Below, piece by piece: positions 1 through 64,000 of a stretch of 64,000 nt of DNA. Origin of the DNA: Hyphomicrobiales bacterium (lineage in GTDB: Bacteria > Pseudomonadota > Alphaproteobacteria > Rhizobiales > MH13); the NCBI GenBank assembly GCA_017642935.1, contig JAEPOK010000001.1, positions 1,116,001 through 1,180,000 of the forward strand. The letters run 5' to 3'. The stretch's first letter is position 1. Every line of letters begins with the position of its first letter. The notes under the pieces are model-generated. The model ran no database searches. It was given only the letters and a program-made list of their open reading frames with translations, and was not told the origin of the DNA. The position numbers and the translations under genes are program-made.

Positions 1-458
1 GCGATGGTCAGAGCGTAACCATCGCGGACAAAGGCGGCGTTGAGCGCATCAATTGCACGGTCCGGCCTGTCGGAGCCAGCCAGAGACGCAGCGCCATTGC
101 CAAGCACATCCATCAACGGTGCCAAGCTCACACCATCTGGCAGTTCGGATGGGCTTGATTGCACAAAGCCATCGACGACCACGATCTGCACGGCGTCATC
201 AAGAAGCGGGGCTGGAACATCGGTCGCGCCGGCGCTGTCCGCCAAGGGTGCGATCTCGCGCACCAACGTGCGAAGATCGGTGTATTTCCATGCCTCAACA
301 CGGCGATGGGGCAAGCCGTCGCGCTCAAAGAGCGCGATGCGCGTGCGGCGATCAGCATGAATGGCAGCGTTGCCGGGAAGCGTGTCTTCCACCTCGGCAA
401 AGCTTTCCAGAACCGCGGTTTCGGCGGCAGTCCTGATGCGTTTCAGATCAGCGTTCAT
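1..458 (-). CDS. sufD: SufD, Fe-S cluster scaffold subunit (partial, 3' part outside window)
   Basis: The frame opens with ATG at 458 and runs off the left edge after 152 codons, so only the N-terminal third of SufD is present. The N-terminal helical region is seen, including the family motif around residues 50-63 (LPHRRVEAWKYTDLR), where SufD proteins carry an RR-E-WKYT-LR signature. SufD forms the SufBC2D scaffold that assembles [Fe-S] clusters in the cytoplasm. It starts 12 bases after the sufC stop on the same strand, so it is the next gene of the suf operon. No frameshift or stop is seen in the visible part. The identification rests on the N-terminal motif plus operon position. Confidence 0.9.
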   Translation of the reverse strand, partial: MNADLKRIRTAAETAVLESFAEVEDTLPGNAAIHADRRTRIALFERDGLPHRRVEAWKYTDLRTLVREIAPLADSAGATDVPAPLLDDAVQIVVVDGFVQSSPSELPDGVSLAPLMDVLGNGAASLAGSDRPDRAIDALNAAFVRDGYALTI

Positions 459-470
459 GGTCAATTACCC

Positions 471-1226
471 TCAGGCCGCATCAGCTATGATGTCGGCATA
501 GCCTTTGGCTTCCAACTCGAGCGCCAGCGATTTGTCGCCGCTCTTGACGATCTTGCCAGCCGACAGCACGTGCACATGGTCCGGCACGATGTGGTCGAGC
601 AGGCGCTGATAATGCGTGATCACCAGGAAGCCGCGATCTGGACCGCGCAGCGCGTTGACGCCTTCGGCCACCACTTTGAGCGCATCGATGTCGAGACCGG
701 AATCGGTCTCATCGAGAATGCCCATCTTCGGCTCGAGCAACGCCATCTGCATGATCTCGTTGCGCTTTTTCTCACCGCCCGAGAACCCGACGTTCAAGGG
801 GCGCTTGAGCATGTCCGACGAGATGTTGAGCTCCGCGGCTTTCTCTTTGACGACGCGCATGAAATCGGGCGTGGAAAGCTCGTCCAGCCCCTCGGCCTTG
901 CGCTTGGCGTTGAGCGCGGTACGCAGGAACGTCATCGTCGCGACACCAGGAATTTCGATCGGGTACTGAAACGCCAGGAACAGGCCTGCATTGGCGCGCT
1001 CATGCGGGTCCATCTCCAGGATGTTTTCGCCGTCAAGCAGGATCTCGCCCTCGGTGACCTCATACTCTTCCTTGCCGGCGATCACATAGGAAAGCGTAGA
1101 CTTGCCCGAGCCGTTGGGGCCCATGATCGCGTGCACTTCGCCCTTGGGAACCGAAAGGTCGACGCCGCGCAGAATCTCGGTGCCGTCTTCGGCGATGCGG
1201 GCATGCAGGTTTTTGATTTGCAGCAT
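471..1226 (-). CDS. sufC: SufC, ABC-type ATPase of the SufBCD complex
   Basis: The 251-residue length is normal for SufC. It carries Walker [10 protein letters not shown] at residues 36-44, an ABC signature [10 protein letters not shown] in the middle, and Walker B running into DETDSGLD, the SufC form of the D-loop. There is no membrane segment. SufC hydrolyses ATP to drive conformational change in SufB/SufD during de novo Fe-S cluster assembly. The ATG at 1226 is preceded by an AAGGA ribosome site about 10 bases upstream. It lies 11 bases after the 69-codon membrane ORF and 12 bases before sufD, so co-transcription is very likely. Confidence 0.97.
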
Positions 1227-1237
1227 AGTTGAAGTCC

Positions 1238-1447
1238 TTATTGCATCAGCGAGAGGGCATCAGCCGAAGCGTCGCCTGCCATCATCGCGTTCAATCCCAG
1301 AAACAAGAGCGCCCAGCCAAGGACGATCACAAAAACGTAAGTTTGGTTCCAGCCGCGTCTGCGGCCGAGCAGAACCACTAAAATGATCGGCCCGGCGAGC
1401 AGACCGACAAAGGCCACCTGGCGGCCAATGAGCATTGCCAACTCCAT
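1238..1447 (-). CDS. Small two-helix membrane protein inside the suf operon (69 aa)
   Basis: This 69-residue product has two strongly hydrophobic stretches (about residues 8-27 and 36-57) separated by a short basic turn, RRRGW. It ends in a polar tail. The ATG at 1447 has an AAGGAG ribosome site 7 bases upstream, formed by the end of the preceding 55-codon ORF. It ends 11 bases before sufC. I do not recognise a family. Tight packing between sufB and sufC and a clean ribosome site argue that it is translated. A role connected with Fe-S assembly is only inferred from position. It could also be an unrelated small membrane protein carried along in the operon. Confidence 0.65.
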
Positions 1448-1459
1448 ACGCTCTGCTCC

Positions 1460-1627
1460 TTACAGTCCAAGCGCGGCGCGGATATTGGGCGCGAGCGTTG
1501 CGGCGATCATGCCGACCGCTGCTCCCAATACGAGGCGGCGCACAAGCGTGTTGAGCCGCGGAGCCAGAGCCGCCAGCGCACCGCAAATGGCAGCATAATA
1601 GGCCACTGTGATGCCATCGAATGTCAC
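1460..1627 (-). CDS. Tiny membrane protein overlapping the sufB stop (55 aa, GTG start)
   Basis: A GTG at 1627 overlaps the sufB TGA (GTGA) and opens a 55-codon frame ending in TAA at 1460. The translation begins [20 protein letters not shown] and has two hydrophobic segments, about residues 6-22 and 32-46, with RLNTLVRR between them. The stop overlaps the ribosome site of the following 69-codon ORF. The arrangement sufB, 55 aa, 69 aa, sufC has overlaps or gaps of 12 bases or less throughout. This suggests translational coupling and a two-component small membrane module. I recognise no family, and no function can be assigned from sequence. Confidence 0.55.
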
Positions 1628-3138
1628 CCCACTGACCCTTCAAGCGAAATGCCAATAAGCTTCTGAGATTCCACCATGAATTCCATAGGAAGCTTTTGCA
1701 GCACGTCCTTCACAAAGCCATTGACGATCAGCGCCACGGCTTCCTCTTCATTGAGGCCGCGCTGCAGGCAGTAGAACATTTGATCGTCAGAGATCTTCGA
1801 GGTTGTCGCCTCATGTTCGAGCACCGCCTTGGAGTTCTTCGATTCGATGTAGGGGATCGTATGCGCCCCACACCTATCGCCGATCAGCAGGCTGTCGCAC
1901 TGGGTAAAGTTGCGCGCATTCTTGGCGTTGCGCGCCACCTGCACGAGGCCACGATAGGTTGAATCCGATTTCCCTGCCGCGATTCCCTTGGCGATGATCT
2001 TTGAAGACGTGTTCTTGCCCAGATGGATCATCTTGGTCCCGGAATCGACCTGCTGCATGCCATTGGAAATTGCGATGGAGTAGAACTCGCCGACCGAATT
2101 GTCGCCACGCAAAATGCAGGACGGGTACTTCCATGTGATCGCCGAGCCGGTCTCGACCTGTGTCCAAGAAATCTTGGAATTGTCGCCGCGGCAGTCGCCA
2201 CGCTTCGTGACGAAATTGTAGATGCCGCCCTTGCCTTCCGCATCGCCTGGATACCAGTTCTGGACGGTTGAGTATTTGATTTCCGCATCGTCCAGCGCAA
2301 CCAGTTCCACCACAGCGGCGTGGAGCTGGTTTTCATCGCGCATCGGCGCCGTGCAGCCTTCTAAATAAGAGACGTAGGAGCCTTTGTCGGCGATGATCAG
2401 CGTGCGCTCGAACTGACCGGTGTTTTCGGCGTTGATGCGGAAATAGGTTGATAGCTCCATCGGGCAGCGCACGCCCTCAGGAATGTAGACGAACGATCCG
2501 TCGGAGAAGACGGCCGAGTTCAATGTCGCGTAATAATTGTCGGTCACCGGCACGACCGAGCCGAGATACTTTTTCACCAACTCTGGGTGAGAGTGTACGG
2601 CCTCAGATATCGAGCAGAAAACGATGCCGTGTTTCGCGAGTTCTTTTTTGAAAGTCGTAACGACAGACACGCTGTCAAAGACAGCGTCCACAGCGACTTT
2701 GCCGGCCAGCGAGTCCAGGCTGCTATCAAGCTGCGACGGCTCATCATGCTTGCGAACGCCTGCCAGGATTTCCTGCTCTTTGAGTGGAATACCCAGCTTC
2801 TCGTAAGTCCGTAGAAGCTCCGGATCGACTTCGTCCAGGCTTTTTGGGCCTTCGGTCGATTTTGGCGCGGCATAGTAATACAGCTCCTGAAGATCGATCT
2901 CAGGATAATCAACGCGCGCCCATTCCGGGCGCTTCATCGTTTCAAAGCGCTTGAGCGCATCCAAGCGCCAATCGGTCAGCCATTCCGGCTCGCCCTTCTT
3001 GGCCGAGATGAAGCGGACGATATCCGCATTCAGACCCTTGGGCGCATACTCCATATCAATGTCAGTCTCGAAGCCATATTTGTACTTGTCGACGTCGATC
3101 TCGCGGACCTGTTCGATGGTCTCTTGAACCGCTGGCAT
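1624..3138 (-). CDS. sufB: SufB, Fe-S cluster assembly scaffold
   Basis: The product from ATG 3138 is 504 residues, normal for SufB, and begins [19 protein letters not shown]. An upstream in-frame start at 3192 would add 18 residues. I prefer 3138 because an AAGGAG ribosome site lies about 9 bases before it and homologues begin here. The C-terminal half carries the conserved SufB beta-helix core, with motifs such as [18 protein letters not shown] and [20 protein letters not shown], which hold the conserved Glu/His region. With SufC and SufD it forms the scaffold on which clusters are built from cysteine-derived sulfur. It lies downstream of a cysteine desulfurase gene with about 84 bases between. 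Confidence 0.97.
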
Positions 3139-3222
3139 AGGGTGCGTGCTCCTTAGAAGCTGGGCGTTCAACAGGCGGTCCAAACGGGCCACCTTAAAAT
3201 CATTCCAAGTTACATAAATCGT

Positions 3223-4458
3223 CTACGCAGATTCACCAATGGCGGATTGCGTTAAATTTGCATTTTTCCTGCTGATTTTATCTGAGCCTGGGGATTCAAG
3301 CCCTCGGTCCGGCGTGGACCAGCGCGCAACTGAGGTCAGAAGCTGGTCTATGTCGGCTGATGTGGTTGCAAATCCGAGGCTCAAACGCAGCGCGCATGCG
3401 GCCAGGCTAGGTGGCACGTCCATCGCAGCCAACACGTGGCTCGCCTTCACCTTGCCGCTGGAACAAGCCGAGCCGGAGGACAAGGCAATACCGTCCAGAT
3501 CAAGCTGCATGAGCGCCAGTGCAGCCTCACGGCCTGGGATCGCAAAGCAGCTGGTATTGGCTAGACGGGCCGCGCCTCGCCCGAAGATGACAGCGTCAGG
3601 ATGCGTGGCGAGCAGCTCGTGTTCAAACCTGTCGCGCAAGTCGGCAAGGCGTTGCTGTTCGCCCGCCATTGTGTCGCACGCCGTCTTGAGGGCAGCGGCA
3701 AACCCAGCGATACCGATGGCATTTTCGGTGCCCGCGCGCAGGCCACGCTCCTGACCACCGCCGCGGATCAGTGGGGTGATCAAATGCAGCCGCATCGGGT
3801 CGTAGACAATGGCGCCAATGCCCGCCGGGCCACCGAGCTTATGGGCCGAAACGATGATAGCCGCAGGGCGCGCGTCGCCCACGGGCAGACGACCTACCCA
3901 TTGCACCAAATCGCAGACGAAAAGCGCCTGGTGAACGTCGCAGAGCGCAGCGATCTCATCGATAGGCTGCAGCACACCGGTTTCGTTGTTGGCGCCGTGA
4001 ACACTCACGATGGTTTGCGCATCTTCTGGCAAAGCGCTCAGCGCTTTCTTGAGCGCTTGGGTGTCGATCGCCCCATCCCGGCCGACGGACAGATATGTGG
4101 TTGCAGCCTTATCGAAACCATGACCTTGAAGCGCAGCCACGTGGTCCGTTGGCGCAATCAACAGGTGGGTCGCTCGCTGTTTGGTCGCCAGTGATTGCGT
4201 TGCCGGCGTCAACACCGTGGCGAGCGCTTCGCTGGCGCCGGAGGTAAACGCCAAGCGATAATCCGGCAGCCCAAGATCGTTGAGAATCGATGCCCGCGCC
4301 GTTTCAATGCGCTTGCGCGCTGCACGTCCAAAACCATGAATGGATGACGGATTGCCGATTTCGCCCATGGCCACATGCATCGCCTCGCGCGCCTCGGGGC
4401 GCAGCGGGCTTGTCGCATTGTAGTCGCCATACATCTGGCTAGTGAGCGCGTTGGCCAT
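3223..4458 (-). CDS. Cysteine desulfurase, NifS/IscS type, first gene of the suf operon
   Basis: This PLP-dependent class V aminotransferase-fold enzyme is about 411 residues. It opens with the typical DYNATSPL motif, has the PLP lysine in SAHKLGGPAG, and carries the active-site cysteine loop SSGSACSSGKVKASHV near residue 330. That short insertion form is the group I (NifS/IscS) type rather than SufS. It removes sulfur from L-cysteine for delivery to SufBCD. The nearest ATG is 4458, one codon after a TTG. The ribosome site is weak, so a start at ATG 4434 (MYGDYNATSP) is also possible. It is the promoter-proximal gene of desulfurase-sufB-ORF-ORF-sufC-sufD and is divergent from a hydrolase gene. 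Confidence 0.92.
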   Translation of the reverse strand: MANALTSQMYGDYNATSPLRPEAREAMHVAMGEIGNPSSIHGFGRAARKRIETARASILNDLGLPDYRLAFTSGASEALATVLTPATQSLATKQRATHLLIAPTDHVAALQGHGFDKAATTYLSVGRDGAIDTQALKKALSALPEDAQTIVSVHGANNETGVLQPIDEIAALCDVHQALFVCDLVQWVGRLPVGDARPAAIIVSAHKLGGPAGIGAIVYDPMRLHLITPLIRGGGQERGLRAGTENAIGIAGFAAALKTACDTMAGEQQRLADLRDRFEHELLATHPDAVIFGRGAARLANTSCFAIPGREAALALMQLDLDGIALSSGSACSSGKVKASHVLAAMDVPPSLAACALRLSLGFATTSADIDQLLTSVARWSTPDRGLESPGSDKISRKNANLTQSAIGESA

Positions 4459-4655
4459 CAATTAGGTCGCCGGCAAAGAAACCAAGGATTGCAGACCGAT
4501 AGACGCGAAAGCCGACGGCAAGAGGTCGAAAAACCTTGTTTTTCGAGCAGCGCCTGGTGTTAAGTGCGCCGCGACAGCCAGAGCACCGGAACGACCGTTG
4601 CCTAAGCTTGAAATTCTTGCACTCAGCCAACAGGTTCAAGGGCCTGCGGTTGAAG

Positions 4656-4672
4656 TTTAGAACCGTTCTAGG
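4656..4672. promoter_or_regulatory. Candidate Irr (ICE) box in the suf upstream region
   Basis: TTTAGAACCGTTCTAGG contains a perfect 13-base palindrome, TAGAAC-C-GTTCTA, at 4658-4670. It resembles the iron-control element bound by the Fur-family regulator Irr in Hyphomicrobiales (approximately TTTAGAA-N3-TTCTAAA), whose regulon in this order often includes suf genes. It lies about 200 bases upstream of the desulfurase start and 70 bases upstream of the divergent hydrolase. The promoter itself is not clear. The match to Irr is from memory of the consensus; the palindrome is directly visible. Confidence 0.5.
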
Positions 4673-4740
4673 TTTATTGCAGGCCGTGCGTCAAGGCGCT
4701 CGGCCTGATTTGTTGAAAATAGAAGGCAACAATTCTTACC

Positions 4741-5394
4741 ATGCCCGAACTCATTTACCAAGGTCCCTCCGGTCGCCTGGAAGGCCGCCTGCACCCTGCC
4801 CCAGAACGCGGCGCGCCAACGGCCATCATCCTGCACCCACATCCGCAATTTGGTGGCACGATGAACAACCCGATCGTCTACCAGCTTTACTACATGTTCG
4901 TGGAACGCGGGTTTTCGGTGCTGCGTTTCAACTCACGCGGCGTGGGTCGGTCTCAGGGCTATTTCGATCATGGTGTTGGCGAGTTGGCCGACGCTGCCGG
5001 GTCCCTAGACTGGTTGCAAGCCCAGAACCCTGATTCGCGCTTCACCTGGATTGCAGGCTTTTCGTTTGGCGCTTGGATTGGCATGCAGCTTTTGATGCGC
5101 CGACCGGAGGTCGCTGGCTTTATGTCGGTGGCCCCGCCGGCGAACCTGCATGACTTTTCCTTCCTGGCCCCCTGCCCGTCCTCAGGACTCATCATTCATG
5201 GCGATGAGGATAAGGTCGTGCCAATGCCGGCCGTTCAAGCGCTCGTTGACAAACTGAAAACCCAAAAAGGCATCACGATCGACCACCAGACCGTCGAAGG
5301 GGCGAACCATTTCTTTGAAGGCAAACTGGAAGAATTGGATCGACGCTGCAGCGAGTACCTGGACTTCCGCCTCGCCAACCCCGGCATGCGCTAA
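4741..5394 (+). CDS. Alpha/beta hydrolase (COG2945-like), divergent from the suf operon
   Basis: The 217-residue protein has an alpha/beta-hydrolase fold. The nucleophile elbow GFSFGA places Ser108, an acid lies in HGDEDKVVP near residue 155, and the catalytic His190 is in EGANHFF. An oxyanion-type HPHPQFGGTMNN segment follows the first strands. There is no signal peptide, so it is cytoplasmic. The closest group is the small bacterial hydrolases annotated as alpha/beta hydrolase or dienelactone-hydrolase-like. The substrate is unknown. It is transcribed away from the desulfurase gene. A ribosome site GAAGGC lies about 10 bases before the ATG. Confidence 0.85.
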   Translation: MPELIYQGPSGRLEGRLHPAPERGAPTAIILHPHPQFGGTMNNPIVYQLYYMFVERGFSVLRFNSRGVGRSQGYFDHGVGELADAAGSLDWLQAQNPDSRFTWIAGFSFGAWIGMQLLMRRPEVAGFMSVAPPANLHDFSFLAPCPSSGLIIHGDEDKVVPMPAVQALVDKLKTQKGITIDHQTVEGANHFFEGKLEELDRRCSEYLDFRLANPGMR

Positions 5395-5437
5395 CGCCCA
5401 GCAGGGCGTTGGCTTGAGTTTGGTGGTGTCGTTGCCG

Positions 5438-6553
5438 CTACTTCGGGCGGATGATTTTTCCGCCGATAATTGGCTCTGACACACCGGTGGTGCTTGGATA
5501 GCTTGTCGGCAGGCCCCGCATCTGGCGGACCGCAAGATAGGCAAACGCCTCGGCTTCCAGCATCGCGGCGCTGGCGCCGAGCGTGTCGAGCGTTGCGACA
5601 CGGCACGGCAACTGGCGCGCAAGCTCGCGCATGATGAAAGTGTTGCGCACCCCACCACCCGCCACGAAAAGCGCGTTGGGAGTTTCCGGCAAATCCGCCA
5701 CGGCGCCGACGACGCTACGGAGGGTCAGCTGGGCCAGTGTTGCCATCGCATTGGCGGTGTTGAGATGCTTCAGATCAGGGGCTGAAAAGCTGTATCGATC
5801 CAGCGACTTCGGACCTTCTTGGCGGAAAAACGGGTCGGCAAAGAAGGTTTGCACAACCCCCAAGTCGGGCGTTCCCGACGCTGCCAGTTGTCCATCATCA
5901 TCGAAAGCGGTGCCTTCGCGCTGAAACATCAGATCATCCATAAACACATTGGCTGGTCCGACATCGGCGGCAAGCAAGCTTTCCGGGTCGCTGTCTTGAA
6001 TCAGTGTGATGTTGGCGATGCCACCAAGGTTCAAAATTGCCGCCGGCAGATCGGTCCGCGCGGCAATGAGCGCCTGATGGTAGAGCGGCGCCAAGGGGGC
6101 ACCCTGGCCACCGGCCTCCACGTCGGCCGACCGAAAATCATAGACCACCGGCACACCGGTGGCATCGGCAAGCACCTGTGCATCGCCCAGTTGAAGCGTG
6201 AATGCCTCTGACGGATTCACTGGGTTCGGTCGGTGCAGCACTGTCTGGCCGTGATGGCCAATCACATCGACTCGCGTATCTGACCGGTCTAAGAGCGCAA
6301 CAAGCGCCTCGGCGTGACGCCGTGTGGAAAGGTCTGCCGCTGCCTGCAGATGCGGATGATCGACCGCCTCGCGCGTGTTGATCGCCAACGCAGTCTCGAC
6401 GGCCTGAAACAGTACTGCCCGTTCATCCGGCGAATAATCGAGCGTCAAATGTGCGCCTGGAACCGCAGAAACCTCGTCGGACCCATCGCTTTCGATGAGC
6501 GCAACATCCACGCCATCCATAGACGTGCCGCTCATCGTGCCGATTGCGCGCAT
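5438..6553 (-). CDS. anmK: Anhydro-N-acetylmuramic acid kinase
   Basis: Starting at ATG 6553 the product is 371 residues, the usual AnmK length. It opens with MRAIGTMSGTSMDGVDVAL, the ATP-binding hallmark of the family. It also contains GHHGQTVLHRPNP, which holds the substrate-site histidines, LNLGGIANIT, and the FVAGGGVRNTFIM segment. AnmK phosphorylates and opens 1,6-anhydroMurNAc from recycled peptidoglycan to MurNAc-6-P. A longer frame reaches back to 6622, but those residues are unlike the family and would run into the tyrS leader. It is divergent from tyrS with 84 bases between, the usual arrangement in this order. Confidence 0.95.
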   Translation of the reverse strand: MRAIGTMSGTSMDGVDVALIESDGSDEVSAVPGAHLTLDYSPDERAVLFQAVETALAINTREAVDHPHLQAAADLSTRRHAEALVALLDRSDTRVDVIGHHGQTVLHRPNPVNPSEAFTLQLGDAQVLADATGVPVVYDFRSADVEAGGQGAPLAPLYHQALIAARTDLPAAILNLGGIANITLIQDSDPESLLAADVGPANVFMDDLMFQREGTAFDDDGQLAASGTPDLGVVQTFFADPFFRQEGPKSLDRYSFSAPDLKHLNTANAMATLAQLTLRSVVGAVADLPETPNALFVAGGGVRNTFIMRELARQLPCRVATLDTLGASAAMLEAEAFAYLAVRQMRGLPTSYPSTTGVSEPIIGGKIIRPK

Positions 6554-6637
6554 TAGGATTGGCTCGGCCGATGCGTTGCAATGCCCCCACCCTCGTGGCA
6601 AGAGCCGGGTTCGTTCCCCCAAACCATCAGCAGACCC

Positions 6638-7891
6638 ATGACACAGTCCTTCCAGTCCGATTTCCTGCGCGTTCTATCCGAGCGTGGCTTCATCCATCAG
6701 CTTTCCGATGCCGATGGTTTGGATGCCGCGCTGCAAGACGGTCCGCTGACCTGCTATATCGGATTCGATTGCACAGCGCCTTCGCTTCATGTCGGGTCGC
6801 TGGTTCAGATCATGATGTTGCATTGGTTTCAGCAGACCGGGCACACCCCCATCGTTTTGATGGGCGGGGGCACAACGCGTGTCGGCGACCCTTCGGGCAA
6901 GGACGAAAGCCGCCAGTTACTCACCGCTGAACGCATCGAGGAAAACAAGACAGGCATCCAGAAGGTGTTTGCCCGTTTCCTTGACTTTGAGCGCGGGGAA
7001 TCGCCGGCGACCATGGTGGACAATGCCGATTGGCTGCTCGACCTGCACTATGTCGATCTGCTGCGCGATGTCGGCCAGCACCTGTCGGTCAATCAGATGA
7101 TCCAGCGCGACGCGGTGCGTTTACGCCTAGAACGTGAGCAGCATCTCTCGTTCCTAGAGTTCAACTACATGGTGCTCCAGGCCTATGATTTCGTTGAACT
7201 TTTTCGACGCACTGGTTGTCGACTTCAGATGGGTGGCTCGGACCAATGGGGCAATATACTGTCCGGGATCGATCTTGGACGGCGCATGGAAAGTGCATCG
7301 CTTTTCGCGCTTACCACGCCGCTACTCACCACGGCATCGGGCGCCAAGATGGGGAAAACAGCCGAAGGCGCGGTGTGGCTCGATGCGGCTATGCTCTCGC
7401 CCTACGACTATTGGCAATTCTGGCGCAACACTGACGATGCCGATGTTGGCCGGTTCCTGAAGCTTTTCACCACGCTGCCGATGGACGAAATTGCCCGGCT
7501 GGAAGCGCTTGAAGGCGCCGAAATCAACGAGGCCAAAAAGGCGCTGGCGAACGAGGCAACCATGTTGCTTCATGGCGCCGAAGAGGCGACCAAGGCGGCC
7601 GATGCCGCCCAAAAGGTGTTTGAGCAAGGCACGCTTTCTTCTGACATGCCAACCGTTGAGATCGACGCGGCGCGTCTGGACGAAGGCCTCGGCGTTCTTG
7701 CCGCTTATGTCGAAGCAGGGCTGGCAAGCTCGAACGGCGAAGTCCGTCGCCACGTGAAGGGCGGGTCGGTGCGTATTAATGACGAGCAGAGCGCCGATGA
7801 TCGGCGTCTCCTTGGGCGTGATGATGTGCGTGATGGTGCTATCAAGCTGTCACTTGGCAAAAAGAAGCATGTGCTCCTGAAGCCGGTCTAA
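6638..7891 (+). CDS. tyrS: Tyrosyl-tRNA synthetase
   Basis: The 417-residue class I aminoacyl-tRNA synthetase begins [20 protein letters not shown]. The HIGH-like motif is HVGS, the tyrosine pocket is [15 protein letters not shown], and the KMSKS loop appears as [13 protein letters not shown]. The C-terminal ~65 residues form an S4 RNA-binding domain ([17 protein letters not shown]). I use ATG 6638 rather than 6581 because the added 19 residues are not family-like. The stop codon overlaps the stop of the convergent AsmA-like gene by two bases. Confidence 0.96.
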
Positions 7892-10800
7892 CCGCCCTGC
7901 TGATACTCAAAAATGTTGCGGAAGACGCCCGGTGCCAAAATCGACATTGGGTTCACTTGCAGTTGGGGGTTTTCGGCGCTGCCGATCAGTTGGAACGTCA
8001 CACCCAACAGCCCCTCAGTATCACGCCCGCCGAGCGCCTGACCTAGAATTGGGATCCGGCTGAAGATGTTGTTGATTGTGAAGAACGGCACATAGGTTCC
8101 TCTCAGCCGCACTTGGTCGCCGGCATAGTCGATTACACCTTCAATGTTCCCACCGAGTGACGGACCCCACCCCTCCGCACTATGAATTATGAGGCGCTCA
8201 GGCGTCCGGTCGAAGGTGATGTTGGTGACCTCGATCTCAATTCGGTCAGCGTCCTCAAAATTCCCTGGCAAGACGACATCACTGGCGTTGCGTGCTTGGT
8301 CGCGACCACTGGTGAAAATGCGCTCCATCGCCGGTTCATTGACGATCTGATAGTCGCTGAGCAGGAGTTGGCCCGCAACGCGACCGCCAACAGACTGAGG
8401 ATCGAGGACGAGCGTCGCTCGGCCGCCTTGCGCCCGTTCGTAAAGTCCCAAAAACCGCAAAAAGGTCCCAGCATTGCCCGATGATATGACGAGATTGTTG
8501 CTACCACCGCTGGGTGCCAACGTGCCGGCGAGGTCAGTGCCGTCGCTATGACGCGCGCGCAGGTCGAACTCGGTGATCCGCTCGGCATTCTGCGCGAAAG
8601 TCAACCTAACATCGGATAGCCGCGAGCCCTGCTGGGTCAACAACTCATCGACTTCAACATCCAGTGTGAGTGCACCGGCCGCTTCCGGGTCGCCGCGCAA
8701 GAGATCAGGGGTCAAGACGAACTGATCGCCCGTCAGCCGCGCCGATGTGTTTTGACTGTTTCGGGTTAGATCGAGGGCGAACCTACCGATGCCTTCGATC
8801 GCAACGCTTTCCAACTCCGCGACGCGCAGATCTCCATCGACGAAGTCAAGGCTACCCCGTGCCGCCAACCCATCGGCTGCGACAATCAAGTCTCGCACCT
8901 GTCGCTGATTGCCGCGCTCACGCACATCAAAGCTGGCGCGCGCGGCGATACCGGAAGTCTTCGAATAGCCAAGCTCTGGAATAGACAGAACGGCATCCGT
9001 CAAATCGACCGCCATGCGCCGGAAACCCTCAGCATTCTCCTGTCCGACATCGACGCCAATTGTGCCTGTTAGATAGCGCCCAAAATCGAGCCCGATCCGG
9101 CGTCGATCCTCGGCATTCAGACGCATCGCCAGCTGCATGCCATCGGAGTTTTCAGGGCTGAGGTTGAGATCGGTTACCACACCGTCGATCCGCGCTTGTC
9201 CGATCAACGTCGTGCCTGTCTCGTCAGCGAAGAACCGGAAACTGCCGTCCGAAAGATCACGGCCGTCAATGGCCTCCGACGTCGCAAAATCGGTGACCAG
9301 CGCCTCAGTCGTTGCCCGCACGGTTTCGCGATCTATTCGGTCCGCCAGGATTGCTTCAATGCGCGTTGATAGCTCGACGCGACCTGACACGGAGTCGGGG
9401 TTAAAGGGAACCTCGTCATCAAGCTCCAACGGGTCCATGAGCGCCATGTGGGCGAAGCCAGACGCAGGGCCTTCCAGATCAAGTTCCAACCAGGCTGCGG
9501 GGTCAGGGTCAGCATGATCTGAGATGTAGAATTCGGCACGTGGCACGGCAATCGTTTCACCGCTTTCCAATCGGCCGACGCCGCCGGTTCCCAGCATGTG
9601 CAAAGTTCTTCCCGTGACCTCGATCGATCCGTCCAACCCGAAAACGGGTGGGAGTTCCCCGACCGTGCGCATCACCAGATTTTGATAGGGCACGGAAAGG
9701 TTCAACATGTCGTCTTGAAGATAGGTACGACCATCTTCGACTTCGATGTCATCCAAGCGGGCGGCAAAGGTGAAATTGCCCTCGCCCAAACTGCCTTCGG
9801 CGACATTTTCAAGGAACCAGCCACGGGCCTGCGGTGAGATCGGCAGCGGCCACATAGCCGCAAGATGAGGCACACGCATGGGTGTGGATTGGCCGACAAG
9901 CGAGGCATAGGTTCCGCTGTCGGTCCATTCCAACATGCCCGAATAGGCGACCCAGACATCGCCCATGGCCACCTGTAGAAGCGACAAGTCGATCAGTTGA
10001 CCGGAATCATCGGCAAAGAGTTCCACCGACACGCTGGCAACCGCGCGCTGTAAGGTTCGGCGCAATTGCGGTTCTGGTGGAATGGCAAGGTGATAACGTG
10101 GGGCCTGTAGGCTAAGCGCCATACCCCGACGCCCCTCTTTAACCATAGGTTGGAGCGAGCCACTGAACACGCCGCCCGTTTCTTGGAATTGCAATTGGGC
10201 AGAAACAATATCGAAACGACCGCTTTCGCGGGTGTAGATCATCGGCACCGAGGCAAATTCTAGGATCGTGGCAGCACGCTGGCTGGCCACGAGGTAACCC
10301 GCGTCGCTCTCAAAAAGCGCCGCGATTTGGCTGACCCTGCCATCGTCTTCGTCGCGCGTGACCACGATTTCCGCCGCCAGATTGGACTCGAACGTCACCG
10401 GGCTATCGCCGCGCAAGGCATCAGTGACGTCGCTTGTGCGTAATCCGCGCAAAAGAAGATGCGAGAAAGCCTGGTCTTCCGAGATTTCAGCGCCAGCGAC
10501 GCGGGCCAACATCATCGGTCCTTCCGGCGCTCCACTTTCAGCGTGCCGTACGACCAGCGACAATGGCTCTTGTCGTTCAACCGTTGTGACCCGCGCGACC
10601 ATCTCGCGGGGGTTTACGCGTTCAATGCGCACCTCGAACTCATCGGGATTGCGCAAGAAGGGAATGCCAGCGTCCGGCCTCGGTGCGATCAGCAGTTGGT
10701 CAACCGTGATGCTTTCCAGGCTCTGCCAGGTGTCGCCAATGGTGATGTCGGTAAGGGCACGGTCGAGGGAATCGAACGCGTTGACCAAGCCATCTAGCCG

Positions 10801-11478
10801 CAGGCTTGCGAGCATGTCTGGCGTCACCGTATCGGCTTCAGGGTCTACGTCGATCGGGGCCAAAGCCTCAAAATTATCAATGCTAGCGACGTCGGGGCTT
10901 TCAAAGGCCGAGGCCGATGGTGTCTGAACGCGGCGACTGAGCTCACGAACAGGCTCAAGGTCATCGACATCCAGCCGCGCGGTCTCAATGCTGATGCGGT
11001 CCGGCACGAGATTGCGTCGCAACACATCAAGATACCGCACGCGCACGCTCATTTCATCAAGCGTCAGCGAAAGACCGGGGGCGGCAAGCACCGCGCCTTC
11101 CAAATCAACACGGATCGTCGCACCACCAACGCGTGTGTTGAGGTCGTCTACCTTCAACGTAAAGGGCGCCGGTGCGGACGCCTCCAGTCGGGCCAGCAGC
11201 GGCGCTTCGATCATTTGCTCAACGAGCCGCTGGCCGGGCGGCGTACCCAATGCAAGCACGAGCAGAAGAAAAACGACGAACACAGCAATCAGCGGTGCCA
11301 ACACGATAGGCTTGGTCAGAAGCGGTCGATCGATCCCGATCGGCGCGTCGCCGGATTTCCGGTCCGGATCTCCTTCGAGGGTGCCGACGGCTGTCGATTG
11401 TTCAGAAGATGGTGGTGCTTCAACCTTCACGGATGATGCTGCTCCCGACGTCCGGAAATCCCGCCGCCTCTCTTGCAA
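7888..11478 (-). CDS. Giant AsmA/YhdP-like protein (DUF3971 and AsmA-type C-terminus)
   Basis: This 1,196-residue protein has a single N-terminal membrane anchor at about residues 55-75 ([18 protein letters not shown]) followed by a very long periplasmic beta-rich region of low similarity. It ends in the family's C-terminal module, with [16 protein letters not shown] and a terminal [15 protein letters not shown]-type segment. That layout matches the YhdP/AsmA repeating beta-groove proteins thought to move phospholipid between inner and outer membrane. The start is uncertain: TTG at 11478 is the first possible codon after a stop, and a GTG lies at codon 18. Neighbours tyrS and bcp match other Hyphomicrobiales. 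The exact lipid role here is inferred. Confidence 0.88.
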
Positions 11479-11743
11479 GGTGGCCGAGCCGGCAACTCAT
11501 TCTGTCCGCATGGACCATGCGGCTGCTCTCTAACCGGTTTCCGTTCTGCCTGATGCCGCGCAGGTGCGCAACTTGAAGCCGATCGGCCCGGACCACAGTC
11601 TCTATGCACAACAAACGGCAAGAGGATGGCATCGCCCCCCGATCCAGGCCTTGCCGCGACCCGTAGGTTTTGTCAGACCCTAACGCACTGCTTAGGCTCT
11701 GATGAACGAGCCGCCACCGATCACACCATGATGGAGCCAATTC

Positions 11744-12226
11744 ATGATCGATTCGTCTGCAACAAAGGTTTCTGAGGGCGATTCAGCACCGGATTTTACC
11801 TTGCCAACCGACAATGGAGGATCGGTCACGCTGAGCGCGCTGCGCGGTAAGGCAGTGGTCGTCTATTTCTACCCGAAAGATGACACGTCAGGCTGCACGA
11901 AAGAAGCGATTGGGTTTTCCGAAGCCAAAGCCGAATTCGATGCGCTCGGCGCGACCATCATCGGCATCTCTCCTGATTCTGCTGCAAAGCACGACAAGTT
12001 CATCGCCAAGTACGATCTGACGATCCAGCTGGGTGCGGACGAGGATAAGGCGGTTGCGGAAGCCTATGGCGTTTGGGTCGAAAAATCGATGTATGGCAAA
12101 AAGTATATGGGTGTTGAACGTTCGACATTCTTAGTGGACGCCGATGGCACCATCGCCAAGGCCTGGCGCAAGGTGAAGGTCCCTGGTCATGTCGAGGATG
12201 TCCTGGAAGCAACAAAGGCCCTTTGA
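11744..12226 (+). CDS. bcp: Bcp-type peroxiredoxin with a single cysteine
   Basis: The 160-residue thioredoxin-fold peroxiredoxin has the catalytic stretch YFYPKDDTSGCTKEA, with peroxidatic Cys51. In E. coli Bcp a resolving cysteine lies five residues later; here that position is Ile56. No other cysteine occurs in the protein, so it must act as a 1-Cys enzyme. It reduces hydroperoxides using an external thiol in the cytoplasm. Its TGA overlaps the TTG start of the DUF455 gene, suggesting coupled translation. No clear promoter motif was identified in the 265-base upstream gap. Confidence 0.95.
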   Translation: MIDSSATKVSEGDSAPDFTLPTDNGGSVTLSALRGKAVVVYFYPKDDTSGCTKEAIGFSEAKAEFDALGATIIGISPDSAAKHDKFIAKYDLTIQLGADEDKAVAEAYGVWVEKSMYGKKYMGVERSTFLVDADGTIAKAWRKVKVPGHVEDVLEATKAL

Positions 12227-13038
12227 TCTTGCAGTCGCTGGCCGAAGAGGCCATTGCCGTTGTGCAAGAGCCCGACCTTGAGGCCAAAGCAGACCATGCC
12301 TACGCGGTTGCCAAGGCTTGGTTTGCTGGCCGGATCGGTGTTGGGTCCATTGCAAACAATGACCTGCCGACCGAACCCGGACGGCCACACCAGCCGGAGC
12401 TTATCGCGCCCAGTCGCATGCCCAGGCGTTCGAAAGGCGGCATTAAGGGTCGGATTGCACTGCTGCACTCTTTGGCGCACATCGAGTTGAATGCGGTTGA
12501 TCTTACTTGGGACATGATCGCCCGCTCGGCAGGGATCCGTTTGCCACGCTCCTACTATGACAATTGGGTGCAGGTCGGCCTGGAAGAAGCCAAACATTTC
12601 AAGCTGCTAGCAAACCGCCTACGCGACCTCGGTTCGTCCTATGGTGCGCTGCCCGCGCATGCCGGTCTTTGGGAGGCGGCGCAATCGACAGGCGCTGATC
12701 TCACCGCACGGCTGGCGATTATTCCTCTGGTTCTGGAAGCGCGCGGCCTTGACGTGACGCCGGCAACGATCCGTTCGCTGGAAGGCTCAGGAGACATGGA
12801 AAGCGCGGCGATCCTGCGCACAATCTATCATGACGAAAAAAAGCATGTGGCGTTTGGGGCCAAATGGTTCCGTTATCTCTGCGACCGCGATCGACGAGCA
12901 CCTGAACCAACGTTCCACGCTTTGGTCCGCAAGCATTTTCGCGGCTCCATCAAGCCTCCGACCAATGATCGCGCCCGCGCAGAGGCCGGACTCACGCCTG
13001 GGTTCTACAAACCCCTGATGCCATTGACGGGGCATTAG
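12223..13038 (+). CDS. DUF455 family ferritin-like protein
   Basis: The 271-residue helical protein has ferritin-like metal-ligand patterns: HSLAHIELNAVDL near residue 85, EEAKHFKLL near residue 125, and YHDEKKHVAFG near residue 205. E-x2-H and H-x2-E spacing of this kind is typical of diiron proteins. The family is broad in Proteobacteria and has no settled function. The start is TTG at 12223 inside the stop of bcp (TTGA), so translation is probably coupled. It could be a diiron oxygenase or oxidase, but the substrate cannot be inferred. Confidence 0.88.
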   Translation: MILQSLAEEAIAVVQEPDLEAKADHAYAVAKAWFAGRIGVGSIANNDLPTEPGRPHQPELIAPSRMPRRSKGGIKGRIALLHSLAHIELNAVDLTWDMIARSAGIRLPRSYYDNWVQVGLEEAKHFKLLANRLRDLGSSYGALPAHAGLWEAAQSTGADLTARLAIIPLVLEARGLDVTPATIRSLEGSGDMESAAILRTIYHDEKKHVAFGAKWFRYLCDRDRRAPEPTFHALVRKHFRGSIKPPTNDRARAEAGLTPGFYKPLMPLTGH

Positions 13039-13096
13039 CGACCTGACGTCGCAGCCCAATCGTTCCACAACCTGCCCCCCAGACCTAAACCTCACA

Positions 13097-13104
13097 TTAA
13101 CCAT
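13097..13104 (+). promoter_or_regulatory. Possible CtrA half-site
   Basis: TTAACCAT lies 50 bases before the M23 peptidase ATG. It matches the CtrA half-site TTAACCAT used in Hyphomicrobiales for cell-cycle genes. An eight-base match can occur by chance and no second TTAA half is present at the right spacing, so this is only a candidate. Confidence 0.25.
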
Positions 13105-13153
13105 GCTAGGCCCATGGTGCCGCTTGGTATTCTGTATGAGTGGTGGGTTCAAT

Positions 13154-14539
13154 ATGGCGATCGATACGCCGCATACGTTGTCAACGCCTTCGTCGCAGGC
13201 GGATTTCCAGAAATCCATCCAAGCTAATCAAGTCAAGCGGGCGCGTCGAGACCGGCGGATCATTCTGGCCCATGGCGACAGCGTGCAAGTATTGCGTGTG
13301 GCGCCTTGGCTCGGCGCGTTGTTGGTTCTGTTCGTGCTTGCCGGATCGGCGGGCGTCATCGCATCGGCGAGCTACCTCTTCTTCCGCGATGAACTTTTCA
13401 CGGCCTCGATAAAACGCCAGCATCAGATACAGGTGGCCTATGAAGATCGGGTCTCTGACCTTCGCCGTGAGATTGATCGGATCACCTCGCGTCAATTGCT
13501 GAACCAGCAGGCCTATGAAGCACGTGTGGAAAGGCTGCTCACCGAACATATGCAGCTTTACGAGCAAGGGGCGCGTCTCAACGTTATTCTTGACCGCGCT
13601 GGGTCACTGGGACTTGTTCCACGTCCAGCTCCGCCTTCGCCCGTCATCCCGCCGAACCAGGAAGCCAGCATCGCACCACGCATTCAACTTGGCACTATGG
13701 CCGTCAATCCCTCCCAGTTTGCGCCCATCCCAGATGGCGAGCTGATTACTGGCAGTATTCCACAATTGCCCACCGAGCGCGGCATGAGCGTTATGCAGCA
13801 CGCTGTGACCGAACCCGCCCGCTTGCTCGAAACGCTCGATGAATCCTTGGAAGCGCGCGAGTACAACCAGATGATCGCTTTGGCTGGGCTGGCCGCAGAG
13901 GCCAATCGCGAGGCCGATGGTATCGTCGAGGCTGTGCGCGGTCTTGGCGTAAGGGTAACACTGCCGAGCGCGTCGATGGAGCCGCTGCCCACCGCACTTA
14001 CTGGTCAGGACGCTATTGGCGGGCCGTTGCTTGCCCCCGTCGCCGGAACCGATCGATTCCAGGTTTACGTCGATGACGCCGAACGCGCGCTTGCCGACCT
14101 GCGCACAGCTCGTGACGCTATTGATTTGGTGCCCGTGGCGGCACCGGCGCGCAATGCCCGGCTGTCATCGCGCTTCGGCAATCGACGCGATCCTTTCACC
14201 CGTCGCTCAGCTTTTCATTCCGGTATTGATTATGCGGCACCAACAGGGACGCCGGTCTACGCGCCTGCCGATGGTGTGGTGACACGGGCACGTCGAACGG
14301 GTGGCTACGGTTTGATGATCGAGCTTGACCACGCCCACGGCCTATCGACACGGTTTGCGCATCTGTCGCGCATGCTGGTTTCGCCGGGAGCGCAGGTGCG
14401 CCAGGGCGACGTTATTGGGCGCATCGGATCGACCGGTCGCAGCACCGGCCCTCACCTTCACTATGAAGTGCGTCGTGGAACCCGCGCGATCGACCCCATG
14501 CCGTTTGTTCGGGCTGGTCAGCGGATTTCAGACCTTTAG
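13154..14539 (+). CDS. M23 (LytM-type) peptidoglycan endopeptidase, membrane-anchored
   Basis: From ATG 13154 the product is 461 residues. A basic cytoplasmic N-terminus precedes one membrane helix (ALLVLFVLAGSAGVIASASY), then a coiled-coil-like region, a Pro-rich linker, and a C-terminal M23 domain. The domain has complete zinc and catalytic motifs: HSGIDYAAP (H-x3-D) and GPHLHYEVR (H-x-H). It should cleave peptidoglycan cross-links in the periplasm during growth or division. A longer start at 13103 is possible but adds atypical sequence. It follows bcp and DUF455 and converges on dddL. Confidence 0.93.
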   Translation: MAIDTPHTLSTPSSQADFQKSIQANQVKRARRDRRIILAHGDSVQVLRVAPWLGALLVLFVLAGSAGVIASASYLFFRDELFTASIKRQHQIQVAYEDRVSDLRREIDRITSRQLLNQQAYEARVERLLTEHMQLYEQGARLNVILDRAGSLGLVPRPAPPSPVIPPNQEASIAPRIQLGTMAVNPSQFAPIPDGELITGSIPQLPTERGMSVMQHAVTEPARLLETLDESLEAREYNQMIALAGLAAEANREADGIVEAVRGLGVRVTLPSASMEPLPTALTGQDAIGGPLLAPVAGTDRFQVYVDDAERALADLRTARDAIDLVPVAAPARNARLSSRFGNRRDPFTRRSAFHSGIDYAAPTGTPVYAPADGVVTRARRTGGYGLMIELDHAHGLSTRFAHLSRMLVSPGAQVRQGDVIGRIGSTGRSTGPHLHYEVRRGTRAIDPMPFVRAGQRISDL

Positions 14540-14584
14540 TCGCTCGCAGTCTACCTGAGTTTCCGAGTAGGCCAGTGAATCTTG

Positions 14585-15253
14585 CTACTTGCGCGAGAAC
14601 ACCATTTTCTGATCTGCGAGTTTGTCCTTCGGCCCCACCCAGGCGTAAGCCATTAGCGCCGGCTCGCGGTTGGACACCGTGATGCGGTGGCGTTGACCGG
14701 GTGGATTGAAGATCATCGATCCGGGCGCGTAAACACCCTGGTGGTTTTCCGATACCGCGCCTGACAGGCACACATAGCTTTCGGTGATCCCATCATGGGC
14801 ATGCGAGGGATAGGTGCAGTCTGGCGCAAATAGAACAAGCCCCAAGATCACCTCTTCGGAGATCACCGGTCCAGACGGCCCACACAGCTCGGCATAGGCA
14901 TATTTGTCTTTTAGGCCGCGCGGCACTTTCTCATAGCCATATTGCCAATCGATCGACGCCTGCACAGCTTCAATCGCGCGGATGATGTTGGAATGCCGCT
15001 CCACGCGACCTTCATCGAGCGCCCGCCTTAGGTGTCCGGTTACCGGTTTTTTGATGCCAGTGCCCGGGACAAGCGGTCGGTTTGAACTCATCACCCGGCT
15101 GATTGCTTCGCGAACGGCGCGCTGATGGGCGCGAATTTGATTGCTGCCGCCGGAGGACAGGAAGCGGTAGATTTCGTAGAATTCGCGGAGCAGATAAATC
15201 CAGTCTGGAATATCGTTTAGGCGTTTCTGGCTGTCGTCGCTCGCTTCCGTCAT
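14585..15253 (-). CDS. dddL: DMSP lyase DddL (cupin)
   Basis: This 222-residue protein resembles DddL throughout. The N-terminus has DIPDWIYLLREFYEIYR and the middle has WQYGYEKVPRGL. The C-terminal cupin has the metal-binding pattern H151-x-H153-x4-E158-x-Y160 and a late His189 in PPGQRHRITV. DddL cleaves dimethylsulfoniopropionate, an algal osmolyte, to dimethyl sulfide and acrylate. The ATG at 15253 is 11 bases after the prfB stop on the same strand, so it may be read from the prfB transcript. No acrylate-processing genes (acuI, acuH) or DMSP transporter are in the window. Other cupin lyases (DddQ, DddW) are less similar in the N-terminal half, from memory. Confidence 0.88.
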   Translation of the reverse strand: MTEASDDSQKRLNDIPDWIYLLREFYEIYRFLSSGGSNQIRAHQRAVREAISRVMSSNRPLVPGTGIKKPVTGHLRRALDEGRVERHSNIIRAIEAVQASIDWQYGYEKVPRGLKDKYAYAELCGPSGPVISEEVILGLVLFAPDCTYPSHAHDGITESYVCLSGAVSENHQGVYAPGSMIFNPPGQRHRITVSNREPALMAYAWVGPKDKLADQKMVFSRK

Positions 15254-15264
15254 GGCCGGGCGCC

Positions 15265-16393
15265 CTAGTCCAAATCGGCCACGTCAGCGGTCCCACCATA
15301 AGCGCGCTGGGCAAGCGTCGCCTCCATGAAGCTGTCGAGCTTGCCGTCGAGAACGTCAGAGGGGGCGGTGCTCTCATGGCCGGTGCGCAGGTCTTTCACC
15401 AACTGATAGGGTTGCAGCACGTAGGAGCGAATCTGATGACCCCAGCCAATGTCGGTTTTGGCTGAGGCTTCCGCATTTGCCTTCTCTTCGCGCTTTTGCA
15501 GCTCCAGCTCATAGAGGCGTGCGCGCAGCATGTTCCAGGCGGTAGCGCGGTTCTTGTGCTGAGAGCGTTCATTCTGACACTGCACCACGATGCCGGTCGG
15601 GTTGTGGGTGATACGAACGGCAGAATCTGTCGTGTTGACGTGCTGACCGCCAGCGCCGGAGGCGCGATAGGTATCGATGCGGCAATCGCTCTCATTGATC
15701 TCAATGTTGATCGTGTCGTCGATCAGCGGATAAATCCAAACGCTGGCAAAGCTCGTGTGTCGACGAGCATTGGAATCATAAGGCGAGATGCGTACCAGGC
15801 GGTGCACGCCGGCTTCAGTTTTCAGCCAGCCGTAGGCATCGTCACCCTTCACTAGGATCGTCGCCGATTTGATGCCTGCCTCTTCCCCGGCTTGCTCTTC
15901 CAGCAATTCCACCTTGCGACCGGACTGCTCAGCCCAGCGGGTGTACATACGCAGGAGCATGTTGGCCCAATCTTGGCTTTCGGTGCCCCCTGCCCCGGAA
16001 TGGATTTCCACATAGGTGTCGTTGCCGTCGGCTTCGCCGGACAGCAGCGCTTCAACCTGCAAGCGGCGCGCTTTGGCGGCCAGCTCCTGCAGCGCCTTGA
16101 CGCCCTCTTCGGCCATTTCATCATCGCCTTCGGCCTCGCCGAGTTCGATGAGTTCGCTTGTGTCGGCAAGGTCGGTGCGCATGGCGTTCATGCCATTGAT
16201 CGCATCGTCGAGCTTTTGGCGCTCGCGCATCAGGCCTTGGGCTTCCTGCGGGTCGTCCCAGAGACGCGGATCTTCCGCCAGCGCGTTCAGTTCATCCAAA
16301 CGCTTGAGGGCAGCATCCCAGTCAAAGATGCCTCCTTAGCAGGGTGAGTGCCTGCTCAATGTCGTCTACTAGCCGCTGGGCTTCCGCGCGCAT
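15265..16393 (-). CDS. prfB: Peptide chain release factor 2, with programmed +1 frameshift
   Basis: RF2 is encoded in two frames. The ATG at 16393 starts 23 codons ([20 protein letters not shown] and RHL) ending at CTT 16325-16327, followed by an in-frame TGA. Skipping one base at 16324 gives [20 protein letters not shown] and the rest of RF2, a 375-residue protein. The GGQ catalytic motif is in [17 protein letters not shown] and the expected SPF-type recognition loop region precedes it. RF2 releases peptides at UGA and UAA, and the shift lets RF2 level regulate its own synthesis. A clear terminator separates it from mrcA. dddL follows 11 bases downstream. Confidence 0.96.
16322..16336 (-). 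promoter_or_regulatory. prfB +1 programmed frameshift site
   Basis: Read on the minus strand the site is AGGAGGCATCTTTGAC. It consists of an internal Shine-Dalgarno-like AGGAGG (16331-16336), three bases, the slippery CTT codon, the TGA stop (16322-16324) and a following C. Spacing is identical to the E. coli site AGGGGGTATCTTTGAC. Both flanking frames encode RF2 sequence, which confirms the shift. Confidence 0.95.
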
Positions 16394-16413
16394 GTGTCGG
16401 TCCTTAGGTCAGT

Positions 16414-16449
16414 CAAACAGAAAGGGCGCATGCTTTGCAGCACGCGCCC
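16414..16449 (-). terminator. Rho-independent terminator of mrcA
   Basis: On the minus strand GGGCGCGTGCT, loop GCAA, AGCATGCGCCC form an 11-base-pair stem with one G-U pair, followed by TTTCTGTTT. It lies between the mrcA stop and the prfB start. Confidence 0.8.
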
Positions 16450-16516
16450 GATGCAATGGGGTGATCATGTGGGATAAGTTGGACCGTTAGTAAAGTCCGT
16501 CTGATAGCAAGACGCG

Positions 16517-18955
16517 CTAGTACAGCCCGCCCGTGCCTGAAACCACCGCGCGATCGGCCTGTGGATCGACGGTCAAAAGGCGTCCCATATCGTCGGTGAA
16601 ACCGATGATAGAATAGGATGATGGCGGCGACGTTCCTGGGCGGAAGGCTTCGAGGATCGAGCCATCCGTGCCAGCTGCCACCTGCAGGCCCGTGCGGCGA
16701 TCGATCGGGATCAGTGAAATGCCACGTGGCACCTGGAATTCGGTGCGCGGTTGGCCTTCCAACGCCGCCTGCATGAAGTCAGCAAAGATCGGAGCCGCAA
16801 GCCCGCCACCGGTTGCCGAGCGGCCCATATCGCGCGGGTTGTCGTACCCGACATAAATGCCGACGGCGATGTCATGCGAATAGCCGACGAACCAAGCGTC
16901 TCGGTTGTCGTTCGTAGTGCCGGTCTTGCCAGCAATCGCCCAATTAGAAAGCTCGCCGGAGATACCGGCAGCCGTACCGCGGCGAACCACGCCCTCAAGC
17001 ATCGACGTCACCTGATAGGCGGTCATTGGGTCAAGCACCTGTTCGCGCTCATCGATCAGATTGGGTTCGTCCTGGCCCTGCCATGCTTCAGCGCGGCAGC
17101 CTTCGCAAAGACGTGCGTCATGACGGAAGATGGTGTTGCCGTAGCGGTCCTGCACGCGGTCGATCAGCGTCGGCTGAATGGCGCGGCCGCCGTTGGCGAT
17201 CACCGCATAGGCGCCTGTCATCCGCATAACGGTCGTTTCGCCTGAACCCAGCGACATGGCGAGCAGTGGATCGAGATCGTCATAGACGCCAAAACGGCGG
17301 GCATACTCCGACACAAGCGGCATGCCCATGTCGCGAGCCAGACGCACGGTCATCACGTTTCTTGAGCGCTCGATGCCAACGCGAAGCGTTTGGGGACCGT
17401 AGAACTCGTTGGAATAGTTGCTTGGCCGCCAGACGCCCAGACCAGGGCCCTGATCGATCTCAATCGGTGCATCCATAACCACGCTGGAGGGCGTGTAGCC
17501 ATTATCGAGCGCGGCTGCGTAGACGAACGGTTTGAACGACGAGCCAGGCTGGCGCTGCGCCTGGGTAGCGCGGTTGAACTGGCTCTCAGCGAACGAGAAA
17601 CCACCGACCATGGCGAGCACGCGGCCCGTATAAGGGTCCATTGCCACCATGCCACCGGAGACTTCGGGCACTTGACGCAGCGAATAGCTGACATCGCCGG
17701 CCTCGGTCGGTTCGGCGCGCACATAGATCACATCGCCAGCCGTCACGATCTCAGAAGGGTTGGACCCAGCCCATTCCATCGCCGATGCAGGCATGAAGCC
17801 GGTCGGACGTTCGTCTGACAGGGCGCGTGAGGCAAGGCGCGGTGGCATCAAGCCAAGCTGCGCGCCATCCTCGCCAACGGCCAAAACGACCGCCAGCGAC
17901 CATTCTTCGATATCGGACAAACCATCGACGTCGCCGAGGGCAGCGCCCCAGTCCTGCGTGATGTCGATGGTGGTAACAGCGCCGCGCCATCCGCGCTGAC
18001 GGTCAAAGTTCTCTAGGCCGTCGCGCATCGCACGGCGGGCATGGCTTTGCAGCACGGGGTCAAGTGTCGTGCGCACGGAAAGACCGCCTTCGTAGAGACC
18101 ATCATCGCCATAGCGATCGGCGATTTCGCGGCGCACTTCCTCTGCAAAATAGTCGGACGCTTCAAGGAAGTTGCCGGTGTTGCGCGGCAGAACGTTAAGC
18201 GGCTCTGCCTGGGCAGCGGCGCGCTGTTCCTCAGTGATGTAGCCATTCTCGAACATGCGGGTGAGCACCCAGTCACGACGTTCGATGGCGCGTTCGGTCT
18301 GACGGAACGGGTGATAGTTGTTCGGCGCTTTGGGCAGCGCAGCCAAATAGGCCGCCTCGGCCAATGTCAGCTCGTGGACGGACTTATCGAAGTAAACGAG
18401 GGACGCAGCGGCAATGCCGTAGGCACCAAGGCCGAGATAAATCTCGTTGAGATAGAGTTCTAGAATCTCGTCCTTGGTGAAGGTGCGCTCAATGCGCAGG
18501 GCAAGGATGGCCTCGCGAATTTTGCGTTCAATCGCGACATCGCCGGACAGAAGGAAGTTTTTCGCAACCTGCTGGGTGATCGTCGAGGCACCGACAGGTC
18601 GACGATTGGTGCCAAGATTCTCAATGTTGACGACAATAGCGCGGGCAATGCCGGTGAAATCCAGGCCGCCATGCTCATAAAAATTCTTGTCTTCGGCCGA
18701 CAGGAACGCTGCTTTCAACACATCGGGCATCGACTGGATCGGCAGAAACAGGCGCCGCTCGGTTGCGTACTCAGCAATCAGCGCACCATCGGAGGCGTGC
18801 ACACGCGTCATCACCGGCGGCTCATAATCGCTGAGCACCGTATAGTCGGGCAAATCCTGGGAATAATAGTGGATGCCATAGGCGACGCCGCCGGCCACCA
18901 ATAGGAAGCCGAGAACACCTATGCCGAACAGGTAACCCAGAAACTTCGTGAACAT
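16517..18955 (-). CDS. mrcA: Penicillin-binding protein 1A (bifunctional)
   Basis: This 812-residue class A PBP has an N-terminal membrane helix (about residues 5-27). The glycosyltransferase domain has the catalytic glutamate in SAEDKNFYEHGG and the RPVGASTITQQVAKNFLL motif. An OB-like insert follows, then the transpeptidase domain with the SxxK serine in QPGSSFKPFVYAAAL, an SRN motif (ERSRNVMTVRL) and KTG in AGKTGTTNDNRDAWF. It polymerises and cross-links peptidoglycan in the periplasm. It is downstream of an N-acetylmuramoyl-L-alanine amidase gene on the same strand with about 250 bases between, and it ends in a strong terminator. Confidence 0.96.
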   Translation of the reverse strand: MFTKFLGYLFGIGVLGFLLVAGGVAYGIHYYSQDLPDYTVLSDYEPPVMTRVHASDGALIAEYATERRLFLPIQSMPDVLKAAFLSAEDKNFYEHGGLDFTGIARAIVVNIENLGTNRRPVGASTITQQVAKNFLLSGDVAIERKIREAILALRIERTFTKDEILELYLNEIYLGLGAYGIAAASLVYFDKSVHELTLAEAAYLAALPKAPNNYHPFRQTERAIERRDWVLTRMFENGYITEEQRAAAQAEPLNVLPRNTGNFLEASDYFAEEVRREIADRYGDDGLYEGGLSVRTTLDPVLQSHARRAMRDGLENFDRQRGWRGAVTTIDITQDWGAALGDVDGLSDIEEWSLAVVLAVGEDGAQLGLMPPRLASRALSDERPTGFMPASAMEWAGSNPSEIVTAGDVIYVRAEPTEAGDVSYSLRQVPEVSGGMVAMDPYTGRVLAMVGGFSFAESQFNRATQAQRQPGSSFKPFVYAAALDNGYTPSSVVMDAPIEIDQGPGLGVWRPSNYSNEFYGPQTLRVGIERSRNVMTVRLARDMGMPLVSEYARRFGVYDDLDPLLAMSLGSGETTVMRMTGAYAVIANGGRAIQPTLIDRVQDRYGNTIFRHDARLCEGCRAEAWQGQDEPNLIDEREQVLDPMTAYQVTSMLEGVVRRGTAAGISGELSNWAIAGKTGTTNDNRDAWFVGYSHDIAVGIYVGYDNPRDMGRSATGGGLAAPIFADFMQAALEGQPRTEFQVPRGISLIPIDRRTGLQVAAGTDGSILEAFRPGTSPPSSYSIIGFTDDMGRLLTVDPQADRAVVSGTGGLY

Positions 18956-19206
18956 ACGTTCATCCGTTCATTCTTGTGGTTGCGCCCGCCATCCCAAGCC
19001 CAAAGGCCAGAACCACTCAAGCGCAGTATGGTAAATGCACCGTTAGCTTTTCGTGCCTGCCCGCGCATTGAGCGTGCGCAGCTAACGATTGGAACCGCTA
19101 AGTGCCCCAATTGGTTCCACCGTAGGCGGGGGCGATGCGGCGGAAATAGGGCACTTTGGTCAACAACGGCGATGACAGGCGATATGGGCGCTCGTTTCAG
19201 CCCTCG

Positions 19207-20538
19207 CTATGGCGCGCTTGCAACACGCTGCTCAAAAAACCGCTCAACGGCTGTCGAAAGCGAGGCGATTGTGCGCTCGCGCCAAGCTGCGTCCGACAAA
19301 AGCCTGACATCGTCCTCGTTGGACAGGAATCCGAGTTCCAACAGAACGGATGGGATTTCCGGCGCTTTGAGCACCCGAAACCCCGCCGAGCGATGGGGAT
19401 TGTTGACCATGCGCGTGGCCGTCGACAGTTCGTTCACAACATCCTCGGCAAACGCCAGCGAAAAGCGGGTCGTTTCACGGCGGGTTAAGTCAATCAGAAT
19501 ATCGGCAACCTCGTTGGTCGCCGTTTCGGTGACATCCATGCCGGCGAGCATTTCCGAACGGCGTTCATTGTCGACCAGTTGCTGGGCGATCTCGTCCGAA
19601 GCACGATCGGAAAGCGTATAAACCGTGGCGCCGCGCATATCCCGGTGACGGACCAGCGAATCGGCGTGCACGGAGATGAAGAGATCGGCATGATGGTTCT
19701 GCGCGAACCTTACGCGGCCGGCCAAAGGAATGAAAACATCATCATCGCGGGTCATATAGACCTCAAAGCGACCGGTGGCCCGTAGATCGGCGACGAACTC
19801 GCGGGCGAAGCGCAGGACGACCTCTTTCTCCAGGACGCCTGACCGGCTGACGGCACCAGAATCGATGCCGCCATGGCCCGGATCAACCACAATGATCGGG
19901 CGTCCGCTGGTGTTGGCAATATCGAGCCGGTTTTCCTTTGGCGCCTCAACGCTGGCGAGAAAACTCTCACGCGTGCGCTCGACTTCGGCCATGAACCCAT
20001 CTTCATCGCTGCGCACAAGATCAAGCACCAAGCGCGCGGGCTGGTCATCAAGAGCTGCGAGCATCAGGATTTCGTCGATCACCACATAATCGGATAGATC
20101 GACGACGATGCGTCCACGACCAGGGGCAAATGGTCCATACCGAAAGGCGGAAATCAGCCCGCGTGGCTCAACATCCGCATCATCCATCGGTTCGAAGGAG
20201 AGGCCTGGCAAGTCCAAAATCAAGCGATTGGGCTCTGGCAACAGATAGACCGATGGCGCAACTTCGCCTGCCAGGTCGATGACAATACGTGTGCGAACCT
20301 CATCGCCAGCAATGCGGGCTGCAAGCGCGGCCGCCTGGTCTGCGGGCTGGAAGGACGCTTCTTCAGTTGCTTGCGCAGCCCAGGGCCAGAAGAGCCCGAT
20401 CAGGAGCAGCAGGCAAAGCGTGATCTTCACGATGGCCAGCGTGTTCGTCAGATTGTCGCCGCCTGAGCGCTCACGCGCCCGGGTCCCGGGAGTCTCTTGG
20501 GAAACAGGGAGGCCGAAGCTGGTCAATCGATCTCTCAT
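19207..20538 (-). CDS. amiC: N-acetylmuramoyl-L-alanine amidase with AMIN domain
   Basis: From ATG 20538 the product is 443 residues; a TTG three codons upstream is also open. A signal/anchor segment (ITLCLLLLIGLFWPWAAQA, near residue 45) has an unusually long N-terminal lead. An AMIN domain of about 110 residues follows, then an Amidase_3 domain with zinc ligands in VDPGHGGIDSGA, EKEVVLRFAREF and ISVHADS, and the catalytic glutamate in LLELGFLSN. It removes stem peptides from peptidoglycan during daughter cell separation. The N-terminal lead suggests the true start might be nearer the signal segment. The symbol is by family; amiA/amiB naming is equally possible. Confidence 0.9.
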   Translation of the reverse strand: MRDRLTSFGLPVSQETPGTRARERSGGDNLTNTLAIVKITLCLLLLIGLFWPWAAQATEEASFQPADQAAALAARIAGDEVRTRIVIDLAGEVAPSVYLLPEPNRLILDLPGLSFEPMDDADVEPRGLISAFRYGPFAPGRGRIVVDLSDYVVIDEILMLAALDDQPARLVLDLVRSDEDGFMAEVERTRESFLASVEAPKENRLDIANTSGRPIIVVDPGHGGIDSGAVSRSGVLEKEVVLRFAREFVADLRATGRFEVYMTRDDDVFIPLAGRVRFAQNHHADLFISVHADSLVRHRDMRGATVYTLSDRASDEIAQQLVDNERRSEMLAGMDVTETATNEVADILIDLTRRETTRFSLAFAEDVVNELSTATRMVNNPHRSAGFRVLKAPEIPSVLLELGFLSNEDDVRLLSDAAWRERTIASLSTAVERFFEQRVASAP

Positions 20539-20547
20539 CTTCTGCAA

Positions 20548-21310
20548 GACGGCTAAGCATACAAGGGCGCCACAGTGACGCCAAAGGCTTAGCCGCCATT
20601 TTTACGACGGTTACCACATCCTAAAGGCTGGTGGTAAACCAATCTCAAACAACCAATGAGCAGGGTTTTGGCCGAAATAGCAGGCCGGTTGGGCCACCAA
20701 GCACATTGATGATGCTTGCAAAATCGTCGTTGGAAGCGTACATCACAAGAACTTGCAGGGGGTGGCCGTGGTTAAAAATCAACCAGTCACGAGACCTTGT
20801 TGGCACTATGCGGCATTGATCTGATCGGCACCGGCGTTCCGCTGGACTTCGCCCATCCGAACCGAGTGCAGAGCGATCGGCCCTTTGAGGAGGGTTGGCA
20901 TACACCGTTCTCGAAGGCTTGGTTGTGGCTCCGACAGGAAGATGACTTTAACATCGCGGCTGTGCCTTGGGTCGTCGGCCCTTGCAAGATGATAGCTTTT
21001 TGGCGGTGCGCGATGTTCCGCGCCGCCTGTTAGACCGGAATACAAATGGTGCTGCGCCTGTTGCCTTGTGTATCGAACACCGCCTCGTCGCGGTTACGTT
21101 CGTATAGGCACGCGCCCGTCCATGACGTTATCGCTGACGACGGCGTCCGACGGAGGATTGCACCGGTTCCACCCGCTTTCGCTCGATCTCGATCGGCTGA
21201 GCCGCTTGCGGCCATCCGAAGGGGCAGCGCTTTTTTCTCTACAGAACCGTTGGCGACCGCCGCTGAGCTTGTTCCTCTTGCTCGGCCTGCGCGCCCCAAG
21301 GAACCCTTCA
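20548..21310. other. Intergenic region and long rne leader
   Basis: About 770 bases separate the divergent amiC and rne starts. No frame here has family-like coding sequence. A hairpin pairs GGTTACCAC (20609-20617) with GTGGTAAACC (20631-20640). The stretch nearest rne is a likely 5' leader, since RNase E genes in other bacteria have long autoregulatory leaders. No known RNA family could be recognised by eye. Confidence 0.5.
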
Positions 21311-23740
21311 ATGTCATCCAAAATGTTAATCGATGCCACCCACCGGGAAGAGACCCGTGTGGTGGTGAAGCGTGGCAATCGCGTCGAGGAGTTTGATTTC
21401 GAGACGCTCGCGAAGAAACAGCTTCGCGGTAATATCTATCTGGCCAAAGTAACACGCGTTGAACCTTCGCTGCAGGCAGCGTTTGTGGACTATGGCGGCA
21501 ACCGCCATGGCTTTCTGGCCTTCTCAGAAATCCACCCCGACTACTATCAAATCCCACAAGCCGATCGTGACGCCTTGCTTGCTGATGAGCGTGGCCATGA
21601 TGGCGAGTCAGACGACGACGCCAACGATACGCCTTCCGAAGCCGAAAACGGCGGCAATGTCGATGGCGACGGCCTGAGCGTCAAGGCGGCTGTCTCGGCT
21701 GGCCTGTTTGCGTCCGAAGAGGTCGCAGCTGACGACGATGAATCCGACAATGTGGACGAAAGCGGATCGGACGATGCGCTGGAGGAAGCCCGTCCGCGCC
21801 GCCGCCCCAGCCGCCGCCACTATAAAATCCAAGAAGTCATCAAACGTCGCCAAATCATTCTCGTGCAAGTGGTCAAGGAAGAACGCGGCAACAAAGGCGC
21901 AGCGCTGACGACCTATCTGTCACTGGCTGGCCGTTACGCCGTGCTGATGCCCAACACCCCACGTGGTGGTGGCATTTCGCGTAAGATCACCTCGGCTGCC
22001 GACCGCAAGCGCCTGAAAGAGGTGGTCAGCGATCTGGACGTGCCGGACGGCATGGGTGTCATCCTGCGCACGGCTGGCGCTAACCGCACCAAGGTCGAGA
22101 TCAAGCGCGACTTTGAATATATGATGCGGCTCTGGGAGACGGTGCGCGATGTCACGCTGAAATCCGCCGCCCCTGCCCTCGTTTATGAAGAAGGTAGCCT
22201 GATCAAGCGCTCGATCCGCGATCTGTATTCGCGCGACATCGATGAAGTCATGGTCGCTGGCGATGAAGGCTATCGCGAGGCCAAGGACTTTATGCGGATG
22301 CTTATGCCGAGCCACGCCCGCAACGTGAAACCTTATCGTGATCCGACACCGCTCTTCACAGCCCAAGGCGTGGAAGAGCAGCTCGATTCCATGTTCGAGC
22401 CGACGGTGAAGCTGAAATCCGGCGGCTATCTGGTGATCAACCAGACCGAAGCGCTGGTCGCCATCGATGTGAACTCGGGTAAATCGACCAAAGAGCACAA
22501 TATCGAGGACACTGCGGTTTCCACCAATCTGGAAGCGGCTGACGAAATCGCGCGTCAATTGCGTCTGCGTGATCTGGCCGGTCTGATCGTCTGCGACTTC
22601 ATCGACATGGAGGAAAAGCGCAACAATCGGGCTGTTGAAAAGCGCATGAAGGATGCGCTGAAAAGCGACCGTGCGCGCATTCAGGTCGGTCGGATTTCGC
22701 ATTTTGGCCTGTTAGAGATGTCGCGCCAGCGGATCCGCACCTCGCTGATCGAAAGCACCATGGAGCCTTGCCCGCACTGCGCCGGTACTGGCCACACACG
22801 TGCGTCCTCATCGGTGGCGCTCCAAATCCTTCGGCAGGCCGAAGCGCAGCTCCTGCGCCACCAGGGCCACCACGCCAATGTCGCGTTGCGCTCGGAAACG
22901 GCCCTTTACATCTTGAACCATAAGCGGGCGATGCTCGCTGATCTTGAGGCTCGGTATGGCCGCCGGGTCGTGTTCACAGTCGATGGCTCCATGGCCGCCG
23001 ATGCCTTCACCATCACTCGCGGTGAGGCTGCCGACCCGCGCGATGTGGTGCCGCTAGCGGCTGTGGTGCAACCGACCAGTGTCGATCTGGAGGCCGAAGA
23101 ACGCGCTGACCAAGCCGCCGCAGAGGCTGCTGAAGCCGAAGAGCGCGCGCTTGAAGCCGACAATGATGATAAGCGCTCAGAGAAAGATGTGCGCTCTTCG
23201 TCCGATGACGAGGAAAGTGGCGATGGCCGCAAACGCCGTCGCCGTCGTCGTCGCCGCAGAGGTGGTGGAGACGACGAAGCTGAGCGCGGCTCGGACGAAA
23301 ACGGTGAGGAAGAAACCGCAGAAGCCAAGTCCACTGACGATGAAACGTCCGAAGACGAAGGCGAGCCGAAAAAACGCCGGCGCTCACGTCGCGGAGGACG
23401 TCGTCGTCGCGGTGGTCGCGGCAACGGTGATAGCAATGGCGACGCGACTACGGACGGGGAAGCGGATGCCGACGGCAACGTTGCTGAGCCGGCTGCCGAA
23501 AAAGTTGCTGATACTGAGATAACCGCAGTCGCTGATCCGGTGGAAGAAACTGCTGATGAACCGGTAGCGGAACAATCTGCAGCCGAAGAGGTTGTAGTCG
23601 TTGAGCAGCCCGCCGTTGCAACTGTTGAACCCGAGCCGGAGCCAGTGCCCGAACCGGCGAAAGACCCGGTTGTGGAAAGCTCCAACCCCGACTCCGGTCC
23701 CAAAAAACAAGGCTGGTGGCAGAAGCGCTCGTTCTTTTAG
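21311..23740 (+). CDS. rne: Ribonuclease E
   Basis: Starting at ATG 21311 the product is 809 residues. The upstream 81 codons are open but not family-like, and an AAGGA ribosome site lies 8 bases before 21311. The S1 domain (LRGNIYLAKVTRVEPSLQAA) is interrupted by an acidic insert of roughly 90 residues, as is common in alphaproteobacteria. The DNase I-like catalytic region has AIDVNSGKSTKEHNIEDT and VCDFIDMEEKRNN, each with a metal-binding aspartate. The zinc link is EPCPHCAGTG. The C-terminal half is a disordered scaffold of alternating acidic and Arg-rich blocks ending in GWWQKRSFF, a conserved alphaproteobacterial tail. It starts mRNA decay and rRNA/tRNA processing. Confidence 0.97.
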   Translation: MSSKMLIDATHREETRVVVKRGNRVEEFDFETLAKKQLRGNIYLAKVTRVEPSLQAAFVDYGGNRHGFLAFSEIHPDYYQIPQADRDALLADERGHDGESDDDANDTPSEAENGGNVDGDGLSVKAAVSAGLFASEEVAADDDESDNVDESGSDDALEEARPRRRPSRRHYKIQEVIKRRQIILVQVVKEERGNKGAALTTYLSLAGRYAVLMPNTPRGGGISRKITSAADRKRLKEVVSDLDVPDGMGVILRTAGANRTKVEIKRDFEYMMRLWETVRDVTLKSAAPALVYEEGSLIKRSIRDLYSRDIDEVMVAGDEGYREAKDFMRMLMPSHARNVKPYRDPTPLFTAQGVEEQLDSMFEPTVKLKSGGYLVINQTEALVAIDVNSGKSTKEHNIEDTAVSTNLEAADEIARQLRLRDLAGLIVCDFIDMEEKRNNRAVEKRMKDALKSDRARIQVGRISHFGLLEMSRQRIRTSLIESTMEPCPHCAGTGHTRASSSVALQILRQAEAQLLRHQGHHANVALRSETALYILNHKRAMLADLEARYGRRVVFTVDGSMAADAFTITRGEAADPRDVVPLAAVVQPTSVDLEAEERADQAAAEAAEAEERALEADNDDKRSEKDVRSSSDDEESGDGRKRRRRRRRRRGGGDDEAERGSDENGEEETAEAKSTDDETSEDEGEPKKRRRSRRGGRRRRGGRGNGDSNGDATTDGEADADGNVAEPAAEKVADTEITAVADPVEETADEPVAEQSAAEEVVVVEQPAVATVEPEPEPVPEPAKDPVVESSNPDSGPKKQGWWQKRSFF

Positions 23741-23749
23741 GGCGTAGGC

Positions 23750-24211
23750 ATGCCGTCGCTTCCTGACAACACAGGCCCGCGTCTTGCTGCGCGGGCCTTA
23801 ATCGTTGAAAATGAACGGCTTTTGATGGTGAACGCCTATCCAGGCGGCACGTCAGACCTCTGGTGTGCGCCGGGCGGCGGCGTTGAAAAGCACCAATCGA
23901 TTCCGGACAATCTGAAGCGCGAAGTGTTTGAAGAAACCGGACTGACCATTGACGTTGGCGGGCTGGCCGGCATCAACGAGTTCCACGATCCAGATTCCGG
24001 ATTTCATCAAGTGGATTTGTTTTTCCGCGCCGCCATCCTTGATGGCAAAATCGATCCGGCCTGGCGCGACCCCGACAATGTGGTCAGCGAGCGCCGGTTC
24101 ATGTCGCGTCTCGAGCTCAACCAGTCGCGACACAAGCCCGACCGTCTGGCCGACTTCGCATTTGGTCGCGACTCGGCCGCCTACGACCCACTCGAACTGT
24201 TGGTGCGCTGA
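23750..24211 (+). CDS. Nudix hydrolase
   Basis: This 153-residue protein has a Nudix box with REVFEETGL preceded by GGGVEKHQS. In the canonical GX5EX7REUXEEXGU box the first glutamate is here a glutamine, while the catalytic REXXEE part is intact. Substrate is probably a nucleoside diphosphate derivative, but the specificity is unknown. It begins 9 bases after the rne stop and is likely co-transcribed with rne. It converges on an aminotransferase gene with a 9-base gap. Confidence 0.88.
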   Translation: MPSLPDNTGPRLAARALIVENERLLMVNAYPGGTSDLWCAPGGGVEKHQSIPDNLKREVFEETGLTIDVGGLAGINEFHDPDSGFHQVDLFFRAAILDGKIDPAWRDPDNVVSERRFMSRLELNQSRHKPDRLADFAFGRDSAAYDPLELLVR

Positions 24212-24220
24212 ACGTTGTTC

Positions 24221-25450
24221 TCAAAGCCGGTTGGTACGCCGCCGGACCCAGGTTTCGAACAGCGAGGCAGCTTGCTTGATCGTCTCGTGACTGCCGGCGA
24301 AAGAAATCCGCACGAAAGACTCACCGTGAACCGGGTCGAAGTCGTTGCCTGGGGTGATCGCGACACCGGTCTCCTCTAGCAACGCATTGCAAAGGTCTGC
24401 AGCATCTTCTGCGGGCCGAAGGATCGAACCGACTGGCCAATAGGCATAAAATGCGCCGTCTGGTGGCGGACCGCCGGTCAGTCCGAGCGCGCTCTGAGTG
24501 GTGAGCAGCACCTGGCGGTTGGCGGCATACTCGGCCTTGATGGATTCCAGCTCATCGGTTGCGTCAAAGGCGGCAATGGCGGCAGCCTGCGATAGGCTTG
24601 GCGCGCAAATGAAAAGGTTCTGGGCCAACGCCTCGGCGCTGCGCACCAAGCGTTCCGGCAGGATCATCCAGCCGATCCGCCAGCCGGTCATGCAATAGTA
24701 TTTGGAGAAGGAGTTGATGATGATTGCATCGTCATCATAGGCAAGCGCACAGCACTCTTTGCCGTCAAAAACCAGCCCGTGATAGATCTCGTCCGACACG
24801 TACCAGATGCCCGCCCGCTTACAGCAATCGGCGAGCGTTTCAATGGCCTGCAGCGGCATAACCGTGCCGGTCGGGTTGTTGGGCGAGGCGATGAGTACAG
24901 CACGGATCGGCGCTTCTTCATGGTGTTTGGCCAGCGTCTGCGGCGTCAGCACCCAGCCATCCTCAGCCTTTAGATCGATTTCAACCGGTTCCAGGCCGAG
25001 CGCGCGCACAATGTTGCGATAAGCCGGATAGCCAGGACGCGGCAAAGCAATCCGGTCGCCGGGATCACACAGCAACAAAAAAGCCAGCGAAAAACTGGCT
25101 GACGAGCCCGTCGTGACCATCACTCGCGAGGGATCGATCAGTTGGCCATAGTGCTCCTTGTAATGGCGGGCGATGCGCTCGCGAAGCGGCTTAGTGCCAA
25201 CCGCTTCGGTGTACCCAATGCGCCCGTCGGCGAGCATGGTCGCAGCCGCATCGCGGACACTCTGTGGTGTCGCGGCTCCGGGCTGACCGACCTCCAAATG
25301 GTAGGTTGCCTCGCCCTTCGCTTCACGCAAATTGGCCGCGGCCAGCACATCCATCGCCAAGAAAGAATCGACCCGGCGTGCCTGTGCCACATGGCGTTCT
25401 GGCGGACTGTGCCGCTCTTGACCTTTGGTCGTTTTTTCGATGGCTGCCAT
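24221..25450 (-). CDS. PLP-dependent class I/II aminotransferase
   Basis: The 409-residue fold-type I enzyme has the cofactor aspartate in YVSDEIYHGL, the PLP lysine in SFSKYYCMTGWRIGW and the carboxylate arginine in FVRISFAG. ASPNNPTGT is the conserved loop. It is aspartate aminotransferase-like; the exact amino acid is not decidable. I choose ATG 25450, which has GAGGAA about 11 bases upstream, rather than the longer frame to 25534. No operon partner is evident. Confidence 0.88.
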   Translation of the reverse strand: MAAIEKTTKGQERHSPPERHVAQARRVDSFLAMDVLAAANLREAKGEATYHLEVGQPGAATPQSVRDAAATMLADGRIGYTEAVGTKPLRERIARHYKEHYGQLIDPSRVMVTTGSSASFSLAFLLLCDPGDRIALPRPGYPAYRNIVRALGLEPVEIDLKAEDGWVLTPQTLAKHHEEAPIRAVLIASPNNPTGTVMPLQAIETLADCCKRAGIWYVSDEIYHGLVFDGKECCALAYDDDAIIINSFSKYYCMTGWRIGWMILPERLVRSAEALAQNLFICAPSLSQAAAIAAFDATDELESIKAEYAANRQVLLTTQSALGLTGGPPPDGAFYAYWPVGSILRPAEDAADLCNALLEETGVAITPGNDFDPVHGESFVRISFAGSHETIKQAASLFETWVRRRTNRL

Positions 25451-25673
25451 TGACCGGGTGCTTCCTCTGCATTTGGAACATTCGCCAGCCTGGTGATACG
25501 CAACGCTGCGCCATCCAACAATGTCGGAAATCACGGGGCTCCAGCCGGTTCGACATTGACCATCGCGGCGCGACTGCTAGGTTTCGTGTCCTTGCCAGGC
25601 CTCCCAGAACCGGCTGGCAATGCCCATTGACGATGCCCCATTCTTGCCGTTTCCCCATCGGAGTGTCGGCCAC

Positions 25674-27038
25674 ATGAACCGATCCGCTCTTCTCGCTCGC
25701 GCTTGGCTGTTCAGCGCACTCCTCATCGCCTCGCAGTTTTTGGTTTCCACCGCCGAGGCCCAGCGCCAAATTTCTGTTTTTCGTGACGCCGAAGTTGAGG
25801 CTTTGGTCGCAGACTATGTGGCGCCGATCCTGCGCGCGGCCGGCATTCGCGGCAGCTCAATCCAGGTCGTTCTCGTCAATGAGCGCGATTTCAACGCCTT
25901 TGTCGCCGATGGGCGGCGGATCTTCATCAATCTTGGGGTGCTTCTACAATCGGACACGCCCAACGAGGTGATCGGCGTTCTAGCCCACGAGACCGGCCAT
26001 CTGGCCGGTGCTCACCTCACCCGTTTGCGGCAGGAAATCTCGCGTTCTCAGATCATTTCTGCCGTAACCATGCTCGCCGGTGCCGCAGCGATGGCGGCAG
26101 CCGCCAGCGCAGGTAGCAGTGAAGGCGTGGCGGCTGGTCAAGGCATCGCCTTGGGTGGGCAAACCGCGGCTCAACGATCCCTGCTCGCCTACCAACGCGG
26201 TGAAGAACTGGCCGCTGACCGCGCCGCGATCACCTACCTCAATGCCACCGGTCAATCCGCGCAGGGCATGCTGGAAGTGTTTGGTCGCTTTGCCGATCAG
26301 ACCATGTTTACTGGCCGATTTGTCGATCCTTATGTGCGATCGCACCCAATGGCGCGAGACAGGATTAACCAGATTGAACGCTTGGCGCGTCAAAGTCAGT
26401 ATTTTGAACGCCGCGACCCACCGGAACTGCAACTGCGCCACGACATGGCGCTTGCGCGTCTGACTGCTTTGCTCGATGGCGAGCGCACGGTCATCCGGCG
26501 CTATCCCAACAGCGATACGTCACTGCCAGCGCGGTATGCTCGCGCCCTGGTTGAAGGTCGTACAGGTTCTGCCCGAAGCGCGATCCAGCAACTGGATCAA
26601 CTGATTGCCATTCAGCCGTCCAACCCTTTCTTCTGGGAGGCGCGCGGTACGATCCTCTTTGAGAACGGCAACCCAGCCGACGCGGCGCGAAGTTGGGCGC
26701 GGGCGCTGGAGCTGGCACCCAACAACACCATGATCCGCGTCTTTTATGGTGCGGCGCTTGTCGAAAGCGGAGATGCTAACGTTCTTTCCACTGCTATTGG
26801 CGAGTTGGAGCGCGGCCTTGCCAACGATCAAAGCTTGGCGTTCGGCTATCGCTTTCTCGGCCAGGCTTATGCCCGCAACGGCAACACCGCCATGGCCCAG
26901 CTCGCCTCAGGATTGGAAGCGTTTGCGCGGGGTGATATCCAAGGCGCCAAGGGCTTTGCGGCCCGCGCGCAGCTCAATTTGCCGCGCGGTTCGACCGGAT
27001 GGTTGCGTGCCGCCGATATCCTGGCCTACGACGAGTAA
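25674..27038 (+). CDS. M48 metalloprotease with TPR domain (BepA/YfgC-like)
   Basis: From ATG 25674 the product is 454 residues with a clear signal peptide (LLARAWLFSALLIASQFLVS, cut near AEA-QRQ). The zinc motif is AHETGHLAGAH and the third ligand is in RGEELAADRAA. The C-terminal ~200 residues are TPR-like helical repeats (ALELAPNNTMIRVFYGAALV). Periplasmic proteases of this build degrade misassembled outer-membrane proteins such as LptD. The next gene is a DsbA-like oxidoreductase 63 bases downstream, consistent with an envelope quality-control pair. Confidence 0.92.
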   Translation: MNRSALLARAWLFSALLIASQFLVSTAEAQRQISVFRDAEVEALVADYVAPILRAAGIRGSSIQVVLVNERDFNAFVADGRRIFINLGVLLQSDTPNEVIGVLAHETGHLAGAHLTRLRQEISRSQIISAVTMLAGAAAMAAAASAGSSEGVAAGQGIALGGQTAAQRSLLAYQRGEELAADRAAITYLNATGQSAQGMLEVFGRFADQTMFTGRFVDPYVRSHPMARDRINQIERLARQSQYFERRDPPELQLRHDMALARLTALLDGERTVIRRYPNSDTSLPARYARALVEGRTGSARSAIQQLDQLIAIQPSNPFFWEARGTILFENGNPADAARSWARALELAPNNTMIRVFYGAALVESGDANVLSTAIGELERGLANDQSLAFGYRFLGQAYARNGNTAMAQLASGLEAFARGDIQGAKGFAARAQLNLPRGSTGWLRAADILAYDE

Positions 27039-27101
27039 GCCTGCCCATCCCGTTCTGCACTGCTTGGTCATCCAGCAAGGGCGATCACAAAAGGAAATCA
27101 T

Positions 27102-27998
27102 ATGTCTCGTCCCCTACTTGGTCTTGTGGCCATCGCGGGCATTGCCCTTCCGATCGGTCTTGGCGCCTTTGCGCTCACCAACACGGCGCCGACGGTTGGT
27201 CGCCAGATTGCAGGCCTTGATGCCGAACTGCTTGAGCGCGCGGTCGAGGCCGAAACTCTACCACTGGACCTCGCCCCAGCGGCACCAACACCAATAAGTT
27301 CTTCGACGAGCCTTTCGGCTTTGGCGGAAGCCGACCGTGAAGGCGCCGTTGCCCTGGTGCGCCAGGCCCTGCTCGACAATCCCTTGATTCTCGACGAGGC
27401 CGTCGAAGCTCTTGAAGCCGCACGGGCCTCAGCCGAGGTGGACCTTGTTGCAGACGTGATCGCTGAAAATGCCGATCTGCTGTTCGACGATCAGAATGCC
27501 AGCATCATGGGCAACCCCGACGGGGCGATCACGCTCGTTGAGTTCATGGATTACAATTGCGGCTTCTGCAAACGCGCCCATGGCGACGTGATGCGCCTCA
27601 TCGCCGAGCAAAACGATGTGCGGGTTCTCGTCAAAGACTTTCCGGTCCTGGGGCCAGGATCGCTTGAGGCGGCCCAGGTTGCTGTGGCCTTTCGGGCCAT
27701 TGGCGGCGACATGACGGCGTTCATCGACGCGATGATGAACGAGTCCGTTCAGGCCGACGCTGCGATGGCGCGCCGCGTGGCCTTGGAGCTCGGCGCCGAC
27801 GAGCCAGCGCTTGACCTGGCGCTCGACAGCCCATCCCTGATGGAGCCCATCGGCGAGGCCTACGCCTTAGCCGAACAGCTTAACATTCGTGGCACACCCG
27901 CCTTCATCGTCGGCGACCAACGGTTGATGGGCGCTGTCGGATTTGACCGGCTCGCGGAGGCCATACAAGTTGAGCGTGATCGCCTGTCGGCGCTCTAG
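27102..27998 (+). CDS. DsbA-family thiol-disulfide oxidoreductase
   Basis: This 298-residue protein has an N-terminal signal/anchor (LLGLVAIAGIALPIGLGAFA), then an Ala-rich helical region of about 110 residues, then a thioredoxin-fold DsbA domain. The active site is FMDYNCGFCKRAHGD (CGFC) and the cis-Pro loop is NIRGTPAFIVGD. Domain order resembles Com1/BdbD-like proteins. It probably makes or shuffles disulfides in periplasmic proteins. An AAGGAAA ribosome site precedes the ATG. The aroQ gene follows 40 bases downstream. Confidence 0.92.
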   Translation: MSRPLLGLVAIAGIALPIGLGAFALTNTAPTVGRQIAGLDAELLERAVEAETLPLDLAPAAPTPISSSTSLSALAEADREGAVALVRQALLDNPLILDEAVEALEAARASAEVDLVADVIAENADLLFDDQNASIMGNPDGAITLVEFMDYNCGFCKRAHGDVMRLIAEQNDVRVLVKDFPVLGPGSLEAAQVAVAFRAIGGDMTAFIDAMMNESVQADAAMARRVALELGADEPALDLALDSPSLMEPIGEAYALAEQLNIRGTPAFIVGDQRLMGAVGFDRLAEAIQVERDRLSAL

Positions 27999-28038
27999 TC
28001 GATTCGCGGCGCAACTTCTCCACCGGGCTGGATGCATT

Positions 28039-28476
28039 ATGGCCACCGTCTTCATTCTCAACGGTCCCAATCTCAATCTTTTGGGGCAACGTGAGCCGCA
28101 TCTCTACGGCCATGAAACGCTGGATGATTTGGAGGCCATGTGCCGTGATCATGCGGCAGATATCGACCTAGAGATCGATTTTCGGCAGTCCAACCATGAG
28201 GGCGTGCTCGTCGACTGGGTCCATGAGGCGCGCCGGCTCGCCGACGGGTTGATCTGCAATTTCGGCGCCTACAGCCACACGTCGATTGCGTTGCACGATG
28301 CGCTGAAAGCCGCAGACTTGCCGGCCATTGAAGTCCATTTGAGCAACATCCACGCGCGCGAACCCTTCCGCCACACAAGCCATACCGCGCAAGCCTCAAA
28401 GGGCATGATTGCCGGGCTTGGCGCCGTTGGCTATCGGCTGGCTCTGACCGCGCTTTCGGACCTGATCGACGCTTAA
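28039..28476 (+). CDS. aroQ: 3-dehydroquinate dehydratase, type II
   Basis: This 145-residue protein is the normal size for type II dehydroquinase. It starts MATVFILNGPNLNLLGQREP, with the catalytic tyrosine just after it (LYG), NFGAYSHTSIALHDAL in the middle and the catalytic histidine in VHLSNIHAREPFRHTS. It carries out the third step of the shikimate pathway in the cytoplasm. The frame is open further upstream into the DsbA-like gene, but homologues start here. It is followed by accB after 137 bases, an order common in alphaproteobacteria. Confidence 0.97.
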   Translation: MATVFILNGPNLNLLGQREPHLYGHETLDDLEAMCRDHAADIDLEIDFRQSNHEGVLVDWVHEARRLADGLICNFGAYSHTSIALHDALKAADLPAIEVHLSNIHAREPFRHTSHTAQASKGMIAGLGAVGYRLALTALSDLIDA

Positions 28477-28613
28477 TCATGGCCGCATACAGGCAGTGGA
28501 CGGCCAGCACACGAGCGGCTATACCGCGCCGATCAATTCACCTACCCTTGTGATCGCGTGCGCACGTCTCCTCGGCTCTGTTACGACGTGCGGTGATGAG
28601 TGAAAGAGTTTCT

Positions 28614-29093
28614 ATGTCGAAGTCCAAGGCCACCATCGATCAGGATTTTATTCGTCAATTGGCGCTGCTGCTCAATGAGACGGATCTGACTGAGATCGAG
28701 GTTGAACAAGACGACACCCGGGTTCGCATCGCCCGCACGCCAGCAGCGGTGACCCATACCGCACAGGTTCCGGCCCCAGTCGCGGCCGCACCGGCGGCTT
28801 CAGCTGCTCCGGCGCAAGCAACATCTGCCCCTGCTGATGCGCCTTCGGAGAAAACAGAGGGCGAAGCCGTTCGCTCGCCGATGGTCGGCACCGCATACCT
28901 CTCGCCGGAGCCAGGTTCCGCCGCTTACATCAAGGTGGGCGACACGGTTCGTGAAGGACAAACGCTTCTGATCGTTGAAGCAATGAAGACTATGAACCAA
29001 ATCCCGGCAACGGCATCCGGCGTGGTGCAAGAGATTTTGGTGACCGACAAGCAGCCGGTCGAGTATGGTGAGCCGCTGGTGATTATCGCCTGA
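28614..29093 (+). CDS. accB: Biotin carboxyl carrier protein of acetyl-CoA carboxylase
   Basis: From ATG 28614 the product is 159 residues. The N-terminal ~45 residues are helical and are followed by an Ala/Pro-rich hinge. The C-terminal biotinyl domain has the biotin lysine in [16 protein letters not shown] carries carboxybiotin between AccC and AccAD in fatty acid synthesis. An in-frame ATG at 28593 gives seven extra residues; GAAAGAG upstream of 28614 favours the shorter form. It forms an operon with accC, 21 bases downstream. Confidence 0.96.
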
Positions 29094-29114
29094 TAGGGCG
29101 CGGAGTTTTCAGAC

Positions 29115-30461
29115 ATGTTCAAGAAAGTTCTGATCGCCAACCGTGGTGAGATCGCCCTGCGCGTGATGCGCGCTTGCAAAGAGCTGGGTATCGGCACAGT
29201 CGCGGTGCATTCCACCGCCGACGCGCACGCGATGCACGTTCGCCTGGCCGATGAAAGCGTTTGTATCGGCCCGCCAGATGCCCGCGAAAGCTATCTCAAT
29301 ATCCCGCAGATCCTGGCCGCTTGTGAAATCACCGGCGCCGATGCGGTGCATCCCGGTTACGGCTTTCTGTCGGAAAATGCCAAATTCTCTGAAATTCTGG
29401 CCGCGCACAATGTGACGTTTATTGGCCCAAAGGCCGAGCATATCGACGTTATGGGCGACAAGATCGCCGCCAAGGCAACCGTGAAGCGCCTCGGCATTCC
29501 CGTTGTTCCGGGTTCGGAAGGCGAACTGCGTTCGGTGGAAGAGGCACGCCAGGTCGCCGAAGGCATGGGCTTTCCGTTGATCGTGAAGGCGGCGGCCGGT
29601 GGCGGCGGACGCGGCATGAAAGTCGCGCGCAACGTTGAAGAGCTGACCGACGCGGTGAACACAGCTCGCGCCGAGGCACGCGCCGCTTTTGGCGACGATG
29701 CGCTCTACATGGAAAAATACCTTCAAAACCCGCGTCACATAGAGGTGCAGGTGTTTGGCGACGGCATGGGCAAGGCGATCCACCTCGGCGAACGTGATTG
29801 TTCGCTGCAGCGTCGCCATCAAAAGGTCTGGGAAGAAGCGCTTTCACCGGTGATCACGCCGGAGCAGCGCGAAGAGATCGGCGCTGTGTCTGCCAAGGCG
29901 ATTGCAGACCTTGGTTATTCGGGCGCGGGCACCATCGAGTTCCTGTACGAGGATGGTGAGTTCTATTTTATTGAGATGAACACGCGCCTTCAGGTGGAAC
30001 ACCCGGTCACCGAAGCGATCACGGGTCTGGATTTGGTGGCGGAGCAGTTGCGCGTTGCCGCCGGTCAGGGATTATCGGTCACACAAGAGGATGTCAGCTT
30101 TGAAGGCCATGCCATCGAAGTGCGCATCAATGCCGAACACCCGGAGACATTCCGCCCCTCGCCTGGTGTGATCGAGTCCTACCATCCGTCGGGTGGTTTG
30201 GGCGTACGTGTCGATTCAGCTGTTTACCAGGGCTATCGTATCCCGCCCTATTACGACAGTCTGATCGGCAAGCTGATTGTGCATGCCGATACGCGCGATA
30301 TGGCGATCAACCGGATGGCGCGGGCCTTGGACGAGTTCGTGATCGCGGGCGTGGAAAGCACCCTGCCCTTGTTCCGCCGACTGGTGAACGAGCCGGATAT
30401 TCGCAGCGGCGACTATTCCATCCATTGGCTGGAGCGGTGGCTGGCCGACCAAGGCCACTGA
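29115..30461 (+). CDS. accC: Biotin carboxylase subunit of acetyl-CoA carboxylase
   Basis: The 448-residue length is exact for AccC. It begins [20 protein letters not shown], has the glycine-rich ATP-grasp loop [14 protein letters not shown], metal ligands in [19 protein letters not shown] and the C-terminal lid domain. It carboxylates the biotin on AccB using ATP and bicarbonate. It follows accB and precedes aat by 25 bases. Confidence 0.98.
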
Positions 30462-30486
30462 TCGGAAGGCACAGGCAACGCTGCCG

Positions 30487-31143
30487 ATGGCCGACACGAT
30501 AACGCCCGATCTGCTGCTACAGGCCTATGAGGTCGGCTTCTTCCCCATGGCTGAAGACGCTGACGATGCGTCGGTGTTTTGGGTCAACCCGCCAATGCGT
30601 GGCGTTATCCCGCTTGATGCGTTTCACGTGCCGCGACGTCTTGCACGAACCGTGCGCCAGGACACTTTTGAGGTCCGTATCGACAGCGACTTTGAAGGCG
30701 TGATCGATGGCTGTTCGGCCAGCGCGCCAGGCCGTTCGTCAACCTGGATCAATGCTGATATCAGGCGGCTCTATGGCGCGCTGTTTGAGCGCGGAGCCTG
30801 TCACACTGTGGAAGCCTGGCAGGACGGGGTATTGGTAGGCGGCCTTTATGGCGTGGCGCTGGGCGGTGCGTTCTTCGGCGAGAGTATGTTTTCGCGGGCC
30901 CGAGACGCTTCCAAGGTAGCGCTGGTACATCTGGTAGGACGTTTGAAGGCGGGCGGTTTCACCCTGCTCGACACTCAGTTCATCACCGAGCATTTGCGGC
31001 AGTTCGGCGCAACGGAAATCCCTGCCGATGTCTATCGTGAAGCTTTGCGCGAAGCGGTCTCGCGGGAGGCCGACTTTTACTGCTGGCCTTCGACGGGCGT
31101 TTCCGGCGTTGAGTCGCTGCAACCGGTTAACCAGACGTCATAA
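30487..31143 (+). CDS. aat: Leucyl/phenylalanyl-tRNA-protein transferase
   Basis: The 218-residue Aat protein begins near the conserved [18 protein letters not shown] and has [51 protein letters not shown] and the late [15 protein letters not shown] segment. It adds Leu or Phe to proteins with N-terminal Lys/Arg, marking them for ClpSAP degradation. The last ~15 residues after ADFYCWP are not conserved and overlap the end of the convergent DUF2155 gene by 67 bases. Confidence 0.95.
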
Positions 31144-31508
31144 ACAGGGTGGTCGATCGCGTTGAGCCCAGGGCTTTCGGCGATCATCCAACCAGTGAAA
31201 ATGCGGCGGATACGGCGGTCGAGCGTCAGTTCATCGACTTCCAGAAAGACCGTTGTGCGCTCCGGCTCGGATGGCGGACGGTCGTAGCAAACCCGCGGCG
31301 TCAGCTGCAGCGCGCCAAATTGGACGGTTTCATCAACGAAAACATAGAAGGTGTGCAACTCGCCGGTAATCTTATCGAGACCAGCAAACAGTGCCACCGG
31401 ATGTTCGTTGCGCAGCACCGGCGCCGACGTCTGCGCAAACGCAAAACTCACACCGGCCAGCGCGACCGCTCCGGCCAAAAAAACAGAAAGGAATGATGGC
31501 AAACGCAT
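31077..31508 (-). CDS. DUF2155 family secreted protein
   Basis: From ATG 31508 the product is 143 residues with a signal peptide ([20 protein letters not shown], cut near AFA-QTS). The core has the DUF2155 features: conversion of the protein's start into [17 protein letters not shown], then [13 protein letters not shown] and [10 protein letters not shown] with two cysteines likely forming a disulfide. The function is unknown; it is found in alphaproteobacteria, often next to NDUFA12 and aat as here. Its 3' end overlaps aat by 67 bases on the opposite strand. Confidence 0.9.
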
Positions 31509-31644
31509 AAGGGTCTCAAACAGATTCGGGGGGCGCAAAGACGATGCGGCAGAGCTTGCGAAAGCCCTGTTGTCACATTGTGGCGATTCGATGCTGAATT
31601 CCTAGCGTGATCGGTACGATCGGTCGCGAGCTATCTTTCTGGGA

Positions 31645-32040
31645 TCAGTCGCCTGGCGACCAAGCCTCGTAATCACCCGTGGCTGCCGGGCGCTTTGCTG
31701 GCGTCAGGATCGAGCCTTCCGGGCGGTAAGCGCCAGGCATACCCGTTAGATTGGGTTTGTGGGGCAATTCCCACTCTTTGGCGACATAGCCATCTTCGGT
31801 CGGCGGCACGTCGGTCTTTTTATGAATCCAGCCATGCCAGCCTGGCGGAATGGCCGAGGCATCGGCCTCTCCATTGTAGATCACCCAGCGGCGCTCGCCT
31901 AAGGGCGGTACGTCTGCGCGATAATAGACATTGCCAAGCTCATCTTCACCGACGCGCTGGCCTTTGCGGGCGGTGAACCACATGGTGCCGAACGTCTGGT
32001 CCTGCCACCAGGTGAAGAATCGCAAGAGAAACTGTTTCAT
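31645..32040 (-). CDS. NDUFA12-family complex I accessory subunit
   Basis: The 131-residue protein has the NDUFA12/B17.2 pattern: FFTWWQDQTFGTMWFTARKG, DELGNVYYRA, ERRWVIYNGEADASAIPPGW and HGWIHKKTDVPP. This is one of the few supernumerary subunits of mitochondrial complex I that are also present in alphaproteobacteria. It binds the peripheral arm of NADH dehydrogenase on the cytoplasmic side. It is upstream of DUF2155 on the same strand with about 136 bases between. Confidence 0.95.
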   Translation of the reverse strand: MKQFLLRFFTWWQDQTFGTMWFTARKGQRVGEDELGNVYYRADVPPLGERRWVIYNGEADASAIPPGWHGWIHKKTDVPPTEDGYVAKEWELPHKPNLTGMPGAYRPEGSILTPAKRPAATGDYEAWSPGD

Positions 32041-32197
32041 CTTTGGTCCGCAAACAGGCTGAAGAGTGATCGCCTGCCTTGTGCCCCGATTGTCAGGGTC
32101 TGTCCAGCGCGCCCTTCGCTTAAGCCTTGCTGTTTTTTAGTGCCGTGTTGGGTGGATGGAGGACTGGGCCTAGACCATCGAATTTGCCCGCAGCCAA

Positions 32198-32244
32198 CTA
32201 CCCACAGGCAAGGCCTTTTTTGTCCACACCCATCCCGTGGATAA
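32198..32244. promoter_or_regulatory. Cluster of DnaA-box-like sequences
   Basis: CTACCCACA (32198-32206, two mismatches to TTATCCACA), TTGTCCACA (32220-32228, one mismatch) and, on the minus strand, TTATCCACG (32236-32244, one mismatch) lie within 47 bases. DnaA regulates ribonucleotide reductase genes in some bacteria. The distance to nrdJ is about 370-415 bases, so relevance is uncertain. Confidence 0.3.
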
Positions 32245-32433
32245 AATCGGCATCTGACTTTTCCCTTAGACCAAGGTTGACGCCTTCCTGCGAGTCGGGC
32301 CTTCTGAACGACGTCGCCGTTTAAGGTCCAGCGTTTCCGGGCTGAGCGACGCATTTCCAGATTGTATGTCCGTAAAGACGGTTTTGCCCCGCACGTTCAA
32401 TGACGTAGCGGCATGGCTTTTTGACGCCAACTG

Positions 32434-32480
32434 ACGCAATATGTGGTGTTAATTTTTTGTTTACACACCATATCTAGGTG
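32434..32480 (+). promoter_or_regulatory. Tandem NrdR boxes and probable nrdJ promoter
   Basis: Two 16-base elements match the NrdR consensus, roughly ACACWATATNTWGTGT. Box 1 is ACGCAATATGTGGTGT at 32434-32449 and box 2 starts ACACCATATCTAG at 32465. Their cores are 31 bases apart, the three-turn spacing typical of NrdR pairs. A possible promoter TTGTTT (32457-32462) with TAGTTA (32481-32486) places box 2 in the spacer. NrdR represses ribonucleotide reductase genes when dATP is high. Confidence 0.75.
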
Positions 32481-32540
32481 TAGTTAGGCTAACCGCACTA
32501 ACGGAATCGGTGCCGGCCCAAAGCGGGCCATGCTTGAGGG

Positions 32541-32561
32541 ATCTGATGAAGATCATCAGAT
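32541..32561 (+). other. Hairpin in the nrdJ leader
   Basis: ATCTGATG (32541-32548), loop AAGAT, CATCAGAT (32554-32561) is a perfect 8-base-pair stem, 52 bases before the nrdJ ATG. It has no following U-tract, so it is not a simple terminator. Function is unknown. Confidence 0.45.
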
Positions 32562-32613
32562 TGGGGCGAGCAGCGTTGCGCCGATGAGAATGGGCTAGAG
32601 GAGCACTACCACG

Positions 32614-35600
32614 ATGCGTGTCACGCGGCATTTCACCAAAGACGGCCAATCGGCCTATGCGGATCTTACGTTTCGCAACGCACTGAGCGAGATTCGCAAT
32701 CCGGATGGATCGGTCGTCTTCCAGTTGAAGGACATTCAGGTTCCTGAGACTTGGAGTCAGGTGGCGTGCGACATCATCGCCCAGAAATATTTCCGTAAGG
32801 CCGGCGTGCCCGCTCGGCTGAAGAAAGTCGAAGAAAATTCTGTTCCCTCTTGGCTCTGGCGTTCGGTTGCCGATGAAGAGGCACTTGCTGAGTTGCCGGA
32901 AGAGGAGCGCTACGGCCCAGAGCGCGATTCCCGCCAAGTCTTCGACCGCCTGTCCGGCACCTGGACTTATTGGGGCTGGAAAGGCGGCTATTTCGACAGC
33001 GAAGAAGACGCCTTGGCGTTCCGCGATGAACTTGCCTTTATGCTTGCAACCCAGCGTGTCGCGCCAAACTCACCGCAATGGTTCAACACCGGGCTTCACT
33101 GGGCCTATGGCATCGATGGACCAGGCCAGGGCCATTATTATGTCGATCCAGAAACCGGTGAGCTGACCAAGTCCGCGTCATCCTACGAGCACCCGCAGCC
33201 ACACGCCTGCTTCATTCAAGGCGTTGGCGATGACCTCGTCAATGAAGGCGGGATCATGGATCTTTGGGTGCGTGAGGCGCGCCTGTTCAAATATGGCTCA
33301 GGCACCGGCTCGAACTTTTCCATGTTGCGCGGCGAAGGCGAAAAACTTTCCGGCGGCGGCAAATCTTCCGGCCTGATGAGCTTCCTGAAGATCGGCGACC
33401 GCGCTGCTGGCGCCATAAAATCCGGTGGCACGACGCGTCGTGCGGCCAAGATGGTCGTTGTCGATGTCGATCACCCCGATATCGAGACCTACATCGATTG
33501 GAAGGTGAAGGAGGAGCAGAAGGTTGCGGCTCTCGTCACCGGTTCCAAGATCGTCAAAAAGCATCTGACCGCGATCATGAAGGCCTGCGTCAACTGCGAA
33601 GGCGAAGATGGCGATTGCTTCGAGGTCACCAAGAACCCGGCGCTGAAGCGCGAAGTGCGCGCGGCCAAAAAGGCGCTGGTGCCGGAAAACTATATTGCCC
33701 GCGTCATTCAGTTTGCGCGCCAAGGCTACAAAGAGATTGAGTTCTCCACCTACGACACCGACTGGGATTCAGAAGCCTATGGCACCGTTTCGGGCCAGAA
33801 CTCCAACAACTCTGTCTCCATCACCGATGATTTCCTGCGCTCGGTCGAACAGGACGGCGATTGGGACTTGGTGGAGCGGACCACCGGCAAAGTCCACAAG
33901 ACGGTGAAAAGCCAGGATCTTTGGGAAAAGATCGGTCACGCCGCTTGGGCATCAGCTGATCCCGGCCTGCACTTCAACACCACCATGAATGACTGGCACA
34001 CATCGCCAGCCGGTGGACGCATCCGCGCGTCCAACCCGTGTTCAGAATATATGTTCCTGGACGATACGGCCTGTAACCTTGCCTCGCTGAACCTGCTTCA
34101 GTTCAACGAAGCCAGCGAAAGCGGAGCCCAAAAGGTCTTCGATATCGAAGCCTATGAGCATGGCGTGCGGCTTTGGACGATGGTGCTGGAAATCTCTGTC
34201 GCCATGGCACAGTTCCCATCCAAGCAGATCGCACAGCTTTCCTACGAATACCGCACGCTGGGTTTGGGTTATGCCAATATTGGCGGCCTGCTGATGACCT
34301 CCGGCATTCCGTATGACTCTCCTGAAGGCCGTGCGATCTGTGGCGCGCTGACGGCGATCATGACCGGTGTTGCCTATGCCACGTCGGCTGAGATGGCCAA
34401 GGAACTGGGACCTTTCCCCGGTTATGAAGCCAATGCTGAGAACATGCTGCGCGTGATGCGCAACCACCGTCAGGCAGCCCTTGGCATGGCCGATGGCTAT
34501 CAAGGCCTGTCAGTCAATCCGGTGCCGCTAGATCATGAGAACTGCCCGGACCAACGGCTGATCAAGCACGCGACCCAGGCTTGGGACAAAGCGGTCTCGC
34601 TCGGCTCGCAGCACGGCTATCGCAACGCGCAAGCTACGGTGATCGCACCGACCGGCACCATTGGCCTGGTCATGGACTGCGACACAACCGGGATCGAGCC
34701 GGACTTCGCTCTGGTAAAGTTTAAGAAGCTTGCCGGTGGCGGGTATTTCAAGATCATCAACCGCGCGGTACCCGAAGCGCTTCGCGTGCTTGGTTACACT
34801 GTGGCTGAGATCGGTGAAATCGAGGCCTATGCGGTGGGTCATGGCTCACTGGCGCAGGCGCCAGGCGTCAACCACACCTCGCTCAAGGCGCGGGGCTTTT
34901 CCGACGCTGCGATTGCCAAGATCGAAGGGGCACTGGGCTCAGCGTTCGACATCAAGTTCGTATTCAACCGTTGGACGCTTGGCGATGACATCGCCATCGA
35001 TGAGCTTGGTTTTACCGATGAGCAACTCAACGACCCGGCCTTCGATATGCTTTCAGCGCTCGGCTTTGAGGCTGACGAGATCAACATGGCCAACGAGCAT
35101 GTTTGCGGAACCATGACGCTGGAAGGTGCGCCGCACCTGAAGGAAGAGCATTACGCGGTGTTCGATTGCGCCAACCCTTGCGGCAAGAAGGGCAAGCGGT
35201 TCCTGTCGGTGGAAAGCCATATTCACATGATGGCCGCTGCACAGCCGTTCATCTCCGGCGCGATCTCTAAGACGATCAACATGCCCAATGCGGCGACAGT
35301 CGAGGACTGTAAGAGCGCCTACATGCTCTCCTGGAAGCTCGCGCTGAAAGCCAATGCGCTGTATCGCGATGGTTCCAAGCTCTCCCAGCCGCTGAACTCG
35401 CAGCTTCTCGCCGACAATGACGATGACGATGAGGCCGAAGACACGATGGACGCCATCATCGCCGCGCCACAGTCGATGCGGGCGCAGAAGGTCGCTGAAA
35501 AGATTGTTGAGCGCATCATCGAGAAAGAGGTGCGCGTTCGCGAAAAAATGCCGGATCGCCGCAAGGGCTACACCCAAAAGGCGCGCGTCGGCGGCCACAA

Positions 35601-36321
35601 GGTCTATCTGACCACCGGCGAATACGAAGATGGTCGCCTGGGCGAAGTGTTCATCGACATGCACAAGGAGGGCGCGGCCTTCCGGGCGATGATGAACAAT
35701 TTTGCCATCGCGATCTCCCTTGGCCTGCAATATGGCGTGCCGTTGGAAGAGTATGTCGATGCCTTCACCTTCACCCGGTTCGAGCCGGCTGGCATGGTGC
35801 AGGGCAATGAGACGATCAAGAATGCGACGTCGATCCTTGACTACATCTTCCGCGAATTGGCTGTGTCTTACCTGGGCCGCTACGACCTTGCGCACGTCCA
35901 GCCCGATGAAGCTGGTGCCACCACGCTTGGCAAAGGCGAAGATGCTGAAAAACCGTCGGCCAACTCCATCGTCTCGGCGGGTCTGGTGCGCGGCAAGGTA
36001 GCCGAACGCCTTCAAGTCGTTGGCGGCTCGGCTGCAAACGATACGGCCGGTGGTACAAGCGCTGCAGTCTCCACCAATACGATGACAGCTTCGCTTTCAT
36101 CCGCAGCGGTCGCAACATCGGCGGCGCTTCAACTGGCGCCTGAGCCATCCAGCGCCGCAGCGGGGCCTAAACCATTGGAAAGCGTCGCTGAGCAGCGCAC
36201 CATCGCCCGGATGAAGGGCTATGAAGGCGAAAACTGCGCCGAGTGTGGCAACTTCACCATGGTGCGCAACGGCACCTGCCTGAAGTGCGACACCTGCGGA
36301 TCAACCAGCGGGTGCTCCTGA
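32614..36321 (+). CDS. nrdJ: Adenosylcobalamin-dependent (class II) ribonucleotide reductase
   Basis: The 1,235-residue enzyme is the long NrdJ form. It has [14 protein letters not shown] and the first redox cysteine in QPHACFIQG, the active-site N-x-C-x-E pattern in [11 protein letters not shown], a barrel core, VIAPTGTIG, and an extended C-terminus with a Cys-rich end ([16 protein letters not shown]). It reduces ribonucleotides using B12 and works with or without oxygen. An Ala/Ser/Thr-rich linker, about residues 1130-1190, precedes the Cys tail. GAGGAG lies about 12 bases before the ATG. Regulation by NrdR is indicated upstream, and a strong terminator follows. Confidence 0.97.
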
Positions 36322-36428
36322 TCTCAGGAGCGCCCGAGCAAGGCATGCAATGACCACGCACCTCTTCTCCTCCCTGTGAAGTACGACTGCGTGTACTGAG
36401 CTGAGACATTCTACGTCTGTTGCTCCAA

Positions 36429-36457
36429 GCCCGGCACCAAGACGCCGGGCTTTTTCT
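36429..36457 (+). terminator. Rho-independent terminator after nrdJ
   Basis: GCCCGGC (36430-36436) pairs with GCCGGGC (36445-36451) and is extended by an A-T pair. TTTTTCTTT follows. It ends 29 bases before the P450 start, so the P450 probably has its own promoter or relies on read-through. Confidence 0.85.
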
Positions 36458-36485
36458 TTGCCACCACTCGGCTTAAGTCGATGTC

Positions 36486-37724
36486 ATGAATCACCTCCCC
36501 TATGACCCTGGATCCCGGCGCCTTTCCGTCGATCCGCGTGACGATGCGTTCGTCCAGAACCCATACACAGCCTATGCCGCGCTCCACGCGGCAAGCGGCG
36601 ATGATGGACCTATCGTGTTTTGGGAGGCGTATGGCCATTGGGTGTTCGGCGGTCTGAATGCGGCGAATGCGCTGTTTCGTGACAGACGTTTGGGACGGCA
36701 GATTCTGCACAAGACAAGCCGCAAGGCACTTGGTTGGGATGAACCGGCTGCGCATACCGCCGACTTCGACGCCATTGATGCGCGCTCGCTTTTGGAGCTC
36801 GAACCACCGGACCACACCCGTCTGCGTGGTTTGATCAATCGCGCATTTGTCTCTCGTCATGTGGAAGCACTTGGGCCGGAGATCGCAGCTGAAACGCAAA
36901 AAGCGATGGATGCGTTTTCGGATGCGCCAGATCTCATTGCTGATTTTGGAGAGCCAATTGCCGGCAACACCATCGCACGCATGCTTGGCATCGACCTGGC
37001 GCACGTGCCGCAGCTTCTCGCCTGGTCGCACGCGATGGTGCAAATGTACGCTTTCGGTCGTGATCGCGCCGTCGAGGAGGCGGCCAATGCTGCCGCGCGG
37101 GATTTCACAGCGTTTGTGCGGAAAGAGATCGCCAAGCGCCGCGCTGCGCCAGGGCCTGATCTGCTGACCCATCTTATTACCGCACATGAAGCGCAGGATC
37201 GTCTCACCGAAGATGAAATCGTCTCAACCACCATCCTGCTCTTGAATGCCGGCCATGAGGCAACGGTGCACGCGATGGGTAACGGCCTGCGCACGCTGTT
37301 CCATTCATCACGGGAGGAGCACCAGACCTGGCTTTCAACCCCAGAAGCCATGACCGAGGAGATTCTACGCCACACGCCACCGCTGCACATGTTCATGCGA
37401 TATGTGTTGGAAGACTGTAAGCTTTTCGGTGTGCCGTTGCACCAAGGCGACGTTATTGGCCTTCACCTTGGGCTCGCCAATCACGATCCGCGCGCGATGC
37501 CGGAGCCTCAGCGCTTCAACCCCGCGCGTGAACCGGTCAAACAAGTGGCGTTTGGCGCTGGAATCCATTTCTGCATTGGACACACGCTGGCACGGCTGGA
37601 AATGGCCACGGCCATCCCGATGCTGTTTCAACGCTTTCCGAACATCCGCATGGCCGAAACGCCGCGTTTCAAAGACGCCTACCATTTTCACGGGCTTGAG
37701 CGCCTGAAGGTCACGCTCGGATGA
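36486..37724 (+). CDS. Cytochrome P450
   Basis: The 412-residue soluble bacterial P450 has the I-helix motif LLNAGHEATVH, an ExxR-type helix (EEILRHTPP), and the heme-binding loop FGAGIHFCIGHTLARLE, with the axial thiolate Cys363. It has no membrane anchor, so it needs a ferredoxin/reductase pair, and none is encoded in the window. The substrate is unknown. Its TGA overlaps the ATG of a dipeptidase gene (ATGA), so the two are translated from one mRNA. Whether the functions are linked is not known. Confidence 0.95.
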   Translation: MNHLPYDPGSRRLSVDPRDDAFVQNPYTAYAALHAASGDDGPIVFWEAYGHWVFGGLNAANALFRDRRLGRQILHKTSRKALGWDEPAAHTADFDAIDARSLLELEPPDHTRLRGLINRAFVSRHVEALGPEIAAETQKAMDAFSDAPDLIADFGEPIAGNTIARMLGIDLAHVPQLLAWSHAMVQMYAFGRDRAVEEAANAAARDFTAFVRKEIAKRRAAPGPDLLTHLITAHEAQDRLTEDEIVSTTILLLNAGHEATVHAMGNGLRTLFHSSREEHQTWLSTPEAMTEEILRHTPPLHMFMRYVLEDCKLFGVPLHQGDVIGLHLGLANHDPRAMPEPQRFNPAREPVKQVAFGAGIHFCIGHTLARLEMATAIPMLFQRFPNIRMAETPRFKDAYHFHGLERLKVTLG

Positions 37725-38788
37725 GCCGTCAGCTCGTCTTTGACGGTCACAATGATCTGCTGGCAAGGCTCTATCTGGCCGGCGGCGTTTCCGCCGCTAG
37801 CCAATTCCAGGCCGGTCGGCCAAGTGGTCACCTGGATGCAAACAAAGCGCGAGCAGGCGGTTTTGGCGGCGGCTTTTTCGCCATCTGGGTGCCGAGCACG
37901 CAGCGGGGCAAGCCACAGCGCCGCGACGCCAATGAAGCGATGCGAGCCTTTCACTACGACATCCCGCTGTCACCGATGGTGCCCGCCGATGACGCCCTGC
38001 GCGCCGCACGCATCCAGTTGGAAACGCTTCAGACGCTACAGGACCTAGGTTCACTGACGATCTGCACCACAGCGGACGACATCGAACGCGTGATGGAAGC
38101 CGGTGGGATCGCTGCTTTTCTGCACATGGAAGGCGCGGAGGCGATCGACCCGGATTTCGCTGTACTGGACGAGTTTCATGCGCTTGGTCTGCGATCGCTC
38201 GGGCCAGTGTGGAGCCGCCCGACCATCTATGGTGAAGGTGTGCCGTTCCGCTTTCCCGGTTCGCCGGACGTGGGTGGCGGCTTGACCGATCATGGCAAGC
38301 GACTGATTGCCAAGTGCAACGCGTTGAACGTGATGGTCGATCTGGCGCATCTCAATGAGGCGGGCTTTTGGGATGTCGCGCGGCTGAGTGACGCGCCGCT
38401 GGTCGCCACGCACTCGAACGCTCACGCACTCTGTCCCCATGCGCGCAACCTAACCGACAAGCAATTGGATGTCATCGCCGCGTCCGGCGGCGTGGTTGGG
38501 CTCAACTTTGCGGCGGCCTTTTTGCGCGCCGATGGCCGGATGCGCAGCGACACGCCGGTTTCTTTGATGCTTGAGCACCTTGATCACATGATCAAACGAA
38601 TGGGCGAGGATCACGTCGCACTCGGGTCAGATTTCGACGGCGCTGTCATTCCTGCCGACATAGGCTCCGTTGCAGGCCTGCCGGTTCTTGTCAGCGCCAT
38701 GGAAGAGCATGGCTATGGCTATGAACTGATCGCCAAGATCTGCCGCGGCAATTGGATGCGCGTGATCGGCTTAACGCAAGGCCACTAA
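37721..38788 (+). CDS. Membrane-dipeptidase family (M19) zinc peptidase
   Basis: The 355-residue M19 enzyme has the binuclear zinc ligands of the family: DGHNDLLARL at the start, HMEGAEAIDPD near residue 130, ATHSNAHALCPHARNLTDKQ near residue 230 and LGSDFDGA near residue 305. These enzymes hydrolyse dipeptides, including D-amino acid types, and some act on beta-lactams or microcystin-like peptides. There is no signal peptide, so it is cytoplasmic. It is coupled to the P450 gene by a 4-base overlap. Confidence 0.93.
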   Translation: MSRQLVFDGHNDLLARLYLAGGVSAASQFQAGRPSGHLDANKARAGGFGGGFFAIWVPSTQRGKPQRRDANEAMRAFHYDIPLSPMVPADDALRAARIQLETLQTLQDLGSLTICTTADDIERVMEAGGIAAFLHMEGAEAIDPDFAVLDEFHALGLRSLGPVWSRPTIYGEGVPFRFPGSPDVGGGLTDHGKRLIAKCNALNVMVDLAHLNEAGFWDVARLSDAPLVATHSNAHALCPHARNLTDKQLDVIAASGGVVGLNFAAAFLRADGRMRSDTPVSLMLEHLDHMIKRMGEDHVALGSDFDGAVIPADIGSVAGLPVLVSAMEEHGYGYELIAKICRGNWMRVIGLTQGH

Positions 38789-38793
38789 CTGGA

Positions 38794-39759
38794 TCACCCA
38801 CCCATGATGGCGCGCATCTGCTCGCACAAAAACTCGTCGGTTGGGTTCGATTCCCCGGCAACGACTACAATGTCGTAGCGTGCATTAAGCCCTTGGTCGC
38901 GGATCGGCCCCTCTTCAAGCACACTTGCCCATTCATCGACGGTGTAGGCGGCAATGGTCAGCATGCTGGGTGGGCGGTCGGTGCGCGCAATCAGATAGGG
39001 AATTGCGCGATCCATGCGCACATGTCCCTTTCCGCCGAAGTACAGCGTTGAGGGCCCGCGCCCGCGCCCTGCCACAAGCCGGCCAGCCATGATCCGATCG
39101 CGTTCCATCTGCGCCAGCGCCATGCGCTCGGCGGCCTCTTCATCGATCAATCCGCAATGGCCGGCGATCATGTCCGGAATCCAGGCCTCGACAATCTCGT
39201 CGGTCTGCAAGCCATAGGTCGGGGCGACCTCCAACAGGGCGTCGTAGGACGGGCCGCCAGCGCCGGGTTGTGGTTGATCTGTCGCGATCACATGCGCGCG
39301 CGCGTTGCCGGCGGTTTCGATCAGTGGGCGATAGATGTTGAAATCGGGCCAACCCAAGCCCTCCCAATCGACAATGTCGGCGAAAAGGTCGGTGTCAAAG
39401 GCATTGTTGCGGCGCCAATCGTCAAGCTCGCGCTGACTGCTGGCGGGCACGTGTTCCAAAGCCAGGACAGGCGGCCTGCTTCCGGTCTTTGCTTCAAGAA
39501 TGCAGGAGGCCAGCGCGACATGCTCCGGCGTGCCGTGGCGCTCGCCTAAAAACACCAGCTGCGTGTTCCCTGCTTCACCAAACAAACGTCGCGCCGTCGT
39601 TGGCACGCCTGTGCGCAGATCGATGATCGTCTCAAAAGCACAAGCATCCAAGTCACTGTCAGTCTGAGCCGGGGCTTGGGTCGGCATGATCAACCCACCC
39701 AGCAGAGCGGCCAGAAGTGCGGATTTGGTCAACAGAGCCGTCGGATGGGCAAAACGCAT
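38794..39759 (-). CDS. ChaN-like haem-binding-family protein
   Basis: From ATG 39759 the product is 321 residues with an N-terminal signal peptide (LLTKSALLAALLGGLIMPTQ, cut near APA-QTD). The ChaN/PF04187 core is visible: LVFLGERHGTPEHVALA, LALEHVPASSQRELDDW and a late LYFGGKGHVR. E. coli-type ChaN is a lipoprotein; this one has no lipobox cysteine, so it is more likely soluble in the periplasm. An AAAGGTG ribosome site lies 7 bases before the ATG. A haem or iron role is inferred from the family only. Confidence 0.8.
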   Translation of the reverse strand: MRFAHPTALLTKSALLAALLGGLIMPTQAPAQTDSDLDACAFETIIDLRTGVPTTARRLFGEAGNTQLVFLGERHGTPEHVALASCILEAKTGSRPPVLALEHVPASSQRELDDWRRNNAFDTDLFADIVDWEGLGWPDFNIYRPLIETAGNARAHVIATDQPQPGAGGPSYDALLEVAPTYGLQTDEIVEAWIPDMIAGHCGLIDEEAAERMALAQMERDRIMAGRLVAGRGRGPSTLYFGGKGHVRMDRAIPYLIARTDRPPSMLTIAAYTVDEWASVLEEGPIRDQGLNARYDIVVVAGESNPTDEFLCEQMRAIMGG

Positions 39760-39869
39760 AGTGCACCTTTCAAAGGTCTTGGTATGAAACCTAATGTAGT
39801 GCCAAATGGCGCGGGCGCTATCCTTCAAAGCCACCTTTTCATCGCCCATGACAGCAGCTAGGACAGGGC

Positions 39870-40865
39870 ATGGCAAACGCTTCCCCCTCCCTAACCCTTC
39901 GCCTGTGCGGTCCGCGTGGATTCTGCGCCGGGGTCGATCGCGCCATTCAAATGGTCGTGATGGCGCTGAGACGGTATGGCGCGCCGGTCTATGTGCGCCA
40001 TGAAATCGTGCACAACCGCTATGTGGTCGATGGTCTGCGGGAAAAAGGCGCTATATTCGTCAAGGAGTTGGACGAGATACCCGATGGCTCCAAAGCACCG
40101 GTGATTTTCTCGGCTCACGGCGTACCGAAATCAGTGCCGGCCCATGCTGAGGCGCTGAACCTCCTCTATTTCGATGCCACCTGCCCGCTCGTTTCCAAAG
40201 TCCATAAACAGGCCGCGCGGCACATGAAACTCGGCCGCCAAGTGGTGTTGGTTGGCCATGCCGGTCACCCGGAGGTTGTTGGTACCATGGGGCAATTGCC
40301 AGAAGGTGCGGTGGACCTGATTGAAACGCCTGATGATGTGGCCGCCTATTCGCCGCCAGACCCAGCTATGCTCGGTTACGTGACGCAAACGACGCTTTCG
40401 GTGGACGACACCGCCGATGTGATCAATGCGCTGAAGGCGAAATTCCCCGAGATCGCCGATCCAGCCGGCGAATCGATTTGTTATGCCACCACCAACCGGC
40501 AGGAAGCGGTGAAAGCCGCTGCGCCGGGTACTGACCTTTTTCTGGTGGTGGGCGCGCAGAACTCCTCCAACTCCAAGCGGTTGGTGGAAGTCGCCGAGCG
40601 GGCCGGTGCTGCCAAAGGGTTGCTGATCGCAGGACCGGACGACATTGATATGAACACCATCTCCGATGGTGCTGTCGTGGCGCTTTCTGCAGGCGCATCA
40701 GCGCCGGAAATCCTGGTGGAAGGCGTCATCAACCGGTTCAAAGACCGATTCCAGGTTTCGCTTGATCTTGTTGAAACCGCTCAAGAAAACGAGCTCTTTC
40801 CGGTTGCCAGGGCTCTGCGCGATGTTGACCTCACCCGCGATGACATGCGCTTCGTAAACGGCTAA
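39870..40865 (+). CDS. ispH: 4-hydroxy-3-methylbut-2-enyl diphosphate reductase
   Basis: The 331-residue IspH has the three cluster cysteines in [13 protein letters not shown] (Cys19), [11 protein letters not shown] and [19 protein letters not shown] carries the substrate histidine region. It makes isopentenyl and dimethylallyl diphosphate in the last step of the MEP pathway, using a [4Fe-4S] cluster. It is the first gene of ispH-thrB-rnhA, with 7 bases to thrB. Confidence 0.97.
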
Positions 40866-40872
40866 TTTTTCC

Positions 40873-41844
40873 ATGGCTGTCTACACCGATGTCAGCGATG
40901 ACGACCTTGATAGCTTTCTTGCCGATTACAATCTTGGCGAGGTGCTGGCTTTCAAAGGCATTGCCGAAGGCGTTGAGAACTCCAACTTTTTGCTGCGCAC
41001 GGAAGCTGGGACCTACATTCTGACGCTGTTTGAAAAGCGCGTGAATGCAGGGGACCTGCCGTTTTTTCTCGATCTAATGAAACATCTAGTGGAGCGCGGC
41101 CTCAATTGCCCGCTGCCCATTGCCCGGCGTGATGGAGCCGTGCTTGGCGAGCTATGCGGACGCCCCGCAACAATCATCTCCTTTCTGGACGGCGTTGCAA
41201 TCCGCCGCCCACGGGCCGAGCATTGCCGCAAGCTTGGTGAGGTGCTGGCCAAATTCCATCTGGCTACGGCGGACTTTCCGACCAACCGACCAAACGATCT
41301 TTCATTGGTTGGATGGCGCGAAGTTTATGATGGCATTCCGGCCAAGGCGGCCGACGAGGCCTTTCCAGGTCTGCGCACGCGCATGGGCCGCGAACTCGAT
41401 CAGATGGACAAGCTTTGGCCGCACGATTTGCCATCCGGAGTCATCCATGCGGACCTCTTCACCGACAATGTGTTCTTCCTGAACAATCAGGTGTCCGGGC
41501 TCATCGACTTCTACTTCGCCTGCACCGACGCCTATGCCTACGATTTGGTGATCTGCCTCAATGCCTGGTGTTTTGAGCCGGACTTGGCGTTCAACGTCAC
41601 CAAAGCGCGGGCGCTCGTCGCCGGCTATCAAAGCATTCGCCAACTGGAGCGTGAGGAGATCGAGGCGCTTCCGTTGTTGGCGCGTGGTGCGTCCATTCGC
41701 TTTCTGGTGACCCGCCTCAATGATTGGCTGACCGTACCGGATGGTGCGCTCGTAGTGCCGAAAAACCCGCAGGAATACGCCACCAAACTTGCCTTTCACC
41801 AAGGCGTCTACGACGCCCGCTTTTATGGGTTGGACTTTGACTGA
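40873..41844 (+). CDS. thrB: Homoserine kinase, type II (APH-like fold)
   Basis: The 323-residue kinase belongs to the aminoglycoside-phosphotransferase fold group that serves as ThrB in alphaproteobacteria. It starts [20 protein letters not shown], then has [20 protein letters not shown] for ATP, the catalytic loop [14 protein letters not shown] and the magnesium-binding GLIDFYFA. It phosphorylates L-homoserine on the way to threonine. It overlaps the start of rnhA by up to 20 bases. Confidence 0.94.
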
Positions 41845-42298
41845 GAAGCTCGTGGAAATATGGACGGATGGCGCATGCTCCGGCAATCCCGGCCCGGGAG
41901 GCTGGGGCGCGATCCTGACCTTCAATGGTCATGAAAAAGAGTTGAAGGGCGGCGAGAGCGAGACCACCAACAACCGCATGGAACTGACGGCAGCCATCGA
42001 AGCGCTGGCCGCTTTGACGCGCCGGTCCAAGGTCGCGGTTCACACCGACTCGTCCTATGTCAAAGACGGCATAACCAAATGGATGGTGAACTGGAAAGCC
42101 CGTGGCTGGAAAACTGCTGACAAAAAACCGGTCAAAAACAGGGATTTATGGGAGCAACTTGACGCTCAGATTCTGAATCATGACGTAGCGTGGCATTGGG
42201 TTAAGGGCCATGCGGGCGACGAAATGAACGAGCGCGCGGACGAACTCGCCCGCGCCGGTATGGCGCCATTCAAGCCAAGCAAAAACAACGAGGCTTAG
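41825..42298 (+). CDS. rnhA: Ribonuclease HI
   Basis: RNase HI of about 157 residues has the four acidic catalytic residues in [43 protein letters not shown] and [11 protein letters not shown]. It degrades RNA in RNA-DNA hybrids. The start is ATG 41825 or TTG 41837, which overlaps the thrB stop closely; I keep the ATG. Its stop overlaps the stop of convergent argC by 4 bases. Confidence 0.96.
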
Positions 42299-43347
42299 GG
42301 GAAAAGCGCGACCTGTTCCAGGCCGAGCGTCTCCTCAAAGCCAAACGCGATATTGACGTTCTGCAGAGCCTGGCCCGCCGACCCCTTCACCAGATTGTCG
42401 AGCGCCGCAATGATGATCGCCCTGCCCGGTAGCCGGTCCTTGAAGACGCCGATATGGACCATGTTGGAGCCACGCACGTTCTGTGTTTTTGGAATCTGCC
42501 CTTCATCGAGCACCAACACGAACGGTTCATCGGCATAGCGCGCTGCGAGCCCGGCCCGTACATCATCAACCGAAACATTGTTCGCGAGTCTGACGTGACA
42601 TGTCAGCAGCTCGCCGCGGGACATCGGCACCAGATGTGGTGTGAAGCCGATGGTGATCGCTTGGCTTGACGCTTTGGAAAGCTCTTGCTCGATCTCCGGC
42701 ATATGACGGTGATGGCCGATTCCATACGGGGATGTACCCTCGCCGGCCTCGGCAAACAGCATGCCTTGCTTCAGGCCCCTGCCCGCACCGGAAATGCCGG
42801 TCTTGGCGTCGATGACAATGTCGTCCGCTTGGATATGGCCATCGGCGAGCGGCGGGATTAACGCCGTCAACGCGGCAGTGGGAAAGCATCCTGGGCAGGC
42901 CACGATCTTTGCGCCTGCGATGGCATCGCGGTTGTGTTCGGACAGTCCATAGGCAGCTTCACCCTGGAGTTCCGGCGCGCCGTGCGGGATGCCATACCAT
43001 TGAGCATAGGTATCAGTGTCACGCAGCCGGAAGTCAGCCGACATATCAACGACCACGCAGTCGGGGTTGGTCGCGCGGATGGTTTTCGTCGTGGCCTGCG
43101 TGGTGCCATGCGGTAAGGCGCAAATGACCAGATCGACGCCTTTCCAGTCGACATCGTCAAGCGTGACCAAATCCGGCAAGTCGACGCCACGAAGATGTTC
43201 AAAAACATCACCGACCGGTTTGCCTGCGTGCGTGTTGGCCGTCAGCGCGACGATCTCGATATTCGGATGGCGCAGCGCGAGCCGCATCGCATCTGCGCCG
43301 GTGTAACCGGACGCGCCTAGGATCGCAGTTTTGATGGTTTTGGTCAT
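42295..43347 (-). CDS. argC: N-acetyl-gamma-glutamyl-phosphate reductase
   Basis: The 350-residue ArgC has the Rossmann motif [15 protein letters not shown] at the N-terminus and the active-site cysteine in [30 protein letters not shown] carries the substrate histidine region. It reduces N-acetylglutamyl phosphate to the semialdehyde in arginine synthesis. It lies downstream of rplM-rpsI on the same strand but is separated from them by a strong terminator. Confidence 0.97.
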
Positions 43348-43365
43348 GAGATCAGGCCCTTAGAC

Positions 43366-43398
43366 AATAAAAAGGGCGAAGCGCTTTGCGCTCCGCCC
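43366..43398 (-). terminator. Rho-independent terminator of rplM-rpsI
   Basis: On the minus strand GGGCGGAGCGC, loop AAA, GCGCTTCGCCC form an 11-base-pair stem with one G-U pair, then TTTTTATT. It lies between the rpsI stop and argC. Confidence 0.85.
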
Positions 43399-43426
43399 CC
43401 AAAACCCAAACAGGTTGGATTGGATG

Positions 43427-43930
43427 TTAGCGCTTGGAGAACTGGAAGGAACGGCGGGCTTTGGCCTTACCGTACTTCTTACGCTCAACAACACGGCTGT
43501 CACGTGTCAGGAACCCACCAGCTTTGAGAACACCGCGCAGATCCGGCTCGTAATAGGTGAGCGCTTTGGAAACGCCGTGGCGCACAGCACCGGCCTGACC
43601 TGACAAGCCACCGCCCTTAACGGTTGCAACAATGTCGAACTGACCGTCGCGGGCCGCTGCGACGATCGGCTGCTGCACGATCATCTGCAGCACCGGACGT
43701 GCGAAATAGGCGGAAAAGTCTTTGCCGTTGACAGTGATCTGGCCGGAACCAGGCTTCACCCAAACACGGGCGATGGCGTCTTTACGCTTGCCGGTGGCAT
43801 AGGCGCGGCCCTGGTCGTCCAGCTTCTGGACATGGACAGGGGCAGCATCCGTGACAGGCGCGTCGCCTTCACCGGGAGCCACACCCATGGCGCCACCAAG
43901 ATCTTCAAGAGAGGTGATTTGTTCGGCCAT
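43427..43930 (-). CDS. rpsI: Ribosomal protein S9
   Basis: The 167-residue S9 has an alphaproteobacterial N-terminal extension of about 35 residues. The core follows with [39 protein letters not shown] and the basic tail [11 protein letters not shown] that reaches the ribosomal P site. Its start overlaps the rplM stop (TAATG), so translation is coupled. Confidence 0.98.
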
Positions 43931-44397
43931 TATGCAGCCCTCCGGCTGTTTTTCGCGTTCAGCGCTTTGACGTCGAGCACTTCAGGCTGTTGCGCTTCAT
44001 GGGGGTGTTCGGCGCCAGCATAGACGCGCATGTTGGAGAGCTGCTGACGGCCAAGTGGACCACGCGGCAGCATGCGTTCAACGGCTTTTTCCACCACGCG
44101 CTCGGGGAAACGACCTTCGAGCAGCGCTTTGGCCGTGCGCTCTTTGATGCCGCCCGGATAGCCGGTGTGCCAGTAATACTTTTTGTTCTCGCGCTTGCGA
44201 CCGGTGAAGATCACCTTATCGGCATTGATCACGATGACATTGTCGCCGCAGTCAATGTGCGGCGTGAAGGTTGGCTTGTGCTTGCCGCGCAGGCGGGTGG
44301 CGATAAGGGATGCCAGACGCCCGACCACAAGGCCTTCGGCGTCAATGATAATCCACTTCTTCTCCACCTCAGCGGGCTTCGCTGAATAGGTCTTCAT
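43930..44397 (-). CDS. rplM: Ribosomal protein L13
   Basis: From ATG 44397 the product is 155 residues, beginning [20 protein letters not shown]. It has [33 protein letters not shown] and [20 protein letters not shown]. It binds 23S rRNA early in 50S assembly. A longer start at 44418 adds seven non-conserved residues. A consensus-like promoter lies 133-161 bases upstream. Confidence 0.98.
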
Positions 44398-44529
44398 GGG
44401 TTTGGTCCTGCTCTTCAAACGGGCAAAGCATCGACTGTTGGCGCGTGAAAGCGCCCTTGGTCAGAAAATTTGGCCGTTTTTGGAAAATACGGTGCCTTGA
44501 AGGACCAGCGCCCTTGCAAGGTTGATGGT

Positions 44530-44558
44530 TCTATACGAGCGTCAGTTTGTTCGGTCAA
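44530..44558 (-). promoter_or_regulatory. Sigma-70 promoter for rplM-rpsI
   Basis: On the minus strand TTGACC (44553-44558) and TATAGA (44530-44535) are separated by exactly 17 bases. The site is about 130 bases upstream of the rplM start. Confidence 0.65.
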
Positions 44559-44647
44559 GCACCGATTGACGCGATTTTCATATTGATTTCAACGGACTAT
44601 AAATGCGGTATTTTATTACCACATGATTTGGCGCTTTTCCAACCGGA

Positions 44648-44702
44648 TTGACCTTCAAGGTCGTTCTATATAAAGAACGCTCATTCGATATTCAGAACGA
44701 CC
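44648..44702 (+). promoter_or_regulatory. Nested inverted repeats upstream of the sulfhydrylase gene
   Basis: GGTCGTTCT (44659-44667) can pair with AGAACGACC (44694-44702), or its CGTTCT part can pair with a nearer AGAACG (44674-44679). The two AGAACG copies are 20 bases apart. A -35-like TTGACC (44648-44653) and a TATAAA (44669-44674) overlap the block, so it may be a two-site operator or a switchable leader hairpin. The last arm ends 40 bases before the ATG. Confidence 0.45.
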
Positions 44703-44742
44703 CCTACGTTTTCGCGTGGGCTTAAACCGGTGAGGACCAATC

Positions 44743-46020
44743 ATGAGCGACAAACCCCAAGGCTTCAACACGCTGGCCGTCCATGCGGGCGCCCAGCCCG
44801 ACCCGACCACCGGCGCGCGGGCAACGCCGATCTATCAGACCACCAGCTTTGTGTTTGAAGACACCGAACACGCAGCCAATCTGTTTGGCCTCAAAGCGTT
44901 CGGCAACATCTACACCCGCATCATGAACCCCACGCAGGATGTGCTGGAACAGCGCGTGGCTGCCTTGGAAGGCGGTACGGCAGCACTGGCCGTGGCCTCC
45001 GGCCACTCAGCACAGCTCCTGGTATTCCACACTATGTTGCAGCCGGGCGATGAGTTCATTGCCGCCAAAAAGCTCTATGGCGGGTCGATCAACCAGTTCA
45101 ATCACTCGTTCAAAAGCTTTGGCTGGAACGTGGTTTGGGCCGATCCAGACGATGTTTCGTCGTTCGAAGCAGCGATCACGCCGAAAACCAAGGCGATCTT
45201 CATCGAGTCCATCGCCAACCCGGGTGGTGTGGTGACCGATATCGAAGCGATTGCCGCTGTGGCGCAGAAAGCCGGTATCCCGCTAATCGTCGATAACACG
45301 ATGGCAACGCCATATTTGGTGCAGCCGATCAAGCATGGCGCGAACATCGTCATCCATTCGCTGACCAAGTTCATTGGCGGCCATGGCAACTCCATGGGCG
45401 GCATCATTGTCGATGGCGGCAATTTCGATTGGTCGGCGTCTGATAAGTATCCAAAACTCTCCGAAGCTCTGGACGAGTATCACGGTGTAAAACTGCACGA
45501 AGCGCTCGGCGGCATTTCCTTCGCTATCGCCTGCCGTGTGCTGGGCCTGCGTGATCTCGGCCCAGCGATCTCTCCGTTTAACGCGTTTCTCATCCAGACC
45601 GGCCTTGAAACCCTCCCCCTGCGCATGCAGCGTCACTGCGACAATGCTCTGGCGGTTGCGCAGCATCTGCAAAACCACGACAAGGTGGCGTGGGTGTCTT
45701 ACGCCGGTTTGCCGGGTGACAGATACAACAAGCTTGCCCAGAAATACGCGCCCAAGGGCGCCGGTGCGGTCTTCACCTTCGGCCTGAAGGGCGGTCATGA
45801 GGCCGGTGTGAAGCTGGTGGAGGGCGTGAAAATGTTCTCGCATCTGGCGAACATTGGCGACACCCGCTCGCTGATCATCCACCCGGCGTCGACGACACAC
45901 AGTCAGCTTACCGATGAGCAAAAGGCTGAAGCCGGCGCGGCGCCTGACACGGTGCGTATCTCGGTTGGCATCGAGGATGTTGCTGACATCATCGCCGACC
46001 TCGATCAGGCTCTCGCATAA
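44743..46020 (+). CDS. metY: O-acetylhomoserine (thiol)-lyase / sulfhydrylase
   Basis: The 425-residue Cys/Met metabolism PLP enzyme opens GFNTLAVHAGAQPDPTTGAR and has YTRIMNPTQDVLEQRVAALE, ASGHSAQLLVF and the PLP lysine in IHSLTKFIGGHGNSMGG. The length and the long C-terminal arm fit O-acetylhomoserine sulfhydrylase. It makes homocysteine (or methionine) from O-acetylhomoserine and sulfide or methanethiol. GAGG lies 8-11 bases before the ATG. A terminator follows directly. Being a methionine-pathway gene, repression by methionine status is plausible but not shown. Confidence 0.94.
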   Translation: MSDKPQGFNTLAVHAGAQPDPTTGARATPIYQTTSFVFEDTEHAANLFGLKAFGNIYTRIMNPTQDVLEQRVAALEGGTAALAVASGHSAQLLVFHTMLQPGDEFIAAKKLYGGSINQFNHSFKSFGWNVVWADPDDVSSFEAAITPKTKAIFIESIANPGGVVTDIEAIAAVAQKAGIPLIVDNTMATPYLVQPIKHGANIVIHSLTKFIGGHGNSMGGIIVDGGNFDWSASDKYPKLSEALDEYHGVKLHEALGGISFAIACRVLGLRDLGPAISPFNAFLIQTGLETLPLRMQRHCDNALAVAQHLQNHDKVAWVSYAGLPGDRYNKLAQKYAPKGAGAVFTFGLKGGHEAGVKLVEGVKMFSHLANIGDTRSLIIHPASTTHSQLTDEQKAEAGAAPDTVRISVGIEDVADIIADLDQALA

Positions 46021-46057
46021 GCCCGCGCCCTTCTAGACCAATTCCTGAAGACCAACT

Positions 46058-46090
46058 GCCAGCACGCCCCTGGGTGTGCTGGCTTTTTTA
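46058..46090 (+). terminator. Rho-independent terminator of the sulfhydrylase gene
   Basis: GCCAGCAC (46058-46065) pairs with GTGCTGGC (46076-46083), followed by TTTTTT. The T-tract overlaps the stop codon of the convergent ctaA gene. Confidence 0.88.
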
Positions 46091-47194
46091 TGCCGGTTGG
46101 CTCGTCGGCAGATGCCCATGACCCACCAGCCGTGCCCGATGCAGAACCGTGACGACCAGGATCACAAATGCCCAGAACTGGTGCAGCAGCGCCCATTCCA
46201 TCTCGATCTGGGTAAGCAGCGTGACGATGCCGATCAGCGCTTGAAGCAGTAGCGCGATGACCAGGGCTGAGGCCATTTTTGCATCCTTGCGATCGGTCGC
46301 TACGCGGCGCATGCGCCAGGCATGGAAGATTGCAAAACCAAGCAGCGCATAAGCTCCCATGCGGTGCACCCATTGAACGGTGAGCACGTTCTCGCCGAAG
46401 TTCACATACCATGGCGATTGGATGAAAAGCTTGGCAGCAGGCGGAATGAAGTCACCGTCCATGAGCGGCCAGGTCGTGTAAGTGAGCCCGGCGTCAAGGC
46501 CCGCGACCAGCGCGCCAAGGAAGATCTGAACCAACACAAACAGACCTAGTAAGGCTGCCATGGCGGCACCTGGCGCTGCCTGCCCTCGCCTATCTGCTAG
46601 GTGAAGCTCAATGGGTTTCATCGATTGCGCGACCCAGGCGATGGACGCCAGAATAATGGCCGCCATGGTCAGATGCACGGCTAACCGATATTGGCTGACA
46701 TCGACCCGCTCGGTCAGGCCCGAAGCGACCATCCACCAGCCAACAAAACCTTGGAGGCCACCAAGAGCCAGCAACCCCAGGAGCTTGGGCATGGATTGCG
46801 GCGGCAGGGCTTTGCGCGCTGCGAACCAGATCAACGGGACAACAAAGGCAAGCCCGACAAGGCGGCCCAAAAACCGGTGGCCCCACTCCCACCAATAGAT
46901 GAACTGAAACTCCGCCATCGACATGCCGCGGTTGATGCGCTGGTATTCGGGGATCTGGCGGTACTTTTCGAGCTCCGCTTCCCAACCCTCTGCGCTCAAC
47001 GGCGGGATCGCGCCGGTGATCGGACGCCACTCGGTGATCGAAAGGCCTGAATCGGTGAGCCGCGTTGCGCCACCGACAAAGACCATCAAAAACACCAAAG
47101 CTGCGACACACCAAAGCCAGACGCGAACTGGCCGGTAGGTGTCGATGCTGGCGTCGAGCGATGTGATGTCCGACGGGTTGGTTGTGACGGCCAT
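46088..47194 (-). CDS. ctaA: Haem A synthase (CtaA/COX15, type 2)
   Basis: The 368-residue membrane protein has eight predicted helices. Haem-ligand regions are WWEWGHRFLGRLVGL, YRLAVHLTMAAI, VQWVHRMGAYALL and VLHRARL. The TRLTDSGLSITEWRPITG motif identifies the CtaA/COX15 family of alphaproteobacteria. It oxidises the methyl group of haem O to haem A for aa3-type cytochrome oxidase. It is encoded alone, divergent from a DUF2842 gene. Confidence 0.96.
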   Translation of the reverse strand: MAVTTNPSDITSLDASIDTYRPVRVWLWCVAALVFLMVFVGGATRLTDSGLSITEWRPITGAIPPLSAEGWEAELEKYRQIPEYQRINRGMSMAEFQFIYWWEWGHRFLGRLVGLAFVVPLIWFAARKALPPQSMPKLLGLLALGGLQGFVGWWMVASGLTERVDVSQYRLAVHLTMAAIILASIAWVAQSMKPIELHLADRRGQAAPGAAMAALLGLFVLVQIFLGALVAGLDAGLTYTTWPLMDGDFIPPAAKLFIQSPWYVNFGENVLTVQWVHRMGAYALLGFAIFHAWRMRRVATDRKDAKMASALVIALLLQALIGIVTLLTQIEMEWALLHQFWAFVILVVTVLHRARLVGHGHLPTSQPA

Positions 47195-47359
47195 GGCGTT
47201 TTCCGCAAAACATGTTGATTGCCGCGGTTATGGCGCTCCGACGTCTCGCTGCCTAGTGCCAGCCTTTGCGGCCCGGTGCCGCATCGCGCTGGTTCTGGCT
47301 TGCGCAAAGCGTCTATCTGCCTATCTCTGGCTCAATCAACGACAGAACGAGATCGCCCA

Positions 47360-47581
47360 ATGGCTCTTCCCATGCGCGCGCGCAAACTGATAGGAACCTT
47401 TGTTCTGCTGGCCTTCATCATCATTTACGCGTTCATGATCATGCTGCTCGGCGTGCGCCTGCTCGAAGACGCGCCGCAATGGTTCTCGATGCTCTATTAT
47501 GTCGTGACCGGATGCGCCTGGGCTTTCCCGGCGATGCTGATCCTAAAATGGATGCTGAAGCCAGACGCACCGACGACCTAG
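47360..47581 (+). CDS. DUF2842 small membrane protein
   Basis: From ATG 47360 the product is 73 residues with two membrane helices (LIGTFVLLAFIIIYAFMIML and SMLYYVVTGCAWAFPAMLIL). It ends in WMLKPDAP. The RARKLIGT N-terminus and YYVV-G--W--PA motif match DUF2842, a small alphaproteobacterial family often encoded next to ctaA. The function is unknown, perhaps linked to cytochrome oxidase assembly because of the neighbour. The longer open frame upstream has no family features. Confidence 0.8.
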   Translation: MALPMRARKLIGTFVLLAFIIIYAFMIMLLGVRLLEDAPQWFSMLYYVVTGCAWAFPAMLILKWMLKPDAPTT

Positions 47582-47587
47582 CGCGCG

Positions 47588-48664
47588 CTAAGCGACTTTC
47601 TTGAACCGATTGGCGAGCAGGAACGGCGCACCGGACGCAAACAGTTCGATGTAACGTTGCTTCTGATACTCGCCATTCAGCGACACGCGCGGCAGGCCAA
47701 AAAGATGGTCCCTGTGATCGGCATAAACCATGCCCTTGCGCGTCGTCACAGCCGTCGTGAAGCCTGCCTGGCGGGCCAATTTATAGTCACGCGTGTCAGC
47801 CGAGCCCGGGTCGCCATAAGGAAAGGCAAAGTGCTTGGGCCGAGACCCCAGCGTTTCTTCCAGCCAGTCAGCGCCGTCCACCATCTCTTGCATTGCCTCG
47901 TCCGGCGACAGGCGAGCAATGGCGCGATGGGTCACGGTGTGGGCGCCGATCGTGATGAGTGGATGGGCGCTGAGGTCCTGCAGCTCCTGGGTTGAGAGGA
48001 TCAGACGGCCGCACAGTGCGTCGAGATTATAATTCTGCGCATCGGCCATCTGGCGAACGCACGCGCGCTGCTCATCCTGCCCCATGGCACGCAGGGCCCA
48101 ATAAAAATCCAAATAGAAGGCGAGCTTCTCGTCAGCCGATGCAACTGATTGCGTGCCCTGAGACCTCTGGTCTGGCCTAACCAACGTATCGGCCGCACGG
48201 ATCATCTCTTCCAAGGCCACCCACCACAGTTCGCCTTTTCCCTGCGGATAGGACGAGGGCATGTAAAGCATCGCCGGTGCCTCATGGGCTTCCAGAACGG
48301 GCAAAGCGTGGTCACGATTGTCGATATAGCCATCATCGAAGGTGAAGACGGCAAACCGGCCGGAACGAACGGCAGGATTCTTGATGGCCTCAACCGCTTC
48401 ATCCAAGCTTATGATCGCCAGACCTTGCGCCTTCAGCGCCTCCAATGTCGCATCAAGGAAATCCGGCGTGATTTCCAAGAGCCCATTGGGGTTGAAATTT
48501 GGGTAAGCGCCAAGCTCGGCATCGAGTTCAGATGCGGGCCGAACACGGTGCAGCGTCAAAATCATGCCCAGGCCCTCCGAAAGAGGACGCATCATTGAAT
48601 GAATGTTGAGCGCGTGCATGGTTTTCAGCGCGCTCTTCATGAGCGTCACGCGAGTCGATGCCAT
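47588..48664 (-). CDS. Polysaccharide deacetylase (NodB/CE4 domain)
   Basis: From ATG 48664 the product is 358 residues. CE4 metal and catalytic motifs are TFDDGYIDNRDHALPVLE (motif 1), GAHTVTHRAIARLS (motif 2, H-x3-H) and FAFPYGDPG (motif 3). There is no signal peptide. Such enzymes remove N-acetyl groups from polysaccharides. It is directly downstream of the Wzz/GumC gene on the same strand (about 94 bases), so it probably modifies the polymer made by this locus. Confidence 0.9.
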   Translation of the reverse strand: MASTRVTLMKSALKTMHALNIHSMMRPLSEGLGMILTLHRVRPASELDAELGAYPNFNPNGLLEITPDFLDATLEALKAQGLAIISLDEAVEAIKNPAVRSGRFAVFTFDDGYIDNRDHALPVLEAHEAPAMLYMPSSYPQGKGELWWVALEEMIRAADTLVRPDQRSQGTQSVASADEKLAFYLDFYWALRAMGQDEQRACVRQMADAQNYNLDALCGRLILSTQELQDLSAHPLITIGAHTVTHRAIARLSPDEAMQEMVDGADWLEETLGSRPKHFAFPYGDPGSADTRDYKLARQAGFTTAVTTRKGMVYADHRDHLFGLPRVSLNGEYQKQRYIELFASGAPFLLANRFKKVA

Positions 48665-48758
48665 GGGCCGTTCCTGTCCGAGCGTTTTTGTCCGCACCTT
48701 CATCGCACAGCAATCGTTGGAACCGACTTAAGGCGCGTGGTTGCCGAAAGGTTGCGGT

Positions 48759-51017
48759 TTAGGCTGGGATGGCAGCTTGAAAGGTGGTGGCCGTTTGGGT
48801 GCGCACTGACAGGATGCGGTCGCGCGAGACGATTGAGGACAGCGTCTGTGCCAAGACATTCACGCGAGCCGGGTTGCCGCAAAGCACCATGGCATCGTTG
48901 ATGTTCGCGCATTCGAGAAGCAATTGCGGGTCGGCTCCGGCATTCACAACCACGCTGTCATAGTTTTCCGCCAAGGCTGAGAACACGAGATCGGCGGCAT
49001 CATCGGCGATCATCGACCGATCAGCCTGGGTGAAACCCGACGGAACGAAATGCAACGCGCTGTCAGGGTCCTTGTGGAGAGAGGAATCAAACCCAGCGGT
49101 TCCGGTGACCAACTCATAGAATCCTGGTCCGTCCGCGCTGATCCCAGCGCCGCTGAGATCGCCGATGCAATCGATCATGACGACGGATCGGCCCGCTTCC
49201 GCCAGCGCACGGGCAAGATGGAGGGCAAGGCCGCCCGCGACCGTGTGCTCATCGGCTGCGCCCACGGTGACCCGGGTTCCAGCGCCAGGGGGTCCGCTCT
49301 TGCGCAGATGGGCAAACAGCATCCGGCAGTCTTGCGCGTCAGTCAGGCTGTAGGTGCGGACGGTATTGGGCATCGTCGCGGGAGCCGAACCAGTGGGTGT
49401 CTGCGCCGATGTGGCTGCCCTAGTCGCCGTGGTCGTCGCTGCGGTCGAAGCCGCCAGGGTTTGCAAACGGGCGATTGCATCACGGCCGCTCGGCGCAGGA
49501 TTGGCTTCTTCCGGCGATGGCGCTGATGGTACTGAGACGGGCGTTGTGCGCGGCTCAAAACGCGGCTCAACCGCGTCCATGCTTTCATCGCGCACCGCAC
49601 CAGCTAGGATCGCATGGCTCGTCACGCTCAATAGGGCCAAGGCAAAACTGCCGACGAACGCGATCATGATCATAGGCATTGTTTGCGGGAAGATCGCGTC
49701 ACGCTCGACCTGGGCGGTCTGAATGATCCGTGCGTTGGTGGGCAGATTTGCGGCGTCGTCGCGCGTCGCCGCCTCGCGGAAACGCACCAAATAGCTCGCC
49801 AGCAGATCACGCTGGGCGGATGCTTCACGTTCCAGCGCGCGCAGTTCAACCTCAGCCTCGCCAACGCGGGCGGCTTCGGCGCTCAAGCGGGCGAGTTCAT
49901 CTTGCAATGCCCCGGCGCGGGCCGAGGCGACGCGCGCCTCATTGTCAAACCGCTGTGCGATGCGCCCGGCTTCGGCGCGAATCTGGCCGCCAAGATCGGA
50001 GAGTTGGGCGTTGAGCTCCTGAAGCCGTGGATGGGCCGGAAGCAGCGTGGCAGAAAGCTCGGCAATCCTGGCTCGCAGAGTGGCCTGTTCCTCTTGCAAA
50101 CGCTGGGTGAGCGGCGTGGCAAAACTGTCAGGCAAAGCAACGCGTGTGCCCTGTTGGGCGATCAGCTCGCGAATTTCTTCGGCGCGCGAGCGTGCAGTGG
50201 ATTCTTCGGCGCGCGCACGTGTCAATTCGCTGGAGAGCTCCGACAGTTGCTGGGTGGAGAGCGTAAGGTTGTCGGTGACCAGAAAGAGGCCGGAACCGGA
50301 GCGAAAACGGGCGACAGCCGCTTCAGCCTCGCCGACCTGCTGCCGCAGCTCGGCAATCTCGGTTTCAAGAAACGATGTGGCCGAACGGGTGTTGTCGGCC
50401 TGCGTGGTCCTCTGCGTCTGTTGATAGATTTCAACAACCGCGTTGGCGATTTGCGCGGCAAGCTCGGGATCACCGCTTTTGTAACGCACCACAATGACGC
50501 GCGATTCTGGAATGTTGAAGACACTTAGGCCGCTGTCGAACTCTTGGTAGACACGCTCCTCGGCCGACAGCAGCATCGGGTCTTCGGAAAGCCCGAGAAG
50601 GACCATGACCGACTGCACCGGTGACATACCATCCAGGGCAGAATCGAAACGCGGATCATCACGCAGGCCAAGCCGGTCGATGACCTGTTCGGCCACATCG
50701 CGCGAGCGCATCACCTGCACTTGGCTGGTCACAGCGCGATCATCAATGCTTGGAACGCTGTCACCCTGTTGAACTTCGGGGCGCGTGAAGGCAGTTTCCT
50801 GCGCTTCGATCAGAACCTGTGCTTCGGCTTCGTATTTGGGTGAGGTCGTCTGGGTGTAGAAGTAGACCAGACCAGTAATCCCGAGGACGAAAAACAGCAC
50901 ACCGAACTTGGCCGCCCACAGGCGAGCCAGCAGGTAGGCAAGATTGATTTCTTGGGGTGCTTGCGCTTGAGAGGACGCCAACGCTTTACTCCACGGGTCC
51001 GGAACGACACTAAACAA
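48759..51017 (-). CDS. Wzz/GumC-type polysaccharide co-polymerase with a degenerate tyrosine-kinase domain
   Basis: This 752-residue protein has a Wzz domain with two membrane helices (FGVLFFVLGITGLVYFYTQ near residue 45 and MIMIAFVGSFALALLSV near residue 450). Between them is a long periplasmic coiled-coil of about 360 residues. After a Pro/Ala/Thr-rich linker the C-terminal ~200 residues have the fold pattern of a BY-kinase, but Walker A is replaced by GAADEHTVAGG without GK[ST], Walker B reads SVVVNAGAD and there is no Tyr-rich tail. It should control chain length and export without kinase activity. The start is TTG 51017; TTG 50981 with GGAG upstream is an alternative. Confidence 0.88.
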   Translation of the reverse strand: MFSVVPDPWSKALASSQAQAPQEINLAYLLARLWAAKFGVLFFVLGITGLVYFYTQTTSPKYEAEAQVLIEAQETAFTRPEVQQGDSVPSIDDRAVTSQVQVMRSRDVAEQVIDRLGLRDDPRFDSALDGMSPVQSVMVLLGLSEDPMLLSAEERVYQEFDSGLSVFNIPESRVIVVRYKSGDPELAAQIANAVVEIYQQTQRTTQADNTRSATSFLETEIAELRQQVGEAEAAVARFRSGSGLFLVTDNLTLSTQQLSELSSELTRARAEESTARSRAEEIRELIAQQGTRVALPDSFATPLTQRLQEEQATLRARIAELSATLLPAHPRLQELNAQLSDLGGQIRAEAGRIAQRFDNEARVASARAGALQDELARLSAEAARVGEAEVELRALEREASAQRDLLASYLVRFREAATRDDAANLPTNARIIQTAQVERDAIFPQTMPMIMIAFVGSFALALLSVTSHAILAGAVRDESMDAVEPRFEPRTTPVSVPSAPSPEEANPAPSGRDAIARLQTLAASTAATTTATRAATSAQTPTGSAPATMPNTVRTYSLTDAQDCRMLFAHLRKSGPPGAGTRVTVGAADEHTVAGGLALHLARALAEAGRSVVMIDCIGDLSGAGISADGPGFYELVTGTAGFDSSLHKDPDSALHFVPSGFTQADRSMIADDAADLVFSALAENYDSVVVNAGADPQLLLECANINDAMVLCGNPARVNVLAQTLSSIVSRDRILSVRTQTATTFQAAIPA

Positions 51018-51243
51018 TTGCCAGCAATGTGACCGACTATGGTAAGCAAGCGGTTAATTGTGACTCGAGCTTGCCTCACCTTCCGCAAGGTTCCTGGGAC
51101 TTGCTGCCGCCAAGTCTGACGCGACACAACGGTTGATTAACCTTGTCCGGTTACTTTCACCGGCGATGAAGCGGGTCACCCAACGGCATTGTAATGGCCG
51201 ATCGACGCGCTTCCCCGTGAAGGTTTGTAAGGCGTTATGTGTC

Positions 51244-51813
51244 ATGGTGTCTGGTCTGAAATTTCGCCTGTTTGGCTTGGTCGCGTCCTTGGCCCTGCTG
51301 GCCGGATGCGCCAGCACCGCGCCGCAGCCGTCAGATTTCAATCCGCTGCTTGTCGAGCCTTACGCTTTGGATTCCGGCGACGCCTTGCGGATTACGGTTT
51401 TCGAACAGCCAAGCCTTTCGTCCACCTACACCATCGATGTCGAAGGCATGATCTCCATGCCTCTGATTGGCGACGTTCCAGCGCGCGGTCTGACAGCCGA
51501 TGAACTAGACGCTAGCGTGACCCAAGCCCTACGCGAGGGTTTTTTGCGCAATCCTGACGTCAGCGTCGAAGTGGCCGCCTACCGTCCGTTCTTCGTGCTC
51601 GGTGAAGTTGGCACGTCCGGGCAGTTCCCTTATGTCGCCGGCATGACCGTACGCAGCGCAATCGCCATCGCCGGTGGGTTCTCGCCACGGGCCGTGCGCT
51701 CCAATGTCGATATCTCGCGCGTGATGAACGGTGAAGTGGTTGTTGGCCGTGTCGGGCTCAATGAAGCCCTGCGCCCCGGCGACGTCATCACGGTGCGGGA
51801 ACGCTGGTTCTGA
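51244..51813 (+). CDS. Wza-type polysaccharide export lipoprotein (short form)
   Basis: From ATG 51244 the product is 189 residues. It has a lipoprotein signal with lipobox LLAGC (LVASLALLAGCASTAPQ), then a Poly_export domain (LDSGDALRITVFEQPSLSS) and one SLBB-type repeat (FFVLGEVGTSGQFPYVAGMT). Lacking the C-terminal helix of E. coli Wza, it resembles short export proteins such as HfsD or the GumB type. It is divergent from the co-polymerase gene and its TGA overlaps the ATG of the next gene. Confidence 0.9.
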   Translation: MVSGLKFRLFGLVASLALLAGCASTAPQPSDFNPLLVEPYALDSGDALRITVFEQPSLSSTYTIDVEGMISMPLIGDVPARGLTADELDASVTQALREGFLRNPDVSVEVAAYRPFFVLGEVGTSGQFPYVAGMTVRSAIAIAGGFSPRAVRSNVDISRVMNGEVVVGRVGLNEALRPGDVITVRERWF

Positions 51814-52958
51814 TGAGCGCAAACGATGGCAAACCCTTGCGGGTCTTGCTGATCACCCGCGCGCCGGTCGGCGGCCTTTGGCGTCACATTCTTGATCTAA
51901 CCGATGGGCTTTTGGAGCGTGGCTTTGAGCTTGGAATCGCTGTGGATTCGCTGCGTGCTTCCGATCATGTGCGCTCGACCTTGGAGCGGTTTTCTCCGCG
52001 TCTTGCATTGGGTGTCCATACACTCGACATTCCGCGCCTGCCTGGCTGGGGTGACGTAAAGCTCTCGATGCAGTTTCGCAGATTGATCAAGGAGTTGCAG
52101 CCAGATGTCGTGCATGGCCACGGCGCCAAGGGCGGGCTTTACGCGCGCCTATCGGCATGGCGGACCGACACGCACGCCGTCTACACGCCCCATGGCGGGT
52201 CGCTGCACTACGATTGGAAGACGATGAGCGGAAAGGTGTTTCTCACCGCCGAACGGCGTCTGATCCCCCTCACCCACCAATTTTTGTTCGAGAGCCAGTT
52301 CAGCGCCGACGGGTTTGAGGAAAAGATCGGCGACACGCGCGGTCGCGACAAGGTCGTGTTCAACGGTCTGGGAAGCGGTGAGTTTGCCGGTGGACCGGTA
52401 GCTCTGGACGAACCGACGCATGATTTCGCCTTTGTCGGTGAGATGCGCGCCATCAAAGGTGTCGATGTGCTTCTGGAAGCGCTTTGCCAGATCCATCATC
52501 CCGATGGTCGGCCCTTGCGGGTTCTCATGCTCGGCGATGGCCCGATGTTGGACGACTATCGCGATTATGCGAGCAAGCTTGGTCTGGAAGACGAAGTGAC
52601 CTTTGTTGGCCGGCGCCCCGTACGCGAGGCCTTTGCCGCCACCAACACCATTGTCGTTCCGTCGCGCGCTGAATCGCTACCTTACATCGTGATCGAATCC
52701 ATTGCCGCCGGTAAGCAGGTCATTGCAACCGATGTTGGCGGGATCGGCGAAATCTTCGGGCCAACGCGCGATGCTTTGGTGCCGGCCGACGATGTGGATG
52801 CCTTGGCGGCCGCCATGCGCGAGACCCTAAAACCAAGATCACAGGCTTCTATCGACACGTTGGACAGGCGTTACGCATACCTAGCCGAAAACTTCCATGT
52901 CGACAGGATGGTCGACCAGATTGCCGAGAGCTACCGGGCCATAACCGCCGCGCGTTAA
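51813..52958 (+). CDS. Glycosyltransferase family 4
   Basis: The 381-residue GT-B enzyme has an N-terminal acceptor domain (LITRAPVGGLWRHILDL, VVHGHGAKGGLYARL) and a C-terminal nucleotide-sugar domain with the E-x7-E motif in SRAESLPYVIIESIAAGKQ. It adds a sugar to the lipid-linked repeat unit on the cytoplasmic side. It overlaps the Wza stop by one base (TGATG) and is followed 100 bases later by the initiating transferase. The sugar is unknown. Confidence 0.93.
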   Translation: MSANDGKPLRVLLITRAPVGGLWRHILDLTDGLLERGFELGIAVDSLRASDHVRSTLERFSPRLALGVHTLDIPRLPGWGDVKLSMQFRRLIKELQPDVVHGHGAKGGLYARLSAWRTDTHAVYTPHGGSLHYDWKTMSGKVFLTAERRLIPLTHQFLFESQFSADGFEEKIGDTRGRDKVVFNGLGSGEFAGGPVALDEPTHDFAFVGEMRAIKGVDVLLEALCQIHHPDGRPLRVLMLGDGPMLDDYRDYASKLGLEDEVTFVGRRPVREAFAATNTIVVPSRAESLPYIVIESIAAGKQVIATDVGGIGEIFGPTRDALVPADDVDALAAAMRETLKPRSQASIDTLDRRYAYLAENFHVDRMVDQIAESYRAITAAR

Positions 52959-53058
52959 CGCTCTGCCTGCGTTCCAGGCAACGCCTTGTTCACCACTTCC
53001 CTTAAACGGGCGCAAAGATCGGCGCTGTATAGCTGGCCCTAACGACAAGGGGCAGGCG

Positions 53059-54699
53059 ATGATCCTGCGCCAAAAATGGGCCGGTGGCAGGTTTGATCGC
53101 CGGACGCACGGCCCACCGGACAAGGGTGCCGTCATGTTGATCGACCGAGGGACTGTTGCGCGCGAGGCCATCCAGGCCGCCAGCGTCGACATCGACCCAG
53201 CCTCAACTTCCAACTTGATTGGCGGAAGCGACGATCTTCGCCCGCTCTCCAAGGCCGCCATCGACGCCGCAAGAACGTTGAAATCGCATGCCATGTCGCC
53301 GGTCATCTTGGCTGGCCTGGTCCGGCTTTTTGAGTGGCTTGTCATCGCTGGCACAGGGCTCGCGCTATACGCCTGGTACCTTGGCAGTCAGTTTGGCTTT
53401 TCGGTTCTCTATGCCAGCATGATTGTCGGCATTCCGACGGTCGCGGTCGCCGTGTTTCAGGTTTTCGGGCTCTACACGCCCTATGGCATGCGCTCAATCG
53501 GGCATCAGGGACTGCGGATCGTTGGCGGCTGGACCTTGCTGTTCGCGCTGATGCTGGCGTTTGCGTTCTTTTCCAACGTTGGCGATGATTTGAGCCGGTT
53601 TTGGGTCGGTCTATGGTTTGCGGTCGGCCTGATTGTCCTGATGCTCTATCGCAGCGCTGTGGTGGCGCTTGTCGGCCATTGGACAGCCGCTGGTCGCCTG
53701 CAACGCAATGTCGCGCTCGTCGGTGGCGGCAAAGAAGCTGAACGTCTGGTGGAGGCGCTACGTAGCTCTGCCAACAGCGATCTCAACCTGATCGGTTTTT
53801 TCGATGATCGTGGCGATGATCGCAGCCAGCAGAGCTGCGCCGGTCTACCCAAACTTGGTTCCGTTGATGATGCCGTCGCGTTCGCGCGCATGGCCTCGCT
53901 CGACATGATCATTGTAACCTTGCCTATGACAGCCGAAAAGCGCGTCCTCGACATGGTGCGCAAGCTCTGGATCCTGCCGATCGATGTGCGCCTATCCGCG
54001 CACACGGCCAAACTTCGGTTCCGCCCACGCGCCTACAACTACATCGGCAATGTGCCTTTCTTGGCGGTTTTTGATCGCCCGCTTGCCGATTGGGACTATG
54101 TCGCCAAGGCCGTCCTTGACCGTGTTCTCGGGTTGGCGATGCTGGTCGCCCTATCGCCCGTAATGATCGCCACGGCGATCGCGGTGAAGCTCGACAGCAA
54201 GGGGCCGGTCTTCTTCAAACAGAAGCGGTTCGGGTTCAACAACGAACCGATCGGCGTCTACAAGTTCCGCTCCATGTACACCGACATGTGCGATGCGCAG
54301 GCCAATAAGCTGGTCACTAAAGATGATCCGCGCGTGACCCGCGTTGGCCGGTTCATCCGGTCGACCAGCATCGATGAACTGCCGCAACTCTTCAACGTTG
54401 TCTTCAAGGGCGACCTGTCGCTTGTCGGACCACGGCCCCACGCGATGGCCGCAAAGGCTGCCGGTGGGCTCTACCATGATGTGGTCGATGGCTATTTTGC
54501 CCGCCACAAAGTGAAACCCGGCATCACCGGTTGGGCACAGGTGAATGGTTGGCGCGGCGAAACGGACACGCTTGAAAAGATTGAGCGGCGCGTCGAGCAC
54601 GACCTATTCTACATCGAAAACTGGTCGATCCTGTTCGACCTGCAGATCATCGCGATGACGCCGCTGGCGCTTCTCACCAACAAAGAGAACGCCTATTGA
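53059..54699 (+). CDS. Undecaprenyl-phosphate glycosyl-1-phosphate transferase (WcaJ/HfsE-like)
   Basis: This 546-residue polytopic protein has about four N-terminal helices, a CoA-binding-like Rossmann segment (NVALVGGGKEAERLVEALR), one further hydrophobic segment and the catalytic bacterial sugar transferase domain. That domain has FKQKRFGFNN, YKFRSMYTDM, FIRSTSIDELPQLFNV and LVGPRPHA. It loads the first sugar-1-phosphate on undecaprenyl phosphate to start repeat-unit synthesis. AAGGGG about 9 bases upstream supports ATG 53059. It overlaps the following gene by 4 bases. Confidence 0.94.
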   Translation: MILRQKWAGGRFDRRTHGPPDKGAVMLIDRGTVAREAIQAASVDIDPASTSNLIGGSDDLRPLSKAAIDAARTLKSHAMSPVILAGLVRLFEWLVIAGTGLALYAWYLGSQFGFSVLYASMIVGIPTVAVAVFQVFGLYTPYGMRSIGHQGLRIVGGWTLLFALMLAFAFFSNVGDDLSRFWVGLWFAVGLIVLMLYRSAVVALVGHWTAAGRLQRNVALVGGGKEAERLVEALRSSANSDLNLIGFFDDRGDDRSQQSCAGLPKLGSVDDAVAFARMASLDMIIVTLPMTAEKRVLDMVRKLWILPIDVRLSAHTAKLRFRPRAYNYIGNVPFLAVFDRPLADWDYVAKAVLDRVLGLAMLVALSPVMIATAIAVKLDSKGPVFFKQKRFGFNNEPIGVYKFRSMYTDMCDAQANKLVTKDDPRVTRVGRFIRSTSIDELPQLFNVVFKGDLSLVGPRPHAMAAKAAGGLYHDVVDGYFARHKVKPGITGWAQVNGWRGETDTLEKIERRVEHDLFYIENWSILFDLQIIAMTPLALLTNKENAY

Positions 54700-55982
54700 G
54701 CCGTGCGACCACCCCCACTGACCTGAGAGCTCCCTCCGGCTGGGCGCCCCATGCAGCGACGAACTCGGCCCCTGTGGCGCGCCCATTGGTGCAGATCGGT
54801 CACGCCTGGGTCTGGTTGCTGGCGTTTTCCGGGTTTTTCGTGCTGCGTGAACCGGCGCCCTATGAGCTGCTGGGCGTGGTCGTGATCGGTGTATCGTTTC
54901 TCTTCGGCATGACCCTTCCACGTCCGGTGTTGCCGATGCTTGGGCTGCTGATCCTATACGTGCTCGGGGGTTTCGCCAGCGTACCAATCGCCCCCAATCT
55001 TGGCGATGCGCGGTTTCAGATTTTGGTGACAGCGTTTTTGGCGGCGACCAGTCTCTTCTTTGCGTGCTACACGGCACGCGATACGCTTTCGCGCACGGCC
55101 CTTATCCGCAACGCCTGGCAATGCGGCGCCATCTTGGCAGCTCTGCTTGGGATCATGGGCTATTTCGGGATCGCCGGAACCGGTGAGCTTTTCACGCGCT
55201 TTGGTCGTGCGCGCGGCAGTTTTGAAGACCCCAATGTCTTCGCGCCCTTCCTGGCTGGTGCCGTGGTGTTTGCGATCTACACGATCCTGTCTCGACCGAT
55301 GAAGCGTTGGTTTTTCCCAATCGTCGTCATCGCCATTTGTTCGGTCGGGATCCTGCTGTCGTTTTCGCGCGGTGCTTGGGGCTACACGCTCTACTCGATT
55401 GCCGTGATCACCGTGCTGCACTTCATCCTGACACCAAACTCAGCGGAGCGGTTTCGCATCGTGGTGCTCAGCATGATGGGCCTTGGTCTTTTGATGGTTG
55501 GCATCGCGGTTGCCTTTTCGATCCCCGCCATCGGTGATTTGCTGACTCAGCGAGCCAACCTCCTCCAAACCTATGATGGCGGTGAACTCGGTCGTTTCGG
55601 CCGCCATGTCCTTGGATTTCAGTTGAGCATTCATCATCCGCTTGGCCTTGGAGCGCTCGGGTTCCGCGAGATGTTCGGCATCGACCCGCACAATGTGTAC
55701 CTCAATGCCTTGATGACCCATGGCTGGCTTGGCTTTTTTGCTTACATCACGCTCGTCTTCACCACGGCGTTTCAGTTGCTGCGGGTTATCCTGTTCAATC
55801 CACCCTTGCGCGCCGTCGCCATTCCGCTTTTTGCGCTGTTCACCGGTGTTATGCTGATGGGAACCTTCATCGACACTGATCGCTGGCGGCATTTTTTCCT
55901 GCTGCTTGGCCTGTCTTGGGGTGTGATCGCGGCAAGCATTGCCGGCCCCTTCGTCCGCCGATCGCGGCAGGCCGAAGCTTAG
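54696..55982 (+). CDS. O-antigen polymerase/ligase-family protein (Wzy-like)
   Basis: The 428-residue membrane protein has about 10-12 helices and the Wzy_C/O-antigen ligase pattern: [28 protein letters not shown] and a periplasmic loop with [20 protein letters not shown]. It probably polymerises the lipid-linked units in the periplasm (HfsC/HfsI type) or ligates a polymer. It starts at TTG 54696 within the stop of the sugar transferase gene (TTGA). No Wzx flippase is recognised in the window. Confidence 0.88.
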
Positions 55983-56051
55983 GACGAATTTCCCTCATCG
56001 GCTGCATTGCCGCTTGCACTCAACAGCACTGGCAGGCTATCTGCGGTCCGT

Positions 56052-56128
56052 CGGGGCGTAGCGCAGCCTGGTAGCGCGTTCGTCTGGGGGACGAGAGGTC
56101 GTGGGTTCGAATCCCGCCGCCCCGACCA
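56052..56128 (+). tRNA. tRNA-Pro (anticodon GGG)
   Basis: The sequence folds as a full cloverleaf. The acceptor stem is CGGGGCG with CGCCCCG, the D arm is GCGC with GCGC and the T arm is GTGGG-TTCGAAT-CCCGC. The anticodon arm TTCGT-CTGGGGG-ACGAG gives anticodon GGG. The 3' end carries an encoded ACCA. Confidence 0.96.
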
Positions 56129-56147
56129 TCACCATAAAACCGAGATA

Positions 56148-56711
56148 TCACTCGAACAGGACAAGCTCGTCGAGATCGATCGCTTCGCTGGTGTCCGGCG
56201 CCGCCTGTTTTGCCACGCGACGCGCTTCTTGCTCTTTTAGCTCCTGCTCTCGCAATGCAGCCGTAATCAATGGATGTTGCGGCCCAAAATAGTGTTCGGT
56301 GCGCAAATAGGGCCGCGGGTTCAATATCGTCTGGCGGATTTGAGCGTACAGCGTGGCGGGCGCGACAGGCTTGGCCACATAGCCGTTGACGCCAAAGCGC
56401 AACGCGCGCTCGATCCGGCGTTGTTCATCATGACCCGACATCATAATGACGGTTTGAAAGGCGCCTGGATGGTTCGGCTTGCGAATAGCCCGCATCACGG
56501 ACTCGCCTGATCGATCGGGGAACTCCCAATCGAGCAATACAATGTCATAGTGGCCAAGTTGGATGCCGTCATAGGCCTCTTGCCCAGTTGACGCCTCCTC
56601 GACATGCCGCACACCAAAGGCCTTGAGCACCGACACAACAAGGCGTCTCATAAAGCGGCTGTCGTCAGCGACGAGAAAATGGACGTTCGATAGGTCTAGA
56701 GCGGCTTTCAT
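56148..56711 (-). CDS. Orphan CheY-like response regulator
   Basis: From ATG 56711 the product is 187 residues. The receiver domain has the acidic pair in LVADDSRFMRR, the phospho-acceptor aspartate in DIVLLDWEFPDRSGE, a serine in VIMMSGHDEQ and the lysine in NGYVAKPVAP. A charged helical tail of about 50 residues rich in Glu/Lys/Arg/Ala follows, with no DNA-binding domain. No histidine kinase is nearby. It lies 20 bases after merR on the same strand and converges on tRNA-Pro. Confidence 0.92.
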   Translation of the reverse strand: MKAALDLSNVHFLVADDSRFMRRLVVSVLKAFGVRHVEEASTGQEAYDGIQLGHYDIVLLDWEFPDRSGESVMRAIRKPNHPGAFQTVIMMSGHDEQRRIERALRFGVNGYVAKPVAPATLYAQIRQTILNPRPYLRTEHYFGPQHPLITAALREQELKEQEARRVAKQAAPDTSEAIDLDELVLFE

Positions 56712-56731
56712 CGGCGCAAATCTGAAAAGGT

Positions 56732-57700
56732 TTAAGCAGAACTTGGCGGTTCGACCGGCGCCGGAGTCGGTCTGGCCTGGTCCAACTGCGACTTGCATTC
56801 CATCAACGTGCGAAGCGCTTGGACTAGCGCTTCGGTTTGGTTCGGCGACAGCCCGCCACCGACTTCGGCTGCACCTGGCGGTCTGGTTGCCTGCGGAAGG
56901 GACTGAGAAAGCGTGGTTGGTGCGGGCGTTGCAACCTGTGGAACCGGGCTCGGCGCAATGGGAGCAGTTGGTAGCGCAACACTGGTTGCGACCGGTTGGG
57001 GCAAGGGTTGGTTTGGAGCTTGCGCTAACTGCGGCGGCGGCGGCGCTGCCGGTTGCGGCGTACGCGCTTCCAACGGTTCATCATGAACAGCCGCCGGCTC
57101 GGGCTCAGCGACAAAGCGAAGGTTGGAGGTGGCTGGAACGACTGGCGTCGGCGGGGCCTGGGAAATTGATGTCGCAGGCGGCACTGCTACCGTCGGTGGT
57201 GCTGGCGCTTGCTGTGGCGGCACCGGTTGTGCGGATGGTGCAGACTCCGCGCTGCTTGAAAGCGCGGCGCGAACCGGGTCCGGGCGGGGCGGCTCGAGCG
57301 GCATTTGCTGCGACGAATCTTGGGCCGCAACAGGCGCAGGTCTGGCGGTTGGAGCGACAGGTTGTGGTGCTGGAACCGGTCGTTGAGCCGGTGGATTGGC
57401 AGGCGCTTCAGTGACGGCTTGATCAGCGAAACTCACTACATGGGCGATACCCTGTTCGCGCAATATGCGCTGCACGCCTTTGATGGTGTAGCCTTCATCA
57501 TAAAGCAGGTGGCGAATGCCTTGCAGCAAGGCAATGTCCGATGGCCGATAGTACCGTCGACCGCCGGAGCGCTTCATAGGCTTAATTTGGCTGAAGCGGG
57601 TTTCCCAGAAACGAAGCACATGCTGTGGCAAGTCCAAAACGTCCGCCGCTTCGCTTATCGTGCGAAACGCTTCCGGGCTTTTGGCCGAGGCACGCGCCAT
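56732..57700 (-). CDS. MerR-family regulator with long Pro/Ala-rich tail
   Basis: This 322-residue protein has an N-terminal MerR helix-turn-helix and wing ([40 protein letters not shown]) and the following helix [13 protein letters not shown]. After about residue 90 the sequence is low-complexity Pro/Ala/Gln-rich for about 180 residues and ends in a short conserved helix ([17 protein letters not shown]). It is next to ihfA, its usual position in Hyphomicrobiales. Targets are unknown. No Cys-based metal site is seen. Confidence 0.92.
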
Positions 57701-57963
57701 GTCGCTTCAACCCCCTCATTGAAAACCGATTTGACGAACTTTTTATTCTGTAATTTCAATGACTACCGACGAATTTCGAACGAATCATTGAATTCGCCAG
57801 ACTGTACGGCATGTGGCGCAGCGCACCAACCGTTGAGCATGCCTATTCTTCAAGCGCCACGGTCGTTACGACCAGGCTGTTGCGTGTTCACAACAACAGC
57901 AAGATCATCGGAAATTTACGGAAAAGCAACTCGGAGATGGGTGAACCAGCGTCAGCCAGAACC

Positions 57964-58266
57964 TCAAGATTTGTGGCCGTTGTCCACACGCTCTTTGAGG
58001 ATGTTCGATGGCTTGAAGACCATCACGCGGCGCGGCGTGATTGGTACTTCTTCGCCGGTCTTGGGATTGCGCCCGATGCGCTCATCCTTGTGGCGAACCA
58101 CGAATGTGCCAAACGAGGAAAGCTTGACGTTCTCGCCAAGAACCGCTGCCGACGCGATCTCTTCAATCACCGCCTCGACCAGATCGGCCGCTTCGGTTCG
58201 TGACAGCCCTACCTGTTGGTAGACGGCTTCACATAGATCAGCACGCGTGACGGTTCCACCAGCCAT
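57964..58266 (-). CDS. ihfA: Integration host factor alpha subunit
   Basis: The 100-residue HU/IHF-fold protein begins [20 protein letters not shown] and has [20 protein letters not shown] followed by [13 protein letters not shown], the beta-arm with its DNA-inserting proline. It bends DNA at specific sites with IhfB. It lies between fabH and merR on the same strand, with gaps of 156 and 263 bases, so it probably has its own promoter as well. Confidence 0.96.
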
Positions 58267-58422
58267 AACCCTCTTGGCCCTCTTCTCATTCGCTTCAGCG
58301 ACCCCTCGCCTTGAGGCACAAGTCTTAAGCGATGAGTTCGCGGCGGGTCAATTCAGCTTGTGGCAAAAATAGCTAGAAAAATCAGCACTCAGGGCAAGTT
58401 TGATGCATTCTTGGCCGCTGCG

Positions 58423-59415
58423 TTACATACGCAACAGGCAGGCGCCCCATGTAAATCCGCCGCCCATAGCTTCCAGCAACACAACATCACCCTTTTTGAT
58501 ACGCCCATCGGCGACCGCCTCGCTGAGCGCCAGAGGGATCGACGCCGCCGACGTGTTGCCATGGTGATCAACCGTGACGACAACCTTGGCGGGATCGATT
58601 TTCAGCTTGTTGGCCGAAGCATCGATGATGCGCTTGTTGGCCTGATGCGGCACGAACCAATCGATCGTGTCTCCGTTGAATCCGGTCTGCTCGAACACGT
58701 CCACAATCACATCGGTGATCATACCAACGGCATGTTTGAAGACTTCTTTGCCCTGCATCCTCAGATGACCGGCCATCTGGTTCGTCGATGGCCCGCCATC
58801 GACAAACAGTTTTTCGCGATGATTTCCATCGGACCGAAGTGAGGAGGCAATGATGCCCGGGCCTTCGGGATCAACCGGTCCATCGACCGCATCAAGGACC
58901 ACCGCCCCTGCCCCATCAGCGAAGAGGACGCATGTCGTGCGGTCTTCCCAATCGATAATCCTAGAAAACGTTTCAGCGCCAATGACCAACGCCCGATTGG
59001 CAAGACCGGCCTTCAACTGGCTGTCGGCTGTTGCCATGGCAAAGACGAAACCGGAGCACACCGCCTGCATATCGAACGCATAGCCATGGCGAATACCGAG
59101 CTTTTGCTGGACCTGTGTGGCGGTGGCCGGAAAGGTGTAATCGGGCGTGGCGGTGGCCAGCACAATCAAATCAATGGATTGCGGATCGACATCGGCGTTG
59201 GCGAGTGCCGCCTTGGCCGCCTCAAAAGCCAAATCACTGGTACGTTCATCAGACGCTGCGATATGGCGCGATTGAATGCCGGTGCGCTGGACGATCCACT
59301 CGTCCGACGTGTCGACCATCTTGGCCAGATCGTCATTGGTGAGCACTTTGGCGGGCAAATAGCTGCCGACGCCCAAAACGCGGGCGTGACGAACGGAAGA
59401 CGCGGCAGATGTCAT
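58423..59415 (-). CDS. fabH: 3-oxoacyl-ACP synthase III
   Basis: The 330-residue KAS III has the catalytic cysteine in [13 protein letters not shown], the histidine in [14 protein letters not shown] and the asparagine in [16 protein letters not shown]. It condenses acetyl-CoA with malonyl-ACP to start fatty acid synthesis. Its ATG overlaps the plsX TGA (ATGA), so the pair is translationally coupled. Confidence 0.97.
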
Positions 59416-60512
59416 GAGGCCTCGGAAATTGGCGTCTCTTCCTCGGACGAGGGAGACCGACTAGGGTCAGCTTCTACGACGCCTCGACCGGCTTGAGCAA
59501 GTTGAGCGAAAATCTTCTCACCAAGCTCGTTGATCACCATTGTGCGCGCCAAGTCGACAGCGGCGGCAAATCCAAGCGCATCGGCGCCGCCGTGGCTTTT
59601 CACCACCGTGCCGTTCATCCCCAAGAACACGCCGCCATTCACACGGCGCGGGTCCATCTTCATGCGCAATGCATTAAACCCTGGTCGGGCGAGAAGCGCG
59701 CCAAGCTTGGTGCGTAAGGTGGCTGTCATGGCATCGCGCAGATAGCTGCCGATCTGTTTGGCCGTGCCCTCGGCTGTTTTCAAAGCAATGTTGCCGGAAA
59801 AGCCCTCGGTGACGATCACATCGACATTGCCCGAGCCAATGTCTGTGCCTTCGACAAAACCGATATAGTCCATGCCGTCAAAATCGGCATCTTTCAGGCG
59901 TTGACCGGCCTCGCGGATCGGCTCCAGACCTTTGACCTCTTCCACGCCGACATTGAGAAGACCAATGGTCGGACGATCGACGCCAAACAGCGCGCGTGCC
60001 ATGGCCGATCCGAGCAGCGCAAAATCAACCAGCATGTCGGCGTCCGCGCCAACCGTCGCGCCGACGTCAAGCACCACCGCTTCATTGCGGGCGGTTGGCC
60101 AGATGGCCGCGATGCCGGGGCGTTCGATGCCCTTTTGCATTTTTAGGCAGAATTTCGACATCGCCATCAATGCGCCGGTGTTGCCAGCCGAGACGCAAAT
60201 GTCGGCGTCGCCGGTTTTCACCTGCTCGATCGCCTTCCACATGGAAGACGTACGTCGGCCCTGCCGCAATGCTTGTGATGGCTTGGTGTCCATCGCGACC
60301 GCGACATCGGTGTGCACCACTTGGGTGCAATCCTTGAGGTTTGCGTGTTTGTCGAGGATCGGCCGGATCACCGCCTCGTCGCCCACCACAATGAATGCAA
60401 GTTCGGGGTGACGCTGTTTGGAGATGGCGAGTCCGGGAATGACGTTGGTGGCTCCTTCGTCGCCCCCCATCGCATCCACCGATATCGTCACTGTGTCTTC
60501 GTCACGCGTCAT
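59412..60512 (-). CDS. plsX: Phosphate acyltransferase PlsX
   Basis: The 366-residue PlsX begins with [20 protein letters not shown] and has [48 protein letters not shown] and [19 protein letters not shown]. It makes acyl-phosphate from acyl-ACP for phospholipid synthesis. It overlaps fabH by 4 bases. The usual upstream partner DUF177 is 144 bases away on the same strand. Confidence 0.97.
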
Positions 60513-60656
60513 GCAAGCTTTCCAGTTGGCTCAGGCCAGTCGAGGTATCGCGATGGGCTGAAGCGCCCGCATTCCTATCGCCGAATCTGGCCCGGATAAA
60601 GGGTGCATATCGGCCATGAACACGCCGCGGCGGCAGCGGTCGACAAGACCTACGTT

Positions 60657-61184
60657 TCAGCGTTTGAGGTCTTTTAGGACCGCAAATGGCGAAGCCGGTT
60701 CGTCTTCGTCCACCGCATCCTCGTCGGTATCGGCGGCTCTGGGCGGCGCCAAATCAGGATGCCTCGGATAAGGATCGAGTGCCAGGGTGAATAGCTGGTA
60801 GGCCAGGTCTGAGATTGAGGCTGCGCCGCCCACCAGTGGTTCGACGTCGTTGTCGTTCAAGGGATCGAGATCGATGGTCTCTTCCAGTTTCTTTTGCTGA
60901 CCGAAAATCTGCTCGAACGGCACCTCAAGCGAAGCCTTGAACGGGCGAAGCGATACACCGCAGATGTACGTCACCTCTGCTTTCAACTCACCGTCAACTC
61001 GCAATTGACGGCCCTTCATGCCAAGAGCCGTCGCGCCAAGGTTGAACTGCTCGACCGAGGCCAACCCGTTTTCTTCAGCAAGGTGCGCCCGTTCCTCGGC
61101 ATCGAGTTCCAGGCGCATCCGTACCGGGCTGCGCCGCGCCTCTTCGGCAAGAACGGAAAGGGTTGGAAGGTCTTTTTTTGCCAT
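60657..61184 (-). CDS. DUF177 (YceD-like) protein
   Basis: From ATG 61184 the product is 175 residues. It shows the DUF177 pattern: EVTYICGVSLRPFKASLEVP with a single cysteine where other members have a CxxC-type site, and an acidic C-terminal half with LVGGAASISDLAYQLFTLAL. In other bacteria YceD affects rRNA processing with RNase E and L32, but no rpmF is next to it here. It starts 11 bases after the bc1 chaperone gene. Confidence 0.88.
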   Translation of the reverse strand: MAKKDLPTLSVLAEEARRSPVRMRLELDAEERAHLAEENGLASVEQFNLGATALGMKGRQLRVDGELKAEVTYICGVSLRPFKASLEVPFEQIFGQQKKLEETIDLDPLNDNDVEPLVGGAASISDLAYQLFTLALDPYPRHPDLAPPRAADTDEDAVDEDEPASPFAVLKDLKR

Positions 61185-61195
61185 CGTGCTGCTCT

Positions 61196-61789
61196 CTACG
61201 CAGCCACATGGTGAGGATTCATCGGCCAAACCAACTCGCCATCCAGTACGGCATCATCGTCCTGGTCAGCCAAGGTCTTGTCGGCTGCTTGAAGATATCG
61301 GGCCAAGGCAAGCGCGTTCACCGTGTAAGACGAAGGCTCGTCTGCGGACGGCGCTTTATCGGCACCAAAAACGATGCCGCCCGCGTTGCGCTCAATTGCT
61401 TCGGCGAGCGCTTTTTCATCCCCGCTATCGAGTGCTTCGCCGAACGCCTGGCCGCGACCCAGATAGGCCGTTGCCAGCGTTTTCAAGCGCTTTGGCACAT
61501 TGCGATCGCTGACGCCGGTCTCGCGCAAGGCGCGATCAAGATCCTTGAACATCAGGTCGGAAAAGGCCTGTGAGCGCACAGCTGCTTCTTCGGCGCGCGC
61601 ACCCTCGATTTTTTTCAAGCGGCGGAAGAGAAGGATCGCATGGGCGATCAACATGTCGAACCGGCCACCGATCGTATCCGGAACGCCCCAGGCTTCGAAA
61701 AAGACCGACTGGCGCGACTGATCCGTGACGCTTCGATAAAAAGCGTAAGACGTCATATCTTTACGCCGTTTCCATAAACCGAACACCAT
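61196..61789 (-). CDS. Ubiquinol-cytochrome c chaperone (CBP3-like)
   Basis: The 197-residue protein has the CBP3/UQCC1 pattern: FYRSVTDQSRQSVFFEAWGV, DTIGGRFDMLIAHAILLFRR and LMFKDLDRALRETGVSDRNV. In mitochondria CBP3 helps cytochrome b synthesis and bc1 assembly; bacterial homologues occur in alphaproteobacteria. It is the first gene of the chaperone-DUF177-plsX-fabH string and is divergent from bamE. Confidence 0.93.
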   Translation of the reverse strand: MVFGLWKRRKDMTSYAFYRSVTDQSRQSVFFEAWGVPDTIGGRFDMLIAHAILLFRRLKKIEGARAEEAAVRSQAFSDLMFKDLDRALRETGVSDRNVPKRLKTLATAYLGRGQAFGEALDSGDEKALAEAIERNAGGIVFGADKAPSADEPSSYTVNALALARYLQAADKTLADQDDDAVLDGELVWPMNPHHVAA

Positions 61790-61904
61790 CGTGTTGCCCT
61801 ATTTGGTCATCTTGGGTAGGTCCGGACACGCGATGGCCGCTGATCGGTCGCGCACCACACCCGCACCCCTATGTGCGTATGGTCTGTAGTGAGGAGGTAT
61901 AGGG

Positions 61905-62414
61905 TTGGCAAAGGTCGGATTAAAGGGGACATCCCCGATTGGCCATTCATTGGCCGAGGACAAACCGACGCGCCGGTCGCTGCTAACAGGCGCGGTTGCG
62001 TTGGGTGCAGCGCTCGCACTGTCGGCTTGCAACACGACTGAGGTGCGCAATCACGGCTTCATCATGCCGGATTCCGGCCTGGAACAGGTGCCTGTTGGTT
62101 CCTCGAAGAACCAAGTCCTGATCGTGCTTGGCACGCCGCAAACCACCGCGACATTGGACAATGAGGTGTTCTATTACATCTCGCAGCGCAGCGAACAGAC
62201 CTTCGCGTTCTCGCGCCCTGAAATCACCGATCAAAGGGTGCTTGCGGTCTATTTCGATGAGAACGAGCTGGTAGCGCGGATCGCCGATTATGGCCTGCAG
62301 GATGGCGTGATCTTCGACTTTGTCAGCGAGACAACACCGACAGGTGGCGCGGACCTCACCTTTATCGGTCAGATCCTTGGTGGTCTGGGCTCGACGCCAA
62401 CGAACATCTTTTAG
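61905..62414 (+). CDS. bamE: BamE/SmpA-OmlA family outer-membrane lipoprotein
   Basis: The 169-residue lipoprotein has an N-terminal twin-arginine-like segment (PTRRSLLTGAVALGAALALS) and lipobox LSAC at the mature cysteine. The BamE fold has LEQVPVGSSKNQVLIVLGTP, VFYYISQRSEQTFAF and a C-terminal EN-x-V strand. BamE is a lipoprotein of the BAM complex that inserts outer-membrane proteins. Start is TTG 61905 with GGAGG 9 bases upstream. The C-terminal ~50 residues are beyond the core and family-specific. Confidence 0.93.
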   Translation: MAKVGLKGTSPIGHSLAEDKPTRRSLLTGAVALGAALALSACNTTEVRNHGFIMPDSGLEQVPVGSSKNQVLIVLGTPQTTATLDNEVFYYISQRSEQTFAFSRPEITDQRVLAVYFDENELVARIADYGLQDGVIFDFVSETTPTGGADLTFIGQILGGLGSTPTNIF

Positions 62415-62440
62415 ACCCGGCTCTCTTGGCCAAACAAAAA

Positions 62441-62467
62441 CCCCGCCAACCAGTCTGGTTGGCGGGG
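62441..62467. terminator. Bidirectional terminator between bamE and hppA
   Basis: CCCCGCCAACCA (62441-62452), loop GTC, TGGTTGGCGGGG (62456-62467) is a perfect 12-base-pair stem. It is flanked by AAAAA on the left and TTTTCTTTT on the right, so it can stop both convergent genes. Confidence 0.92.
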
Positions 62468-62496
62468 TTTTCTTTTGCGCGTGCGTGCCTGACAGC

Positions 62497-64000
62497 TTAG
62501 CCGTGCGCCAGCACGGCAAGCAGCAGCAGAGCCACGATGTTCGTGATCTTGATCATCGGATTGACGGCCGGACCAGCGGTATCCTTGTAAGGATCGCCAA
62601 CGGTATCGCCCGTGACCGAAGCCTTGTGGGCCTCGCCACCTTTTTCATGCTTCACGCCGTCTTTATCGACAAAGCCATCTTCAAAGCTCTTCTTGGCGTT
62701 GTCCCACGCACCACCACCGGCGGTCATGGACACGGCCACATAGAGCCCGTTGACGATCACGCCGAGGAGCATAGCGCCGACGGCGGCAAAGGCCTGGTCC
62801 TTGCCAGCAATCGCATTGATGGCGAAGAACACCACGATCGGCGAGAGCACCGGTAGCATCGACGGCACGATCATTTCCTTGATCGCCGCCTTGGTCAGCA
62901 TATCCACAGCGCGAGCATAGTCGGGCTTGGAGGTGCCTTCCATGATGCCTGGGTCAGCTTTGAACTGACGGCGAACCTCTTCCACCACAGCACCGCCTGC
63001 GCGGCCCACCGCGGTCATGGACATGCCACCGAACAGGTAAGGCAGCAGTCCACCGAAGAGAAGGCCGACGACGACGTAGGGGTTGGAGAGGGAGAAGTCG
63101 ACCGCCACACCTTCAAAGAAGGAACCCGGCGTTGCATTGGCCGCGAAGAACTTCAGATCTTCGGTGTAGGCCGCGAACAGCACCAGTGCACCCAGACCGG
63201 CTGACCCAATAGCATAACCTTTGGTGACAGCCTTTGTGGTGTTGCCCACAGCATCCAGCGCGTCTGTCGTCTCACGCACTGAGCTCGGCAGATCGGCCAT
63301 TTCCGCGATGCCGCCAGCGTTGTCGGTGACAGGACCGAAGGCATCCAGCGCCACCACGATGCCTGCCAGCGCGAGCATGGTCGTCACCGCAATGGCGATG
63401 CCGAACAGGCCAGCGAGCAGGAAGGTGGAGATGATGCCGGCGATGATGATGATCGCTGGCAGCGCAGTTGCCTCCAGCGAAATCGCCAAGCCCTGGATCA
63501 CGTTGGTGCCGTGACCAGTGACCGATGCCTGGCTGATCGATCGGACAGGACGGTAGCCGACGCCGGTGTAATACTCGGTGACGACGATGATGCCGCCAGT
63601 GACCACGAGGCCGATGACACCACAGAAGAAGAGGTCAACACCCGTGAAGCTTGTGCCACCGGATGTTGTGAACACCTGATCGGCGCCCAACCAGCCCCAG
63701 ACAATGGCGGCCAGCGCAATGATTGACAGGATCGCCGCACCCCAGAAGCCCTTGTAAAGGGCGCCCATGATGGAATTGTTCGAGCCCAGGCGAACGAAGA
63801 ACGTGCCGATGATCGAGGTGATGACGCAGGCGCCGCCGATAACCAGCGGCAACAGCATCATCTTCTCACCTTCGGCCCCGACGAAGAAGATCGAGGCAAG
63901 CACCATCGTCGCAACGACCGTCACGGCATAGGTTTCGAAAAGATCAGCGGCCATACCGGCGCAATCGCCGACATTATCGCCGACATTATCGGCGATTGTG
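62497..64000 (-). CDS. hppA: Membrane-bound proton-pumping pyrophosphatase (N-terminus outside window)
   Basis: The frame enters from the right edge and ends at 62497, giving about 500 residues of the C-terminal two thirds. It contains the H+-PPase signatures [40 protein letters not shown] and [18 protein letters not shown], with polytopic membrane segments. The K+-dependence site reads [19 protein letters not shown], with lysine where K+-dependent enzymes have alanine, so this is the K+-independent type. It pumps protons using pyrophosphate. An internal Met at 63954 is not the true start because the conserved sequence continues to the edge. Confidence 0.96.

Follow-up and report, generated by a model that had tools for sequence, protein, structure and literature searches.

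Our analysis of a 64,000-nucleotide stretch of a Hyphomicrobiales genome (hereafter, the window) points, with a probability that we put at about 80%, to a working dddL gene that moved as a piece of some 0.7 kb into the junction between prfB, the gene for release factor RF2, and an M23 peptidase gene, and then became the last gene of the prfB transcript. DddL is a family of DMSP lyases yielding dimethyl sulfide (DMS), a climate-relevant gas. The enzyme encoded here is an ordinary, intact member of this known family, and only its address is unusual. Most likely it works as a metal-dependent cupin lyase that would split DMSP, giving acrylate and dimethyl sulfide, and also DMSOP, giving acrylate and DMSO; the latter reaction has been reported for cloned dddL. 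The insertion would date to the lineage of this species, after its split from the nearest congener examined. The inserted piece would have held little beyond the coding sequence, set between prfB and the convergent M23 gene with both left intact, and dddL would then probably be transcribed behind prfB, lacking the LysR gene found ahead of the sister copy in a congener.

The prfB/M23 junction

The dddL open reading frame (positions 14585 to 15253, minus strand) runs over 222 codons from an ATG start to a TAG stop and encodes a cupin DMSP lyase of 222 residues, an assignment based on family match, sequence identity, active-site residues and predicted fold. Ahead of it on the same strand lies prfB (15265 to 16393; TIGR00020, 504.7 bits), which is read with a +1 frameshift and ends in the TAG codon at 15267–15265. 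A spacer of 11 nt (15254 to 15264) leads from this stop to the dddL ATG at 15253, and the coordinates thus bear out the sequence-only reading, which had placed dddL 11 bases past the RF2 stop on the same strand. By eye, the spacer contains no GGAGG-type ribosome-binding site, and no clear Shine-Dalgarno sequence leads up to the dddL ATG. On its far side the insertion is bounded by the M23 peptidase gene (13103 to 14539, plus strand), identified by family search, which converges on dddL and ends 45 nt from it. Here and below, the gene labels M23, DUF455, prfB, LysR and YunG come from family searches, and the labels bcp, TRAP (TAXI, DctM), M20, TauE, ure and penicillin-binding protein were read by eye from translations.

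In all three congeners (G001, G002 and G003), the convergent M23 gene comes immediately after prfB, with no dddL in between. Measured from alignment end to alignment end, the two genes lie 7 to 55 nt apart in the congeners versus 732 nt in the window's genome; one of the three, G002, is 78% complete, with its own prfB/M23 junction fully read. In the wider sample, prfB matches were present in 96 of 101 genomes, and the best 30 of these 96 were read as loci. The distance from prfB to an M23 gene is no more than 150 nt at 15 of the 29 loci other than the window's, namely in the three congeners and in 12 of 26 others of the order. In the remaining loci the M23 gene is found at 533–634 nt (two loci) or at 1209 nt (one, at a contig end), and 11 have none in the stretch read. 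Outside the genus, the M23 genes beside prfB share only 32–38% protein identity; judged from sequence, they are likely orthologous. Since M23 occurs near prfB both in the congeners and at other prfB loci, the prfB/M23 pair is probably old and interrupted here by dddL.

The position of dddL is derived and common to no other genome examined. A DMSP_lyase match at E ≤ 0.001 is present in 36 of the 101 genomes (over the curated cut-off in 27), and 35 of these 36 also have a prfB match; judged by eye from the listed coordinates, the two stand side by side only in the window's genome. Similarly, no prfB was found beside dddL outside the window's genome among 67 loci with a dddL-like match (several overlapping the same place and three with almost no flank on one side), and prfB occurs only in the three of them that come from the window's genome. 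In Roseibium aggregatum IAM 12614, dddL has a different neighbourhood, the 6 kb to each side of it being free of prfB. We found no paper joining dddL with prfB in the open-access literature, most subscription papers lying outside that search. The comparison of synteny downstream of prfB, which the sequence-only reading had suggested as a check, therefore agrees with its view that the location is unusual: the junction is closed in the congeners and short at many other loci of the order, and the prfB-dddL order appears in no relative examined. Its word "inserted" holds in so far as a lone gene sits in a junction that is closed in the congeners; given the sister gene elsewhere in G003, the event may have been a move within the genus instead of a fresh acquisition.

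Two further observations concern gene surroundings. In two other relatives (loci L087 and L096), prfB and M23 are separated by more than 500 nt (about 530–630 nt), and given these gaps the junction may have accepted insertions more than once. The same neighbours (clusters c1, c2 and c3, loci L033 to L067) are often met again beside dddL in Roseibium and Stappia, although some of them may be shadow frames.

Origin of the gene

The closest relative of the window's dddL belongs to the congener G003, where it lies on a different contig (C4) from the organism's own prfB (C6). In the tree the two dddL genes are sisters with support 100/98 and 80% protein identity; on the adjoining branches support drops to 92/88 and 92/34. 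Apart from dddL, 17 gene pairs were compared between the window's genome and G003, with a median identity of 73.7% and four of the 17 above the 80% of dddL; three of the pairs, at 39–44%, are probably shadow frames or paralogues. At the DNA level the two dddL genes are 71% identical (dN 0.155) and have therefore not been exchanged recently between the two genomes.

The G003 locus has, on one strand, a LysR gene, dddL, a YunG gene and three more genes up to a TRAP-type transporter, and on its other side an M20-type peptidase gene. Both the window's genome and G002 possess the transporter and peptidase genes at that locus, without LysR, dddL and YunG. In G001, a LysR gene (74%) sits at the end of a contig, with some 2.1 kb between it and the transporter, and the genome gave no DMSP_lyase match; the window's genome contains no close LysR counterpart, the best reaching 44%. 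Because G003 carries the sister gene elsewhere, beside a LysR gene, the event may have been a move within the genus. Relocation and separate acquisition are both possible, and one dddL in the genus, moved or lost, makes the simplest story. The G003 locus (L099, 3563–9231) also bears partial second copies of the ends of the YunG gene and of a DctM-like gene (4388–4708), adjoined by a 604-residue protein without a Pfam match, a structure that suggests repeated insertion there.

A plausible alternative, to which we would give somewhat less than even odds, is that another genus supplied the gene by fresh lateral transfer straight into the prfB slot, without any link to the G003 copy. It would suit the patchy distribution of dddL: counting the window's genome, the class sample has 11 matching genomes out of 385 (10 of the 384 others at E ≤ 1e-20, with an identity of only 36% in one case), and two of the four species of the genus examined have a DMSP_lyase match. 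Moreover, the window's dddL is 77% identical to genes of a Rhodobiaceae MAG and a Geminicoccaceae MAG versus 80% to that of the congener, and over the same step from G003 to the Rhodobiaceae MAG (G027) prfB falls from 88% to 74%. Since dddL keeps 77% identity to the MAG genes and the G027 prfB only 74%, sequence comparison suggests that dddL travels between families. What speaks against an independent arrival is that the nearest gene in the tree is nevertheless the congeneric one, firmly supported as sister, and that its identity lies within the range of the other gene pairs between the two species, as expected of descent in the genus. The lateral transfer dealt with in the cited passage of PMC5015088 concerns dddP, not dddL.

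An ancestral prfB-dddL order lost everywhere else is hardly credible, and we found nothing in its favour: the junction is closed in all three congeners, and at 12 of 26 other prfB loci of the order M23 lies no more than 150 nt away. In the strict sense, though, dddL may have stood behind prfB ancestrally and then been lost.

Several possible traces of the event were considered and set aside. The composition of dddL gives no sign of recent foreign origin: its GC3 is 0.66, while 41 long, non-overlapping ORFs of the window average 0.67 (sd 0.03), and in codon score it falls about 0.4 sd short of their mean. Between 13800 and 16600 there are 14 direct-repeat families and six inverted pairs, all short. 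An imperfect 14-nt repeat near both borders (12 of 14 bases; 14534–14547 and 15231–15244) is taken as chance because a third copy lies inside prfB (16213–16226). No obvious mobile-element sequence was seen at the dddL borders.

Within this one genus, dddL occurs at two different sites, unaccompanied in both, and in the window the site is a junction of housekeeping genes. Such a distribution agrees with the patchiness of dddL and cautions against using gene neighbourhood to predict who makes DMS.

Probable expression behind prfB

The prfB frame begins at 16393, upstream of the start at 16299 to which plain ORF calling leads. The programmed frameshift site (CTT TGA C, 16321 to 16327, minus strand) stands after AGGAGG and comes after 23 codons, the in-frame TGA being codon 24. 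According to a passage of PMC8073009, the RF2 frameshift is broadly conserved and autoregulatory. Between prfB and the upstream gene, penicillin-binding-protein-like by eye, a scan found a terminator-like hairpin of 11 pairs (16424 to 16449, minus strand), which is suggestive only, as five such sites were found in 14300–20700 versus 5.8 expected by chance. A scan for the sigma-70 consensus over 14300–19891 detected nothing promoter-like on the minus strand, a silence that is weak evidence, the scan having returned three sites in all versus 2.8 expected.

In Rhodobacter sphaeroides 2.4.1, dddL is the promoter-distal gene of an acuR-acuI-dddL operon (passage in PMC3017554), and the window's dddL is likewise presumed to come last. 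The partners differ: an acrylate-responsive repressor and acuI in R. sphaeroides, presumably a translation-factor gene here. Neither acuR nor acuI adjoins the window's dddL, whose neighbours are prfB and M23. If the window's dddL does not respond to acrylate, it would be no exception: the same source mentions, with data not shown there, that acrylate had no inducing effect on DMS in four other dddL strains, Stappia aggregata IAM 12614 included.

That two genes adjoin does not by itself make them one transcript: in B. subtilis, prfB and its downstream neighbour are not usually co-transcribed (as described in part of PMC8073009). It is possible, if unlikely, that dddL is driven by a separate promoter within the 3′ portion of prfB, in which case the location would have little regulatory meaning. 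Such a promoter would be in keeping with the varied surroundings of dddL in 45 loci, where own or borrowed signals would often be needed, a weak comparison given that the frame caller picked shadow frames in several loci. The closeness of prfB, a mere 11 nt away, argues otherwise, as does the lack of a promoter-like site nearby on the dddL strand in the admittedly weak scan. We accordingly favour dddL as the last gene of the prfB transcript. The highly expressed operon of the sequence-only reading, and the constitutive expression that it thought possible, are proposals.

Such a shared transcript could, we conjecture, feel RF2 autoregulation. A bolder proposal, which we regard as distinctly improbable, is that RF2 autoregulation has come to include dddL as well, DMS output following translation-termination capacity and not DMSP or acrylate. 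The layout relevant to this proposal consists of the frameshift site, the 11-nt gap and the TAG stop. If ribosomes stopped at the in-frame TGA, over 1 kb of the prfB mRNA would go untranslated, which could lower dddL output, and a shortage of RF2 would raise frameshifting and with it reading through to the junction; the prfB stop at the junction, being a TAG read by RF1, might provide a second link. In B. subtilis, RF depletion left genes at most 30 nt downstream of a cognate stop mildly less expressed, for which the authors blame idle ribosomes (passage in PMC8073009). The arrangement offers a natural test of whether a translation-factor transcript can run a catabolic gene.

Family and active site

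On the evidence of its sequence, the gene is a dddL. The protein matches Pfam DMSP_lyase (PF16867) with 135.9 bits (E 1.4e-39, cut-off 27) over the whole domain, profile positions 2–161 of 162, and an NCBIfam search gave a single faint match, to ChrR (13 bits versus a cut-off of 300). It is the sole DMSP_lyase match at E ≤ 0.001 in its 3.74-Mb genome; in 14 control genomes the same search gave matches in two and none over the cut-off. Over 221 residues the protein is 68% identical to that of Roseibium (Stappia) aggregatum IAM 12614, formerly Stappia aggregata IAM 12614, a strain described in part of PMC3017554 as dddL-containing and Ddd+ (DMS-producing); the two proteins also have the same active-site residues and similar length. 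For L. aggregata, a strain left unnamed in the passage, a dddL mutant is reported to have lost about 97% of DMSOP lyase activity (PMC10686828).

A pattern scan of named genomes with the window protein found 38 loci encoding a relative, 27 of them assigned by title to Roseibium/Labrenzia, Stappia, or Rhodobacteraceae and allied genera. These relatives are 58–77% identical, except at two partial loci (L064 and L065) and one weak locus (L068, 37% over 73 residues), which were left out of the tree. With the 35 loci that entered the tree, the G003 protein makes up a DddL clade of 36, to which the window protein is 57.8–80.2% identical over at least 210 residues. In a sequence search against solved structures the best matches were DddQ-type chains, at only 24–31 bits, with no DddW or DddK chain among the matches. 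The search against DddL, DddQ and DddW that had been proposed as a check thus groups the protein with DddL, apart from DddQ, DddW and DddK, by pairwise comparison, the tree being built without sequences of the latter three families.

The active site is complete. Cupin motif 1 extends from Y148 to Y160 (14774 to 14812, minus strand; counted from the start codon), and the metal-ligand histidine of motif 2, placed by alignment, is H189 (14687 to 14689, minus strand). As had been claimed from the sequence, all the metal ligands (H151, H153, E158 and H189) are present. We aligned 32 proteins, comprising the window's, that of G003, 25 from the 38 named loci and five at 47–50% identity (G039, G044, G082, G083 and G021); Y148, H151, H153, E158 and Y160 are each conserved in 32 of 32 and H189 in 31. 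In our matching of the numberings, these six residues correspond to the catalytic residues Tyr120, His123, His125, Glu129, Tyr131 and His163 of DddQ, named in passages of PMC4437653 and PMC5395565. Against the full cupin motifs given in part of PMC4437653 (GX5HXHX3,4EX6G and GX5PXGX2HX3N), ligands and spacing fit, with D145 in place of the first G and V193 in place of the last N; among the aligned proteins, G occupies the D145 position in 20 of 32 and N the V193 position in none. When the structure predicted for the protein (mean pLDDT 90.8) was compared with the PDB, the top six rows, which belong to five entries, were all DddQ-type DMSP lyases. DddQ (PDB 4la2, 4b29 and 5cu1) shares the cupin fold and the active-site residues, but is a different DMSP lyase family, with only 18–20% identity in the fold alignments.

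A DMSP-lyase-like cupin acting on another substrate is very improbable. Family membership alone does not prove the substrate, and a second clade at 47–50% identity exists; the window's protein, however, falls among those about 68–77% identical, including that of R. aggregatum, and its active site is complete. In that separate DddL-like clade (L004, L005, L007, L008 and L009), WSEN replaces VSENHQ. Outside the class, Desulfogranum mediterraneum (Thermodesulfobacteriota; L057, 6001–6639) encodes a DddL-type protein of 65% identity, which suggests, on sequence grounds, lateral transfer between phyla. Among 72,556 plasmid records, three contain a dddL relative; the best, CP049030.1, is 49.8% identical and carries the annotation DddL.

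Rest of the DMSP pathway

A passage of PMC5395565 describes a route for DMSP through the lyase, PrpE and AcuI. In the window's genome, where dddL lies on contig C1, one AcuI/YhdH-type match exceeds its cut-off (C3, 39414–40379; 422 bits versus 297), one BCCT transporter was found (C2, 1177102–1178631; 486 bits), and the PrpE-like matches stay below the cut-off of 827, the best scoring 723 bits (C2, 1260275–1262152). All three are candidates only, because the same models match in many of the 14 control genomes: AcuI in 13 (two over the cut-off), BCCT in four (all four over) and PrpE in 12 (one over). Candidates for acrylate handling and for uptake thus lie elsewhere in the genome, where the rest of the pathway had been expected.
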